Below the pieces are notes generated by a model. That model was not told the DNA's origin, did not search any database, and was given only the letters and a program-made list of their open reading frames with translations. 64,000 nucleotides of DNA, from assembly GCA_021776795.1 (NCBI GenBank), contig JAJFFC010000005.1, forward strand, positions 173,501 through 237,500, written 5' to 3'. This document shows positions 1 through 64,000 of this stretch, piece after piece; position 1 is the stretch's first letter; each line of letters opens with the position of its first letter. The position numbers and the translations under genes were made by a program. This DNA is from Planctomycetota bacterium (GTDB taxonomy: Bacteria; Planctomycetota; UBA1135).

Positions 1-594
1 CGTGGAGAAAAGGAAATTCTGGCGCGCGGGCGCACCTGCCTGCATTTTCATGGCTACGAAATTCAACTCACCGAGTTGCTCTACGAAGGCGTATTTGAAG
101 ACATCGACCCTGCAGCCCTTTGTGGTTTGATTGCCGCGGTGATTCATGAAAGCCGTCGCCGCGAAGAGTTTTGGCGCAATGCCCTGCGCCCGATGCGTGG
201 CACACTGCGCCATGCGCAACGCGTGATTGACCACGCCCGCGATTTGGAGGAAGCCGCAGGGATTACGCCGACGGTCAAGTCTCTTGACGAGGCCATGTCT
301 CCTGCCATTTATGAATACGCCCAGGGGCGACGCTTTGAAGATCTTGGTCGCTTCACCAATGCGGCACCAGGAGACTTTGTCCGTGTCGCACGTATGACGG
401 TGCAATATCTCCGGCACCTGATGAAGGTGGTCAAAGAAGGCGACCCGCAGCTACATGCGATCGCCGAGGAGGCCGTGAGCAGTCTCTATCGTGGGCCGAT
501 TGATGTTCGCGCAGAGCTTGGTCTCGGCATGACCGAAGGCGAGCAGAATGCAAAAGAAGGCGCCGCCGCTTCCGAAGAAAGCGACGACGCCTGA
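1..594 (+). CDS. C-terminal part of a Ski2/Mtr4-like DEAD/DEAH helicase (DSHCT-like region), truncated by window start
   Basis: Frame open from base 1 (RGEKEILARGRTCLHFHGYEIQLTELLYEGVFEDIDPAALCGLIAAVIHESRR...); resembles the DSHCT domain of Ski2-like helicases. Confidence 0.7.
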   Translation, partial: RGEKEILARGRTCLHFHGYEIQLTELLYEGVFEDIDPAALCGLIAAVIHESRRREEFWRNALRPMRGTLRHAQRVIDHARDLEEAAGITPTVKSLDEAMSPAIYEYAQGRRFEDLGRFTNAAPGDFVRVARMTVQYLRHLMKVVKEGDPQLHAIAEEAVSSLYRGPIDVRAELGLGMTEGEQNAKEGAAASEESDDA

Positions 595-624
595 ATGCCC
601 AGGATGGGCACCAAGAAAGGAGGA

Positions 625-828
625 CTAGCCGTCTAGGTCCTTTTCCAACTGTTCCAAGGCACTCTTGGCATCGTCTTCGGTCTTGATGGCGCCTTCGGCA
701 GCCGCGTCTGCGGCTTCCTCCGAGATCACTTCAAGATCGGCGTCTACGGTGGTGTCTGTGGTTTCTTCGCCAGAGCAGCTCACAAGTGCGCCGCCAAAAA
801 GAAGAGAAAGAATGAGGAGTCGATTCAT
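625..828 (-). CDS. Small acidic putative lipoprotein
   Basis: 67 aa, N-terminal MNRLLILSLLFGGALVSC lipobox-like signal; directly downstream of the 841..1512 CDS. Confidence 0.6.
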   Translation of the reverse strand: MNRLLILSLLFGGALVSCSGEETTDTTVDADLEVISEEAADAAAEGAIKTEDDAKSALEQLEKDLDG

Positions 829-840
829 GGCTTGCTTTGG

Positions 841-1512
841 TTAGGAGTTGGAGGAGGCGTCTTCGTGAGGGTCGCCCTTCTCACCTTCTTTATGAGGATC
901 GCCTTTGCCTTTGCCCTTGTGGTCGTCGCCAGAGCTTTTGTCGACCTTGCGCTTCTTGCCAGCCTTACGGCCTTTATCGGTAGCGCGCTCGTTGTCGGAC
1001 TTAGCTTTGTCACCGCCCTTTCCACGCAATTTATTGGCTCCAGAGCCATCGCGCTTCTTGGTGTTATTAATCGCCTCATTGGCGGCAGCAACCGTTTCCT
1101 TGCCGTAGGTCTCGTTCAAGCGCTTCATTTCTTTCGCGTGATCGGCTTCGAGCTTCGGACGCAACTCGGCAACCTTGTCGAGCAACTCTTGGTTGTTCTT
1201 TTCTTTGCCTAGCTTGTGGGCGCGACGAAGCTGAGCTTGGCGCTCTTGGTACTTGCCCATTTCTTTGGCGACCTCGCGTGCGCACTTGCGCTGCTCTGGG
1301 GTCAAATCGGCTTTGCCTTTGCCCTTGGCATCGGTGGAGACGTCTTCGGCAGTTTTGCCAACACCCTTACCACTCGCCTGCGTAATTTCGCCAGCGGTGG
1401 TCTCTTGGGTCTCAACGACTTTCTCGGAGCTGGCCTCTTTCGACTCCTGGGCCGCAGCAGGTGCGGCGAACAGCAGGGCGAGGCCGAAAAGGGTAATCAT
1501 CGGGGATTTCAT
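841..1512 (-). CDS. Secreted, highly charged hypothetical protein
   Basis: Signal peptide MKSPMITLFGLALLFAAPAAAQ from internal Met of the 246-aa ORF; Lys/Gly/Asp/His-rich C-terminus. Confidence 0.6.
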   Translation of the reverse strand: MKSPMITLFGLALLFAAPAAAQESKEASSEKVVETQETTAGEITQASGKGVGKTAEDVSTDAKGKGKADLTPEQRKCAREVAKEMGKYQERQAQLRRAHKLGKEKNNQELLDKVAELRPKLEADHAKEMKRLNETYGKETVAAANEAINNTKKRDGSGANKLRGKGGDKAKSDNERATDKGRKAGKKRKVDKSSGDDHKGKGKGDPHKEGEKGDPHEDASSNS

Positions 1513-1716
1513 GGTCATCAGTTTGGGGTCATGCCGGATGGCGTTCTGCCAGAGCATACGAACAGAAACGCAGCACTGCACTGCCTTTTTTGCAAGATTC
1601 AGGGAAGTCTCATTTGGGAACTCCTAGGGAAATGTGGTCTTCTAGCGCAAAAGGGCCTTCTCCTGAAAAAGGAATGATGTCACAAAAGTGGCGCAGAAAC
1701 GATTACCAAATATCAC

Positions 1717-1974
1717 ATGGTGCTGAACTACCTAATTCGCTGCCGCCCCCTGTACCAAGAGATTGACGCCTTTTTGGACGGCAAGATGAATCCCTGGGCT
1801 CGATTCACCACCCACATGCATCTTGCTATGTGCCGCCGTTGCCGGATTTACCTCCGGCAATACCGGCGGGTGCGCGAGATTTCACTAGAGGTTTCCCCCT
1901 CGCAACTCCCAGAAAACTTCGACCGGGTCATGACGCAGGTTTTTAGCCGCTGGAAGGAACTAGAGTCTTCCTAG
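1717..1974 (+). CDS. Putative zinc-finger (anti-sigma-like, zf-HC2-type) small protein
   Basis: HxxxCxxC motif (HLAMCRRC) in 85 aa; no adjacent sigma factor. Confidence 0.5.
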   Translation: MVLNYLIRCRPLYQEIDAFLDGKMNPWARFTTHMHLAMCRRCRIYLRQYRRVREISLEVSPSQLPENFDRVMTQVFSRWKELESS

Positions 1975-2606
1975 ACAGATGGATCTTCCTCAATCAAGAT
2001 TGCACGAACTGGCGAGGCGTCAAAATCTGCCAATTTAAGCGGCAAAGCCGAAAGGGTGTACAACCCGGGATCGACATCTTTCAGGACTAAGCCTTCTAGG
2101 TTGGCCATATCACGATCGGCTAGGGCATTGTGCGCTTCTAACTCTTGGTCTTGGAACAAATCCACCGAAGGTGTGTCCAAGCCAATGGTGTGCACACCGC
2201 ATTCGTCGTGGAGATAGGCCACAAGTTCGGCAGAGAGCGCATTGAAATCTAGATTCCATTGCCGAGGGTCTGGAAAGCTTCCGGTAGCAAAAAGAATGCG
2301 TGGCGCGCGCGGAGCATGTGCCAAATGCTCCGGACGAATCCGTTCACCTAGCGCAAGCTCGACCCGAAAGACTTCGCAGGGACCGTAGTAATAATGCAGC
2401 GGGCGCTCCCCGATCCCCGGCGTGCCAGGGCGATAGTGCTTCGGGGCGTCGGCATGCGCGCCCAAATGCACCGTGGTGTGTAAATGGGAAAGGGTGTAGT
2501 TTGCACCCTCTTCCATGTCGCAAACGACTTTGCGCTGAAGCGGAGTGTCTCCTGGCCAAACCCCAAGGCCTTCATCGAGAACGGGACTGATGTCAATCAG
2601 TTTCAT
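1971..2606 (-). CDS. kynB: Cyclase-family kynurenine formamidase-like protein
   Basis: MKLIDISPVLDEGLGVWPGDTP... and metal motif HLGAHADAPKHY typical of KynB/cyclase family; operon with TDO. Confidence 0.8.
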   Translation of the reverse strand: MKLIDISPVLDEGLGVWPGDTPLQRKVVCDMEEGANYTLSHLHTTVHLGAHADAPKHYRPGTPGIGERPLHYYYGPCEVFRVELALGERIRPEHLAHAPRAPRILFATGSFPDPRQWNLDFNALSAELVAYLHDECGVHTIGLDTPSVDLFQDQELEAHNALADRDMANLEGLVLKDVDPGLYTLSALPLKLADFDASPVRAILIEEDPSV

Positions 2607-2608
2607 GC

Positions 2609-3040
2609 CTAATCGCTGGCTTGTGGAAGATGGGCCACAACTTTGAATTCCACCGCAATCGGCGTGGGCAGGGCGCGAATGGCTAGCGTAGTGCGAGCGG
2701 CCTGAACATCGGTGAAATGCTTCGCGTAGATCTCGTTGTAGCCCGCGAAGTCACGATCCATATCTACCAAAAATGCAGTGACATCTACGACGTTGTCTAA
2801 AGTGGCACCGCAGGCGGCAAGAACGGCCTCGACATTGGCGATCACCGCCTCGGTTTGCAAGCGGATGTCATAGTCCAAAGGTTGGCCCTCGGCATTGCGA
2901 ATGGGTCCCCCTGGAATCTCATTCGTTCCCGCTTGACGCGGACCGACACCACTCAAGAAAAAGAGGTCTCCAACGCGCCGGGCGTGAGGGTAGGCGCCAA
3001 CCGGAGCTGGAGCCTGATCGGTACGGATGGGATTGCTCAT
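2609..3040 (-). CDS. amnD: RidA-family protein, probable 2-aminomuconate deaminase
   Basis: RidA/YjgF signature (GDLFFLSGVGPR...QTEAVIANVEAVLAACGATLDNVVDVTAFLVDM...RTTLAIRALP); ATGA overlap with upstream dioxygenase subunit. Confidence 0.75.
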   Translation of the reverse strand: MSNPIRTDQAPAPVGAYPHARRVGDLFFLSGVGPRQAGTNEIPGGPIRNAEGQPLDYDIRLQTEAVIANVEAVLAACGATLDNVVDVTAFLVDMDRDFAGYNEIYAKHFTDVQAARTTLAIRALPTPIAVEFKVVAHLPQASD

Positions 3041-3978
3041 GAGGATTTCGCAGCGGGTTCCGAGGCATCGGTGGCGAGCACATTGCGATCGCCACGGAAG
3101 ACTTCAGTGTCGTCTTCATCGTACTCCAGGTCGCCGCCGGCGCCTGCCTGCGGCGTCAGGCCAACCAAAGCTGCGCCGGTACCCCAGATTGGTTCATAGG
3201 CATAGACCTTGCCGCGGTAGTCATTGCTTTGTCCGCTGAGGGAGGCCAACCACCAAATCGCTTTCAGCTTGGAGTCGCCATTGGCCTGGCGACTAAATTC
3301 GCGTGCAAGCTGAGAAACATCTTCGAGCCGGCCTTGCTCAAGAAGTTCCAGAAGCTTGCGATTCCACTCATCATCTTTGGCGGAATGAATGCTGTCCTGA
3401 GCAGGATTAATCCACTCCGTAAACATGCGGTTAGACAAGGCAGTCACGGAAATCGCGACCACGCGCTTTCCTGAGGCTGCGACCGCATCCGCGGCGGCCT
3501 TGCCAAGGACCAGTGTTTCCGCGCGATCGCTGTAAATATTACAGCTCACGATTCCGGCAGAAATGGCGCCATCTGGATTGAGCAGATTCAGTGCCGTAAT
3601 GCTACCGACATCAATCGGAAAGCCTTCATAGGCCACGGTACGCGCAGTTAAACCGCGCGCCTGTGCCGCATCGCGATAGTGCTCGGCAAAGTCCGCATCG
3701 ATGTTGAGGTCATAGTGCAGGGTGCCCAGCTCATGGAAATCTTCGTCGACCACCCAAAACTTGGGTTTAGGGTCGGCCTGCATTTGATGGCCAATGATAC
3801 TGACCCAACGGGTACTGAAAATCAGCAGCAAGTCGGGCTTCAGCGCGCGGATATCCGCGGCCATCTCGCCGTAAGCGTCGTGAAGTCGTTGCCATGCAGG
3901 CGAACGATCCGGCGCCAACAATGCATGCGGCCGCGAAGGCACGACAAAGCTGCCGACGATTTTACCTTTTGCGCTCAT
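3037..3978 (-). CDS. amnA: LigB-superfamily protein, 2-aminophenol 1,6-dioxygenase alpha (non-catalytic)-like subunit
   Basis: Resembles alpha subunits of aminophenol dioxygenases (LLLIFSTRWVSIIGHQ..., GFPIDVGSITA); Fe-ligand His positions of LigB not retained; ATGA overlaps at both ends; start moved to internal Met. Confidence 0.75.
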   Translation of the reverse strand: MSAKGKIVGSFVVPSRPHALLAPDRSPAWQRLHDAYGEMAADIRALKPDLLLIFSTRWVSIIGHQMQADPKPKFWVVDEDFHELGTLHYDLNIDADFAEHYRDAAQARGLTARTVAYEGFPIDVGSITALNLLNPDGAISAGIVSCNIYSDRAETLVLGKAAADAVAASGKRVVAISVTALSNRMFTEWINPAQDSIHSAKDDEWNRKLLELLEQGRLEDVSQLAREFSRQANGDSKLKAIWWLASLSGQSNDYRGKVYAYEPIWGTGAALVGLTPQAGAGGDLEYDEDDTEVFRGDRNVLATDASEPAAKSS

Positions 3979-4928
3979 GCCTGATCTCCGGCCTGTACAT
4001 GAGCTTTGCGCATGTCCCATTCCACCACCGCGTTGCCGGTGCCAATCACCGTGCCGTAACCGTGAACCGTGGCAGGGAAGTCCGGGACATCTAAAGCACC
4101 GAGCAACCAGGTCAGGCTACCGTCTTTACATTCACTCACCGCTTGCTCAATAAAATCTGGCATCTGCTCCAGCAGCTGGGCACACTGCCCCTCTTGCATC
4201 AATCTCATGACATGCCGATCCCAGGCTTCTTGGTTGCCATTGTGGATGTGCTCGAAGGCGGGATCTTCGGGATCTTCTGGCTCTTCGGTAAAGTGGCGGT
4301 GGCTTAAGGAACAACTGGCCAACAGCAGAGCCCGACGTCCACTCTGCTCTACAGCGCGACGCGTGGCACGGCCAAGCGCAAGCATTTCGCGCTCTCCGAC
4401 TTCATTGGAATAATCAAAATAGGAACGCGCTGAGCTAATCGCCACGATGGGCACATCTAATTCTGGACGAACTAGATAGCTCGAAGTGATGGTGCCGTAA
4501 TCCACGCGGAACTCCGGGTTGCGCATCATGCTGGTGACCAAACCTTCCTGCGCGGCCTCCTCCTGGATCGCTTCGGCCAGGGGCACGTCGACCTGAAGAT
4601 CGAAATGGAAGCGAAATAGGTTTGGGAAAATGGGGTCTACCGATAGCCCCTCAAAGTTGGGCACGCCCAAAAAGTGATGGCCTACTCGAGTTTTCCAGTG
4701 CGGTGTATGCACCACAATGACATCAAACTCGCGGTCCTCTAGGCTTTTGCGCAGGCTCTGGTAGCCATCGAGCAAAGACTTCCATGCACCAGCACCACTG
4801 GACTTGGGTTCGTTTTGTTGAGGATTGGAAGCGTAGACCAGGTGTGGTGGATGTGGCGAAAGGCAACCTGCCACAATTTCGCCGCTGCCTGGAGGACGAT
4901 GGGGAGGAGAGGAAGTGGATGAACTCAT
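3975..4928 (-). CDS. amnB: LigB-superfamily extradiol dioxygenase, 2-aminophenol 1,6-dioxygenase beta (catalytic)-like subunit
   Basis: GEIVAGCLSPHPPHLVYASNPQQNEP, VVHTPHWKTRVGHHFLGVPNFEGLSVDPIFPNLFRF, HGYGTVIGTGNAVVEW closely match aminophenol 1,6-dioxygenase beta subunits; catalytic His motifs present. Confidence 0.85.
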   Translation of the reverse strand: MSSSTSSPPHRPPGSGEIVAGCLSPHPPHLVYASNPQQNEPKSSGAGAWKSLLDGYQSLRKSLEDREFDVIVVHTPHWKTRVGHHFLGVPNFEGLSVDPIFPNLFRFHFDLQVDVPLAEAIQEEAAQEGLVTSMMRNPEFRVDYGTITSSYLVRPELDVPIVAISSARSYFDYSNEVGEREMLALGRATRRAVEQSGRRALLLASCSLSHRHFTEEPEDPEDPAFEHIHNGNQEAWDRHVMRLMQEGQCAQLLEQMPDFIEQAVSECKDGSLTWLLGALDVPDFPATVHGYGTVIGTGNAVVEWDMRKAHVQAGDQA

Positions 4929-4941
4929 CGGTAAGGGCTGC

Positions 4942-6342
4942 TCAAAGTTGTATGCAGATATTGCGGTCTTGCGAGTAGAACTCAAGCGCATAGCGCCCGC
5001 CTTCTCGCCCCAAACCGCTTTGCTTCATGCCGCCAAAGGGCACGCGGTAGTCTCGTTTATTCCAGGTATTAATCCAGACCATTCCTGATTCGAGCGCAGC
5101 CGCAAGGCGATGGGCGCGAGTCAAATTTTGAGTCCAAACCGATGCCCCTAATCCATAGGGCACATGATTGGCCATGGCCAGTGCTTCGTCCTCATGGTCA
5201 AAGGGGTGCACAGTCACGACGGGACCGAAGATTTCTTCGGTGGCGGTGCGGCAAGAAATCGGCAAGTCGGTAATCACGGTTGGGGCGAAGTAAGCCCCTG
5301 CAGGAGGACCAACCGGCCCTCCACCGCACAGAATGGTGCCGCCTTCCTCCTTGGCTAAAGCCATATAGGAAGTCACTTTGTCGCGATGATCAGCGGAAAC
5401 CAAAGAACCCATGGTTTCGCCAGGAGTCCAGTCGCCAGCTTCAGCCTCTTGCACTAAGCGATCAACCACTTCGTCATAGCAAGAACGTTCGACCAGAAGT
5501 CGCGAGCCGCAAAGGCAAATCTGCCCGGTATTCAGGAAGGCGGCACGGGCTACCCCCGGAACGGCGACATCTAAATCCGCATCGGCAAACAAGAGGCTTG
5601 GGTTCTTGCCACCGAGTTCGAGGCTGACCTTCTTAAGCAAAGGCGAAGCCTGGCCCGCAATGTGCTTTCCAGTGGCGGTACTTCCGGTGAAGCTAATCGC
5701 CTTGACGCGGGGATCGGTGCACAAGGATTCTCCGACGTCTGCACCCAGTCCATGAACCACATTAAGCAGACCTGCTGGAGCTCCCACCTTGGTAAAAGCT
5801 GCGGCCATCATCGTTGCGGTGCTTGGGGTCACTTCACTGGGTTTAGCCACCACGGCGTTCCCCATCGCAATCGCTGGCGCCAATTTCCAGGTGAACAAGT
5901 GCAGCGGGAAGTTCCACGGCGTAATCGTGACCACGGTGCCTAGCGCTTGGCGCAATGTGTAGTTCAAGCCATCTTCCATTTGATGGCAGGCCGTTTCCTC
6001 GCGTTGGACCGCTGCGGCGAAGAAGCGCAAGTTGTCTAGGGAACGAGGGACATCGACCTGCAGGCATGCTTGCAAAGTCTTGCCACTATCCCGCGCTTCT
6101 GCCTCGGCAAACTCTTCAATGCGCCCCTCGACTTCGTCGGCGAGGGCGTGTAACAGTTGCACGCGGTCTGCCACGGCAAGCTTGGGCGCAGCTTCTGCCG
6201 CGGCCAACGCTGCATCGACATCGGCCGCGGTGCCCTGAGCAATGCCACCAATACGCTGACCCGTTTTCGGATCCACGTTATCGAGGTATTGCGCCGAGGC
6301 CGGGGCATATGCCTTGCCGGCAATCCAATGGTCCAAGTTCAT
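4942..6342 (-). CDS. amnC: Aldehyde dehydrogenase, probable 2-aminomuconate semialdehyde dehydrogenase
   Basis: ALDH motifs (VTITPWNFPLHLFTWKLAPAIAMGN, SFTGSTATGKHI, LELGGKNPS, NTGQICLCGSR, MKQSGLGREGG); context with dioxygenase and RidA. Confidence 0.85.
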   Translation of the reverse strand: MNLDHWIAGKAYAPASAQYLDNVDPKTGQRIGGIAQGTAADVDAALAAAEAAPKLAVADRVQLLHALADEVEGRIEEFAEAEARDSGKTLQACLQVDVPRSLDNLRFFAAAVQREETACHQMEDGLNYTLRQALGTVVTITPWNFPLHLFTWKLAPAIAMGNAVVAKPSEVTPSTATMMAAAFTKVGAPAGLLNVVHGLGADVGESLCTDPRVKAISFTGSTATGKHIAGQASPLLKKVSLELGGKNPSLLFADADLDVAVPGVARAAFLNTGQICLCGSRLLVERSCYDEVVDRLVQEAEAGDWTPGETMGSLVSADHRDKVTSYMALAKEEGGTILCGGGPVGPPAGAYFAPTVITDLPISCRTATEEIFGPVVTVHPFDHEDEALAMANHVPYGLGASVWTQNLTRAHRLAAALESGMVWINTWNKRDYRVPFGGMKQSGLGREGGRYALEFYSQDRNICIQL

Positions 6343-6351
6343 GTCAGCAGT

Positions 6352-7458
6352 TTAGAGGTAAGGCGTGATGTCGAAGTCGTAGCGTTCGCGGTCTGGGTCC
6401 CATTCATCCCAGGTAGGCACCTTCTCGAGCTGCTCGAGATAGCGCGGCGGGACCACTCCTGGCACCAAGAATGCCTTTTGCCGATGCATGGCATAAGGAT
6501 TCCTCAGCGAAATCCCCAAAGGTGCCAAAACTGCCCGCGCGATGTACCAGCAGGCCTGCGGATTCCAACCATGAGCAATCTTCACCACTAGGCCTAAGCC
6601 TTGCGGGTAGTCCTCGTGGGAGATCGCCAATCCAAGCAGGCCGTCGGCGCCTTCTTTAGCCAAAATCGTACCCTGGCCGGACTTGAGGATCGTGGAATCG
6701 AGACGGTTGAAGCCACCAATCAGGTCTGGGTGGCGCTGCATCGATTCCCAAATCCAATCTTCGTCTTTGCTGCGCGCGAGACCGGCGTAAAGTTGCGCCA
6801 ATTCTGAAACCGTGTTGCTCAAGGTAGGCAAACCGCAGCCATCGCGCGCCACGCGCAAAGGCTTCCAGTCTTGGCCAAGGAAGCGACGCACCTGCGCTAG
6901 GTAGCCAGCAAAGAAGGGGTGCTGCGGCAACATATAGCCGACTGCTTCCCAGTTCTTGAGCTGGCATCCGCGCAAGATTGCTGCATGCTCTCCACTGCAG
7001 GTGTGAAACCAACGCCGCGGCCGACGCACCTGGCGACCAAACTGCACCAAGGGCACATCGAGCGGGGTTTGCATCAGGCCGTGGTCTTCTACGGCAAGCA
7101 AAGACTGTGCCGCGGCAACATGCGAAGCGTCGCCATTATGCGAAGCGACAGCAATCGCCTTTTGTTTCCAATCCAAATCGCCATCGAGCTCTTTGGTGAA
7201 GACCTTCATCATTAAGGGCTTCATCATGGAGCGGCCATAGCACAGGACGTTGCCGCCGAAACTATGGAAGACCTCGTCGCCGTGAGCCCAAGCGACCGCA
7301 CCGTGAATGGTCGTTTCGGAAACTCCAGCACGACGAAAGTCCACTAAGGGCTCCCATTCGACGTCGCGACCGGTGGGAATGCCTGGTTCCTGTTCACCAA
7401 AGGGCGAGCGCGGATACATGGCATCGCGCGGACGCAGGGGGTTTTCGGATTGGCTCAT
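6352..7458 (-). CDS. Asparaginase-II-like amidohydrolase (Rhizobium etli ReAII-type family)
   Basis: GRSMMKP, VASHNGDASHV, HTCSGEHAAIL, DGCGLPTLSN, KEGADGLLG motifs of the Asparaginase_II family. Confidence 0.75.
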   Translation of the reverse strand: MSQSENPLRPRDAMYPRSPFGEQEPGIPTGRDVEWEPLVDFRRAGVSETTIHGAVAWAHGDEVFHSFGGNVLCYGRSMMKPLMMKVFTKELDGDLDWKQKAIAVASHNGDASHVAAAQSLLAVEDHGLMQTPLDVPLVQFGRQVRRPRRWFHTCSGEHAAILRGCQLKNWEAVGYMLPQHPFFAGYLAQVRRFLGQDWKPLRVARDGCGLPTLSNTVSELAQLYAGLARSKDEDWIWESMQRHPDLIGGFNRLDSTILKSGQGTILAKEGADGLLGLAISHEDYPQGLGLVVKIAHGWNPQACWYIARAVLAPLGISLRNPYAMHRQKAFLVPGVVPPRYLEQLEKVPTWDEWDPDRERYDFDITPYL

Positions 7459-8693
7459 GCGCGCGCTCCATCGAGCAAGGGCACGACTTGTTCCTGGAAG
7501 GCCTTCATATCGCGCATGATGCGCGCCGAATCATGGCGGTAGAAATCGAACCAAAGCATGAGGCAATCGTCTTGGTGGAAGCGCTCCTGCAGTTGTTTGG
7601 CGACTTCTTCTGGGTCACCGACTAGGGCATTCTCGGTAGCACCTTCGACCTTCTTCGGGTCGAGAGTTCCTTCTAGTGCATGCCAGTACTCCGAGAGTGC
7701 GGCTTGCGCCTCTTCCCGTGCAGCAGCCTGACGCTGCTCCTGGCTCAAGCCCTCCTCGGCATTGAGGAAAACCATGACCGTGCGCGGCATATTCGCACGC
7801 CCCCAAGCTCCCCCATCTGGGTGATAAGCCGCAGCTAATCGCTGATGCGTATTCTCAATCACCTCTTCACTGGTAATCGAAAGGTTGAACACCTTGACCG
7901 GAGCAATCTGGTTCAACTCTTCTTGCAATTTCGGGTCGTGCGAACCAAGAATTAAGTCCATCAATTCTCGACGCCAGGCCTGAGGAACCACCTTAATCTC
8001 TTCAAAGTCCCAGCGCTTGGCAATAGTCATCACTTCCGGAGCTTCGGTGCCATGGGTTTGGACCCAGGCTTGGCACACGCGCTCCCAGTCTTCGTCGCTG
8101 CGAAAATTGGCGCGCGATAGCGTGGTTTCGGGTGTGTCCTCGCTCGACAACACCTCGCCGTTGAGCAGGCGTAGGAATATGTGACAAGCTTCGCGGAAAA
8201 GTTGACCTTTATACGCAGGCCAGGCTGCAGCTTCGACGGCATCGCGCGCGTCAATGCCATAAGCGCGGTTCATGAAGTCAAAACGGCCTGCAGAGAAACC
8301 AATGCGCAACCGCCGCGTTTCTTCTGCGTGCAATCCATGCCATGAGGCAAAGGCCGCGGTTCGCTCAGCAGCGGCAATGGGTCCGCCGTTGCACAAGATG
8401 TTCATCACCGCGGAGCCAACTTCAATCTGCTTGGTCCGAGCAAAAACCTGCTGAGCCAACTGAAAGATGTCATTGTTGAGGCCGATTTCACCCTGGAAAT
8501 GCTGCACCACCGGGCGGCGATTGCGCTTCTGCACTTCGGTGGACAGATGCGATTCCGCAACCCAAGCGCAGCCGTAACCGAGAGTATCGGCAGCCTCGAC
8601 CTGCTCTAGGAACTGCCGCAGCATGGTGGCTTCGTCTGGGCAGTAGCCAGCCACAGGGGTTTGGCAGATGGAGAAGAAGACGTCGAAGTCCAT
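7455..8693 (-). CDS. LLM-class (luciferase-like) flavin-dependent monooxygenase
   Basis: Luciferase-like N-terminus (FLEQVEAADTLGYGCAWVAESHLS), GSAVMNILCNGGPIAAAERTAAF, LRIGFSAGRFDF; ATGA overlap with the asparaginase-like gene. Confidence 0.85.
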   Translation of the reverse strand: MDFDVFFSICQTPVAGYCPDEATMLRQFLEQVEAADTLGYGCAWVAESHLSTEVQKRNRRPVVQHFQGEIGLNNDIFQLAQQVFARTKQIEVGSAVMNILCNGGPIAAAERTAAFASWHGLHAEETRRLRIGFSAGRFDFMNRAYGIDARDAVEAAAWPAYKGQLFREACHIFLRLLNGEVLSSEDTPETTLSRANFRSDEDWERVCQAWVQTHGTEAPEVMTIAKRWDFEEIKVVPQAWRRELMDLILGSHDPKLQEELNQIAPVKVFNLSITSEEVIENTHQRLAAAYHPDGGAWGRANMPRTVMVFLNAEEGLSQEQRQAAAREEAQAALSEYWHALEGTLDPKKVEGATENALVGDPEEVAKQLQERFHQDDCLMLWFDFYRHDSARIMRDMKAFQEQVVPLLDGARA

Positions 8694-8709
8694 GTCAAGA
8701 GGCAGGATA

Positions 8710-9951
8710 TCAGTGCCGCGGCACCCGCTTCACGCTCCAGGTCGACCAAGCCGCAAGTAACCACAACAAGCTCGTTGGCAAAAAGCTCCACAACCCGGCA
8801 CCGACGGCGAGCCCGGTTGGGAATAAGGCGAAGGGGAGATACCAAAATAGAGTGGCCAATCCGGATAAACGCAGAATCAGGAAAAAGAAAATGCCAATGG
8901 GAGTGGCGGCGCCCAGAAAAAGAGAGGCGATCACAAACCCAGGGGCGGCGGCACTTGCAAGCCAAGCCCGCCAGTCCAGGTCCAGACCAACTCCCAGCAA
9001 GGGAATGGTGGCCAGACTTCCCGCCAGGGCAAAGATTCCCCAAAAACACCGCCGATGATCTGCGGTCATGGCCATGCGCCCATCCTTTTGCGCAAAGAGA
9101 AGGAGTTCCGACAGAAGCCAGGCAAACACGATCAGTGCACCGAGCAACAGGAGCGCCGAGAGCGCCCAAGTCAGGACCACAGGCTTGATCATCATCGTGA
9201 TCGCTAGCGCAAAAACCACCATGACTCCGGTCAAGGGGTCGCGAAAGAATCTCAGCAGACGCGGGCGAATGCGATGAACCCAACCATAAAAGGGGTTGTG
9301 GCTGCGCATGGCTTCTAAGTAGCCTTGCCTGGCTTCCTCACTTTGCGGATCGCGACACAGGGCTTCGCGGAAGTGTTCTTTGGAAGCTTGATTCCCCCCG
9401 TCAGTCAAGGCTACGCGCGCAGCCAAATGGAGAGCTTCTGGATTTTCCGGCCATTGCTCCAGGATTTTTTTGGAAAGTTCCTTTGCATGCTGATGTTCTC
9501 CTCGGTTCGCCAAGAATTCGGCGTAGCGAGACATCGCAGAAAAATCTTCGGGAGCTCGCCGCAGGGCTTCCTTCAGCCACTCTTCCTGGCCGTCAGGATT
9601 CCCCATTTCGCGTTCGTATTCGGCCTGCATGCCAGCCACAAAGGAATCCTCATGGCTTTCCCGGTGCAACAAGTCGATGGAGTTTTTTGCCTCAGCCATA
9701 CGTCCACTAAAAAGGGCGATTTGTGCTCGCGCACAGTGCAATGGAATGGAATCTGCGCTTGTCGCTAGCCCATCATCAATCACTTGCCAAGCATCATCCG
9801 GCCGAAATTGATGGTGCAGACAAAGGCTCAACATGGCAATGGCCTCGGCGTTGTTTGGTTCTTGAGCCAGCGCACTATGCGCGGCCTCCATGGCCAGCGC
9901 CCACTCCCCCTGCTCGAAGCGCAGGCACGCCAATTTCATATGGGCGCTCAT
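8710..9951 (-). CDS. TPR-repeat protein with C-terminal multi-pass membrane region
   Basis: TPR-like helical repeats in N-half (ALAMEAAHSALAQEPNNAEAIAMLSLCL...), several hydrophobic helices in C-half. Confidence 0.7.
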   Translation of the reverse strand: MSAHMKLACLRFEQGEWALAMEAAHSALAQEPNNAEAIAMLSLCLHHQFRPDDAWQVIDDGLATSADSIPLHCARAQIALFSGRMAEAKNSIDLLHRESHEDSFVAGMQAEYEREMGNPDGQEEWLKEALRRAPEDFSAMSRYAEFLANRGEHQHAKELSKKILEQWPENPEALHLAARVALTDGGNQASKEHFREALCRDPQSEEARQGYLEAMRSHNPFYGWVHRIRPRLLRFFRDPLTGVMVVFALAITMMIKPVVLTWALSALLLLGALIVFAWLLSELLLFAQKDGRMAMTADHRRCFWGIFALAGSLATIPLLGVGLDLDWRAWLASAAAPGFVIASLFLGAATPIGIFFFLILRLSGLATLFWYLPFALFPTGLAVGAGLWSFLPTSLLWLLAAWSTWSVKRVPRH

Positions 9952-9960
9952 GCCCTTACC

Positions 9961-10752
9961 TTAAATGCCGTTTAGACGTCCGCCATCTACGGCAATCGAC
10001 TGACCACGCACATAACCACCTGCAGGGGAAGCCAAGAATGCGGCCAAGGCTGCGAGTTCGCGCGGGTCACCAAGGCGCCCCTCGGGCACCGTCGCCAACC
10101 ACGCTTCCTCGACGGCATCGGGAGACTTGTCTTGGCGCGAGGCCACCGTTTCCTTGAGCGAACGCAGACGGTCGGTCGCGGTAAAGCCTGGCAGCAAGTT
10201 ATTGATGGTGATACCCACCGCAAGCTCTTTGCTCAAGGTCTTCGCCCAAGAAGCCACAGCCCCGCGCACCGTATTCGATACGCCGAGTCCGGCGATGGGT
10301 TCTTTTACCGAAGTACTGATGACATTGAGAATGCGACCATAACCAGCGCGCTGCATGCCAGGGACAAAGGTCTTCACCAAAAAATGCGCCGCGAATAGGT
10401 GACGACGCAGGGGGGACAGAAAGTCTTCGTCCTCGGCCTCAAGAATCGGACCTCCGGGAGGCCCACCGCTGTTGTTGACCAAGATGAGTGGCGCACCACC
10501 AAGGTCTTGAACGCGGTTCGCCGTGCGCGTGAGGGCTTCGCGATCTTCCAAATCGACCGAGTAAACATCGGCCTGGGGTGAACCTGCGGCTCGGCATTGG
10601 GTGGCGACATCTTCGAGGGCATCGGTCGAGCGAGCTAGCAAGGAAACACTCGCCCCTTGTGCGGCCATCGCCAGGGCGATTTCGCGCCCAAGCCCGGAAG
10701 ATGCGCCACAAATCAGCGCGTGTCGTTCTTCTAAGGAGGTGGAAAGACTCAT
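9961..10752 (-). CDS. SDR-family oxidoreductase with atypical catalytic motif
   Basis: Rossmann motif ALICGASSGLGREIA, NNSGG, C-terminal GGYVRGQSIAVDGG; YxxxK position reads SNTVR; start set at ATG overlapping kynA stop. Confidence 0.8.
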   Translation of the reverse strand: MSLSTSLEERHALICGASSGLGREIALAMAAQGASVSLLARSTDALEDVATQCRAAGSPQADVYSVDLEDREALTRTANRVQDLGGAPLILVNNSGGPPGGPILEAEDEDFLSPLRRHLFAAHFLVKTFVPGMQRAGYGRILNVISTSVKEPIAGLGVSNTVRGAVASWAKTLSKELAVGITINNLLPGFTATDRLRSLKETVASRQDKSPDAVEEAWLATVPEGRLGDPRELAALAAFLASPAGGYVRGQSIAVDGGRLNGI

Positions 10753-11588
10753 GTTTGCCAATCGGCGTTACGAACTTCCCACAACTCGGGGAAGAAGCGC
10801 AGTTTCAATCGAGATTCGAGGAATTCGCCTCCTTTGGAGCCGCCTGTCCCCTTCTTGCCGCCAATCGTGCGCGTCACCATCAAAATATGTACCGCACGCC
10901 ATTTCGCCCACAAGGTATCCAAGTCTAACAAGGCTTCGCAGCTCAAAAGCCAGTGGTAGTTCTCCTTGGGATCTTGGTAAAGATTGCGGAAGACTTCGAC
11001 GAGGTCGTCGTTGAGCTCATGCCCAGTGGCGACATCGCGCTGGAGCACCTTTTCCGGAACGGCGTAGCCATCCTTGGCCATCGCGCGTAAGAAGATGTCG
11101 TAGACGCTCGGGGATTGGAAACGCTTCTGCAGGCGCTCCAGCTCTTCCGGGCGACCTTCAAAAAACTGGAAGAACCAGGGGTCGCGTAATCCGCAAACAA
11201 ATTCTACCTCACGGAATTGCACGGATTGGAATCCGCTGCCGGTGCCGAGGGCTTCGCGGAAGCCAGCAAACTCCTCCGGGGTCAGCGTACTCAGCAACTG
11301 AATCTGCTGGCACAAGCACTCCATAATGCAGGTGATGCGCTTGAGCACTTTCAGCGTGCGCGAGACATGGCCCGCCGTGAGGTAAGCCATCAGCAAGTCG
11401 ACTTCATGCAGAACCTCTTTGAACCAAAGCTCGAAGCTTTGGTGAATGACGATGAAAAACATCTCATCGTGGTGCGGAGGCCGACTCTGCAGAACTTGCA
11501 GATTGGTCAACTCGGGGACTTTGAGATAGCTGTTGTAGTTCAGCTCCTCTATCCGCAAACGGTCATAATCGGATGCCTTGGGGTCCAT
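10749..11588 (-). CDS. kynA: Tryptophan 2,3-dioxygenase
   Basis: Characteristic MFFIVIHQSFELWFKEVLHEVD, SVQFREVEFVCGLRD, HILMVTRTIGGKKGTGGSKG. Confidence 0.93.
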   Translation of the reverse strand: MDPKASDYDRLRIEELNYNSYLKVPELTNLQVLQSRPPHHDEMFFIVIHQSFELWFKEVLHEVDLLMAYLTAGHVSRTLKVLKRITCIMECLCQQIQLLSTLTPEEFAGFREALGTGSGFQSVQFREVEFVCGLRDPWFFQFFEGRPEELERLQKRFQSPSVYDIFLRAMAKDGYAVPEKVLQRDVATGHELNDDLVEVFRNLYQDPKENYHWLLSCEALLDLDTLWAKWRAVHILMVTRTIGGKKGTGGSKGGEFLESRLKLRFFPELWEVRNADWQT

Positions 11589-11689
11589 GACCGCCCAGGA
11601 TACCGGAGCGAGAGGTCTGTTTTTCCCTTAGAGCTGGCTGGCCTGCCCTTTCGCTCCTCGCGGCACTTACGCCCGGATAGAATTTGCGA

Positions 11690-12103
11690 ATGGCGTATTG
11701 GCTGGTCAAAGAAGAAGCTTCGAAATACCAATTCGAGCAGTTTCTGCAGGATGGAAGCACCTGCTGGGACCTGGTCCGCAACTACCAGGCGCGCAACAAC
11801 CTGCGCCTCATGAAAAAGGGTGACCAAGTCGTGTTCTACCATTCGGGCAAGCTCAAAACCGCCATGGGCACAGCAGAAGTCACCCGAGAGGCCTACCCTG
11901 ACCCTTCCGCCAAGGAAGGCGATTGGTCGGCCGTGGACCTTGCCGTGCGCCAGGCCTACGCCGAACCAGTACCCCTCGCTAAGGTCCGCGAAGACGAGAT
12001 TCTTCGCGAATGTGCCTTGGTCAAACAAACACGTCTTTCCGTCATGCCTCTCACCGCGGCCCAGTTCCGGCGCTTCGGAAAATTAGGCAAAGGCAACGCA
12101 TGA
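11690..12103 (+). CDS. EVE domain-containing protein
   Basis: MAYWLVKEEASKYQFEQFLQDGSTCWDLVRNYQARNNLRLMKKGDQVVFYHSG typical EVE/thymocyte nuclear protein 1 fold. Confidence 0.85.
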   Translation: MAYWLVKEEASKYQFEQFLQDGSTCWDLVRNYQARNNLRLMKKGDQVVFYHSGKLKTAMGTAEVTREAYPDPSAKEGDWSAVDLAVRQAYAEPVPLAKVREDEILRECALVKQTRLSVMPLTAAQFRRFGKLGKGNA

Positions 12104-13488
12104 GTGATTCCCCCTACCGAGGCCGACGCGACCGCGATCGGCGTGACTATCGTGATCGCGACCAACGTGGTCGGGATTCACATGATCGTGATTCTCACGG
12201 CGGCTCGCGCGATCAGGATTATCCGCCTCGCGATGGCGGGCAACGGCACTTTCGTGATCACCGCCCACGCGATGAGGCACGAGAATATCGTCAACCAGCC
12301 ATCCCCGTGTCCGCGCGTCAGGAACCGTGGGTGGAGTTGCGCGGCCCCATGCGCGGGCCTCGCGTTTGGCACGATGACGTCGGTCAACGCAGTGATCGCC
12401 ACCCGGTAGGCACTCAAGTTGCGGTTTATGACCGCGATGGTGCCTTCCGCGGATGGGGACTGTGGCACCCGCATGCACGCATTGCGGTGCGCATGGTGAC
12501 TCATTTAGAAAAGCCACTCGAAGCCGAGGATTGGCAAGAGCGTGCGCGCGCAGCCATTGCCCGCCGACGCCTGGACCCGAGCATTCCTCTAGAGGTCTGT
12601 CGCATTTTCCATGCCGAGGGCGATGACTTCCCTGCTCTGGTGGTTGATCGTTACCAAGATGTTCTCGCGATTGAAATCTACGCCAGTGCCATGGTGCCTG
12701 TGTTGGAGAGCATTTTGCCCACCCTGCATGAGGAACTCGGCACCCAACATCATCGCATTTGTTTCGATGACAATAGTGCACGCGCAGAAGGGATTGAAGC
12801 CTTTGAAAAGCGCTCGGCAGGGTGTCCGCCGCGCTTGCAGTTTGAGGAGAACGGCCTGACCTATGAAGTCTTTTTGACGGAAGGGCACAAAACGGGTTTT
12901 TTCTGTGATCAGCGCGACAACCGTGCCCGCGTCGGTGACATCGTGCGCCGCTTAGTTGCCGCAGAGCGCCCGCCGCGCGTACTTGATATTTGCTCCTACA
13001 CCGGTGGCTTTGCCCTCAACGCAGCTGCGGCGGGTGCTAGCGAAGTACGCGGCATTGACCTAGACGAAAAGGCCGTCGAGCAAGCCAAGCGCAACGCCAA
13101 CCTGAATCAGCTCAAGCAGGTGAAGTTCACCCATGCCGATGCCTTTAGTTACCTTCGGCAGCTTGCACGCAATGGCGAGACCTATGACTTGATTATTGTC
13201 GACCCGCCCAAGTTCATTCCCAATCGCCGCGTTTGGGAAGAAGGCATTGCTCGATACCACGACATCAACAAACTCGCGATGCCCCTTCTGGCTGAGCACG
13301 GGCAACTATTGAGTTGTTCCTGTTCCGGATTGTTGGACTCACTCACCTTCCAACAAACCCTGCGTCGAGCAGCGCGATTGCGCCCGATGCGCATCTTGGC
13401 CGAAACCGGCGCGGGCCCCGATCACCCAGTGCGTTTGGATTTCCCCGAAGGCCGCTATCTGAAAGCGGTTTGGATGCAGGCGGATTAG
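12100..13488 (+). CDS. Class I SAM-dependent rRNA methyltransferase (RlmI-like) with Arg/Asp-rich N-terminal extension
   Basis: PUA-like plus MTase motifs (VLDICSYTGGFALNAAAAGASEVRGIDLDEKAV; DLIIVDPPKF; CSCSGLLD); ATGA overlap with EVE gene. Confidence 0.85.
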   Translation: MSDSPYRGRRDRDRRDYRDRDQRGRDSHDRDSHGGSRDQDYPPRDGGQRHFRDHRPRDEAREYRQPAIPVSARQEPWVELRGPMRGPRVWHDDVGQRSDRHPVGTQVAVYDRDGAFRGWGLWHPHARIAVRMVTHLEKPLEAEDWQERARAAIARRRLDPSIPLEVCRIFHAEGDDFPALVVDRYQDVLAIEIYASAMVPVLESILPTLHEELGTQHHRICFDDNSARAEGIEAFEKRSAGCPPRLQFEENGLTYEVFLTEGHKTGFFCDQRDNRARVGDIVRRLVAAERPPRVLDICSYTGGFALNAAAAGASEVRGIDLDEKAVEQAKRNANLNQLKQVKFTHADAFSYLRQLARNGETYDLIIVDPPKFIPNRRVWEEGIARYHDINKLAMPLLAEHGQLLSCSCSGLLDSLTFQQTLRRAARLRPMRILAETGAGPDHPVRLDFPEGRYLKAVWMQAD

Positions 13489-15125
13489 AAGTCGACCACG
13501 TAGCCGACCAAGCGCGCCTTTTCCTCGCTGCCTTCTTGGGGGCGAATCAGTCGTAGGGCGAGAACTTCGTCATGGCCATCTCCATCGAGGTCGCGAATGG
13601 TCATGGCGTGAGGCGTGGTCCAATCGCTATCGAGCATCAATTCGACCACCGGTTTGCGTCCCTTGGTCATCGAAGTCATGGCTGAGGTTCGCCCGAGTGT
13701 CCATTGCGTAAGGGTTTCGACATCGATGTCGAACTCGCCTTCTCCACGGAGTGCATCCTGCAAGAACTTCTCGATTGCCCCATGCAGGACGGAATCGTCT
13801 GTGACTAGATTATGCCAAACGCGCAAGCGCCCATCTCCATCTAGAGTAACCAAATCGCTGCGCAGGCCATCGCCATCGAAGTCACAAGTGCGCACAATTT
13901 TTTGCCGCAGCGTACTTAACTCTTCCTTCTTGTCTTGGTAAATCGACAATAAACTGCCCCCCTTTAGGTGCGCCGTACGCTCGCGAAACGGACGGGTTTG
14001 GAAGCGCCCGTTGCCGCGGCCACGGAAAACCAGAAAGTCAAAGTCGATTTCTAGACTAAACAAGGCGGCCTTGAGCAGTTTGCCGATGCCTAGGTCTTCC
14101 ACGCGAACCATGACTAAGTCAGGAATGTCATCTTCATCGATGCGCGCAGGATAGACATAGACAACATTTCCGCGCAGTTTGAGGATTTGACCCTGGCGTT
14201 CTAAATCGATGCCCTGCTCGTCGGCAAGAAAGATGCGAATGCGACCGTCGGCCAAAACCATCAAGTCGATGGCACCATCTTGATTCAAGTCGCCCCACTT
14301 GTCCTGCACCAAAAAGCGCAAAGACGAGGCCAGATTGCCGAAGTCTAGGGAGAACTGCTTGAGCTCCGGCCGGAAACGGGTGAGATCAATCGTGCGCGTC
14401 GGTTCAGAGGGAAATCCACTACCCGAAATCAGGTATTGACGAATCGTCAAGCCATCGGAAATGCTGAGGTCTGGGCGACCATCGCCATTCATGTCTTCCG
14501 GCACCAGCCGTGGCATGGATAAGCGCCGCGAAACCTTATCTAAGAGCCCACCACCAGCAGACAAATCCAAGCGCGACAAAGCGCCCAAATCTGGACCGCG
14601 AACGAAGCTTTCGCCATCTCCGAGAAACAGCTGCACACGGTCGCCGACAGGCAGGACCATATCAATGTCGCCGTCTTGATCGAGATCTTGCAGAAAATCA
14701 CCGGCATGAATGCCGCGCGGCGGCAAGCAACGCAAGCCGGAAATGATGGCTTCCTCTAAGACCAGGAGACCCTCTTGCAACATCACTCGGTGGAGGGCGT
14801 CACCGTCGACTAGCACCAGGAACTCATCCATGCCGTCGCGATTGAGATCGGCAACAGTCCACAGGGTGGATTCTCCAGGCAACCGCAAACGCGGGACTTC
14901 TTGGTCGGCACCGACCGCTTCGGCAAGGCTGATGCTGCGCCCCTGAATAGCCAACAGGCGTCCAGCGCCTTCGGGTTCGAGCCGCGCCACGGCCAAATGC
15001 AAAGGGCGTGGCGACACCACGACTTCGCGTTTTTCTTGGGCGTGCAAGTGGGGAGCGCAAAGGCCAAAGGCAAGGCCAAGTACAAGGCCGGCAAAGGAAT
15101 CAAGGCTGATTCGCAACCGACTCAT
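13485..15125 (-). CDS. Secreted FG-GAP/VCBS repeat protein
   Basis: Signal peptide; repeated DxNxDG/DxDxDG motifs (DLNRDGMDEF, DLDQDGDIDM, DMNGDGRPDL, DLNQDGAIDL, DLDGDGHDEV). Confidence 0.8.
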   Translation of the reverse strand: MSRLRISLDSFAGLVLGLAFGLCAPHLHAQEKREVVVSPRPLHLAVARLEPEGAGRLLAIQGRSISLAEAVGADQEVPRLRLPGESTLWTVADLNRDGMDEFLVLVDGDALHRVMLQEGLLVLEEAIISGLRCLPPRGIHAGDFLQDLDQDGDIDMVLPVGDRVQLFLGDGESFVRGPDLGALSRLDLSAGGGLLDKVSRRLSMPRLVPEDMNGDGRPDLSISDGLTIRQYLISGSGFPSEPTRTIDLTRFRPELKQFSLDFGNLASSLRFLVQDKWGDLNQDGAIDLMVLADGRIRIFLADEQGIDLERQGQILKLRGNVVYVYPARIDEDDIPDLVMVRVEDLGIGKLLKAALFSLEIDFDFLVFRGRGNGRFQTRPFRERTAHLKGGSLLSIYQDKKEELSTLRQKIVRTCDFDGDGLRSDLVTLDGDGRLRVWHNLVTDDSVLHGAIEKFLQDALRGEGEFDIDVETLTQWTLGRTSAMTSMTKGRKPVVELMLDSDWTTPHAMTIRDLDGDGHDEVLALRLIRPQEGSEEKARLVGYVVDF

Positions 15126-16678
15126 TGCTGCCTCCGGTAACTGAGGTGGACCTCGAATCGGCCATCGCGACTAATCAGGAAATCCCCCACGCCATCGCCG
15201 TTGATGTCTTCCACTTGAACACTGCCGAGGAGTGCATCCATCGGCAGAGTGGCGACGACGTCGTCGCTAATGCTGACACCCGCAGTGCCTAACACAAAAG
15301 ATCGCACTTCTAAATCACCCTGACGGCCACGCTCCAAAATGTCTGGACGGCCATCCCCGGTAATGTCGAGAACAAAAGAATCCAAGGAAACCAAGGAGTT
15401 CATGTCATCGAGGGCATAACTCCTCGATTCCGAAAAGGAGGCGCGTTTTTGCCAGCCTGTTCTCGTGCTCGGGAAGCCGAGCAAACGGTGATCTACTTCT
15501 GGAGATAAGCCACCCAAAAGGGAGAGATCTAAATCCCATGCCGATAGGCAGAGATCGCCACCGCCATCGCCGTCGAGGTCATGGATATAAGCCCACATAT
15601 AACTGGTGTCAATTTTAAAGAACGCATCGGGTTCTCCAAACTCTTCGCTTAAGACCGGGTCGACATGGAGGCGCACCTTCCACGCGCCTTGTTGGCCGAG
15701 AACATCGGTACTACTGCGCACTTCCATCAAGTCTGCAGAAGGTCCTCCGCCGAGGTTTACCCACTCCAACTGCATGACCTCGTCGTCTTCATCGCTACTG
15801 TCTTGATTCAAGCGCAAGCGACGATTGGCTTCGGCAGAAAATTTGCCATCTGCTTGCTGCACATGGACGCGCAATTCTCCTTCAAACAGGTAGCTCAAAT
15901 CTAGCTTTCCGTCGCCGTTGAGATCTTTCCAGACTGGAGCGGGCAGCGCTTCATAGGTATACAAGGCAGGCGGACGGGCAATGACGCCAAGTGCCTCATT
16001 CGGTACGAATAAGTCGCTCATTTCTTGGCTGCTCAGCTTGGGCCGGGCCACACCACCTAAGAAATTACCCGAGGCGGTAGGCGCGCGCTCCACCTGCGCC
16101 TTCAGCGAAATTTCTCCCAGCAGGGTGCCATCGGTATCGATCAGGCGATAGCCCGTAGCCGTGACCAAGGCCAACTCCGGCTTGCCATCGCCATCGATGT
16201 CCGCTTGTGCTTCCCATAGCGGTAGAGCCTCTCCGCTTGGCATGTCAAGCAATAACGGGGTGGTGTCGAGAGCTAAGGGTCGGCCACTAGAGGTGCGCAC
16301 ATAAACCCCGCGACTGGCCAACATGAGGATTTCGGCACCTGGTGAGTCTTCGTCGTTGAGGTAATCGCCCACCTGCCAGGAAATCACGCCGGGTGAAAGA
16401 GCAATCTCCTGATCCGGTCCGGTGGAGAACACCAACCCTTGGTGCTGCAAATGAATATCCAGCGATCGCGTGCCATCGGCTTTGCGCACGGCGAGGTAAA
16501 GGTCTAGGTCGCCATCACCATCGGCGTCGGCAAAAGCCTGTTCGCCAATCGGGTCTCCCGCAGGTTGCACCAAGCTAGCTAAGTGTCCAATCTCCTGTGC
16601 CGGCAGTATTGGAGCAAGCACAACGGCTAAAAGCCCTGCTCGGAAATGAAATCCATAAGACCAAACTCTGTTCATCAT
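15122..16678 (-). CDS. Secreted FG-GAP/VCBS repeat protein
   Basis: Signal peptide; DADGDGDLDL, DIDGDGKPEL, DLNGDGKLDL, DLDGDGGGDL, DINGDGVGDF; ATGA overlap with next gene. Confidence 0.8.
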   Translation of the reverse strand: MMNRVWSYGFHFRAGLLAVVLAPILPAQEIGHLASLVQPAGDPIGEQAFADADGDGDLDLYLAVRKADGTRSLDIHLQHQGLVFSTGPDQEIALSPGVISWQVGDYLNDEDSPGAEILMLASRGVYVRTSSGRPLALDTTPLLLDMPSGEALPLWEAQADIDGDGKPELALVTATGYRLIDTDGTLLGEISLKAQVERAPTASGNFLGGVARPKLSSQEMSDLFVPNEALGVIARPPALYTYEALPAPVWKDLNGDGKLDLSYLFEGELRVHVQQADGKFSAEANRRLRLNQDSSDEDDEVMQLEWVNLGGGPSADLMEVRSSTDVLGQQGAWKVRLHVDPVLSEEFGEPDAFFKIDTSYMWAYIHDLDGDGGGDLCLSAWDLDLSLLGGLSPEVDHRLLGFPSTRTGWQKRASFSESRSYALDDMNSLVSLDSFVLDITGDGRPDILERGRQGDLEVRSFVLGTAGVSISDDVVATLPMDALLGSVQVEDINGDGVGDFLISRDGRFEVHLSYRRQQ

Positions 16679-17622
16679 GGCTGATTGGACTCCGGAGCCA
16701 TGGGGCCTTGTTCCTCAAGAACCAGCTCACCGCTTTCCCATTGGAATAGGCTCAATACTGACCAACTGCTTTCTCCCCCATCTCGACGGTAGTGGAAGAG
16801 GTCCAATAGCAAAAGGTCACCGACCCAGAACTCGCCGCGGTCTTCGCCAGGCACCCGCGACCAATGAAACAGCGGCCATAAGCCAAACTCCGTCCAAACT
16901 CGGTCTGGGCTCCATGCGCGAACGGAGAAATCACGCTCTCGGCCATTCTCACGTAAGACCAATAGTTGGAAGTCTTCGCCTGGCTTCAAGCTAAGTCGAA
17001 CCCGGCGCACAAACTCAGACGAGGAGCCACTGTCGTGGCCTTGGAACTGCAAAATGGTGTCGCCAATCTCGATGCCGGCCCAATCCATGGGGCTTTCGTC
17101 GTCGAGGCTGTAAACCACGGGGCGCCCTTGGCTATCGTCCTGGAATGCGGCGCGCAGCAATCCTCGCTCGACAAAGTAAAGGCGGCGAGCACGAGAAGTG
17201 GAACGCATTTGCAGCGTGGCCTCGGTTTGCAGAACTTCACTGCCTCTTTGGAATTCCAAAACGACCGTGCGCGCTTCGCCCTCCTGGGCCAGCAAGGAGT
17301 CCAGTCGTTGAGGATCGTCGACGGCCTGACCGTCGTAGCTCAACAAAATATCGCCCAAGGAAATCCCGCCTTGGGAGGCAGGGCCTTCGCCGTCAACCGC
17401 GACGACGCGCACGCCAGGCTGTACATCTAAGGAGAAGACGTCGGCCGCTTGATTCAAATCGACTTCCATGCCTAACCATGCCTCTTCACGCTGGCTGTCA
17501 TCGACAAGCGTTTCTAAGCCATAGAACGATGGTGGCAGAGGCAAGGCTTCGGTGGTGAAGCTGCATGCCGGAAGCAGGGCAACCACAGTTGCCGCCAGCC
17601 AAGGGGATTTGCAGGAAATCAA
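16675..17622 (-). CDS. PDZ-domain putative lipoprotein
   Basis: PDZ-like GPASQGGISLGDILLSYDGQAVDDPQRLDSLL repeated once; possible TTG start overlapping permease stop (TTGA) gives ISCKSPWLAATVVALLPAC lipobox. Confidence 0.65.
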   Translation of the reverse strand: MISCKSPWLAATVVALLPACSFTTEALPLPPSFYGLETLVDDSQREEAWLGMEVDLNQAADVFSLDVQPGVRVVAVDGEGPASQGGISLGDILLSYDGQAVDDPQRLDSLLAQEGEARTVVLEFQRGSEVLQTEATLQMRSTSRARRLYFVERGLLRAAFQDDSQGRPVVYSLDDESPMDWAGIEIGDTILQFQGHDSGSSSEFVRRVRLSLKPGEDFQLLVLRENGRERDFSVRAWSPDRVWTEFGLWPLFHWSRVPGEDRGEFWVGDLLLLDLFHYRRDGGESSWSVLSLFQWESGELVLEEQGPMAPESNQP

Positions 17623-18479
17623 AGTGCTTTTCGACGGAACAGGAACAGGCCCATCAGGGCGAACAACAACACCGCAGGCCATGGGGAATACCATCCTGGC
17701 CCGACCACGCTTTCTTCCCAGTCATAGGTGAACGCATCATTAAATCCAGCGGCGAATCTGGAAGTGCGCTCCAGAAAGGAATCGGCGCCAAGTGCAGGCA
17801 GGAGATCGGTAAACAACCAGGGAGCGCGGTCTCCAAGGGTTTCATGCAACAGGGTCGGCGCAAGCATGAGAGTTAGGCCGGCGCCAAGAGCCACGGCCCC
17901 TCGGCGGAACATGGCGCCAAAGGCCACAGCCATCACGCCCAGGGCCATAAGTGGGCCGACGGCATGCCAAAGGGATAGGTAGAGGTAATGCGCTACCTCG
18001 TCGTCTTCGATGCTCAAGATGACTTGGCCATCTTCCATGATGTCGCCAGCCTCGAAGAAGGTGGAGGCACTTGCGGCAGAGGCCAAAGTAGCCGCAGCCA
18101 GTAAGGTGAGCGGCAAGACCAGTGCGACCAACAAACGAGCGCCGAGGAAGTGGAGCCGCGATAAACGACGCGATAGTGGATCACGGATGGCGCCACTGGC
18201 AATCTCACGCGGAAGGCCTCCGGCAAGGTGTGCCACAATGCCAATCTCGGCCAGGAACAAGCCAGCGCGGGCGCCACTGCCGAACTGCGGCCAGAAATTC
18301 CAAGCTCCGGTTTGCTCCGGCCCCGGTCCACCGGCGCCATGCAAAATGCCCAGCTTGATTCGCGCGAAGGCGACAAAGAGAGTCGCGAGGAGCATCACGC
18401 CAAAGTGCAGCCAAAATACGGAGCGGCGGTGCGTGAGCAGATAAAACTCACCGCGAACAGCGCGCAGGAAGGCACTCAT
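17619..18479 (-). CDS. ABC-2 type transporter permease-like membrane protein
   Basis: Multiple hydrophobic helices; ATGA overlap with ABC ATPase gene; start at MSAFLRAVRGEFYLLTHRRSVF. Confidence 0.75.
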   Translation of the reverse strand: MSAFLRAVRGEFYLLTHRRSVFWLHFGVMLLATLFVAFARIKLGILHGAGGPGPEQTGAWNFWPQFGSGARAGLFLAEIGIVAHLAGGLPREIASGAIRDPLSRRLSRLHFLGARLLVALVLPLTLLAAATLASAASASTFFEAGDIMEDGQVILSIEDDEVAHYLYLSLWHAVGPLMALGVMAVAFGAMFRRGAVALGAGLTLMLAPTLLHETLGDRAPWLFTDLLPALGADSFLERTSRFAAGFNDAFTYDWEESVVGPGWYSPWPAVLLFALMGLFLFRRKAL

Positions 18480-19426
18480 GATGCTTGCTCCAGGGCTTGG
18501 TGGAAGACATCGATGAGACTCGCTCGTTCGCGCTCGAAGGCAGAGACTTCGGCGCCTGCATCGACCAACTTCTGCAGCGTAGCCACAGGGTCGAAAGATT
18601 CTTGCACGCGGACCTCGAAACCACCATGGCGTTGTTCGGGAGGGCCGACCACTCCCGTAGCGCTGGATAGAATCTCGCGCACGCGATCGGCCTGGCCAGC
18701 TTCGATGCGCAGGCGATCGCCCGAGGCCGCAAGTAAAGAGGCGACCTCTCCTTCGAGCAAAGTTTCTCCGTCCTCGATGATGCCGACGCGGTCGCAAACA
18801 TGCTCGACCTCGCGCAAGTGGTGGCTACTCAGAATGACGGTGACGCCTAGGTCCTGGCACAAAGTGCGGAAGAGGTCAAGCAAACGCTCGACGCCCTCGG
18901 GGTCGAGGCCTGACAAGGGTTCATCTAGCACCAACAGCTCGGGGGCGCCCAACAGCGCTCGCGCCACGGCAGCGCGCCGGCCTTGGCCATGAGATAAGCG
19001 GTCTCCCCGATTGTGTTGACGGTGGGATAAACCCACCAAATCTAAGACGTCATCGACACCGCGGTGCACGCGCCCCTGAGAATCCGTGTGGTTCTGGCGT
19101 GATAGCCCTCCGCGAATGCAAGCGACCTCGAGATTTTGGCGCAAGGTCAGGGAGTCATCCATACCCGGCGGGTCGAGGCCAATGCCATAGGCTTGGGGCA
19201 GGCGAGACAATCGTGTGGCAGAAACGCCGAACATCTCGACCTTGCCTTGCTGGAAAGGCAAAAAGCCCAGCAGGCAGCGCATGGCCGTGGTTTTGCCGGC
19301 GCCGTTGCGGCCAAGCAGGCCGTACAACTCCCCCCGGCCAACGGCTAAATCAACGCCCTTCAAAATGGGGCGTCCACCTAGGCGGACATGAAGCCCGGAA
19401 ATCGAGGCAGCGAGAGTATCGGACAT
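18476..19426 (-). CDS. ABC transporter ATP-binding protein
   Basis: Walker A GLLGRNGAGKTT, signature LSHGQGRR, Walker B LLVLDEPLSGLDP. Confidence 0.9.
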   Translation of the reverse strand: MSDTLAASISGLHVRLGGRPILKGVDLAVGRGELYGLLGRNGAGKTTAMRCLLGFLPFQQGKVEMFGVSATRLSRLPQAYGIGLDPPGMDDSLTLRQNLEVACIRGGLSRQNHTDSQGRVHRGVDDVLDLVGLSHRQHNRGDRLSHGQGRRAAVARALLGAPELLVLDEPLSGLDPEGVERLLDLFRTLCQDLGVTVILSSHHLREVEHVCDRVGIIEDGETLLEGEVASLLAASGDRLRIEAGQADRVREILSSATGVVGPPEQRHGGFEVRVQESFDPVATLQKLVDAGAEVSAFERERASLIDVFHQALEQAS

Positions 19427-19497
19427 GGATGGCTTGGGTGTCCTGACGGACATGGGGCCGCTGTCATCTTCTCCCGGTGCGAGCCTAGAATCAACTG

Positions 19498-20196
19498 ATG
19501 ACCTTCCCCTATAAGGCGCTTACGTTCGATTGCTTCGGTACGTTGATGGATTGGCGGCGAGGTCAGCGAGAATCTTTGTGGAATTTGCCCGAATGTGCCC
19601 CTCTGCGCGCTGAGGGGGTCGAGACCTTTGCCGCATTGGATCGCGATCGCATGTTGGCGGAGCAGAAATTACAGCGCGGACCCTTTTTACCCTATGGGCA
19701 GGTGCTGCAAGGGTCGCTCGCCAGCGCCGGAGAGCGCCATGGCATCGACTTCGCGGCCAGCAGCCTGCGGAGCTACGCCTCGGCCATGGCGCATTGGCCC
19801 GCTTTTTCCGATAGCGCCGAGGGCTTGGCCCAGCTCTCTGCTCATGTGCAGATTGGACTACTGAGCAACTGCGAGGAAGACATTCTGCGCCAGGTGGCAC
19901 ACAACCAGCTTGGGTGCCCGCAGGCCACATGTCTAAGTGCGGATGCGGTGAAAAGCTACAAGCCGGCGCCTAGTCATTGGAAAGCCTACTTAACCTATAG
20001 TGGCCTAAAGCCGGCAGAGGTTCTTCATGTCAGTGCCTATGACCATTACGATTTGCGGCCGGCACAGGCCCTTGGCTTCCCGGTGGCCTTTATTGCTCGC
20101 GACCAAGAATGCCTACCCGACGACCTCAAGGTCGAACACCAGGCCAAGGATGTACTTGACCTGGTGTTGCAGTTGGGCTTTGCCGCGAAGGGCTAG
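19498..20196 (+). CDS. HAD-superfamily hydrolase (haloacid dehalogenase type II-like)
   Basis: LTFDCFGTLMDWRRG, LLSNCEEDI, KSYKPAPSHW, HVSAYDHYDLRPAQALG. Confidence 0.85.
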   Translation: MTFPYKALTFDCFGTLMDWRRGQRESLWNLPECAPLRAEGVETFAALDRDRMLAEQKLQRGPFLPYGQVLQGSLASAGERHGIDFAASSLRSYASAMAHWPAFSDSAEGLAQLSAHVQIGLLSNCEEDILRQVAHNQLGCPQATCLSADAVKSYKPAPSHWKAYLTYSGLKPAEVLHVSAYDHYDLRPAQALGFPVAFIARDQECLPDDLKVEHQAKDVLDLVLQLGFAAKG

Positions 20197-21182
20197 CGAA
20201 TGCTAGGCGGAGGTGGCGGAGGCGCCGCACCAGAGACCACCCCTTGTCCGCCCAACAGCTCACGCAAGCCGCCGATGCCTCCAAGAAGGTTGGCCGACTC
20301 AAACGGGATGAACACGGTCTTGTCTCCCTTGTGGTTCGCACCCAGAGTACCCAGCGTATCGAGATAAGACAGAGCTACCTGATACTGCGCAGGATCTGCC
20401 TTTAGGCCTACGAAAGATTGACGCACAATGGTCAGACCTTCGGCTTCCCCTTCGGCACGCAGGATGCGACTTTGGCGGTCGCCTTGCGCCATGGCGATTG
20501 CAGACTCGCGATGACCCTCTGCGCGAAGAATCTGAGATTGCTTCTCGCCTTCGGCCTCGAGGATGACGGCGCGACGCTCGCGTTCTGCGCGCATCTGCTT
20601 CTCCATCGCGACCTGAACGGATTCTGGCGGACTGATGTCCTGAAGCTCTACGCGGTTGACCTTGACGCCCCATTTATCAGTGGCGTCGTCGAGGACCGTG
20701 CGCATCTTGGAGTTGATTTCATCGCGCGAACCGAGAGTGGTATCGAGCTCCATCTCACCAATGATGTTACGTAAAGTGGTTTGCGCTAGTTTTTCGATGG
20801 CCATTGGCAAGTTCGCAACCTCGTAAATCGCACGCTTGGCATCGGTCACTTGGTAGTACAGCAAGCCGTTGACTTCGATCACCACGTTGTCTGCGGTGAT
20901 CACCGATTGCTCGGGAAAGTCAAAGACCTGTTCACGCAAATCCACGCTGTTGGAGTTGACGGCGCGATTAATGGGGCCGCGCGGGGTCTCGACCCGCATG
21001 CGCCAAGTAATTTGACGAGGGCGGTCAATGAACGGCCAAAGAATGTTGATGCCTGGCAGCAGAATCTTATGAAACCGACCAAGGCGTTCGACGATGACGA
21101 CCTCTGCTTGGCGCACAATCTTCAAGCCCTTCAGGGCAAGAAGAATGACCAGCAGGACGAGGGCTATGGGGATGTAAAGCAT
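20193..21182 (-). CDS. SPFH/Band 7 (stomatin-like, paraslipin) protein
   Basis: IVERLGRFHKILLPGINILWPFIDR, VDLREQVFDFPEQSVITADNV, AILEAEGEKQSQILRAEG. Confidence 0.9.
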   Translation of the reverse strand: MLYIPIALVLLVILLALKGLKIVRQAEVVIVERLGRFHKILLPGINILWPFIDRPRQITWRMRVETPRGPINRAVNSNSVDLREQVFDFPEQSVITADNVVIEVNGLLYYQVTDAKRAIYEVANLPMAIEKLAQTTLRNIIGEMELDTTLGSRDEINSKMRTVLDDATDKWGVKVNRVELQDISPPESVQVAMEKQMRAERERRAVILEAEGEKQSQILRAEGHRESAIAMAQGDRQSRILRAEGEAEGLTIVRQSFVGLKADPAQYQVALSYLDTLGTLGANHKGDKTVFIPFESANLLGGIGGLRELLGGQGVVSGAAPPPPPPSIR

Positions 21183-21187
21183 GAATT

Positions 21188-21718
21188 TTAAGCTGGTATG
21201 ACCGTCAGGGTGTTGCCTGCCACAGATTGCACTTGCACGGTGGAGCCGGCTTCAATGGAAGTTTCCGAAGTGGCGCGCCAAGATTCAGACATGATCTTGA
21301 CCTCGCCGATGCCGTTGGCGGGAATTGCGGCAATCACCGTTGCATTGCGCTTCACGAGGGCTTCGACATTGCTCGGTTCGCCTTGATTCATAACCCGCTT
21401 CAAGAACAGCGGGCGCAAGATGACTAGGCCGATCACCGTACCGCCGGAGAACGCTAGGAGCTGAACGGACATGCTGGCATCGAATGCGGCAAATAAACCC
21501 GCAAGCAAGGTGCCGGGAGTCAGGGCGCCAAGCAGAAAGCCGGCGGTGAGAATTTCGCCAGCCATGAACAAAATAGTCAGGACTAGCCAGAATTCCCAAG
21601 ACAGGAGATCGGCGGGCGATTCGGCCCCGAAGAACTGCGAAAGTTGCTCCCAAAAGGTCAACTTTTCGGCAGCATTTTGAGCGAGAAGGAGGGTGAACAG
21701 AGAATGCATGGCAAACAA
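21188..21718 (-). CDS. NfeD-family membrane protein
   Basis: Hydrophobic N-half, C-terminal OB-like GVGEVKI...-type domain, directly upstream of SPFH gene (classical pair). Confidence 0.8.
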   Translation of the reverse strand: MFAMHSLFTLLLAQNAAEKLTFWEQLSQFFGAESPADLLSWEFWLVLTILFMAGEILTAGFLLGALTPGTLLAGLFAAFDASMSVQLLAFSGGTVIGLVILRPLFLKRVMNQGEPSNVEALVKRNATVIAAIPANGIGEVKIMSESWRATSETSIEAGSTVQVQSVAGNTLTVIPA

Positions 21719-21728
21719 ACAGGGGGTA

Positions 21729-21757
21729 GCCCCTCTACTCTACGCAGGGAGAGGGGC
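21729..21757 (-). terminator. Possible intrinsic terminator after Tricorn-like gene
   Basis: GCCCCTCT...AGAGGGGC inverted repeat; weak T-rich tail on - strand. Confidence 0.35.
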
Positions 21758-21770
21758 CAATATAGGCCTT

Positions 21771-24700
21771 TTAATCGTTTAACAGGCCTAAACCGACTTC
21801 AATCGCCTTATCTAGCTGAGGATCGCGACCCTGAACCCAGTCGGCAGGGTACATTTCCACCGGATAATCTGGCGGACAGCCGTTTAATTCCATGTTGGTC
21901 TTGGCTTCATCGTTGACGTACCAACCACGGAAGGGAAGACGCGCGAAGCTGCCATCGAGCATGGAGGTCCCTCCGGTGGAGATTACGGCACCGTAGGTTT
22001 GCTTGCCCACAATCGGGCCCCGCCCCAAGGTCTTGATCGACCATGAGAAGATCTCGGCGTTGGAGTAGCTGTTCTCGTTACAAAGAACCACCACCGGCTT
22101 GTCCCAGGTCGCAAAGATGCGCCGGCCTTGGGGATAGCCCACGCCCCCGCCGCGCGGAATCGTGAAAGCATGATCCTCGACCATGAGCATGGCCAACACC
22201 ATGTCCGTGGTCCAACCGCCGCCGTTCTCACGAACATCGATGATCAACGCGTCTTTGCCATGACCGGCATCGAACAGCTCGCGCTCGAAGTCAATCAGGC
22301 TTGGTGTGCCCATGGCTTCGATATGCAGGTAGCCCAGGCGCTCTTGGCTGTCGGCTTCGACTTTAGCGCGACGAGTTTCCTGTTCTTCGCGGTAGAGCAT
22401 GCTGTTGAGGCTGGAGGTAGGGCGAATCATGACTTCGCGAGTCTCCCCGTCGGCGCCTTGCACCGTGAGCCGTGTTTCTCGTCCGGTAGTGCCTTCCATC
22501 AGCTTTGCCCAGTTGCCACCTCTTTCATAAGAGGTGCCGTTGACAGCAAGCACAAGCTCCCCGGCTTGCAGTTGCGAAATGCTGCGCGCGGCAGGTCCAC
22601 CAGGCAATACGCGAGCAATCTTGCGCCCGGCATCGAGCTCGCCCTCTTCCCAGACTACGCCGAGACGACCAGTGCGGTTGCTATCGGTCTCGGCCGGAGC
22701 CGTAGAGCCAAAGCCGTAGTAGCCCATGTGACTTGCGTTCATTTCACCGAGCATCCAGTTGACCATGGCGCCATAGTCCTCTTGGGTAGAGGCCGACATA
22801 GCGAGAGGCATCCACTTGGCCAAGGAAGCGGCCCAATCATGACCATGGAAGTTCGGGTCATAGAACATGCGGTCTAGAGCACGCCAGCACTCTTCAATCA
22901 CGGCACGACGCACCGCCATGCGGTCTTCGCGATAACGCACGGAGAAAGCGTAGGTCGTGGCCTTACCACTGTTGCCAATGATGCGGCCGCCTTTGGTGTA
23001 GTACACCGCTTTGTCTTGGGTCAAGAAGTTGGAGATACTGGAACTCTCAAAGCTCTTGTCGGACATGTCGGTGATGTCGACCGTGAAGGACCCCGTTTCG
23101 GCGGTGGTGCCGGAAGTCAGGCGAGTCCCGGTGCGTGCGTTGTAATGCACCTTGGTGCTATCTGCGCTCCAGCCAATGGCACTTTCGTTGCCTTCGCGAC
23201 GAGTCACGCGGACCAAACGACGAGTGAGATCATCCCAGTCGATGACGACCGGGTCGACATCGGGCTTCTTGTCTTTCTTGTCCTTGTCACCATCTTTTTC
23301 CTCGTCCGCGTCTGCATCGGCTGCGGCCAGACCGCTGTCCTTGGAAACACGCTTGCCCTTGAGTTGATAAAGCTCACCTGGAGGAGTCGCTTCGCCGCTC
23401 AAGGTCTCACCCTCGAATTGAATGCTAATCGGTACACCATTCGATTCCGGGATGGCCAAGGTGAAGGAAAGGGTCATCGCTTTGCCGTCCCATTGCGGGT
23501 TGTCCATCGGTCCGGTGAACATGCCCGAGGCCACATCACCCTGCACCTCGCCATCTTGAAGCAAGATTTGAATGGTGAAGGGCAGACCACCTTCTGGAAG
23601 GTTGGGGCCAGTCGCCATGCCTTCCCAGGTTCCGCTGATGGGATCATCAGCGGCAGCAGTAGGTTCTTCACCGCCCTTGCCTTTGCCCTTCTTGCCCTTT
23701 TTGGCTTTCTTGGCCTTGTTCTCTTTCTCTTCCGCCTCGAGGCGTTCGCGCTCATTACGTTCGCGGTCAGCCGATTGCAGATAAGCCACCCAAACATCGG
23801 ATTCGTCATTCATCATGCGCTTCGAAGTGAAGGTGATGAAGCGACCGTCGGGCGACCAATGTGGAGATGTGTCGTCGTCGGGGTGACGAGTGAGGTTAAA
23901 CGGAGTGACACCAGGGCCTTCCTCGCCCTCTTCCACCCTGGCCCGAGCTAGGTAAATGTCGTAGTTGAAGTCGTTGTCGGACTGGGAGTACACCAGCCAC
24001 TGTCCGTCAGGAGCCCAGTCATAAGCCGGCGCTTCAAAGCCCTCGGCAATAACTCGCGAGATCACGAGACTTTCTGGGTCACCGACGACCAGGTCGCGAC
24101 CACCAACACTCCAGGCCAACAACTCACCGGTCGGCGACAAGGACAGCGAGCCTTCATCAAGGGCGGTATTGGTCAAACGTTCCAAATGAAACTCGTGTGC
24201 CAGGTAGAAGGGAAGGCTCTCTTCTTTCTCCTTTCCTTCTTCTTCTTTCTCTTCGTCCTTGCCTTCGACTTCTTCGCTGACGCCATCGCCGTCGTGGCTT
24301 CCAACATTTTCGCTAGGACGTACGCGGTAGATCTCGCCGTTGCCATCGCGCTCGGAGACAAAGATCAGTGCCTCGCCATCTTCGACCCATACCGGGTTGT
24401 AGTCCGGAGCGGGGTCGGTGGTCACGCGCACCGAACGCTGGATGTCTTCGCTGTGACGCATCACGTAGACGTCGCCGGCGGCCACAAAGGCGATGGCATC
24501 GCCATCGGGCGAAACAGCGATTTGGCTGGCGCCACGATCGACCGTGCGCTCATGGAACCGCGGCTTAGATGGGTCAAAGCTGCCGCGCACATCGAGCATT
24601 TGTGCTGCGCCATTGCTGAGGTCAATCCAAACCAAGGAGGCGTCGAGTTCGGCGATCGCGCGAGTGCCGTCGGCACTCAGGGAAGCATTGCGCAAACTGC

Positions 24701-25535
24701 GACCACCGGGGTGATACATCAATTCCGGCTTGCCGCCATCGAGGGCGACGCGCCACAGGCCGAGGTCACGACCTTGTTCATTTCCAGGGCAAGCACGGTC
24801 GGAAAGGAAGTAAACCCACTCCTCAGCCAACATCGGCTGCAAATCGTTGCCGGCAAAGGTGGTCAAGGCACGGTCACTGCCGCGCTCCAAATCGGTGACC
24901 CAAAGTTCACTCGAAGCTGGGCCACGATAAGCACGACGGCTGGGGTCGCCATGACCGCGCTCATAAACCAGGAGCTTGCCGTCAGCCGTGAGCGTGGGAT
25001 TCTTCATCGGCCAATCGCCAAGCTGCGTTGGCGTGCGGCCATCGCGGTAGGCAATCCAAGCACCTTGCCCACGACGCGAGTACTTGCGCTCTCGTGTGGC
25101 GCCAATCAGCAGGTGATCTCCATCGATCCATTCATGCAGACGTTCCGATTCACTATCGAAGGTCACGCGCTCAGGCGTTCCGCCCCATGACGGCATGAGG
25201 TACACATCGTAGTTGCCATGGCGATTGCTACTGAAGGCAATCTCTTCGCCATTGGCGGACCAGATCGGACGCGCATCGAAGGCATCGTGCGCGGTTAAAC
25301 GCTGGGCGAGACCGTCTTGCACACTGGCCACCCACAGGTCGCCTTGGTGAGCAAAGGCCACGCGCTGACCGTCGGGAGACAGTGCAGGATGCCGAGGAAG
25401 CTCGAGGATAGGCGGTCCGGAAACCGCGGGGGCGGGAGCTGCTGGAGCTTGCCCGGAGAAGGCCATGCTCGGCTGCCCGGGAGCAGCGCATGCCAACAGC
25501 AGCAGAAGAGTCAGGGGATGCAACATCGCAGACAT
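21771..25535 (-). CDS. Tricorn-protease-like S41 peptidase with beta-propeller and PDZ domains
   Basis: N-terminal WD40-like PD40 repeats, PDZ (GGPAARSISQLQAGELVLAVNG), S41 core (LIIDVRENGGGWTTDMVLAMLM, NENSYSNAEIFSWSIKTLGRGPIVGKQTYGAVI). Confidence 0.88.
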   Translation of the reverse strand: MSAMLHPLTLLLLLACAAPGQPSMAFSGQAPAAPAPAVSGPPILELPRHPALSPDGQRVAFAHQGDLWVASVQDGLAQRLTAHDAFDARPIWSANGEEIAFSSNRHGNYDVYLMPSWGGTPERVTFDSESERLHEWIDGDHLLIGATRERKYSRRGQGAWIAYRDGRTPTQLGDWPMKNPTLTADGKLLVYERGHGDPSRRAYRGPASSELWVTDLERGSDRALTTFAGNDLQPMLAEEWVYFLSDRACPGNEQGRDLGLWRVALDGGKPELMYHPGGRSLRNASLSADGTRAIAELDASLVWIDLSNGAAQMLDVRGSFDPSKPRFHERTVDRGASQIAVSPDGDAIAFVAAGDVYVMRHSEDIQRSVRVTTDPAPDYNPVWVEDGEALIFVSERDGNGEIYRVRPSENVGSHDGDGVSEEVEGKDEEKEEEGKEKEESLPFYLAHEFHLERLTNTALDEGSLSLSPTGELLAWSVGGRDLVVGDPESLVISRVIAEGFEAPAYDWAPDGQWLVYSQSDNDFNYDIYLARARVEEGEEGPGVTPFNLTRHPDDDTSPHWSPDGRFITFTSKRMMNDESDVWVAYLQSADRERNERERLEAEEKENKAKKAKKGKKGKGKGGEEPTAAADDPISGTWEGMATGPNLPEGGLPFTIQILLQDGEVQGDVASGMFTGPMDNPQWDGKAMTLSFTLAIPESNGVPISIQFEGETLSGEATPPGELYQLKGKRVSKDSGLAAADADADEEKDGDKDKKDKKPDVDPVVIDWDDLTRRLVRVTRREGNESAIGWSADSTKVHYNARTGTRLTSGTTAETGSFTVDITDMSDKSFESSSISNFLTQDKAVYYTKGGRIIGNSGKATTYAFSVRYREDRMAVRRAVIEECWRALDRMFYDPNFHGHDWAASLAKWMPLAMSASTQEDYGAMVNWMLGEMNASHMGYYGFGSTAPAETDSNRTGRLGVVWEEGELDAGRKIARVLPGGPAARSISQLQAGELVLAVNGTSYERGGNWAKLMEGTTGRETRLTVQGADGETREVMIRPTSSLNSMLYREEQETRRAKVEADSQERLGYLHIEAMGTPSLIDFERELFDAGHGKDALIIDVRENGGGWTTDMVLAMLMVEDHAFTIPRGGGVGYPQGRRIFATWDKPVVVLCNENSYSNAEIFSWSIKTLGRGPIVGKQTYGAVISTGGTSMLDGSFARLPFRGWYVNDEAKTNMELNGCPPDYPVEMYPADWVQGRDPQLDKAIEVGLGLLND

Positions 25536-25577
25536 GAGGCGGCCAGCATAGCCGCCCCACGTCGCTTCGGGGGCCCC

Positions 25578-27104
25578 TTAGAGCGAGCTCACTCGAACCT
25601 CAAGGCGGACCCGGACGCCATCACCGAGCAGGGACTTGGCACTGCGCACGAGGGTGATTTTGCCGGTTTCATCGGGCTCCCAGGTGCCGGCAAAGCGCAG
25701 TTCGCTGAGCTCTGGATGCTCCAACCCCATGACCTGGGCCGGTGCTGCAGGGACTTCGCCATCGTAGCCCTTCTCCCCTGCCGTGGCTGAAGCCAGGCGA
25801 ATGGTGGTGGGCTGACCAAGATTGACGATGCTGACCGTGATGTCTCCTTGCACCTGCAGGCGGCCATCCGCAAGGCGCACCGCGGTGAGATTGCCACGCA
25901 CGCCGCCGAAGAAATCCTCGAAGTGCGGATCGGCAATGCGCGATACCTGCGCCACTTCCACATCCCAGTCGGTCAAGCTATCACGAATCGTGCCCTTGGC
26001 AAAGCGCAGTTCTTTGCCAGCAACCACCGGCATGCTCAAGCCAACAGGCGGGGCCTCACCTTCCAGCGTGTTGCTCAGAATCATGTCGACCTGCAAGGCT
26101 TCGTGAATCGTGTTGCCGGTGGCGGCAAGTGCTGCGGCATTTTCTGCGGCATTTTCCCCGGACAGAAGCCACAGACCATTGCCGTCACCCCAGGCAAGAC
26201 CATTTTGCGCCAAGGAGCGAAGAGTGGACTCTGCGCCATTGGTGGATGGTCCAGTGACATCAAGCCATGGTGCATACAAAGCAGCCAGTCCGGCAGGCAA
26301 AGCCACGCCACCGCGGGTCGGTTTGGCATCGACACGTAAATCGAGCGTCAAGGGTCCATGCACTAAGAAGGGCAAGGACATGGTCATGGTTTTTCCCGGT
26401 TCGAGCAGTACTGTGTTACCACCCTCACTAAGCTGCGTTTGCAAACGTTGCTTGCCGGCAAGCTGGGAATAGTTCAAAGGCACCGCGGCTCCCTCGATAG
26501 CATCGGTACTGACCAAAGCGAACTCGGCGAGCCAATAGCTGCCTGCGGGAATCACCCGCAAGGCCAAACTGCTGCCTGAGTGTGAGCGCGAAATGACCGG
26601 ATCGGCAATGCCACTGCCAGAGGCGATTTCGACGTCGAAATCACGCACCGCAATGAGTTGTTGCGTGTCACGGAAGCACTGCGGCTGCCCCGGCAAGATC
26701 GACTCCCGGCCTAAAAGGAGGTCGCCCTCCTGAGAGGAAAGTTGATACTCCACCATGATTGGGCGCGGCTTGGTGGCGTCCATCAATAGCATGGATTCTT
26801 CTGCGCTTAAATCCAAAGAAGTGGCCACCCGCTGGCAGAAGGCCTCGTGGTTACTGGCAAAGCCGTCTAGCTCCTCACTGACCCAGGTGGGCTTGAGAAC
26901 CACCCATGGGTACTGGTCCAGGTCTAGGTCAAATCCTCGGTCCCCCTGGCGATTGAAGGGTTGGAAGGGCGCAGTCAGGCTGGCGTGAGGCTGTGTGAGA
27001 CTTAGGTCCGGCTCTTGAGAGCTCATTGCCGAGGTAGAACTGGCGATGAAGCCAGAAAATAGGGCAATTAAGCCCATGAATAGGGTTGGAGAGGGAAGAT
27101 TCAT
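25578..27104 (-). CDS. Secreted hypothetical protein
   Basis: Signal peptide MNLPSPTLFMGLIALFSGFIASSTSAMS after internal Met; long codon-consistent ORF. Confidence 0.6.
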   Translation of the reverse strand: MNLPSPTLFMGLIALFSGFIASSTSAMSSQEPDLSLTQPHASLTAPFQPFNRQGDRGFDLDLDQYPWVVLKPTWVSEELDGFASNHEAFCQRVATSLDLSAEESMLLMDATKPRPIMVEYQLSSQEGDLLLGRESILPGQPQCFRDTQQLIAVRDFDVEIASGSGIADPVISRSHSGSSLALRVIPAGSYWLAEFALVSTDAIEGAAVPLNYSQLAGKQRLQTQLSEGGNTVLLEPGKTMTMSLPFLVHGPLTLDLRVDAKPTRGGVALPAGLAALYAPWLDVTGPSTNGAESTLRSLAQNGLAWGDGNGLWLLSGENAAENAAALAATGNTIHEALQVDMILSNTLEGEAPPVGLSMPVVAGKELRFAKGTIRDSLTDWDVEVAQVSRIADPHFEDFFGGVRGNLTAVRLADGRLQVQGDITVSIVNLGQPTTIRLASATAGEKGYDGEVPAAPAQVMGLEHPELSELRFAGTWEPDETGKITLVRSAKSLLGDGVRVRLEVRVSSL

Positions 27105-27219
27105 CTTTCTCGTATGGCGCATCAATGAGCCATGGTAACCAATTGATTTAGGGGATATCGATGGATTGGCCGATAAGCAAACGGTCTCCTCGCCGCCTAG
27201 GGCGTTGAGCGTCCTCATC

Positions 27220-29370
27220 ATGAGTAAATCAAGCCTGATCGAGCGGTTCCCGGAATACCAGGAGCAGTTCCGCGCGGACGTCCTCGCGGAGCTCTACCGC
27301 AATGAACTCAGCGCCATGGCCGGCCACGCCCTGGTGGCCATGCTCAGTGTTGGGTTCACTTACAACGACATGCCGCCAATCCTGGCAATTGGGTGGATTA
27401 GCGCGGTGATTCTTGGCGTGACCTTACGCGCCGTGATTTACCGTCGATATCGCAGTCGCACACGACATGAGGCCAAAGACCTCAAGTTGCATACCATCGG
27501 CATTAGCGCCTGCGCTTTGGGTTGGAGTCTTGGATTCGCCGTGGCTTCACCTTTCCTGTCTTCCGAGGTCATCGCTTTCTACCTGATGGTTTTTGCGGGT
27601 ATTAGCGCATCAGCGGTGATTACGCTCTCCGGCCGGGTCAAGAGCTACTATCTATTCAGCCTCTTGATTCTGGGACCGCCGATTTTGGCCTTGTTCCTTG
27701 GGCCAAACCGTTCGTATGAAATCGGCACCATGGCGGTAGCCATGCTTCTGTTCTGCGCCATTGGTGTGCGCAAAGCTAATGCCACCTTGCAGGCCGCAAT
27801 GTTCCGTCGTTATCAAAACACCGACATCATGCGCGACCTTTCGAAAGCCAAGAAGCGCATGGAAGCCGAAGCGGCTCGCGCCGAAGCGGCTAATCAATCA
27901 AAGCAAGAATTCTTGGCCAATGTTAGCCACGAAATCCGCACTCCAATGAACGGCATCTTGGGCATGACCGACATTGTTTTGCAGTCGGATCTCGCGGAAG
28001 ACCAGCGGGAGTGCCTGCAGACTGCACACCGTTGCGGGCGCAGTCTGCTCACCCTGATTGACGACCTACTCGACTTCTCCAAGATTGAAGCCGGTCGCAT
28101 GGAAGTGGAATCCATCCCCACCGAATTGGCCGAGCTGGCCGATGATGTGGTGCAAATTCAGCGTAATAATAAAAAGGCCAAAGTTCCGATTGAACTGCAC
28201 ATTGATCCGAATCTGCCGAAGCGCATTCTTTCGGACCCCGTGCGTCTGCGCCAGGTCATTACCAATCTGATTGGCAACGCCATCAAGTTCACCTCGGAAG
28301 GTAGCGTCCGCGTGCGCATTACCGAGCAGAAGCTAGAAGGCCGGGGACGCGAAATCTTGCTTGCTGTGGAAGATGACGGCATCGGCATTCCCGCTGACCG
28401 CCTCTCCTCCATCTTTGAGAGCTTCACCCAAGCCGACGGCTCCACCACCCGCAACTTTGGCGGCACTGGCCTTGGCCTGACCATTTCTCGGACCCTTTCC
28501 GAACTCATGGGAGGTTCCCTCAGCGTAGAAAGCGCCGAGGGCAAGGGGAGCACCTTCACGGTGTGTCTTCCGCTGGTGGATCCGGACCATGAGCGCCTGT
28601 CCCAGAACTGCTGTTTCCTCACCCTGAACACGCATCACGCTGGGATGGAAGACCTACTCAATTCCTTCTGCGTTCCTCGGATGGAACTGGAAGTGAGTCC
28701 TGACTTGTGGAATGAGGGTCGCAACTTCTTTGCCGCACATGAGGGCAAGCGCTTCGCCATCGTGGATTGCCAGCTTGCCGAAGAGGAGCAAAAACTGCTG
28801 CATGCCTTTGCCAAGCATTTCCAGCTCACTCTGCTGTGGATGGCGTCGCCAGAGGCTACGCCGACCCCGGAACAACAAGCGCACCTCGTCCCCGAGGTCC
28901 CCGACCGCGAGTACTTGGAGAGCCTTCTCCATGTTCCTGAGGAAGCCGAAGCGCCTACCGAGGAAGTCGCCGAACAGAAAGTGGACAAGCTCAATATCTT
29001 GGTGGCCGAAGATCACCCGACCAATGCCACCATTGTGCGCCGCATGTTGGAAGCACTTGGACATCAGGTGACTCTGGCGGAGGACGGAAAAATTGCCTTC
29101 GAATTCTTCCGCGATCAGGGTGCCGATCTGATCCTGATGGACCTGCAAATGCCGGTCATGGGTGGACAAGATTCCACTCGCGCGATTCGCGCCCTCCCCG
29201 ATGGCCGTCAAGTCCCCATCGTCGCGTTGACCGCTCATGCCGCGTCGGAAGAGCGTGACCGCTCTCTGGCCGCCGGTATGGACGACCTTTTGACCAAACC
29301 CTTTACCCGTGACCAACTTACGGGAGTCCTCGAGAAATGGGGAAGCCTCCATCGCCGCCAAGAAGCATGA
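27220..29370 (+). CDS. Membrane hybrid histidine kinase/response regulator
   Basis: N-terminal TM region, HisKA ANVSHEIRTPMNGILGMTD, HATPase (NLIGNAIKFT, GTGLGLTIS), C-terminal REC LILMDLQMPVMGG. Confidence 0.92.
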   Translation: MSKSSLIERFPEYQEQFRADVLAELYRNELSAMAGHALVAMLSVGFTYNDMPPILAIGWISAVILGVTLRAVIYRRYRSRTRHEAKDLKLHTIGISACALGWSLGFAVASPFLSSEVIAFYLMVFAGISASAVITLSGRVKSYYLFSLLILGPPILALFLGPNRSYEIGTMAVAMLLFCAIGVRKANATLQAAMFRRYQNTDIMRDLSKAKKRMEAEAARAEAANQSKQEFLANVSHEIRTPMNGILGMTDIVLQSDLAEDQRECLQTAHRCGRSLLTLIDDLLDFSKIEAGRMEVESIPTELAELADDVVQIQRNNKKAKVPIELHIDPNLPKRILSDPVRLRQVITNLIGNAIKFTSEGSVRVRITEQKLEGRGREILLAVEDDGIGIPADRLSSIFESFTQADGSTTRNFGGTGLGLTISRTLSELMGGSLSVESAEGKGSTFTVCLPLVDPDHERLSQNCCFLTLNTHHAGMEDLLNSFCVPRMELEVSPDLWNEGRNFFAAHEGKRFAIVDCQLAEEEQKLLHAFAKHFQLTLLWMASPEATPTPEQQAHLVPEVPDREYLESLLHVPEEAEAPTEEVAEQKVDKLNILVAEDHPTNATIVRRMLEALGHQVTLAEDGKIAFEFFRDQGADLILMDLQMPVMGGQDSTRAIRALPDGRQVPIVALTAHAASEERDRSLAAGMDDLLTKPFTRDQLTGVLEKWGSLHRRQEA

Positions 29371-30323
29371 GTAAGCGCCCCATTTTGATTGCCGAAGACG
29401 ACGCCGTCAGTCGCCGTGTTTTGATTGAAGCCTTAGAGCAGGCCGGTCATCAGGTTTTGGTTGCTGAAGATGGCGAGCAAGCGCTCAAGCTCTATCAGCA
29501 AAGCGAAGTTTCGGTCATCATCACCGACTGGATGATGCCCCGCCTCAACGGCCCAGGCTTGTGCAAGCTCATCCGCCAGGCGGAGAGCGAAAATGGCAGT
29601 AGTCCTGCTTACATTATTCTGCTGACCTCAATGGATCGTTCCGAAGATCTCGCGCTTGGCGTAGAAATGGGCGCGAACGACTTCATTCGCAAGCCCTTCG
29701 ACAATCTCGAGCTCAAGGCACGACTGTGCAATGCTTCGCGCATCATTGATCTGCAAGAGGAGCTCTTGAAGAAAAAGGATGAAGCGCAGCATCTGGCGAT
29801 GACCGATTCGCTGACCGGTTTGCGCAATCGTCGCGCCATGCTCGACTCGCTTCATCTCGATGAAGATCGCACCCGTCGCGAACGCCAACCACTTGGCTTA
29901 GTCATGGTCGACCTCGATGGCTTCAAGGCTGTCAATGACAGCTATGGACATGCCGCCGGCGACCAAGTGTTAATGAGTGCTGCCGATTGCTTGCGCGCCT
30001 GCGTGCGTGGGGGCGACTATGTGGGCCGCTGGGGTGGTGAAGAATTTTTGATTGCCCTACCCGGTGCCGACATCATTCAATGTGCCGAAGTTGCTGACCG
30101 TTGCCGCCGCTTGCTCTCGAACCAACGAGTGCGCTTGGATAACGGATTTGCCTTGCGCGTGACCGCTAGTTTTGGCGCAACCTCTGGGGAAGGCGTCGAC
30201 CGTCCCGATTTATTCCAGCTCATCGAGCAAGCCGATCGTGCTCTGTACTGGGCCAAGGAGGGCGGGCGCGATCGAGTAAAAATTTATGTTGGCAGCGTCG
30301 ACTCGGGACCGAAGCCTCTGTAA
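29367..30323 (+). CDS. Response regulator with GGDEF diguanylate cyclase domain
   Basis: REC (IITDWMMPRLNG) plus GRWGGEEFLIALPG; ATGA overlap with kinase gene. Confidence 0.92.
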   Translation: MSKRPILIAEDDAVSRRVLIEALEQAGHQVLVAEDGEQALKLYQQSEVSVIITDWMMPRLNGPGLCKLIRQAESENGSSPAYIILLTSMDRSEDLALGVEMGANDFIRKPFDNLELKARLCNASRIIDLQEELLKKKDEAQHLAMTDSLTGLRNRRAMLDSLHLDEDRTRRERQPLGLVMVDLDGFKAVNDSYGHAAGDQVLMSAADCLRACVRGGDYVGRWGGEEFLIALPGADIIQCAEVADRCRRLLSNQRVRLDNGFALRVTASFGATSGEGVDRPDLFQLIEQADRALYWAKEGGRDRVKIYVGSVDSGPKPL

Positions 30324-30329
30324 GCGCGC

Positions 30330-31130
30330 TTAGGCACGAGCTGTCCTCCCCTGCCAAAGGCGAAACAGGACGTAAAGCAAGAAGGTCGCGAATACCAACT
30401 CTAGGGTGCGCGGACTCAAGACTTTGCCACGCAACAAAACTCCGGCTACCGCTCCGGGTGCGCCGCCGCAAAGTAGTGGCCAAAGCCATGGCTTCGCCAA
30501 TCTTTGACTCTTCCATACCTCGATTAATCCAAGGCTTGTTGTCGGCACCATAGCCGCCAAACTCACAGCACTCGCCTCGGCAAAGCCAAGCCCTGATAGC
30601 GAAAAGGCCAATATCGGGACTACCAAGATTCCGCCCCCAACGCCAAAGAGAACGGCGGCAATCCCCGCGCAGCAACCTGCGGCAATCGCAACGGCGAAGC
30701 CCAGAGAACTCCCCGCGGGCAGCCAACCAACTTGGCCGCTATGCCCCTCCGTGGGCCACACAAGGCGCACCATGGTGATGGCAAGCAACAGCAGGAAGGC
30801 TACCCATAACTTTTGATCGCTGAGGCGACGGGCAATCGCTTGTCCGAAGCGCAAGCCAATCGGACCGCCAAGGGCCACCGCAAGCACCAAGACCCACGGC
30901 ATCGTGATCGCTCCTTGCACTTGCTCGGTGATGGCCCCCACCAGTGCGACGCCGGGAATCATGGCTAAGGCGGTGCCGGTTGCCATGCGCAGCGGTAGGC
31001 CGCGCAATAACAGAACCGGTCCAACCACGAGTCCGCCGCCAATGCCCAACAAGCCCGATAAACATCCGGCCACAAAGCCAATGGCCAACATGGTCGGGCG
31101 CGGTGCCCGCGCGAGGCCTGAGGAAATCAT
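30330..31130 (-). CDS. TSUP/TauE-SafE family sulfite exporter-like membrane protein
   Basis: GFVAGCLSGLLGIGGGLVVGPVLL and second GIAAVLFGVGGGILVVPIL repeats. Confidence 0.85.
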   Translation of the reverse strand: MISSGLARAPRPTMLAIGFVAGCLSGLLGIGGGLVVGPVLLLRGLPLRMATGTALAMIPGVALVGAITEQVQGAITMPWVLVLAVALGGPIGLRFGQAIARRLSDQKLWVAFLLLLAITMVRLVWPTEGHSGQVGWLPAGSSLGFAVAIAAGCCAGIAAVLFGVGGGILVVPILAFSLSGLGFAEASAVSLAAMVPTTSLGLIEVWKSQRLAKPWLWPLLCGGAPGAVAGVLLRGKVLSPRTLELVFATFLLYVLFRLWQGRTARA

Positions 31131-32593
31131 TCTTGGCGAATCTTGGCCGCTAAACCGGTGGTACTGCGGCCAGGCAGGAGGTCGATGAACTTGACCTCGC
31201 CACCGCTGGACTCCACAAAGTCCGCGCCGGCCACCCCTTTGCCGCGCCAATCAGCCCCTTTGACTAAGACTTCGGGGCTCACCGCTTCGATGAGGTCTTG
31301 CGGGGTATCGCTCTCGAAGGGAACGACCATGTCGACGCACTCCAGTGCAGCAAGAACCTCGGCGCGGTCCAGCAAGTGGTTGAAGGGACGCTCTTCCCCC
31401 TTCAATCGACGCACCGATTCATCGCTGTTCAAACCGACCATGAGGACATCGCCGAGACCTCGCGCGGCACCGAGATAACGCACATGCCCGGCGTGTAACA
31501 AGTCAAAGCAGCCATTGGTGAAGACCACGCGTCGGCCTTCCGCGCGCAACAAAGCGAGAGTGGACGCCAAGCGAGGGTCATCTTTGCCCGTCATAACCTT
31601 GCCCACCGTACTCATGGCATGAAGGGCATGAATCAGTTCTTCTCGGCCCACGGCAGTGGTGCCGACTTTGGCCACGGCAACACCAGCGGCGGCGTTGGCC
31701 AGGTGGACAGAGAGCTCCGCTTCTAGGCCCTCCGCGAAGGCCATGGCCAACATCGCGATGACGGTGTCGCCGGCTCCAGTGACATCAAAAACTTGGCGCG
31801 CGGCAGTCGGGATGTGAAAGCTCTGCTCCGGATCGGCGTCGAGCAAATACATGCCGTCGGCCCCCAAGGTGATCAATAGCTGGCGAATGCCAGAACCCTG
31901 GCGCAAGCGCTCACCCTCCGCCGCTAAGGCGTTGAGGTCTTGCAAACTCACTCCAGCAGCTTGCTCTGCTTCTGTGCGGTTTGGCGTGATTAAGCTCGCG
32001 CCGCGATAGCGCGAAAAATCACGATGCTTGGGATCAACCAAGCTCGGTACGCCGCGCTCCTCGGCAAGTTGCAATAAACGCGAAGTCAGCTCAGCGCCAA
32101 GGCAACCCTTTCCATAATCGGACAGGACCAGGGCATCCCAGGAGGCATTAGCCAGCGCCTGATAAAGCGCTTCTTGCACCTCGGCGGAAACCGCCTGTGA
32201 CTCTTCGCGATCCACGCGTAACATTTGTTGATTGCGTGCCATCACACGAATCTTTTGAATCGTCGGGCGCTCAGCTTGCACCAGCAAGCCTTGGCAAAGC
32301 GCGCCCTGTGCTTCCAACATCGCGAGCAAATCTTGACCACCGGCATCTTGGCCGACCAATCCATAGGCTTGCACTTTTGCGCCCAAGGCAATCAAGTTGG
32401 CCACGACGTTGCCAGCGCCACCTAGGCGATCTTCTTCGCGGGCAGCATGCACCACTGGAACCGGCGCTTCCGGGCTCACGCGCATGGCGTCGCCCCAAAC
32501 ATAACGGTCCAACATATAGTCACCGACCACGGCAATGCGTGGTTGCCCCATCTGCTCGAGGGCAGGGACCAATTCGTGTAGGGAAACGCTCAT
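31127..32593 (-). CDS. hldE: Bifunctional heptose-7-phosphate kinase / heptose-1-phosphate adenylyltransferase
   Basis: PfkB kinase domain (VVGDYMLDRYVWGDAMRVSPEAPVPVV; FDVTGAGDTVIAMLA) fused to nucleotidyltransferase (VFTNGCFDLLHAGHVRYL; GLNSDESVRRLKG). Confidence 0.92.
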   Translation of the reverse strand: MSVSLHELVPALEQMGQPRIAVVGDYMLDRYVWGDAMRVSPEAPVPVVHAAREEDRLGGAGNVVANLIALGAKVQAYGLVGQDAGGQDLLAMLEAQGALCQGLLVQAERPTIQKIRVMARNQQMLRVDREESQAVSAEVQEALYQALANASWDALVLSDYGKGCLGAELTSRLLQLAEERGVPSLVDPKHRDFSRYRGASLITPNRTEAEQAAGVSLQDLNALAAEGERLRQGSGIRQLLITLGADGMYLLDADPEQSFHIPTAARQVFDVTGAGDTVIAMLAMAFAEGLEAELSVHLANAAAGVAVAKVGTTAVGREELIHALHAMSTVGKVMTGKDDPRLASTLALLRAEGRRVVFTNGCFDLLHAGHVRYLGAARGLGDVLMVGLNSDESVRRLKGEERPFNHLLDRAEVLAALECVDMVVPFESDTPQDLIEAVSPEVLVKGADWRGKGVAGADFVESSGGEVKFIDLLPGRSTTGLAAKIRQE

Positions 32594-33576
32594 GAGCTTG
32601 TGCTTTCCTGCGCTGGGCGCGTGCGGTAGCGGTCGTGAATCCAGAGGTATTGTTCCGGCGCGCGCAAGATGACGGTTTCTAAACGGCGATGCACCGCCTC
32701 GAGAGCGGCGACGTCGTCTTGTTCCTCCTCCCCGGTGGTGGCGGGTAGAGGAACCACCTCCATGCCTAAGCGCCAAGGGGATTCTCCCCCATCACGCACA
32801 CACCAGAATACCACTAGGGGCTTTTCTAGGCGGCGCGCTAAGCGCACCGACGCACTTTCGGTGGCAGCGAGCTTGCCGAACCAATGCGGAAAGGCTGGCG
32901 CATGATGGGCGTTCTGGTCGCTGGCCAAAATGACGCATCCACCGCCTTTGAGGTGTTTCAGCATCTGTCGCACTGCGCCTTGACGGGCAAGAACGGTCAC
33001 TCGCCAATGGCTGCGTGCGGCCTCAAGGCGCCGCGCCAAATATTCGTTATTTGGGCGCCGCATAGGAAAAGCCGGATCTAAGCCCAGTTGCCCTAGGACA
33101 GCACCGCCCACTTCAAAGGAGCCAAGGTGGGCTTGCACAAATACAGCTCCCTGGCCGCGGAGTTGTTCTAGCTGCTCACGTGCCTGATTCTCAAATTGGA
33201 TGAGCGGCAATAGGTCCTTGGGCCAGTGCCGGCTCGCGACCATAGTTTCCGCAGCACTGCGACCGAGGTGTCCGCAACTTTGCTTGAGCAGACGATCATG
33301 TTCGCCCTGAGAAAGCTCCGGCAAGGCATGAGCAATTTGCGCGCGACCGGCACGTCGCCGCCGCGAGGAAAGCCAAGCCAAACGCCCCAAACGATCCGTC
33401 ACCGCCATTAATGCCGACTCCGGTAACAAGCCAAGAAGGAATAGCAAGGCACGTTGTGGCTGAAATAAAAGCCACGGCACCAAACCTGGGCGATGCTTAA
33501 AGCGTCGACGCAAATTTTTTCGCCAACGACGCAAGCGCCCTCCTTTGGGTGCGGTATGAGCTCCTTCAACAGACAT
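32590..33576 (-). CDS. Lipid A acyltransferase-like (LpxL/HtrB family)
   Basis: HLGSFEVGG, RRPNNEYLARRLEAAR, LASDQNAHHAPAFPHWFGKLAAT, WIHDRYRTRP. Confidence 0.85.
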   Translation of the reverse strand: MSVEGAHTAPKGGRLRRWRKNLRRRFKHRPGLVPWLLFQPQRALLFLLGLLPESALMAVTDRLGRLAWLSSRRRRAGRAQIAHALPELSQGEHDRLLKQSCGHLGRSAAETMVASRHWPKDLLPLIQFENQAREQLEQLRGQGAVFVQAHLGSFEVGGAVLGQLGLDPAFPMRRPNNEYLARRLEAARSHWRVTVLARQGAVRQMLKHLKGGGCVILASDQNAHHAPAFPHWFGKLAATESASVRLARRLEKPLVVFWCVRDGGESPWRLGMEVVPLPATTGEEEQDDVAALEAVHRRLETVILRAPEQYLWIHDRYRTRPAQESTSS

Positions 33577-33578
33577 GG

Positions 33579-34631
33579 TTAATGGCCCTTCCCTTCCGGG
33601 TCATGCGCCGCCCACAATGGTTCAATCCGCGCGGCACGCGCAGGAAGATGCAAAGCGGCTAAGTGCTGATGAAAGTCCTCGGCGCCAGAAACAAATTCCC
33701 AATCGACCAAGAGTTCAAAAAAATCCTCAGTGCCGGAATCAATTTTGACGGCATCTTTCTCCGTCACCAACCACGGGCCTTTCCACCCGCCAATTTCCCC
33801 GCGTTTCAGTTTTTCCACCAGCTCGGGAGTCCAGGGATGGTGATCGGGCAAGCGATGTTCGGCGCGGACCAACATGCCAAGTTCTTCGGCGAGGACACGA
33901 AAGGAGTCTGGGTTGCCAATTCCGGCAGCTAATCCCACTTCTTTGCCTTGCCAACCACGACAATTTTGTTCGCTCTGATCTTTGAGTGATCGAATGACAC
34001 TCGGCGCCATACGCCCCTCGACTTCAGGAGTGGGCAACCCTGGCCGACTTGCGGCCACCCGTTGCCATATGGTGTCACGGGTGGCCTGATTGACCAAATC
34101 AACTCGCGACAAAATCACGAGATCGGCTCTGGCCAAGGCGGCCAAGCGCTCACGAAATAAACCGGCGGGCAGGCACCGGCCGAAGGGACAAGTGGCATCC
34201 ATCAGCACCACGTCGACGTCGCGCTGCAACTTCAAATGCTGGAAGCCATCGTCCAACAAAAGGACCTCGGGGCGACCCCCCCTGAGCAAGGTTTGCAAGC
34301 CTCGACGACGATCGGGGTCTTCCACCAAAGAGACTCTGGGGAATCGATTCCGCAACAAGATGCCTTCGTCGCCACCGTAGCCGCGGGACAACACGCCCAC
34401 CGTGGCATCGTGTTGCTCCAGCCAGCGCAGGGCCTCCAACAACAGGGGTGTTTTCCCGGTGCCACCGGCGGAGATATTGCCAATCGAAAGCGTCGGCAGC
34501 GGCGGGCGCTTGGAAGCCTTCCAGCCCTTGCGGTAGGCGTGCACCCGCAGGGCTGCAATTGCGCCATAGAGCCAACCCAGTGGCGCCAATAGGGTGCCTA
34601 GCGGCCCATTTAGCCGCTTTGCCAAACTCAT
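33579..34631 (-). CDS. lpxK: Tetraacyldisaccharide 4'-kinase
   Basis: SIGNISAGGTGKTPLLLEALRWL, LSRGYGG, LLLDDGFQHLKLQRDVDVVLMDA, VTEKDAVKI. Confidence 0.93.
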   Translation of the reverse strand: MSLAKRLNGPLGTLLAPLGWLYGAIAALRVHAYRKGWKASKRPPLPTLSIGNISAGGTGKTPLLLEALRWLEQHDATVGVLSRGYGGDEGILLRNRFPRVSLVEDPDRRRGLQTLLRGGRPEVLLLDDGFQHLKLQRDVDVVLMDATCPFGRCLPAGLFRERLAALARADLVILSRVDLVNQATRDTIWQRVAASRPGLPTPEVEGRMAPSVIRSLKDQSEQNCRGWQGKEVGLAAGIGNPDSFRVLAEELGMLVRAEHRLPDHHPWTPELVEKLKRGEIGGWKGPWLVTEKDAVKIDSGTEDFFELLVDWEFVSGAEDFHQHLAALHLPARAARIEPLWAAHDPEGKGH

Positions 34632-35935
34632 GGAGCCTCCCAGAACTGCACCTGATCGAGCAGAGGTCGCATTTTGCTCCAGCCCGGATGATCTGCTGGC
34701 AAGGCCTGCATCATTTGAGGGTCTTGGGTCAGATCATGCAGCCACATTTGCTCGCCACGCAAATCCCAAGTTAGTTGCAGACCATGCGCACGCACAGCGC
34801 GCTGGCGAACAAACTTCTCGACATGCTCCTTGCGCACCGGTTCAAAATCGACTTCCGCCTGTAAGATTTCGGGAGCTTCTAGGCGGCATTGTGGGGGCAT
34901 CGGCACGCCGGAAACTGCCAGCAGGGCAGGCATCAACTGAGTCATGGCATACCCACCCTGGCCATTGGCCTCAGGCAAGTTCCAGCGTGACTGGTAGGCC
35001 TCGGGAATGTGTACCACTAAAGGCACATCGACCAACTCACTCATGAGCGTTTGGGTATGGCCGATGTGCTGACGCTCACCAAGTTCTTCCCCATGGTCGG
35101 CAGTGATCATGAGGATGGTGTCTTCCCACATTCCTTGCGCTTTTAGAGTCTCGACAACCTGCCCAATCGCACGGTCCACCGCCCAAATTTCTTCGTCGTA
35201 CCAACCCAAAAGGGCGGCTTGGTCCTCGGCAGTGACCTTGGCTTGGTATTCGCGCAACAAATCCGTAGAGGCACCTGGCGTGACCCATCCGTCATAGTCC
35301 GGAACCGAGAAATCGACGTCGACCTGGTCCTCAAAACTGGCATGCGGATCAAAGTAATGCAGCATCAAAAACACCGGCGGCATGTCTTGATGAGCACCTT
35401 GTTGCTTGAGCCAACTCAATCCAGAACTGGTGACCTCTTGGGCCGTGGTGCCGCGATGCGGATTCGGATGGCGACCAGGGGCATCGTCCCAAAACTGAAA
35501 ACCGCGCTCAAAGCCTGCGCCCATGCGCCGCGTCAGCAGAAAGTTACTCATGACTCCGCCGGTGCGATAACCCGCAGCAGCAAAACTCACCGGCAGGGTC
35601 TGTTCGGTTTGCAAACGGGCATGGGCTCCCTGCAGGCGCATCACTCCATGCTGCGCTGGCGTTTGTCCGGTCCAAATCGTGGCCATGCTGGGCTTGGTCC
35701 AAGAACTTGCGGCCAGAAGACCAGGCAGGGCAACGGCTCCCTCTTGGCTGACCAAGTCCTGCAGGTTTGGGGTGACCATGCGACCCGGGTCCCGATAAGG
35801 ATTGAGGCGGTCTTGGCGCAGAGTATCGACCACCAACAACACCACATGGGGGTGCTGACGCGGGGCCTCTGCCTGACCGCATCCGGTCCACAGCAGGCTC
35901 CCGCAAAGGAGTGTGACGGCAGCGGGAAAAGTCAT
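34628..35935 (-). CDS. Sulfatase-like alkaline-phosphatase-superfamily protein (putative lipoprotein)
   Basis: VVLLVVDTLRQDRLNPY, ASSWTKPSMATIWTGQTPAQHGV, MITADHGEELGER; overlaps lpxK start by 4 nt. Confidence 0.82.
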   Translation of the reverse strand: MTFPAAVTLLCGSLLWTGCGQAEAPRQHPHVVLLVVDTLRQDRLNPYRDPGRMVTPNLQDLVSQEGAVALPGLLAASSWTKPSMATIWTGQTPAQHGVMRLQGAHARLQTEQTLPVSFAAAGYRTGGVMSNFLLTRRMGAGFERGFQFWDDAPGRHPNPHRGTTAQEVTSSGLSWLKQQGAHQDMPPVFLMLHYFDPHASFEDQVDVDFSVPDYDGWVTPGASTDLLREYQAKVTAEDQAALLGWYDEEIWAVDRAIGQVVETLKAQGMWEDTILMITADHGEELGERQHIGHTQTLMSELVDVPLVVHIPEAYQSRWNLPEANGQGGYAMTQLMPALLAVSGVPMPPQCRLEAPEILQAEVDFEPVRKEHVEKFVRQRAVRAHGLQLTWDLRGEQMWLHDLTQDPQMMQALPADHPGWSKMRPLLDQVQFWEAP

Positions 35936-36027
35936 GCCCAGGAAGCCTGACCTGAGAGAGTAGTTCATCATGTGGCGCGCGAAGGTGGCCCTACAAGTTT
36001 GAGCGCAAGCTATGGTAACCTCAAGAC

Positions 36028-37296
36028 ATGGGAGCCTCAGGGGGTGAGCACGCCGGCTTGATCCAGTCTTCTTTATTGGAAATCAGCCGCGACCCTGCCC
36101 ATTTGGAGCGGGTTCTACTCCTATTCCTGCCCTTGAGTGCCCTGCAAGCACTAGCCAAGGGCGCTGGCCGACGCCTTCCAGGCCGGCCTGCCCCCGCAGC
36201 CCAGATAGCCGGCCTCCTGCCCAAGCAGCCGCGCCTCGCCCAGCAAGTTGCCGAGGCTATGGCTAAAGCACTTGCCACTGCGGAGCCATCTGCGCCGGAA
36301 TGCCCGACGTCGGCCCTGGCGCAATGGATGCTCCAGAATGACCATGTCACCGAGGAGTTTGTTTCCCTTCTCGAAGCCTGTGCGCAAGTGCCCACCGCCG
36401 AGGCAAAGAACGTGCCACAGCAGACCAAGGCGAAACCTAGCGCCAAGCCTCATCCGGAGCAGTGCAAAGACTTGGCCGTAGAAATCGCCCTGACCCGAGA
36501 ACAGAAAGATAATCAGCGACTCAAGGAGCAACTGGCCCAGTTGCGGCGAATCTTGTCCGAACGACAGGAAGAGCTGAGTCTACTGCGCAAGGATTTCCGT
36601 CAGGTCGAAGAGAATCTAGAGCGCGCTGATGCGGAACGCCGCGATGCTGAGCAACGCGCTAGTGCGCGCAAACGTCAACTGCAAGATGCCACGGCAAGCA
36701 GTGACCGAGAGGAGCAACTCGAACTCGCCCTAGAAACCGCGCGACGCGAGTTGAATATCGAGCAGCAAAAGCGGCAGATGATTGCCGAAGAAAGTGAAGA
36801 CTTACGCGCCTGCCTGGAAGACCGCGATCGCTTCGATGCCTTTGCCGAAGAAGAGGTGCCGTCTTTCCGTAACCGTCCGCTGCTCAACAAGGAACAAGAG
36901 CTTGCCCAGGATTTGACGAAGTATGCGCAAAGCGGTGCGCATTTCCGCATTTTGGTCGTCGGCGGCGGCGAGCCGCAGTTACGTCATCAGGACAAACTCC
37001 AGGAATATGCCGAGGTCATGGGCTTCGAAAGTACTTGGCGCATGGCGGAATACACCAGTTGGCATAAAGAAATGGATCGGCTTGCCAGCGATATGAACAC
37101 GCGCTTCGATGCCTTAGTGATTTTGCATTGGAATCGTACGACCTTCACCCAGCGCGCGCGCAAAGTTTGCGACGACGCAGGTCACAAGCCATGCCTGACG
37201 TGCTATTACGAAGGCTTCACATCACTGCGCGAAACGATGCAAACCTGCCTCAAGCAATTGCTTGGACGTGTGGATGGAAAAACTTCTTCGACCTAA
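36028..37296 (+). CDS. Coiled-coil protein with C-terminal DUF2325-like domain
   Basis: Long charged coiled coil, then FRILVVGGGEPQLRHQDKLQEYAEVMGFE...VILHWNRTTFTQRARKVCDDAGHKPCLTCYYEGF. Confidence 0.7.
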   Translation: MGASGGEHAGLIQSSLLEISRDPAHLERVLLLFLPLSALQALAKGAGRRLPGRPAPAAQIAGLLPKQPRLAQQVAEAMAKALATAEPSAPECPTSALAQWMLQNDHVTEEFVSLLEACAQVPTAEAKNVPQQTKAKPSAKPHPEQCKDLAVEIALTREQKDNQRLKEQLAQLRRILSERQEELSLLRKDFRQVEENLERADAERRDAEQRASARKRQLQDATASSDREEQLELALETARRELNIEQQKRQMIAEESEDLRACLEDRDRFDAFAEEEVPSFRNRPLLNKEQELAQDLTKYAQSGAHFRILVVGGGEPQLRHQDKLQEYAEVMGFESTWRMAEYTSWHKEMDRLASDMNTRFDALVILHWNRTTFTQRARKVCDDAGHKPCLTCYYEGFTSLRETMQTCLKQLLGRVDGKTSST

Positions 37297-37547
37297 AGGG
37301 TCGGAGTTTCTTCGACGACCTCTTCGACCAGCTTGAGCAGGCCGCGCTCCATTTCCACCAGAGCGATCTCGACCGGATTCTCCAGGTGCTCGAGTTCCGC
37401 ATCGAACAAAGGAGCGTCGCCGCGAACGAGCTGGCGAACGCGCTTCTGCAAAAGGACGGTCTTCTCGAAGGAGCCGTTGATGTGGCTCTGGAGACGTTGC
37501 GGCAGGGTGCTATCCATGGTGTATTCCCGCAATGCGGGACCGCTCAT
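37293..37547 (-). CDS. rpoZ: Probable RNA polymerase omega subunit (divergent)
   Basis: 84 aa; FEKTVLLQKRVRQLVRGDAPLF...ENPVEIALVEMERGLLKL matches omega pattern FxLVxLaakRARqLxxGxxPLV...KPxxIALrEIaxGkl. Confidence 0.55.
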   Translation of the reverse strand: MSGPALREYTMDSTLPQRLQSHINGSFEKTVLLQKRVRQLVRGDAPLFDAELEHLENPVEIALVEMERGLLKLVEEVVEETPTL

Positions 37548-37548
37548 T

Positions 37549-37983
37549 CTAGCTCAGGTCTGCAGAAGGGACAAGAAGGAGGTCACCAACCTCATTCCAG
37601 GCGCGAAATAAGCCGTCGGCACCGGCTTGTAGGCTTTGCCCCTCGAGAGCGGCCTGGAGGAAGCCAATCCCCGCTTCCGAGGCGGCGCGGCCATCTGAGG
37701 GGTGGTCGCCGAGGAGGACGCCAGGACCGTATTGCAGCCGCAAATGGGAGAGAATTTCGGCCTTGTCCTCGCAGCCAAAGACTTGGTCGAAGCTCAGACC
37801 GACGCGATGGATCTCGGCCTCGATCTGGGCCTGGGTGGCGTGGCTGACGACAATTAGAGGAATCGAGGCAGCACGTAACCTCTTCAGGGTCGCCACCACT
37901 CCGGCAAACAGCGGCAGGCCAAAAAAGGGAACCATGGTCCCATTCCAATCCAGGGCAACGAAATGAGGGGCAGCTGCGGACAT
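37549..37983 (-). CDS. HAD-superfamily hydrolase
   Basis: VALDWNGTMVPFF, LIVVSHAT, LGDHPSDGRAASEAGI. Confidence 0.7.
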   Translation of the reverse strand: MSAAAPHFVALDWNGTMVPFFGLPLFAGVVATLKRLRAASIPLIVVSHATQAQIEAEIHRVGLSFDQVFGCEDKAEILSHLRLQYGPGVLLGDHPSDGRAASEAGIGFLQAALEGQSLQAGADGLFRAWNEVGDLLLVPSADLS

Positions 37984-38004
37984 CGCTCGCCTAGAGTAAC
38001 AGGG

Positions 38005-39894
38005 ATGCTGCTTCCGCCCCGACACTGCCTAAGCGCCGCCCTAACGCTGGCCTTGACCTCTCCCCTTCTGATGGCTCAAGAGCCTGAGATTCCTGGGCCG
38101 AATCCACAACGAGTCTCCACCGAACGCCTCGGCGAGACCATGCAAACTCTATGCGCCGCGCCCCGATTCGCCGGCAGCGAATCCAGCCAGCAGGCGACGA
38201 AGTATGCGGCAGAGGTATTTGCCGAAGCGGGGCTCGAGGTAGACCTAGCCCACTACCAGTGTTACTTACCGCGGCAAATCTCCCAGTCCTTATTCGTCGA
38301 AAGCAGCGACGGCGATTGGCAAGAACTCAACTTGTTTGAGCAAGGTTACGAGCAAGACCCGCGCACCCTGAGCCACCACATTCCACCGATGCATGGCCTG
38401 ACCTTTCCCGGAAACGCCGAAGGCAAACTTTGGTATGCCGGCTACGGCACCGAGCGCGAGTTTGCCCAGCTCGCGAAGAAGCACGGAGAAGCCATCCATG
38501 GAGGCGTGGCCTTGGTGCGCTACGGCGCTCTTTACCGCGGCCTAAAAGTAGCGAATGCCGAGAAGTATGGATTCTCGGCGGCTCTGCTTTACACCGATGA
38601 AGAGGAAGATGGCGCGCCGCGCGGCAAAGTGCTGCCGCAAGGACCTTGGCGCCCGGCCAGTGGCATCCAACGTGGTTCGGTATACAACGCCGATGGCGAT
38701 CCGCTGACCCCCGGTTGGGCCGCGGTGGAAGGCGCCCCGCGCATTGCCGTGGAAGATGCGCAAGGCATGGTCGGAATTCCCAGCTTGCCAATTTCTTCGG
38801 GCAACGCCGCCCGCCTTCGCGCTGGTGCGGGCAAAAAGTTAGGCCCCCTTCCCAGCCGCGTACGCATGCATGTGGAGCAAGACCCTACCCCGGTACCTGT
38901 CACCAATGTGATTGGCCGCATCACTGGCAGCACTCACCCAGACGAATGGATTGTGATTGGCGCCCACCGCGACTCCTGGGGCTATGGCGCGATTGATAAC
39001 GGCACTGGCTCGACGGTGTTGTTGGAAACTGCACGAGTGGTCGGGGAAGCCCTCGCCGAAGGGTGGCGACCACAGCGCACCATCATCTTTGCCAGCTGGG
39101 ACGCCGAAGAATGGGGCTTGGTTGGCTCCACGGAATGGGTCGAGGAGCATCTCACCGACCTGCGCACGCATGCAGTGGCCTACCTCAATATGGATGTGGT
39201 CGCCACCGGCCCGGACTTCCGTGCCTCGTGCACCCCTGGTTTGGTCGAGAGCTTGGAGCACGGCTGCAGCAGTCGCGGCATCCCGATGCCCGGCGGCGTG
39301 GGTGTGCCCGGCGGCGGCAGTGACCATGTGCCATTCCTAGAACTGGGCGGGATTGAGGTCTTAGCCTTTGGCTTTCACGGCGGTAGTGGTGTATATCACT
39401 CAGCCATGGATACCCCCTACTTGATCGAGGAATTCCTCGACCCGGAGTATCGACATCATGCCGAAGCTGCTTCCTTTGCGGTCACGATGCTCGACCACCT
39501 AAGCAAAGCCAACACCATCGTTGATGGCCGTCGACGCTGGCTGCAACAGATTCTCGCCGCAGCGGACAAGCTTCCGCAGGAAACGACGGAGCAAGAGCTT
39601 GTGCGCTTGAAGGTATTGCATGCCGCGGAGAATTTCGCTTTGCGCTTGTATCGCGACGTCGAAGACATTCCGACCGCCAATGCCTTCCGTTTCGCCCGCC
39701 ATTTCTTACCGGAAGGAGGTCGCAGTTTCCTTTGGCGCAGCGCCGGCTATGGCTCGGCTTGGTTCCCTGACCTACAGGCCAGCTATGGCGAGGAGCCGCG
39801 ACAAGATTTGGTCTTGTCGGCAACCGCGCTGATTGACGCCTTTGGCAACGCACACGAAAGTTTGCGCAAGCCCAGCGACCCAACCGGCAAGTAG
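38005..39894 (+). CDS. M28-family metallopeptidase (secreted)
   Basis: Signal peptide; WIVIGAHRDSWGYGAIDNGTGSTVLLE, FASWDAEEWGLVGSTEWVEEH, YLNMDVV. Confidence 0.9.
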   Translation: MLLPPRHCLSAALTLALTSPLLMAQEPEIPGPNPQRVSTERLGETMQTLCAAPRFAGSESSQQATKYAAEVFAEAGLEVDLAHYQCYLPRQISQSLFVESSDGDWQELNLFEQGYEQDPRTLSHHIPPMHGLTFPGNAEGKLWYAGYGTEREFAQLAKKHGEAIHGGVALVRYGALYRGLKVANAEKYGFSAALLYTDEEEDGAPRGKVLPQGPWRPASGIQRGSVYNADGDPLTPGWAAVEGAPRIAVEDAQGMVGIPSLPISSGNAARLRAGAGKKLGPLPSRVRMHVEQDPTPVPVTNVIGRITGSTHPDEWIVIGAHRDSWGYGAIDNGTGSTVLLETARVVGEALAEGWRPQRTIIFASWDAEEWGLVGSTEWVEEHLTDLRTHAVAYLNMDVVATGPDFRASCTPGLVESLEHGCSSRGIPMPGGVGVPGGGSDHVPFLELGGIEVLAFGFHGGSGVYHSAMDTPYLIEEFLDPEYRHHAEAASFAVTMLDHLSKANTIVDGRRRWLQQILAAADKLPQETTEQELVRLKVLHAAENFALRLYRDVEDIPTANAFRFARHFLPEGGRSFLWRSAGYGSAWFPDLQASYGEEPRQDLVLSATALIDAFGNAHESLRKPSDPTGK

Positions 39895-39897
39895 CGT

Positions 39898-40458
39898 TTA
39901 CAAATCTACCGCAAGGGTGACCTCGAAACGGTCCCCTGCGGTGAGCTGCCGTGGTTCCGGTGGCCAGGCGGCCAATGGGGTGAATCTCCCCTCTACCACC
40001 ACGGTGTAACGACCAGGCGGCAGGTTCAATCCACGTTGTTCGTGCAGCGCACGAAGAAAGCTGCCGAGGTCCACCAGGAAGCTGCCTTCTGCAGGACTGA
40101 AACCCGCGGGGAACTGGTCTTCTTGCTCGCCACGACCAAAGGCAATCAAGCCTTCGCGCGGCACCGGAGGCGCGATGACTCCTCGAGTCAGAGACACGCG
40201 ATCCAAGGCCCAGATCCCGGAGCGGGCAACGTCTAGTTGCAGGAGGGTCGGCGCCAACTGATAGGCGCGAAAGTCATAACGACCACTGAGAAATCGACTG
40301 CCTTCTAGAAACAGACGATCGCCATTCCCGCCTAAAGGCGCCGCGGTCGTCGGAGCGGCACCGGTCGTGCCGCCGCCCTCTTGAGGCGGCGGCAATAAAC
40401 TACAGCCCCAGCACAGCGGCAGCAGCAAGAACGGAGCAAACCGTAGGCCTATAGCCAC
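39898..40458 (-). CDS. Putative lipoprotein, hypothetical
   Basis: N-terminal LRFAPFLLLPLCWGCSLLPPP lipobox. Confidence 0.6.
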   Translation of the reverse strand: MAIGLRFAPFLLLPLCWGCSLLPPPQEGGGTTGAAPTTAAPLGGNGDRLFLEGSRFLSGRYDFRAYQLAPTLLQLDVARSGIWALDRVSLTRGVIAPPVPREGLIAFGRGEQEDQFPAGFSPAEGSFLVDLGSFLRALHEQRGLNLPPGRYTVVVEGRFTPLAAWPPEPRQLTAGDRFEVTLAVDL

Positions 40459-41663
40459 ATTTCCAAGTTAGCGAAGAACCACATCTGGTCATCGCCATTG
40501 AGGATTGCATCTCCAGCTTGGAAGGCCGAAACGCCTGCCCAAAGGTTGATGTTCTCATGCAGGTTGCCGCGCACAGCGAGGTCGACCTCGGTGCCAAGGT
40601 GGGTTTCCCCAGCGACTGCCGTAAGCGCAGCATTGCTAATCGCACCGCCATCTTCAGCCAAGCTGAAGTCATGCAAGTCTAGGGTCAGTGCCCAGTTGTC
40701 ATCGAGCTTGAAGCGCGTACGCACGACGATGTCTTCTAAGTTGCTCCAGCCGAACAGATCTTGGTTGCCGTGGTAGGCGTGACCAAAATCAAACAGAGGG
40801 TTAAAGGCGTCGTCATTGCCGTCGCCCGGGGTGTCGTCGCCAGTGGCCAACTCGTAACCAACGCCAACCGCAAAGCGATCGGTCACATCGAAATCGATGC
40901 GCAGGGCTGCGGCACTACCGCCAGCATCTTCGGCACCGTGGTCACCGATTTGCGTAGCGACTTCAGCACTCCAACTCCATGGGCTGTCGTAGTTGTCCTC
41001 GATCAAAACACCAAAGGTTTGGTCGTTGCGGCCGGTGCCGCCGACCATGCGGTCGCGACGAGCAAAGGCGTAGGTGTCGATATCGACGATGTCGGCATCA
41101 AAGGTGAAGTAAGCGCCCCCAAAAGCCTGCTCCATGCCAACTGGAATCGCCATTCCTTCTACCGGCTGAGTCCAGAACAAGTCGAAGTTCATGGAGTCGC
41201 AATCTTGGCTCCACAAGGCACCATCCCAGGCGCGACCGACCATGCTCCAGGCCAAATCAGAAACCATGCGCTGGTTGCCGAAACGCATTTGGAAGCGGCC
41301 AACTTTCAGTTCACCACCAGGAACGATTTCGCTCCAAGTCATCCAGGCTTGGCGCAGGTATTCATCCGATGGCTTGCCGGTGTCCATGACCACATGCTGA
41401 AACTCAACTTTCGCGTTGAGGCGCTCGGAGAAGGAAGCATCGAGGAACACCCGCGCATGCATGGCGCCGAGGGTGTTGCCGTTCGCGCCCATCACAGGTG
41501 GAGTGTTATCCCGGTTTTCTAGGCGGAAACGCAAAGAACCGCCCACACTGAGGGAATCTAAGGAGTTACCGAAGGTAACCGTGCCGCGCGGCTCCTGCGC
41601 CACCAAGGTGGAGGCAGACAGAGCGACTGCAAGCGAAATCAGGGGGAGTTTCCGAAGGCTCAT
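40449..41663 (-). CDS. Outer-membrane porin-like protein (alginate-export-like beta barrel)
   Basis: Signal peptide, FGNSLDSLSVGGSLRFRLENRDNTPPVMGANGN, alternating beta pattern, terminal WFFANLEMWL (C-terminal aromatic/hydrophobic OMP end). Confidence 0.7.
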   Translation of the reverse strand: MSLRKLPLISLAVALSASTLVAQEPRGTVTFGNSLDSLSVGGSLRFRLENRDNTPPVMGANGNTLGAMHARVFLDASFSERLNAKVEFQHVVMDTGKPSDEYLRQAWMTWSEIVPGGELKVGRFQMRFGNQRMVSDLAWSMVGRAWDGALWSQDCDSMNFDLFWTQPVEGMAIPVGMEQAFGGAYFTFDADIVDIDTYAFARRDRMVGGTGRNDQTFGVLIEDNYDSPWSWSAEVATQIGDHGAEDAGGSAAALRIDFDVTDRFAVGVGYELATGDDTPGDGNDDAFNPLFDFGHAYHGNQDLFGWSNLEDIVVRTRFKLDDNWALTLDLHDFSLAEDGGAISNAALTAVAGETHLGTEVDLAVRGNLHENINLWAGVSAFQAGDAILNGDDQMWFFANLEMWL

Positions 41664-41666
41664 GGA

Positions 41667-42854
41667 CTAAAAGTAGAGAGAGATGTCAAGGAAGAACCAC
41701 AGTTGGTCTTCATCGTGCGGCATGGCCGCGCCAGGAGAGAAGTGTGAAACGCCCACGTCGAGCATGACCGCTTCGGAGATTCTTCCCTCCGCGTAGACAT
41801 CGAGCTCACCGCCGATGTCATTGTTGGTACTGGCCGTTGTCACTGGCATGACTTCGACACCAAGGTAGATGTCGTCAAGATTCGATTGCCGCGTGAAGTC
41901 GTGGTAATCGATGTGGAAGCTCCAACGCTCATTCCAATCCATCCAGTAGAAGAAGCCTAGGTCAACCAGGTTCGAAAACGCGACAATGTCAGCACGCCCG
42001 TTGTAGCGGTGCTGGTTGATGTAAACCGGATCGAAACGCTTGCGGTCGGTTGCGCGTTCATCATTGCCTTGAGCCCAAGCCAACTCTACGGCCACATTGT
42101 GGCCATAATCCAAACGCTTGGCCAAGTTGACCACAAAGGCGGTGGACAGGATTTCCAGCGAGCGATCGCGACCATCCTGGAACGCACCTAAAGCAGACCA
42201 TTCGAGGCCGTTCGAGGTCTCCCCCGCCCAACGGATGGCGTAGGTCCATTCCAACAAGTCGGTAGCGCCATCGCCACGACGCAGGATATAGAATTCAATG
42301 TCGTCCTCACTAGGAGGGGAGAAAAACGCGCCGGCAAAACTGTTGTCATCGACTTCGGCAGGACCGGTCGCAGCTTGGGTGTACCAGAGCTGCCAATCGC
42401 CATTCCAAGTGCTATCTCCGACCAGAATGCCATCGAAAGAGTTCTGCTGATAGAGCCACGGGTTGGATGAGACAAGGCGTTCATCGGCCAGGTCCAATTG
42501 CATGCGCCCGAGACTGATGTGGTAATCCCCAAACAGATGGTCCAAGTCAAGCACCGCAAGTTCAATGTCTTGCTCGTCACTACCGACTGCATCTGTCGCC
42601 GTCGCAAAGGCGCGGAAGCGACCGGAAATGTACTGGTCGTAAACCACGCCGAACTCGACCGCGGCACGCACGTCGAGGTTCTCGTCGGCGCCGCCTAAGC
42701 CAGTCGCCTGGTTTGCCGTGTCACGTAGTTCACCGCGAAAACGCAGTTCACCACCTAACTCATAGGAGGCTTGACCAATCGTTCCGTTGGTCCAAGATTG
42801 TTGCGCGGGGGCAGCCGCGGCAAGCAAGAAAACAAATGGGAGGCTACGCATCAT
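41667..42854 (-). CDS. Outer-membrane porin-like protein, paralogue of neighbour
   Basis: Signal peptide, ELGGELRFRGELRDTANQATGLGGADEN, C-terminal LWFFLDISLYF. Confidence 0.7.
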   Translation of the reverse strand: MMRSLPFVFLLAAAAPAQQSWTNGTIGQASYELGGELRFRGELRDTANQATGLGGADENLDVRAAVEFGVVYDQYISGRFRAFATATDAVGSDEQDIELAVLDLDHLFGDYHISLGRMQLDLADERLVSSNPWLYQQNSFDGILVGDSTWNGDWQLWYTQAATGPAEVDDNSFAGAFFSPPSEDDIEFYILRRGDGATDLLEWTYAIRWAGETSNGLEWSALGAFQDGRDRSLEILSTAFVVNLAKRLDYGHNVAVELAWAQGNDERATDRKRFDPVYINQHRYNGRADIVAFSNLVDLGFFYWMDWNERWSFHIDYHDFTRQSNLDDIYLGVEVMPVTTASTNNDIGGELDVYAEGRISEAVMLDVGVSHFSPGAAMPHDEDQLWFFLDISLYF

Positions 42855-42927
42855 GGGAGTCTCAAGGCGTGCCATCTTCGCAGAACCTCAGTGCGCTTGG
42901 AAGAGCACAACTCTGAATGAAGCAGAT

Positions 42928-43590
42928 TTAACGCTTGGGCTCAGACGGCAGACCGAGTAAATCGCGCGTCGCCTGCCATAAATCGGGCTGTTCCAGTGCC
43001 AAACCTGCCGCCCGCAGCACGTACTTGCCTAAGAGATCGCCCTCGAGGTTGACGGCTTGGCCGACTTGCATGCGGCCGAGGGTTGTGCGCTCAAGGGTGT
43101 CGGGAATGATGGCCACCTCGAACTCCTGAGCACTGGTGAGGGCCGCCACGGTCAAACTCACGCCATCTATGGCGACGGAACCCTTAGGAACGAGCAGAGC
43201 GGCGAGTGCGTCGGGGGCGCGAAAACGCAGTGTGGCGAATTCGCCCTCTTCGCGGCGCTCCAGAAGCTCGCCAAGGCCGTCGACGTGGCCAGAAACGAAG
43301 TGACCGCCAAGACGGGTATCTGCGCGCAAACTGCGCTCCAAATTGACCAAATCACCCACTTTTCGCTCACCAAGGGTGGTTTTGGCCAAGGATTCGGGCG
43401 AAACGTCAAAAAAAACCACCGAATCGGTCAATTTTGTCACCGAAAGGCAGGCGCCAGAGGTACAAATGGAGTCTCCCAGCGCGACGTCGGCCGCCAATGG
43501 GCCCATATCGACGCCGATTTCGACGCCTGCTGCTGCTGCTGGTTGGGTGGCGACCACCTCACCCAGACCCTCGACCAGGCCGGTAAACAT
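42928..43590 (-). CDS. ribE: Riboflavin synthase alpha chain
   Basis: MFTGLVEGLGEV, ICTSGACLSVT, GGHFVSGHVDGLGEL, SVAIDGVSLTV. Confidence 0.92.
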   Translation of the reverse strand: MFTGLVEGLGEVVATQPAAAAGVEIGVDMGPLAADVALGDSICTSGACLSVTKLTDSVVFFDVSPESLAKTTLGERKVGDLVNLERSLRADTRLGGHFVSGHVDGLGELLERREEGEFATLRFRAPDALAALLVPKGSVAIDGVSLTVAALTSAQEFEVAIIPDTLERTTLGRMQVGQAVNLEGDLLGKYVLRAAGLALEQPDLWQATRDLLGLPSEPKR

Positions 43591-43698
43591 GGGGTCAGCC
43601 TAAGCGGGCGAAACATAGGCGTCTAGGAGGGTTCTTGCTCTTGCCCCGAAGGGGCCGCTCGCGTATCTTATGCGGCCAATTTTCCCGGAGGTTCCGGG

Positions 43699-44421
43699 AT
43701 GCTCGAGGTCCATCTTCTCACCCTCTTCCCCGAAGCCGTCGAGGCTTACCTCGGCGCTTCGATTCTGAAGCGGGTCCGTCAAGCGGGCCTGCTCCGGGTC
43801 CACGTGCTAGATTTCCGACGCTTCGCCGTTGGCAAACATAAGCAAGTGGATGATCGCCCTTACGGCGGTGGTCCGGGGATGGTTTTACGACCCGAGCCGA
43901 TCTTTGATGCCATTGAGTGGGTCGAAACGACCTACGGACCTTGTCAACGCCTGCTACTCACCCCGAGTGGCACCCCTTTTCGTCAGCAGCATGCCGCAGA
44001 CCTTGCCGCAAGCGCCGAACAGGGCGGCCCTGCACAACGACTGTTGTTATTGTGTGGCCGTTACGAAGGCTTTGATGAACGCATTCGTCAAGGCCTGGAA
44101 TGGACCGAGTTTTCTCTCGGCGATTTCGTCTTGTGCGGCGGCGAGCTTCCGGCACTTGCCATTACCGAAGCGATTGCCCGTTTGCTTCCAGGCGCCCTCG
44201 GTCACGAGGAAAGCGCTGTCCACGAGTCCTTCACCGACCCACTCCTACTCGACCATCCGCATTACACCCGCCCCGAGGTGTTCCGCGACATGGTCGTACC
44301 TCCCGTCCTCCTCAGCGGACATCATGCGCAAGTCGATGCATGGCGACGGGAACAGGCGCGACTGCGTACGAAAGCGCGGCGCCCCGACCTTCAACCTCAC
44401 ACCCCAGCCGACCCCAACTAA
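43699..44421 (+). CDS. trmD: tRNA (guanine-N1)-methyltransferase
   Basis: VHLLTLFPEAVEAYL, VDDRPYGGGPGMVLRPEPIFDAIE, LLLCGRYEGFDERI, FSLGDFVLCGGELPAL. Confidence 0.96.
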   Translation: MLEVHLLTLFPEAVEAYLGASILKRVRQAGLLRVHVLDFRRFAVGKHKQVDDRPYGGGPGMVLRPEPIFDAIEWVETTYGPCQRLLLTPSGTPFRQQHAADLAASAEQGGPAQRLLLLCGRYEGFDERIRQGLEWTEFSLGDFVLCGGELPALAITEAIARLLPGALGHEESAVHESFTDPLLLDHPHYTRPEVFRDMVVPPVLLSGHHAQVDAWRREQARLRTKARRPDLQPHTPADPN

Positions 44422-44436
44422 GCAAATTTCATCATC

Positions 44437-44775
44437 ATGGACAACATCATCCAAGACGTACAGAAGCAGTTCATGAAAGAGGATGTGCCTGCCTTTAAGA
44501 CAGGAGACATCGTCCGGGTCGAATACCTCATCCGCGAAGGCAAGGTCGAACGCGTCCAGCCTTTCATTGGTCAGGTGATTCAATTCAAAGGACACGGCGT
44601 AGGCAAGACCTTCACCGTGCGCCGCATTGTGCAGGGAGAAGGCGTAGAACGCACCTTCCCACTGCACAGCCCGCTGGTCGTGAACGTGAAGGTGGAGCGC
44701 AATCCCATCAATCGTCCACGCCGCGCCAAGCTGTTCTTCCTGCGCGACCGCACTGGCCGCTCTGCTCAGCTCTAG
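44437..44775 (+). CDS. rplS: 50S ribosomal protein L19 (bL19)
   Basis: FKTGDIVRVEYLIREGKVERVQPFIGQVI...GVGKTFTVRRIVQGEGVERTFPLHSPLV. Confidence 0.95.
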   Translation: MDNIIQDVQKQFMKEDVPAFKTGDIVRVEYLIREGKVERVQPFIGQVIQFKGHGVGKTFTVRRIVQGEGVERTFPLHSPLVVNVKVERNPINRPRRAKLFFLRDRTGRSAQL

Positions 44776-44805
44776 GCTCGCTTTTAAACATCACCGAAAC
44801 GGTCC

Positions 44806-47340
44806 ATGGTCAAGAACCTGTCCCGCAAGCTCCTCGGCCTCGCCTTCTTTTCGGCGTTGGCCCTGTGGGCGATTCTGCAGTACTCGCTACACCTCGGCCT
44901 CGACCTTAGTGGTGGAGCTCGCATTAGCTACGGATTCGACTTCGACGGCGCCCGCGCCGAGGGATCGATTTCCGAAGCCGAGTTGCGTAATAAAGAAGCC
45001 CTGCTGCAAGGCATGGCCGACATCTTTACGCGCCGGCTTGCTGCGCAAAATATCCCTGACATCCCGATCTACCCATCGGGAACAAGCTCCTTGGTGATTG
45101 AGATTCCGAACCGCTCCGAAGAGGAAGTGGCGCGGATTAAAGAGATCATTCAAAACCAGGGTTTGCTCGCCTTCCGCATCATTGCCGATGTTTCTGATGG
45201 CTATCCACTCGATGTGGAACGTCAGAAGTGGCAAGATTGGAAGGTTGCGAACCCCGAAGGAACTCCGGCGGAATTCAACCGCGTGCCCGAAGCCGATGGC
45301 GGTCCTCGCGCAGAAATCAACTGGTACCCCTCCGCAGCTGACGGCAGTGCGCGTGAGGCGCTTGCCCCTCAGGCCACGGAAGGCGCGCTACCGGTCTTGA
45401 TGATGGACGCGATTCACTCGGATTGGAGTGAATCGACCCGGTCCTATGTGTTTGTCGGTGGTGACCTTTCTTATGTGGGCCCAACGCTCGACAACAAGGG
45501 CATGCCTGCGGTGGCTTTTGAATTCAGTGCTGGCCGCAAAACTGCCTTCACCGACTTCACCACCGAGTACAAAGACCGCGGCATGGCCATCATCCTCAAC
45601 AATGAGGTGTTCTCGGCCCCGAACATCAACGACACCCTGCCTGGTCAAGGCATCATTCAGGGTGGCCTCCAGGGCTTTACCCAGGAAGAGGTCAAAGAAC
45701 TGACCACGGTGTTGCGCACAGGTTCCCTGAAAGTGCTGCCGCAACTCGAGTCGGAAAGCTACGTCGGTCCTGGCCTTGGCCAAGATGCGATCAACACCGG
45801 CTTACGCTCGGCGTTGGCTGGCGCCGGCATCGTGCTCTTGTTCATGCTGATTTATTATCGCATGAATGGCTTTGTCGCCATGCTCACGCTGGGCTTCAAC
45901 GGATTCCTGCTGCTTGGCGCGATTCACCTTTCGCAGGCCACCCTGACTTTGCCAGGTTTGGCCGGTTTGGTACTGACCATCGGTATGGCGGTAGACGCCA
46001 ACATCCTGATTTTCGAGCGTGTGCGCGAAGAATGGGGCAAGGGTCGAGAGCTGAAGCAAGCCTATAAGAATGGTTATGACCGCGCGTTCTGGACCATCAT
46101 TGACGCCAACGTCACCACCTTGATTGCAGGCGCGATTCTGTTCCAAGTCGGTACCGGGCCAGTGCAAGGATTCGCATCCATGCTGTGCTTGGGCATCTTG
46201 ACCACGCTGTTCTCCTCCTTGGTGTTCTCACGTGTTGTCATGCACGCGATCGTCTTCGGCAAGAAGGCTCCCGAGAAAGTCTCCATGATGGCGGCGGTCG
46301 CTGGCAACGCTGCCTTCGACTTCCTCAAGCTGCGCAAGGTTGCCGCGGTCGCATCTGTCCTGATGGTGACCTTCGGCATTCTGATGTACAGCGCCGAGGG
46401 CAAAAACATGATGGGCATCGACTTCGCTGGTGGCTCGACCGCCCGCGTGCACCTTGCCGAAAGCACCTCCATCACCGACCTGCGCGGCATGTTGCCGGAC
46501 TTCCAGGTCACTATCGTCGAAGATGAAATGGGGTCGGCGGAAATCTCTACCGATTTCCAAATCACCAAAAAGCTCACGCCTGAACAGCGTGCCGAAGGCG
46601 TCAACACCGACACCATCGAAGCCGGCAAAGACCTCGCCCAGGAAATGGTCGATGCTCTTGCCACCACGCTGAATGACAAGCTAATCAAGAAGGCCGACGG
46701 CAGCATTGACATGACCGCCTCCTTCCCTGAGAAATCTACCGTAGGAGCGCGCGTCTCGGGTGAGATTCAAGGGGCTGCGGTTCGCGCCATCTTGCTGTCC
46801 TTGATTTTGATTGTGGTCTACATGACCTTCCGCTTCCGCGAATACCGCTACGGTCTCGCTGCAGTGGTGGCTCTGTTCCACGACGTCATCATCACCTTGG
46901 GTGTTCTGGCCTTGGCTCACCGCACGGGCTTGGTGTTCGTCGAGATTGACCTCGAAATCATCGCGGCCTTCTTGACCATCATTGGTTACTCCCTCAACGA
47001 CACGATTGTGGTGTTTGACCGCATCCGTGAGAACCTCCCCCGTCGCAAGGAAGGCTTCCGCGAGATTATCAACATCTCGATCAACCAGTCGCTCAGCCGT
47101 ACGATCTTGACCTCCTTGACCACCTTCTTCGTGGTCGCGGTCTTGTTCGTGGCCAACCGTCCATTCCACAACACGCTGGAAGGATTCAGTTTCGCCATGC
47201 TTATCGGCATTGTCATCGGTACCTACTCCTCGATGTTCGTCGCTTCGCCACTGTTGGTCTTCTTCGACCGCTGGGCACGCAAGCATCAGATCGAAGATGA
47301 CAAGGTGGACACCAAAAAGGCGATTCCCGCCAAGTCTTAG
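44806..47340 (+). CDS. secDF: Fused protein translocase subunit SecDF
   Basis: SecD (LHLGLDLSGGARISY, GLVLTIGMAVDANILIFERVREE) and SecF (GIDFAGGS, GYSLNDTIVVFDRIREN) in one ORF. Confidence 0.95.
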   Translation: MVKNLSRKLLGLAFFSALALWAILQYSLHLGLDLSGGARISYGFDFDGARAEGSISEAELRNKEALLQGMADIFTRRLAAQNIPDIPIYPSGTSSLVIEIPNRSEEEVARIKEIIQNQGLLAFRIIADVSDGYPLDVERQKWQDWKVANPEGTPAEFNRVPEADGGPRAEINWYPSAADGSAREALAPQATEGALPVLMMDAIHSDWSESTRSYVFVGGDLSYVGPTLDNKGMPAVAFEFSAGRKTAFTDFTTEYKDRGMAIILNNEVFSAPNINDTLPGQGIIQGGLQGFTQEEVKELTTVLRTGSLKVLPQLESESYVGPGLGQDAINTGLRSALAGAGIVLLFMLIYYRMNGFVAMLTLGFNGFLLLGAIHLSQATLTLPGLAGLVLTIGMAVDANILIFERVREEWGKGRELKQAYKNGYDRAFWTIIDANVTTLIAGAILFQVGTGPVQGFASMLCLGILTTLFSSLVFSRVVMHAIVFGKKAPEKVSMMAAVAGNAAFDFLKLRKVAAVASVLMVTFGILMYSAEGKNMMGIDFAGGSTARVHLAESTSITDLRGMLPDFQVTIVEDEMGSAEISTDFQITKKLTPEQRAEGVNTDTIEAGKDLAQEMVDALATTLNDKLIKKADGSIDMTASFPEKSTVGARVSGEIQGAAVRAILLSLILIVVYMTFRFREYRYGLAAVVALFHDVIITLGVLALAHRTGLVFVEIDLEIIAAFLTIIGYSLNDTIVVFDRIRENLPRRKEGFREIINISINQSLSRTILTSLTTFFVVAVLFVANRPFHNTLEGFSFAMLIGIVIGTYSSMFVASPLLVFFDRWARKHQIEDDKVDTKKAIPAKS

Positions 47341-47382
47341 CCAAAGGGTTCCGGGCTCATAGAGTCCGGAGACAATCAGGAA

Positions 47383-47412
47383 AGGCGTCGATTCCAGTGG
47401 AATCGGCGCCTT
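47383..47412 (+). terminator. Intrinsic terminator after secDF
   Basis: AGGCGTCGATTCC-AGT-GGAATCGGCGCCT stem followed by TTCTCTCGTT. Confidence 0.6.
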
Positions 47413-47432
47413 TCTCTCGTTAATCTGCAGTC

Positions 47433-48023
47433 ATGCGGACTCTCCTCGGCCTTACCACTCTAATGCTGGTTCTCGCCGCAGCGGTGTGGTGGAAAACCCG
47501 CGCTGCCGACGACCCCAGCAACCTCCCTCCGACAACCTCTCCCAATTCTGCCGAGGGTGTCGTGACCGTCGGCATGAAACCTGCTGGGAGCGAGGAAAGT
47601 CGCAACTCTCGTCTCGGCGGCGGCAAATTTCAAGAAGCGGCGAATCGCACCGAAGCTGTGCGCCGTGGCAAAGCCGATTGGAGCGAGTCTCGCGGCGACG
47701 ATGTCCGGCAGCTGCCCGATGGCAATGATGACCTGAGTGGGAACCAGGGTGCAGGGAATCCGGAGCCAGGCCCAGGCGCGGAACCGGCCGTCGACCCAGA
47801 GCCGACTCCGCCGACCCCACCTGTCGCCCAAGACTTCCTCTACCGAGTCGCTCCTGGCGACACCCTGTATCGGATTGTGGTGCGTCATTACGGCACCGCC
47901 CCGGAATCCTTGGTCGATGCCGTTGCCAAAGCCAATGGCCTCAGTGATCCCTCGCTGATTGCCGTCGGCGAAGATTTGAAGCTGCCGACGGTTTCCGGCT
48001 TCGCTGCTCCGCAGCGGCCCTAA
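47433..48023 (+). CDS. LysM-domain protein
   Basis: N-terminal TM/signal, C-terminal YRVAPGDTLYRIVVRHYGTAPESLVDAVAKANGLSDPSLIAVGEDLKLP. Confidence 0.85.
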   Translation: MRTLLGLTTLMLVLAAAVWWKTRAADDPSNLPPTTSPNSAEGVVTVGMKPAGSEESRNSRLGGGKFQEAANRTEAVRRGKADWSESRGDDVRQLPDGNDDLSGNQGAGNPEPGPGAEPAVDPEPTPPTPPVAQDFLYRVAPGDTLYRIVVRHYGTAPESLVDAVAKANGLSDPSLIAVGEDLKLPTVSGFAAPQRP

Positions 48024-49318
48024 GGCAACACCCGGAACTGACCACCTGCAGCCAAGATATCTGGCTGCAGAGCACTCCAGTGGCGAGGCATCAGGCGCAC
48101 CTCTGCCACCCATTGGTCTTCGCGGTAGCTTTCTTCACGCACGCTTCCCACGCGACGCACATCGGAGAGGAGTCGCCCATGCTCAGCAGGGATTTCCAAC
48201 TCCAATAAGAGCGCCCAGCGATCCAGGAAGGCGGCCACTTTCGCGCGTAGGTCATCGATACCTTCCTCGGTTTTTACGGAGAGGAAGATGGCGTCGGGGA
48301 AGCGACGTGTGAGCAACAATCGTTCGTCGGCAGAAACTCGGTCCAACTTGTTCATCACCAGAACTGTAGGGATTTCCTTGGCACCGATGTCCTCGAGGAC
48401 CGTTTCGACCGAGGCAATCTGCAAGTCCAAATCCGGAGCGCTGGCGTCGCAGACATGAAGGAGGAGGTCCGCCTGAATCGTTTCTTCCAGAGTGGCATGG
48501 AAGGAGGCGACCAATCCGTGCGGAAGGTCGCGCACAAAACCGACGGTGTCGGCCAGAATGACCTGACGGCCTTCCCCCACTTGCCAATTGCGAATGCGCG
48601 TATCCAAGGTCGCAAACAACTGATCCGCAATCAGGACCTCGGCACCAGTCAACGCGGTTAAAAGCGAAGACTTGCCGACGTTGGTATAGCCCACCAAGGA
48701 GACTGTGCATGGGTATTCCCGGCCCATGGCCTCGCGACGACGCCGGGTTTCGATGGCATGCAACTTACGTTTGAGGTCGGTAATCTTTTTACTCACCAAG
48801 CGGCGGTCCGTTTCGAGCTGCGTTTCGCCAGGACCGCGCGAGCCGATAGCGCCCTCAGTGCGCTCCAAGTGCGTCCACATCCGACGCAATCGAGTGCGCA
48901 TATATTCCAACTGAGCTAACTCTACCTGCAAACTGGCTTGGCGGGTTTGCGCGCGCGAAGCAAAGATATCGAGAATCAACTCGGTGCGGTCGACCACCCG
49001 CACGCACAGGTCTTTTTCCAAATTGACGCCCTGACTCGGGCTCAATGGATGGTCGACAATCACCACCGAGGCATCGAGCTCCTTGGCTAGCGCGCCGATT
49101 TCCGCGATTTTGCCTTTGCCGAAGGCGGCACGCGCATTAATTTTCGGCAAGCGCTGACTGATGCCACCGACAACATTGGCGCCAGCTGCCTCGGCCAGAG
49201 CACTGATCTCTTCGAGCGGGTCGTAGGCTTCTTCGGCGGCACTGCCGGGAAGAACCAAGGTGGCGACCACAGCACGGTCCGCACGGGGCGCAGCATCATG
49301 GGGAGCACGTTTTGACAT
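48020..49318 (-). CDS. hflX: GTPase HflX
   Basis: GSRGPGETQLETDRR, VSLVGYTNVGKSSLL, DTVGFVRDLPHGLVASFHATLEE. Confidence 0.94.
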   Translation of the reverse strand: MSKRAPHDAAPRADRAVVATLVLPGSAAEEAYDPLEEISALAEAAGANVVGGISQRLPKINARAAFGKGKIAEIGALAKELDASVVIVDHPLSPSQGVNLEKDLCVRVVDRTELILDIFASRAQTRQASLQVELAQLEYMRTRLRRMWTHLERTEGAIGSRGPGETQLETDRRLVSKKITDLKRKLHAIETRRRREAMGREYPCTVSLVGYTNVGKSSLLTALTGAEVLIADQLFATLDTRIRNWQVGEGRQVILADTVGFVRDLPHGLVASFHATLEETIQADLLLHVCDASAPDLDLQIASVETVLEDIGAKEIPTVLVMNKLDRVSADERLLLTRRFPDAIFLSVKTEEGIDDLRAKVAAFLDRWALLLELEIPAEHGRLLSDVRRVGSVREESYREDQWVAEVRLMPRHWSALQPDILAAGGQFRVLP

Positions 49319-51012
49319 TAGACAGGAAATGGACTCGCCACTGGCACTCTCGATAAGTGCAAAGCACCTTCGTGAACACTCGCTTCGGTATGGCATTGCC
49401 AAGCGGTTTGCGTTTCGGGGAAGTCTTGGCGGAAATGAGCGCCGCGCGATTCTTCACGATAACTGGCCATGCGGGTAATCGCTTGGCCGACCTGCACCAT
49501 GTTCATGACCTCGACGCCTTCGGGACTGAAAGGACCCAAGCGGCCCAAATAGCCGGCCCAGGTATCCAATCGTTCACGCGCATCTTGCAGACCGGTGTGG
49601 TCCCGCTCGATGCCAACCTGGCGCCACATCAGGGACTTGAGCGAATAGGTCATATCGGCCAAATGCAGGCGCGCGTTCGGGTGCGGACGATGACTCGTTC
49701 CTGGAGCAGGCGCGAGGAACCGGCGCACGCGACGCGGGCGGTCCAACAAGGTCTCGCCAATCATGCGGCCATGAACCAGCCCTTCGAGCAGCGAGTTCGA
49801 GCCCATGCGGTTCGCGCCATGGAGGCCGGTGCTGGCGCATTCACCTACCGCGTACAAACCAGGCAGGGAGCTTTGTCCCTGCAAGTCTACGCGGATTCCA
49901 CCGACCATGTAATGCACGGCCGGGCGCACAGGAATCGGTTGGCTCGCAATGTCGATGCCAAATTCACGGGCAATCCGCGCCAGCATCGGGAAACGCTTAC
50001 TCGGGAAATCCATCGCCGATAAATCCAGATAAACATGGGTATCCCCGGCTTCGATCATGCGGCGGAAAATGGCGCGACTGACGACATCGCGCGGAGCGAG
50101 ATCTTTGTCTTGATGAAACTCGGCCATAAAGGCGTTGCCATCGCGATCGCGTAGCACTGCGCCAGCACCGCGCATGACCTCCGAGATCAGCCACCGCGCG
50201 GCACCAGCAAGGTACAGAATCGTCGGGTGGAACTGCACAAACTCCAAGTCGCGCAGCGCTGCACCCGCGCGCAAAGCCATGGCCAGGCCGTCACCGGTTG
50301 CCAATTGCGGGTTGGTGGTTTCGCGATAAATCTGCCCACCGCCGCCGGTGGCGAGAACTACAGCTTCGGCTTCAAACACCACCGCCTCGGCGCGGGTGGC
50401 GCCAGCTGTGCGAGCAAGAGCAAGGACTCCCGTCACTTCCCCTTCCGCATCCTTGAGCAATTCGACTGCCATCACATGTTCGAAGCAATCGATGCGCGCG
50501 TGTTGACGCACCAAAGACACCAAAACGCGCTGCAACTCTTTGCCGGTGGCGGTACCTCCGCTGTGCAAAATGCGCGCGGCACGATGCCCGCCTTCACGGC
50601 CTAAGGCAAGTTCGCCATCGGGTTGACGATCGAAGGCCATGCCTGCTTGGTTCAGCCAATCCATCGCGGCCGGCGCTGCAGCAGTCAGGGCATTGACGAC
50701 ATCGGCCTCGGCAAGGCCGTAGCCCAGGCGCAAGGTGTCGGCGGCATGTAGTTCCGGGTCATCGCCCTGACCAACTGCCGCGGCAATGCCTCCTTGAGCC
50801 TCTTGGGTATTGGTCTCGCGCAACTCACCCTTAGCCAACACCATGACGTGGCCACCCTTGGAGGCCGCGGTCAATGCGGTAGTGAGGCCGCCGGCTCCTG
50901 AACCCACGACCAAGACATCGGCACGAAACACCGGCAAGCGCCGCAAGGGGGTGGTGAGCCGGGCCAGCGGTGAAATCGGCGCTGGGCCATCGAAGGCGGT
51001 ATGGGCGGTCAT
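49318..51012 (-). CDS. nadB: L-aspartate oxidase
   Basis: VLVVGSGAGGLTTAL, EAQGGIAAAVG, REGGHRAARILHSGGTATGKELQ, HYMVGGIRVDLQGQSSLPGLYAVGECASTGLHGANRMGSNSLLEGLVHG. Confidence 0.94.
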   Translation of the reverse strand: MTAHTAFDGPAPISPLARLTTPLRRLPVFRADVLVVGSGAGGLTTALTAASKGGHVMVLAKGELRETNTQEAQGGIAAAVGQGDDPELHAADTLRLGYGLAEADVVNALTAAAPAAMDWLNQAGMAFDRQPDGELALGREGGHRAARILHSGGTATGKELQRVLVSLVRQHARIDCFEHVMAVELLKDAEGEVTGVLALARTAGATRAEAVVFEAEAVVLATGGGGQIYRETTNPQLATGDGLAMALRAGAALRDLEFVQFHPTILYLAGAARWLISEVMRGAGAVLRDRDGNAFMAEFHQDKDLAPRDVVSRAIFRRMIEAGDTHVYLDLSAMDFPSKRFPMLARIAREFGIDIASQPIPVRPAVHYMVGGIRVDLQGQSSLPGLYAVGECASTGLHGANRMGSNSLLEGLVHGRMIGETLLDRPRRVRRFLAPAPGTSHRPHPNARLHLADMTYSLKSLMWRQVGIERDHTGLQDARERLDTWAGYLGRLGPFSPEGVEVMNMVQVGQAITRMASYREESRGAHFRQDFPETQTAWQCHTEASVHEGALHLSRVPVASPFPV

Positions 51013-51166
51013 GCAGGGTGAATTCTAGCGTCCATGGAGATTTCCCCAAGCCCTTAGGGCAGGCAGGAGCCAGGATGACGCAAAGATTCTGGCAGATTGG
51101 CGGTTTGTTAGGGGTCTGTTTGCCGATAGACTGTGTAGGCCTTTGTTAGGCACGCGCCCTTTGGCC

Positions 51167-51265
51167 ATGATTCTCATGAAAAGCATCCTCCCTAGTATCC
51201 GCCGTAGCGACCTAGAAGCCGCTCTCGTCGTGACCTTCCTGCTGCTGTTCTTGATCCTAATCTAG
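51167..51265 (+). CDS. Possible 32-aa single-TM micropeptide upstream of lexA
   Basis: MILMKSILPSIRRSDLEAALVVTFLLLFLILI*; basic N-half then hydrophobic helix; not in supplied ORF track. Confidence 0.3.
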   Translation: MILMKSILPSIRRSDLEAALVVTFLLLFLILI

Positions 51266-51321
51266 ACCAACAGCCTTCTTCCGCGGCCTGTCCGCAACTC
51301 TTTTCCCTCCCTGCGATCGCC

Positions 51322-52035
51322 ATGTCTGCACCACCTCTGACTCCGAAACAGCTCCAGGTCCTGGAATCCATCCGTCATCATCAGGAGGAAACCAGCCTAT
51401 CCCCGACCATGCAGGAGCTTGGTGCGGTCTTGGCGGTCAATCGGGTCACGGTGTACGGTCATGTCCGTGCCCTGCTGCAAAAGGGGTATTTAGAGAACCT
51501 AGAGCCCGGAGCTTCGCGCGGTCTAGATTTGACCGACCTGGCGCTCGAGGTGCTCAAGCGTCGGCGCCCGGAGCCCGTCGCCAAAGAAGAACTGGTCTCC
51601 ACAGCGAACAACCCTGCCGCTCCACCTCACCCCTTCGTAGGCTTAAAACTTCCCCTGCTGGGGCGGATTGCGGCCGGTTCGGCGATTGAGGTCCTCGAAG
51701 ACCGCAACGACATCGACCTCAGCGATTTCCTCAACACCAATGAGGAGAGTTACATGCTAGAGGTCCAAGGGGACTCCATGATTGAAGCGCATATTCAATC
51801 CGGGGATTTCGTCGTCATTCGCCGCGACATCACACCCAGCCCGGGAGACATTGTGGTCGCCATTCTCGAGGGCGATGACATCGGCCAGGGCAGTGAAGTC
51901 GCCACCCTGAAGCGCTTCTTCCCACAGCCCGATGGCAGTTTCATCTTGCAGCCAGCCAACGCCGCACTGCAGCCGATTTATTGCGATCACCTCGAAGTAC
52001 GCGGCGTCGTCACCGGCGTGCTACGTAGCTACTAA
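51322..52035 (+). CDS. lexA: LexA-family SOS repressor
   Basis: Winged-helix N-domain, Ala-Gly cleavage site (GRIAAGSAIEV), catalytic Ser (QGDSMIEAHI) and Lys (ATLKRFF). Confidence 0.93.
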   Translation: MSAPPLTPKQLQVLESIRHHQEETSLSPTMQELGAVLAVNRVTVYGHVRALLQKGYLENLEPGASRGLDLTDLALEVLKRRRPEPVAKEELVSTANNPAAPPHPFVGLKLPLLGRIAAGSAIEVLEDRNDIDLSDFLNTNEESYMLEVQGDSMIEAHIQSGDFVVIRRDITPSPGDIVVAILEGDDIGQGSEVATLKRFFPQPDGSFILQPANAALQPIYCDHLEVRGVVTGVLRSY

Positions 52036-52064
52036 ACGCCGCGCAAGCGCCACCTTAGGATGGC

Positions 52065-54398
52065 GTGATGTCGCGTAGTCTCCTGGGGCTCCTGTTCCTG
52101 CCCCCTTTCTTGCTACTCCACCAACCGGCCGCCACTCAGGTGATGCCGACCGCCGAGGCGCTTGCGCAGGATCCGGCCCCAGATTTTGACCGCGACGTCT
52201 TCACCTTCCTGGACAACTATTGTCTGTATTGCCACGAAGGGGAAGAAGCCGAGGGCGATCTCGATTTAGCGCTTTATCTGACCGAAGAGGAAGCGCGGCA
52301 AGACCCCGACCTCTACTGGGCTGCCGCCTGGAAAGTCTGGGACCACGCCATGCCGCCGCCGCGGCGCAAAGACCAACCAACCGCCCAAGAACGCTCCCGC
52401 TTTTTGGCATGGGTTGATTCCCCGGAAGGCTTGGGCAAAACTCCGGCCACACCTGCACCGGTATTGCGCCGCATGAATCGCACGATGTACCGACGCAGCG
52501 TGGAGCAACTTTGCAGCATAGTCGTCCCCGACGAAATCTTGGCCTCTCTACCGGAAGACGAAGCTGGCGACGGCTTCGACAACATTGGTTCGGCACTCAC
52601 CTTGGCCGACGATGCGGTTCTGCGTTATCTGGAAGCCGCAGAAGCCATTGCCGCATTGGCGGTACATGATTTCGATCAACGCCCACGAAAGAAACGTTGG
52701 ATTGGCAATGAGTTAGACGCCATGAACCTCAGCGGCAATCATGCCGCGCTTTGGTCCAATGCCAGTGTTTCGGCATTGTGGGCACCACCGCGTGAAGGGC
52801 GCTATCTCCTGCGCGTGGGTGCCTATGGCCAACAGGCAGGTCCGGACCCTTGTCGCATGGCGTTGGAGTTCAACCAAAAGAGCCAGAAACAATTCGACGT
52901 TCCCTCGGAGAATGGTGAGGAAACCATTTGCGAAGCAGAGCTGTACTTGAGTGCAGAAACTCATCGCTTCGGCGCGGCCTTCCTCAACGACTACTATCGC
53001 CCGGACCTTCCCGAAGGTGAGCCACGCGACCGCAATCTTTATATTTCGTGGATGGAAGTAGAGGGGCCCCTCGATCCACTCCTGCCCACTGAATTTCAGC
53101 GCGACCTTTTTTCACGCTATACCCTGCGCGGCACCAATCCGAGTCTCGATCCCAAGTATGGCCCACTACTGCAAGAGTTAGGACAAATCGCCTGGCGTCG
53201 GCCACTCACCCGCACCGAGGTGATTCGCTTTACCCGATTGGTGGCCGAAGAACGCCGCTGGGAGGATGTCGTGCGGTTAACACTCACTGCGCTGATGACC
53301 TCGCCCAACTTCTTGTTTGAGACGACGGCGGAACCAGAGCGGCGCTCCGCCGCACGACAGCGCCGACTCTCTGCCGGAGAACTCGTCACGCGGTTAAGCT
53401 TCTTCCTCTGGGGTAGCATTCCCGATGCCAACCTGTTGGAGCAGGCTGCTGCTGAAGATTGGGCGCAAGATGACCAAGCACTGCGGAGCATGGTCGAAGC
53501 CATGCTCCTGGACCAACGCAGTATTGCCTTGGCCGAGGATTTTGCCAGTCAGTGCTTCCGCATCCAAGGCTTGGAACAGCATGTCACCGACCAAGATTTG
53601 TTTCCGGACACCGATGCCGCGCTGCTGCGCGACATGCGCGAAGAAACCATGCGTTTGTTTCAGGATGTCCTGCAGAATGATCGAGACTTGCGCAGTCTCC
53701 TCACTGCCGAAGATAGCTTTATCAATCAGCGCTTAGCCGAGCACTATGGATTAGATTGGCCAGAAGGCCAAGAAGGTTGGATGAGGGTGGACCTGCGTGA
53801 CACCCCACGCCGTGGAATCTTAGGTCATGCTTCAATTTTAACCATGACCAGTTTGCCCAATCGCACTTCACCGGTGCGCCGCGGACGCTGGATTATGGAC
53901 AACTTACTTGGCGCTCCACCGCCCCCACCTCCAGCCAATGCCGGTAACTTAGATGAGAGCGAGGAGGCGTCGCAAAGTGCCACCTTGCGCGAACGTTTGG
54001 CAGCGCATCGCGATAAGACGGAGTGCATTTCCTGCCACCGCGTGATGGACCCCTTGGGCTTCAGCCTCGAGCGCTTCGATGCCGTCGGCCGTTGGCGTGA
54101 CCAGGTACAAGGAGAGCCAGTCGACGCCGGAGGCCAACTGCCCGATGGCACCGAACTGCGTGGCTTGCATGACTTAGTCGAGGTCCTCGATGCCCGTGAC
54201 AGCTTTGCCCGGCTCATGGTGCAAAGGCTCTGCAGCTATGCCCTCGGTCGCTCCCTGGTACCCGCCGACCGCACCATGGTGCAAGAGATTTTAAACCAAC
54301 TCGACCCCGAACACCCCACGCTACGCGCAGCGATTCACGCCCTTGTCCAGAGCAGCCATTTTCGCATGCGGCCGCAGGCGCCGCGCGCCCAGCGATGA
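52065..54398 (+). CDS. Planctomycete-type cytochrome/DUF1592-DUF1588-DUF1585-family secreted protein
   Basis: YCLYCHEG cytochrome-like motif, RRMNRTMYRRSVEQL (DUF1587), later CISCHRVMDPLGFSLERFDAVGRWR (DUF1588/1585). Confidence 0.88.
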   Translation: MMSRSLLGLLFLPPFLLLHQPAATQVMPTAEALAQDPAPDFDRDVFTFLDNYCLYCHEGEEAEGDLDLALYLTEEEARQDPDLYWAAAWKVWDHAMPPPRRKDQPTAQERSRFLAWVDSPEGLGKTPATPAPVLRRMNRTMYRRSVEQLCSIVVPDEILASLPEDEAGDGFDNIGSALTLADDAVLRYLEAAEAIAALAVHDFDQRPRKKRWIGNELDAMNLSGNHAALWSNASVSALWAPPREGRYLLRVGAYGQQAGPDPCRMALEFNQKSQKQFDVPSENGEETICEAELYLSAETHRFGAAFLNDYYRPDLPEGEPRDRNLYISWMEVEGPLDPLLPTEFQRDLFSRYTLRGTNPSLDPKYGPLLQELGQIAWRRPLTRTEVIRFTRLVAEERRWEDVVRLTLTALMTSPNFLFETTAEPERRSAARQRRLSAGELVTRLSFFLWGSIPDANLLEQAAAEDWAQDDQALRSMVEAMLLDQRSIALAEDFASQCFRIQGLEQHVTDQDLFPDTDAALLRDMREETMRLFQDVLQNDRDLRSLLTAEDSFINQRLAEHYGLDWPEGQEGWMRVDLRDTPRRGILGHASILTMTSLPNRTSPVRRGRWIMDNLLGAPPPPPPANAGNLDESEEASQSATLRERLAAHRDKTECISCHRVMDPLGFSLERFDAVGRWRDQVQGEPVDAGGQLPDGTELRGLHDLVEVLDARDSFARLMVQRLCSYALGRSLVPADRTMVQEILNQLDPEHPTLRAAIHALVQSSHFRMRPQAPRAQR

Positions 54399-54434
54399 TT
54401 TTGCGCTAGGATAAAGACGCCACTAATCCTTGCC

Positions 54435-55832
54435 ATGACCACACCCAAACTTCCCAGACGTCGTTTCCTCCAAGGCGTAGGCGCCACATTAGCCCTGCCC
54501 TTCTTGGAAAGCGTCATGCCATGGTCTAAAGCGATGGCGCATGAGTTTGGCGAGGTGGCTCCAGGCGAGTTCGGACCCGCCCCGCAGAGACTCTTGTATG
54601 TCTACTTGCCCAATGGGGTGCATCCACCATCTTGGTTCCCCGCAAGCACGAACCAGGCAAAGCCGACCAAGGCTGGAATCCACCGCGCGCTGCCAGCCAC
54701 CTTGTCACCTAGCTTGCAGCCCTTGGAGCCCTGGCGCGATTCGCTTTCCCTCCTGACTGGCTTGACCTGCAACACCGCCCGCGCCAATGGTGACGGTCCG
54801 GGTGACCATGCGCGCGCTGGCGCCGCATTTCTCACTGGGGTACAGCCTCTCAAGGACAATGGTGCTGTTTCCCTAGGTCCTTCGGCAGATCAACTCGCAG
54901 CTCAATCCATCGGCGGCCATACGCGCCTGCGATCTTTGCAGCTGGGCTGCGAAGCAGCGGGCAAGGCTGGACAATGCGACTCGGGCTATGCCTGTGCCTA
55001 TTCCGACAATATCTCGTGGCAAGACGCCACCACGCCGACAAGCAAAGATGTTCATCCACAACGCTTGTTCGACCGCCTATTCCGTGGCGATGCCGTCGAT
55101 GCGGTTGGTAGAGCCACACGATTGCGCCGTCGCAATAGTGTCTTAGATGTGGTCCGCGAAGACGCCAAGACCCTCAGCAAGCAACTCAACCAAAACGACG
55201 CCGATAAGCTAGATGAGTATTTCCAAGGCGTCCGCGAACTCGAGCGCCGCCTAGAATTCACCGCTGAGTCGGTGGATCTTTCGGTACCTGATGAACGCAG
55301 GCCGCAGGGTATTCCCTCCGGTTTCCGCGAACATTCGCGTTTACTGATGGACATGTTGGTGTTGTCCTTCCAAACCGACATCACGCGCATCGCCACCTTC
55401 ATGTTCGGCAATGAAGGCAGTAACCGCCGCTATCTCGAAATGGACATTCGCGGCGGACACCATGGTATTACCCATCACAAGGGTGACGAAAACATGATTT
55501 CGGAAGTGTGCAAAATCAACTTCTTGCACATGGAAGAGCTCGCTTACCTTCTAAACCGACTCACAGCCGTGCGCGAAGGCGAGCACAGCCTACTGGAGAA
55601 TACCGCAATCGTTTGTGGCAGTGCCATTCATGATGGCAACCGCCATGACCATCACGCTCTGCCCATGCTTCTTGCCGGTGGCCAGAATCTTGGCCTAGGC
55701 CAAGGCATGCTGCATGAATACCCGGTGGAAACACCCCTCGGCAACTTACACTTAGAACTGCTTCACCGCCTTGGCGTTTCCGCCACTAAACTGGGCGATG
55801 CCACTGGCCGCTTGCCCGGCCTCGGCGCCTAG
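54435..55832 (+). CDS. DUF1552-family protein with Tat signal
   Basis: RRRFLQGVGATLALPFLES Tat-like; LPNGVHPPSWFP..., adjacent to DUF1592-type gene as commonly paired. Confidence 0.88.
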   Translation: MTTPKLPRRRFLQGVGATLALPFLESVMPWSKAMAHEFGEVAPGEFGPAPQRLLYVYLPNGVHPPSWFPASTNQAKPTKAGIHRALPATLSPSLQPLEPWRDSLSLLTGLTCNTARANGDGPGDHARAGAAFLTGVQPLKDNGAVSLGPSADQLAAQSIGGHTRLRSLQLGCEAAGKAGQCDSGYACAYSDNISWQDATTPTSKDVHPQRLFDRLFRGDAVDAVGRATRLRRRNSVLDVVREDAKTLSKQLNQNDADKLDEYFQGVRELERRLEFTAESVDLSVPDERRPQGIPSGFREHSRLLMDMLVLSFQTDITRIATFMFGNEGSNRRYLEMDIRGGHHGITHHKGDENMISEVCKINFLHMEELAYLLNRLTAVREGEHSLLENTAIVCGSAIHDGNRHDHHALPMLLAGGQNLGLGQGMLHEYPVETPLGNLHLELLHRLGVSATKLGDATGRLPGLGA

Positions 55833-56530
55833 AACAACAAGTTCGGCGGTTCCTCAGGAGCGTCAGGCTTCATCAAGTCCTGACCTTCGGTGCCCACTCG
55901 ATTTAAGCGTTGGGATACCACTTGCGTCGCCAAGGGAAAGGGCAATAAAGGAGTTTCTGCGACAGCAAGTCCTAAGTCGCCTTGTTCCAGCCACGCCCTT
56001 CGTTGTTCTGCAGCCAGGAGCACGGGCATGCGGTGGTGAATGGGTGCGATACTGGGGTCGGCGGCAGCAGTCAGGATGGTGCAAGTCGGCAATCCGGTTT
56101 TACTGTGCGGTGTAGGCGCCTCGTACAAACCGGCGAAAGGGAAAACGCCACCATCTTCTCGATGAAGCAAATTTGGCGGTCCACCTTTGCGTGGCCATTC
56201 GTAATATCCCGTTGCTAAGACTAAACAACGACGCTTCTTCCAGGCATCGCGGAAACTCACTTTGCTTTTGGCTGTTTCTGACCGTGCATTAATCCACCCC
56301 TTTTGCTTGTCCGGGTCCTTGGCCCAGGACGGGACAAGGCCCCAACTCATACTTTGCGCCAAGAAACCCGACTCCTGGCCCGTGGGAAGAAGAACGGGAA
56401 CGGATTGCGAGGGAGCGATATTCCAACGCATCGACCAGGCTGAATCTAGGCTAAGCTCCTTAAGATCCAGGTCAAATTCTTCGGCCACGATGGCGGGCGA
56501 TTGCGGTGCGAACTGAAAGCGGCCACACAT
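55829..56530 (-). CDS. SOS response-associated peptidase (SRAP/YedK/HMCES family)
   Basis: MCGRFQFAPQS with Cys2, PSWAKDPDKQKGWINARSETAKSKVSFRDAWKKRRCLVLATGYYEW, HHRMPVLL. Confidence 0.93.
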   Translation of the reverse strand: MCGRFQFAPQSPAIVAEEFDLDLKELSLDSAWSMRWNIAPSQSVPVLLPTGQESGFLAQSMSWGLVPSWAKDPDKQKGWINARSETAKSKVSFRDAWKKRRCLVLATGYYEWPRKGGPPNLLHREDGGVFPFAGLYEAPTPHSKTGLPTCTILTAAADPSIAPIHHRMPVLLAAEQRRAWLEQGDLGLAVAETPLLPFPLATQVVSQRLNRVGTEGQDLMKPDAPEEPPNLLF

Positions 56531-56584
56531 TGTGGTTGCAGGTAGCAGGAGTGATGGAATTCTGGACCAAGCAAGCCCATCCTA

Positions 56585-56622
56585 ACGAAAAAGGCCGGAC
56601 TCCCCTAGTGGAGAGTCCGGCC
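56585..56622 (-). terminator. Intrinsic terminator after 56653..58389 CDS
   Basis: Perfect GGCCGGACTC...GAGTCCGGCC stem; TTTTTCGTT tail on - strand. Confidence 0.8.
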
Positions 56623-56652
56623 AAAGTGCTTGGAAAAACCAAGCGTTGCGGA

Positions 56653-58389
56653 TTAGATGGTGATCGTGAAGATCTCGCCCGCGTGAGTACCACCGACCAA
56701 GGAACCAATGTTGGTCCAAGCCTGGACGTAGTAGGTACCCGGAGGAATGGTTACGCCCAGCACCATAGTCGAAGCGCCGAAGGCGTCGACCGAACCGGTG
56801 ACAGGAGGCACAGGTGGGACGTTGGTGGTGATGTTGTACACCGAGCTGGCGCCAAGGCCCACGGTCAGTGCAGGATTCTCAGGGTGAACCTGAGTGCCCA
56901 GAGCGGTGGAGACACCCCAGCGCGAGAAGTTGCCCGCGGTCGAAGCCGGGTTACCCACCTGGGTGAAGGTGGCAGAACCGGTGACGTAGGTCATTTCCGC
57001 GTATGGGAAGTCGATGGCGGAGTACATCAGCATGTCTGGGTTGGCAGCGCCACCATCAGTTTGCCAGATGCCGGCAAGGCCAGTGTCGGTGAAGTTCCAG
57101 GCGGTGTCTTCGGTGTCGATGTCTTCATCGGCTTCGAAGTTTTGGCCAAGCAAGAACGGACCGTACCAGGTGGTGCCAGTGTTGTTCGAGTACCAGAAGG
57201 TCGGAAGCTCGTCGATCGAGTTCGCGTTGAAGCTGTCGTCTTCGCCGATGATGAACATGTACTCACCACGCACAGCGCAATTCATCCACTGGAAATCCAG
57301 AGGACCGCTTGCGAACTGAGGCAAGGTGGTGGTAGTAAAGGTTGCGCCACCATCAGTAGAGACTGCGGCGTAAGGCCAGTCATCCAGGCCGGAATCATCG
57401 CTGAAAGCGACCAGGACGTTACTGCCCTCAGCGTCGAGCTGGAAGTAATCGCTGTCGTCGAGCAGGCTCGAGAGCTGAACCTCGGTGCCGAAAGTTGCGG
57501 TACCGATGTCGTAGGAGCGGTAGTGAACCACGTCGTCGAAGGCGGAAGAGGCACCAATGTTGTCATCGGCGTACCAAGCGAAGTGGACGGTGCCACCATC
57601 GGCAACGACCTGGGCCTTGGTGTCGACATCGTGAACGCTTGAGTTGACCTGCACGGGAGCACTGAAGATACCCGTGGTGAAATCTAAGCTGACATACCAG
57701 AGGTCATCGTCGAAGGCGAGGTTGAAGTCGTCCATCAGGGCAATGTGGCCCGTGGAGCCGTCGACGTAACCGTCGTAGCTGATGGCATCGACGTCAGCGC
57801 CAAGGTTATTGACCTGAACCAATGGGTTGATACCCAAGCCAGCGAAACCGGTGCTACTGTAGTCTGCCCACAGTGGGTTCGGTGAGGTGCCATCGTCGTA
57901 CATCAGAACCATGACGTTGTCGCCATCGGCGTAAACGAATGGGTTCTGCAAGGCACCTGGGTATGCCAAGGTACTGAAGGTCAAGCCGTTATCGGTCGAA
58001 GCCATGACCACGGCCTGGTCAGCAGTACCAAAAGTGTCATCGTCAAAAGAGACATAAATCGTTCCGCCAGCGACTTCGAGCCAGTTGTCATCGGTATCGA
58101 TGGCAGAGGCAGAACCGAAAGTCACCTGGGTTTCTGGACCCCAAGTCATGCCACCGTCGGTCGAGACCACCATAAAGATGTCGTCGTCGAAGGTGTTCAC
58201 GGGGTCACGCTCATCGACCCAAGAAGCGACCCAAAGATCGCCTTCTGAATCAAGATGGATGTCAAAGCCGTCCGGTGTATTGGCGGCGACAGAGTCATCG
58301 AGACGAATTTGTGGCCGGCCCTGTTGGGCGACCAGAGGAAGTGCAGCTGCGCTAAATGCGAGTGCGACGAGGGCTGTCCTAAGTTGCAT
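56653..58389 (-). CDS. Large secreted BNR/sialidase-like repeat protein
   Basis: Signal peptide MQLRTALVALAFSAAALPLVAQ; recurring STDGG..W and SDDG motifs; paralogue at 58573. Confidence 0.75.
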   Translation of the reverse strand: MQLRTALVALAFSAAALPLVAQQGRPQIRLDDSVAANTPDGFDIHLDSEGDLWVASWVDERDPVNTFDDDIFMVVSTDGGMTWGPETQVTFGSASAIDTDDNWLEVAGGTIYVSFDDDTFGTADQAVVMASTDNGLTFSTLAYPGALQNPFVYADGDNVMVLMYDDGTSPNPLWADYSSTGFAGLGINPLVQVNNLGADVDAISYDGYVDGSTGHIALMDDFNLAFDDDLWYVSLDFTTGIFSAPVQVNSSVHDVDTKAQVVADGGTVHFAWYADDNIGASSAFDDVVHYRSYDIGTATFGTEVQLSSLLDDSDYFQLDAEGSNVLVAFSDDSGLDDWPYAAVSTDGGATFTTTTLPQFASGPLDFQWMNCAVRGEYMFIIGEDDSFNANSIDELPTFWYSNNTGTTWYGPFLLGQNFEADEDIDTEDTAWNFTDTGLAGIWQTDGGAANPDMLMYSAIDFPYAEMTYVTGSATFTQVGNPASTAGNFSRWGVSTALGTQVHPENPALTVGLGASSVYNITTNVPPVPPVTGSVDAFGASTMVLGVTIPPGTYYVQAWTNIGSLVGGTHAGEIFTITI

Positions 58390-58517
58390 TGTGCTTGAAG
58401 AAAGAGGGGTTACGGATGATGTTTTCCGCAAAATCCAGGATATCGCTTTTCTGGACTTTGGCAGCTGAGAATGGTGGAAAATCTGATGAATGATGCCTCC
58501 AGGCATCCTCATTTGCC

Positions 58518-58551
58518 AAAAAAAGGGCGGCCCCCGTAAAGGAAGCCGCCC
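58518..58551 (-). terminator. Intrinsic terminator after 58573..60300 CDS
   Basis: GGGCGGC...GCCGCCC stem with TTTTTTT tail on - strand. Confidence 0.75.
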
Positions 58552-58572
58552 AAGGAGGACAAAATGATGTCC

Positions 58573-60300
58573 TTAGATGACCACGGTAACGATGTCACTG
58601 GCAACACCACCGGCAGACAAGCCACCGGTATTCACCCAACCTTGCACGTAATAAGTGCCAGGAGCCAAAGTTACAGGCAAGGTGATGCTGGAAGAGCCAT
58701 CAGCATTGATGGTACCGGTAGTCACAGGTACCGGGGGAACCGTGGTGGTAATCGAGTAAGCAGAGCTAGGTCCAAGGAACACGGTCAAGGACGGATTCTC
58801 TGGGTGCACCTGGTTACCGAGAGCGGTGGAAACGCCCCAGCGCGAGAATGCGCCTGCAGTAGCCGTTGGGTTACCGGTCTGCGAGAAGGTCAAGGCTCCT
58901 GGAGTCGGGTCAACTTCCACATAGGGGAAGCGGATACCGGAGTACATCAACTTATCCGGGCCAGCGGCGCCATCGTCGCTCTGGAAGCCAGCACCGAAAC
59001 CATTGCTGAGGAATACCCAGCTTTGATCTTCCATGTCTGCATCTTCGTCGATGTCGAGGTTTGTCCCTAGAACGACAGGGCCATTCCAAGTCACACCACT
59101 GTCGTTAGACCACCAACCGACGGGGTACTGGTCAATGTTGCTGACCGTGTGGGTGTCATCCAAACCTGTGACAAACATGTAGTCAGCATTGACGCCAGCG
59201 CCAAACCACTGCACATCGGGAGTTCCAATCGTATTGACAGGAAGCATTACCGTAGTGAAGGTGGCACCACCATCAGTGCTAAAGGTCGCACGAGGCTCGT
59301 CATCCAAGGTGGAGTCATCTGCCCAACCCATGACGACACGATCACCAGAAACCGCAATGTTGAAGTAATCCACATCATCGGCGATACTCGAAAGCATGGT
59401 TTCGGTGCCAAAGGTGAGGGTTCCAAGATCGTAGTTGTTGTAGAACAGGATGTCGTCAAAGCTGCTCGTTGCACCTGGCACATCATCTGCTAACCACTGG
59501 AAGTGAACGGTGCTGCCAGAAACAGCAATGCGAGGACGTAGATCGATGTCCATGGTGCTGTTCACTTGTAGTGGGCCTGTCCATGCGCCGGCACCCGCAA
59601 TATCAATGCTGGAATAATAGAGATCATCGTCTGCAGCGAGACGGAAGTCATCGAACCATGCTGCATGAGCGACGCCACCCACGACCACTGCAGTGTAACC
59701 GTCATAGTCGGCATCTCCACCGGCATTACTGACTGTCACTGGAGGGTTCACACCGAGACCAGCGAATCCTGTCGAGCTGGTGTCGGCAAGCAAAGCATTT
59801 GGCGAACTTGCGCCATCTAGGAAGAATACCAGCAGGTTATTTCCATCGGCATATACGCGCGGGTTGTCGTAATCGCCGACGTAAGTCAGAGTGGACCAGG
59901 TCATGCCGAGGTCGGAGCTCATCATGATTTCCGAAGTCTGGGGCGTACCAGCGACATCTTGATCATAAGAGATATAGATGTTGCCATTGTTCACTTCAAG
60001 CCAGGCATCGTCAGCATCGAGACTGATCGAGGCAAAATCGGTCACCTGAATCTCGCGTCGCCAAAAGGTACCGCCATCGGTGGAAATGGCGATGTAAACA
60101 TCGTCATCGGAAGTACTTACACCACGCTCATCGGTCCACATGGCGACCACTAAATCACCTTCGGCCTTGGTAGCCAGGTCGATGCTATCGGGTGTATTCG
60201 CGCTGGATAAATCATCAACACGGGTTTCCGGGCGCCCCTGTTGGGCGAAAATCGGAGTAGCCACAACGGTAGCTACCAAAAATGGAAGGAAGTTCTTCAT
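58573..60300 (-). CDS. Large secreted BNR/sialidase-like repeat protein (paralogue)
   Basis: Signal peptide MKNFLPFLVATVVATPIFAQ; shares QQGRP.TRxDD...ANTPD start and FSRWGVSTALGNQVHPENPSLTVFLG...GTYYVQGWVNTG end with neighbour. Confidence 0.75.
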   Translation of the reverse strand: MKNFLPFLVATVVATPIFAQQGRPETRVDDLSSANTPDSIDLATKAEGDLVVAMWTDERGVSTSDDDVYIAISTDGGTFWRREIQVTDFASISLDADDAWLEVNNGNIYISYDQDVAGTPQTSEIMMSSDLGMTWSTLTYVGDYDNPRVYADGNNLLVFFLDGASSPNALLADTSSTGFAGLGVNPPVTVSNAGGDADYDGYTAVVVGGVAHAAWFDDFRLAADDDLYYSSIDIAGAGAWTGPLQVNSTMDIDLRPRIAVSGSTVHFQWLADDVPGATSSFDDILFYNNYDLGTLTFGTETMLSSIADDVDYFNIAVSGDRVVMGWADDSTLDDEPRATFSTDGGATFTTVMLPVNTIGTPDVQWFGAGVNADYMFVTGLDDTHTVSNIDQYPVGWWSNDSGVTWNGPVVLGTNLDIDEDADMEDQSWVFLSNGFGAGFQSDDGAAGPDKLMYSGIRFPYVEVDPTPGALTFSQTGNPTATAGAFSRWGVSTALGNQVHPENPSLTVFLGPSSAYSITTTVPPVPVTTGTINADGSSSITLPVTLAPGTYYVQGWVNTGGLSAGGVASDIVTVVI

Positions 60301-60415
60301 GAGGAGGAGAGTCTAGACAGAGAATGCGGCCGATACGGCCTGTGCCATGAGTATAGCAAGGAATTCGCACAAAGGAGCATTTCTCTGGGATTTCCCCAGG
60401 GAATCTTCGGGCAAG

Positions 60416-60447
60416 AAAAAAGGCCGCCAGGTTCTACCCTGGCGGCC
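60416..60447 (-). terminator. Intrinsic terminator of the rRNA operon
   Basis: GGCCGCCAGG...CCTGGCGGCC stem followed by TTTTTT on - strand, just downstream of 5S. Confidence 0.8.
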
Positions 60448-60459
60448 AAATCGTCTAAA

Positions 60460-60567
60460 GTCCGGCACGAACCTACTTTCGCGCAAAGCACTATCATCGG
60501 CGACTGCTTCTTAACTTCCGAGTTCGGAATGGGATCGGGTGTGACCAGCAGCCTATGAGCACCGGAC
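60460..60567 (-). rRNA. rrf: 5S ribosomal RNA
   Basis: Reverse complement contains GGTCACACCCGATCCCATTCCGAACTCGGAAGTTAAG, with pairing GTCCGG/CCGGAC ends. Confidence 0.95.
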
Positions 60568-60659
60568 GATGGGGAGGAATAGAAGTGTAATCTTAAAATC
60601 AAATGCGGATCCTTTTCGGACCCCCACCACCGGTAAACCGGAAGCGAGATGCGAAAAGG

Positions 60660-63645
<2,986 letters not shown>

Positions 63646-63817
63646 CCATGCGCGGGGACAAGCCCCGCCCATAATCACGCTTTACTCAGCGACAGACATC
63701 AGGAACTCCACCAGTCCCGCCACCGCCAAACCTTGGAGATGCCAAAACCAACGGAGTTCTTCACCTCTCGGATCCAAAACAAGACCCGAAAAGCCAATTC
63801 CTCTTCACCGTTCAAAG

Positions 63818-63850
63818 ATCAGGGATCAGAAGTCAGGGATCAGGGATCAG
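63818..63850. repeat. Short tandem GATCAGG-type repeat in the 16S-23S spacer
   Basis: gatcagggatcagaagtcagggatcagggatcag. Confidence 0.7.
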
Positions 63851-63973
63851 AACCCCCTCTCCGCAATTCCCGTCCAAAACGAACAAACCAATAAAACCAC
63901 GGCCCATAAATAAAACTTGCCGCGCCTCCGCTTCGCTCCGGAGCCCGTGCTCGAAACGCGCCACCGCCCGGAC

Positions 63974-64000
63974 TGGTGGAGCCGATCGGGATCGAACCGA
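63974..64000 (-). tRNA. Partial tRNA-Ala (3' end incl. CCA), cut by window end
   Basis: Reverse complement TCGGTTCGATCCCGATCGGCTCCACCA: T-arm plus acceptor 3' strand; U70 and A73 consistent with Ala identity; location in rRNA spacer. Confidence 0.7.

Follow-up and report, generated by a model that had tools for sequence, protein, structure and literature searches.

In the kynurenine pathway, tryptophan is converted by KynA and KynB and the product then passes to KynU, or through the series KMO, KynU and HAO. Kynurenine, an aryl ketone, carries the carbon skeleton of aspartate as its second arm, and its Baeyer-Villiger oxidation would leave exactly an aspartyl acyl group. In 2-aminophenyl esters, the acyl group moves to the neighbouring amine. 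A meta-cleavage pathway for 2-aminophenol, encoded by amn genes, belongs to the ARO microcompartment of Actinobacteria; the paper on it gives the 2-aminophenol precursor as unknown and mentions neither tryptophan nor kynurenine (PMC10470539). For ReAV, a class 3 asparaginase, Lys138 is 97% conserved among orthologs and the K138A mutant keeps only about 1.5% asparaginase activity (PMC11024299).

Here we propose, at a probability of roughly three in four and without an enzyme assay, that a luciferase-like monooxygenase (LLM) serves as the oxygenase in a route from kynurenine that avoids both kynureninase and kynurenine 3-monooxygenase by way of a Baeyer-Villiger step, a hydrolase and AmnBA. The gene evidence for this route is strong; the chemistry is a prediction.

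Gene content of the operon

The window, that is, the whole stretch of 64,000 nucleotides that was analysed, carries an operon that lies entirely on the minus strand and reads, 5' to 3', tryptophan 2,3-dioxygenase (TDO), an SDR, a TPR-membrane protein, the LLM, an asparaginase-II-family hydrolase, 2-aminomuconate-6-semialdehyde dehydrogenase (AMSDH), AmnB, AmnA, a Rid protein and an arylformamidase. The TDO (KynA; 10749..11588), which would convert tryptophan to N-formylkynurenine, matched PF03301 at 1.9e-55 and TIGR03036 with 275 bits. The KynB-type arylformamidase (1971..2606), for conversion of N-formylkynurenine to kynurenine, matched PF04199 and, at 1.6e-52, TIGR03035, where its 178.5 bits remain below the cut-off of 223.

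The other recognisable function is cleavage of 2-aminophenol. The AmnC-like AMSDH (4942..6342) had 4npi as its best PDB match (1e-130), and its seven best matches were all AMSDH. The AmnB-like beta subunit of 2-aminophenol 1,6-dioxygenase (3975..4991), the catalytic LigB-family subunit, gave a profile match to 3vsg_B at 1.6e-130 and retained His47, His98 and Glu287 in a residue census. The AmnA-like alpha subunit (3037..4020), also of the LigB family, matched 7txy_A at 1.9e-66, and in the alignment its second metal histidine is replaced (STRW for TPHW). A beta subunit with His-His-Glu ligands paired with a ligand-less alpha subunit is what identifies a 2-aminophenol 1,6-dioxygenase, and, judged from sequence only, the pair conforms. 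The Rid-family protein (2609..3040; PF01042, 2e-23; TIGR00004, 95 bits, under its cut-off) is a predicted 2-aminomuconate deaminase (AmnD). At three other loci, AmnA and the Rid deaminase are fused in one protein (L048:2958-4373, L052:4407-5828 and L012:16126-17429).

The original prediction had implied neighbours of this kind, and the TDO, the KynB-type protein (albeit under its cut-off) and the relatives of AmnB, AmnA and AmnC provide them. From these identities, the operon is predicted to make kynurenine at one end and to degrade 2-aminophenol at the other. With the TPR protein set aside, three genes separate the two functions, those for the LLM, the hydrolase and the SDR. The TPR-repeat membrane protein (8710..9951), recognised by a Pfam match, had no match in other loci; this is the one genome in which its gene separates the SDR from the LLM, the two being adjacent in relatives, and it is probably an insertion.

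The SDR-family gene (9961..10761; PF13561) is the most constant neighbour of the LLM, adjoining it in 25 of the 31 loci outside the window. Its product does not qualify as a classical SDR, which is defined by the catalytic motif YxxxK, since the Tyr and Lys are replaced in the alignment by Ser162-Asn163-x-x-Arg166; SNxxR was invariant in a census of 21 sequences, and it may be a non-dehydrogenase SDR. The same SNxxR occurs in its best PDB match, 5va8. We identified no dedicated flavin reductase gene in the operon. The SDR is a candidate only, and a role for it in reducing flavin for the LLM is a guess.

The luciferase-like monooxygenase and the asparaginase-family hydrolase

The LLM gene (7455..8693) coincides exactly with an open reading frame of 412 amino acids with an ATG start. 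The original prediction, which gave no strand, placed a luciferase-like (group C) protein at this position, and the minus-strand reading frame confirms it. The protein matched PF00296 (Bac_luciferase) with 49.6 bits against a cut-off of 27.9 in a Pfam profile search, and its AlphaFold2 model had a mean pLDDT of 89.7. A Foldseek comparison of the model with the PDB returned 87 chains at E<=1e-3, and the best 50 of the 87 were all members of the LLM superfamily. Together, PF00296 and the luciferase-type TIM barrel satisfy the criterion for this superfamily. PF00296 was the only Pfam match; the PF01494 FAD-binding domain by which a group A FAD kynurenine 3-monooxygenase would be recognised is not present.

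Placement within the superfamily was less specific. Foldseek likeness was even across luciferase, SsuD, RutA, F420 enzymes and a type II Baeyer-Villiger monooxygenase, at 12-16% identity. Searched against the PDB as a single sequence, the LLM found no relative, and its profile found one weak match, an Enhygromyxa luciferase (E 4e-4); neither search matched the diketocamphane monooxygenases. The diketocamphane enzyme 4uwm came 28th among the Foldseek matches listed, at 13% identity, and membership in the type II group by closeness to these enzymes is not met. Another candidate for comparison was the close structural match RslO1 (7bip), which we discarded as support for Baeyer-Villiger chemistry because it is a rishirilide-pathway LLM distinct from RslO9, the Baeyer-Villiger enzyme of that cluster. 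The original prediction would have been refuted had the LLM fallen clearly into an LLM clade of another function, and no such placement was seen in the PDB sequence and profile searches or by Foldseek, although no tree was built. In both sequence and structure the LLM lies outside the known type II clade, yet most likely works like a member of it, the reaction being inferred from pathway context only. The LLM fold also spans hydroxylation, desulfonation and F420 chemistry, and 4uwm is no closer than luciferase, which counts against the route.

As had been noted originally, the stop codon of the LLM and the ATG that opens the PF06089 asparaginase-II gene overlap in the letters ATGA, at 7458-7455. 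The latter gene (6352..7458) encodes an asparaginase-family hydrolase of class 3, the ReAIV/ReAV type, whose predicted products are L-aspartate and 2-aminophenol; the protein matched PF06089 with 158 bits and PDB 8cly at 6.8e-23. In a residue census, Ser77, Lys80, Ser106 and Lys268 were invariant in 16 sequences; both Ser-Lys pairs of ReAV are thus kept, and PF06089 with two Ser-Lys tandems satisfies that part of the definition of a class 3 L-asparaginase. The other part, a Cys-Lys-Cys zinc site, is not met. The two zinc-site cysteines (Cys154 and Cys208) are kept in 15 of the 16 sequences, and the position of the ReAV zinc ligand Lys138 is occupied by Glu157 in 15 of the 16 and by Gln in one. 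A hydrolase variant at another locus (L015:10206-11381) has both cysteines and the Glu changed, to Ser, Asp and Gln, and is probably metal-free in this one lineage.

Compared with the Rhizobium etli enzymes ReAIV and ReAV (PMC8602277, PMC11024299), the hydrolase has the same fold, both Ser-Lys pairs, the two cysteines and Asp206, but is only about 21-27% identical and carries Glu157 instead of Lys138. Given the low activity of ReAV K138A, ordinary asparaginase activity may not be its main role. The hydrolases bound to this operon form a subfamily of at least 65% identity, with other asparaginases at no more than 33%.

In the proposed route, TDO and KynB would first convert tryptophan to L-kynurenine. 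With reduced flavin and O2, the LLM would then carry out a Baeyer-Villiger oxidation of the kynurenine aryl ketone, placing an oxygen between ring and carbonyl. Migration of the electron-rich 2-aminophenyl group would yield the 2-aminophenyl beta-ester of L-aspartate, and a probably spontaneous O-to-N acyl shift would give N4-(2-hydroxyphenyl)-L-asparagine, a substituted asparagine. Both the ester and the amide are beta-aspartyl derivatives, which would explain why an asparaginase fold was recruited, and the class 3 hydrolase would split one or the other to L-aspartate and 2-aminophenol. AmnBA would open the ring, AmnC oxidise the semialdehyde, Rid deaminate 2-aminomuconate, and the lower meta-cleavage pathway finish the degradation. 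The assignment of the first and last of these steps rests on close sequence matches and is to that extent predicted; the Baeyer-Villiger step, the acyl shift, the hydrolysis, the order of deformylation and flavin supply by the SDR are inferred. A Baeyer-Villiger enzyme with an aspartyl hydrolase fits the operon, since a step from kynurenine to 2-aminophenol is needed and the pair would supply it without a missing gene. We also considered, and rejected, the possibility that the asparaginase-like enzyme cuts a C-C bond of kynurenine directly, as the product would be aniline, which is not an AmnB substrate.

Distribution, gene order and alternative readings

A genome scan added 19 loci encoding relatives of the LLM at 56-74% identity, from Planctomycetota, from Myxococcota and from other (delta)proteobacterial MAGs. 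Most of them share the window's gene order; genes in their GC-rich contigs were called by codon-usage scoring. In close relatives the order is fixed as TDO-SDR-LLM-hydrolase-ALDH-AmnB-AmnA-Rid-KynB. Of the 31 loci outside the window, many of them cut by contig ends, 21 have the dehydrogenase and 18 the hydrolase. Two loci under a Klebsiella pneumoniae MAG title (L018 and L020) resemble the (delta)proteobacterial MAG loci, and the label is probably wrong. At one locus (L014), SDR-LLM-ALDH lies beside lower meta-cleavage genes (FAA-hydrolase-family, DmpG-like and acetaldehyde dehydrogenase).

Several myxobacterial genomes carry the module in two parts, SDR-LLM-ALDH and Rid-KynB-hydrolase-AmnB-AmnA (L069-L072). 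KynB there is a neighbour of the hydrolase and AmnBA, not of TDO, and, like the sub-threshold score of the window's KynB-type protein (178 vs 223), this would suit an alternative with N-formylkynurenine as the LLM substrate. The hydrolase would then free N-formyl-2-aminophenol, or the amide form of it, and deformylation by KynB would come last. We consider this order unlikely, since the function of the KynB family is deformylation of N-formylkynurenine and a formyl group would reduce the migratory aptitude of the ring.

Co-occurrence supports the proposed route. An LLM ortholog is present in 18 of 395 Planctomycetota genomes, spread over seven families. The hydrolase was found in 15 of the 395, all 15 of them LLM-positive (Fisher 1.6e-24, illustrative because kinship was ignored), and AmnB in 11 of 297, again all LLM-positive. 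All 18 LLM genomes had a TDO match, some weak. Among TDO-positive Planctomycetota, kynureninase occurred in 0/18 genomes with the LLM versus 115/135 without it (p 3e-13, with the same disregard of kinship and likewise illustrative). Within one family (f23) the two are mutually exclusive: G136, G151 and G180 have the LLM without KynU, and G018, G120, G166 and G193 have KynU without the LLM. Similarly, in 11 Myxococcota and Deltaproteobacteria genomes, reached via their LLM loci, KynU was found in none, the hydrolase in all, and AmnB and TDO in 10 each. The original prediction would have failed had no association with kynA/amnBA been conserved in other genomes; the association extends across two phyla, with the LLM module in the place of kynureninase. 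Neither refuting condition was fulfilled, and its reading of the LLM as a kynurenine Baeyer-Villiger monooxygenase holds up well, though only as a prediction. That the module replaces kynureninase, and that LLM and hydrolase work together, rests on this co-occurrence. As most of the genomes are MAGs with a completeness of only about 85-90%, the absence of a gene from any one of them is weak evidence.

Kynureninase was not found in the window's host genome at the thresholds used. No PF01494 protein was found in that genome, searched at 1e-8, or in two others, the three being from one family (G000, G280 and G198); at the level of sequence search, and within 87-90% completeness, a recognisable KMO is excluded there. 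PF01494 proteins are present in the two myxobacterial genomes tested. For 3-HAO there was no match in the genomes tested, a weak absence, as no positive-control genome gave a match.

The lack of KMO-type enzymes from these three genomes, and the place of the LLM at the KMO position in the classical order, would agree with a non-homologous kynurenine 3-hydroxylase, in which case the hydrolase would stand in for kynureninase and AmnBA would serve as a 3-hydroxyanthranilate dioxygenase. The original prediction had already disfavoured this, and the results weaken it further, to the point where we regard it as highly improbable and reject it. Kynureninase chemistry needs PLP, which the class 3 asparaginase fold lacks, and no kynureninase that could act on 3-hydroxykynurenine was found in any of the 18 and 11 LLM genomes. 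Furthermore, the ring-cleavage family is wrong, the dioxygenase matching the 2-aminophenol type at 1e-130, and the operon is without the aminocarboxymuconate semialdehyde decarboxylase that 3-hydroxyanthranilate would require. Another possibility is that the LLM oxidatively decarboxylates anthranilate to 2-aminophenol, with the asparaginase-like protein no more than a source of aspartate or nitrogen. Such 2-aminophenol would likewise feed the AmnBA present here, but the kynurenine that TDO and KynB produce cannot reach anthranilate when kynureninase is missing, and neither the link of hydrolase and AmnB with the LLM (15/15 and 11/11) nor the hydrolase-KynB-AmnBA operons would be explained; we find this scarcely credible.

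Some LLM genes stand apart from the module. Three genomes of one planctomycete genus (G142, G172 and G321; L044, L047 and L049) have an LLM at 61% identity without hydrolase, AmnB or kynureninase, and a Streptomyces clavuligerus megaplasmid has a 49% homolog (L001:12001-13245) near an eCIS-core-domain gene, with no pathway genes found nearby on the plasmid. Two homologs at 44%, left out of the 18, occur in kynureninase-bearing genomes (G103, L053; G342, L051) and may represent a sister subfamily that acts on a different substrate. The one at L051 is followed directly by a PF01494 FAD monooxygenase. These lone and divergent genes, with the absence of an identified flavin reductase, count against the proposed route. 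The genus of three and Streptomyces also lend something to the idea that the LLM acts elsewhere, for example downstream on the ring-cleavage product, while an unrecognised enzyme splits kynurenine. We give this very little credence: all downstream steps have genes, and only the conversion of kynurenine to 2-aminophenol lacks one and needs an oxygen atom.

Comparison with described systems

We found no description of a kynurenine Baeyer-Villiger enzyme, or of a route from kynurenine to 2-aminophenol, in the open-access papers searched; subscription journals and preprints were outside the scope. If the proposal is true, it would add a branch to tryptophan catabolism and give a function to LLM and asparaginase subfamilies otherwise annotated only as 'monooxygenase' and 'asparaginase'.

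The LLM resembles the type II Baeyer-Villiger monooxygenases (2,5- and 3,6-diketocamphane monooxygenases, 4uwm; PMC4631483) in fold and, as predicted from pathway context, in working as a separate reduced-flavin oxygenase with ketone-to-ester chemistry. It differs in being only 13-14% identical to them, no closer than to luciferase or SsuD, and its predicted substrate is an open-chain aryl ketone amino acid rather than a bicyclic diketone.

The 2-aminophenol meta-cleavage pathway, with its amn genes and the ARO microcompartment, is matched by relatives of AmnB, AmnA, AmnC and AmnD in one operon. In contrast to that pathway, the amn genes of the window are joined to TDO, KynB, the LLM and the hydrolase, and thus tryptophan is the predicted source of 2-aminophenol. 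This would provide a natural amino-acid origin for a compound whose precursor in the ARO pathway was reported as unknown (PMC10470539).

Finally, the operon shares with the kynurenine pathway the first two steps, TDO and arylformamidase, and departs from it thereafter, as kynureninase, a PF01494 hydroxylase and 3-HAO were not found in the genomes tested (the last without a positive control). In the proposed route aspartate, not alanine, would be released, and an asparaginase fold would have been recruited to aromatic catabolism because Baeyer-Villiger oxidation makes kynurenine an aspartyl derivative.
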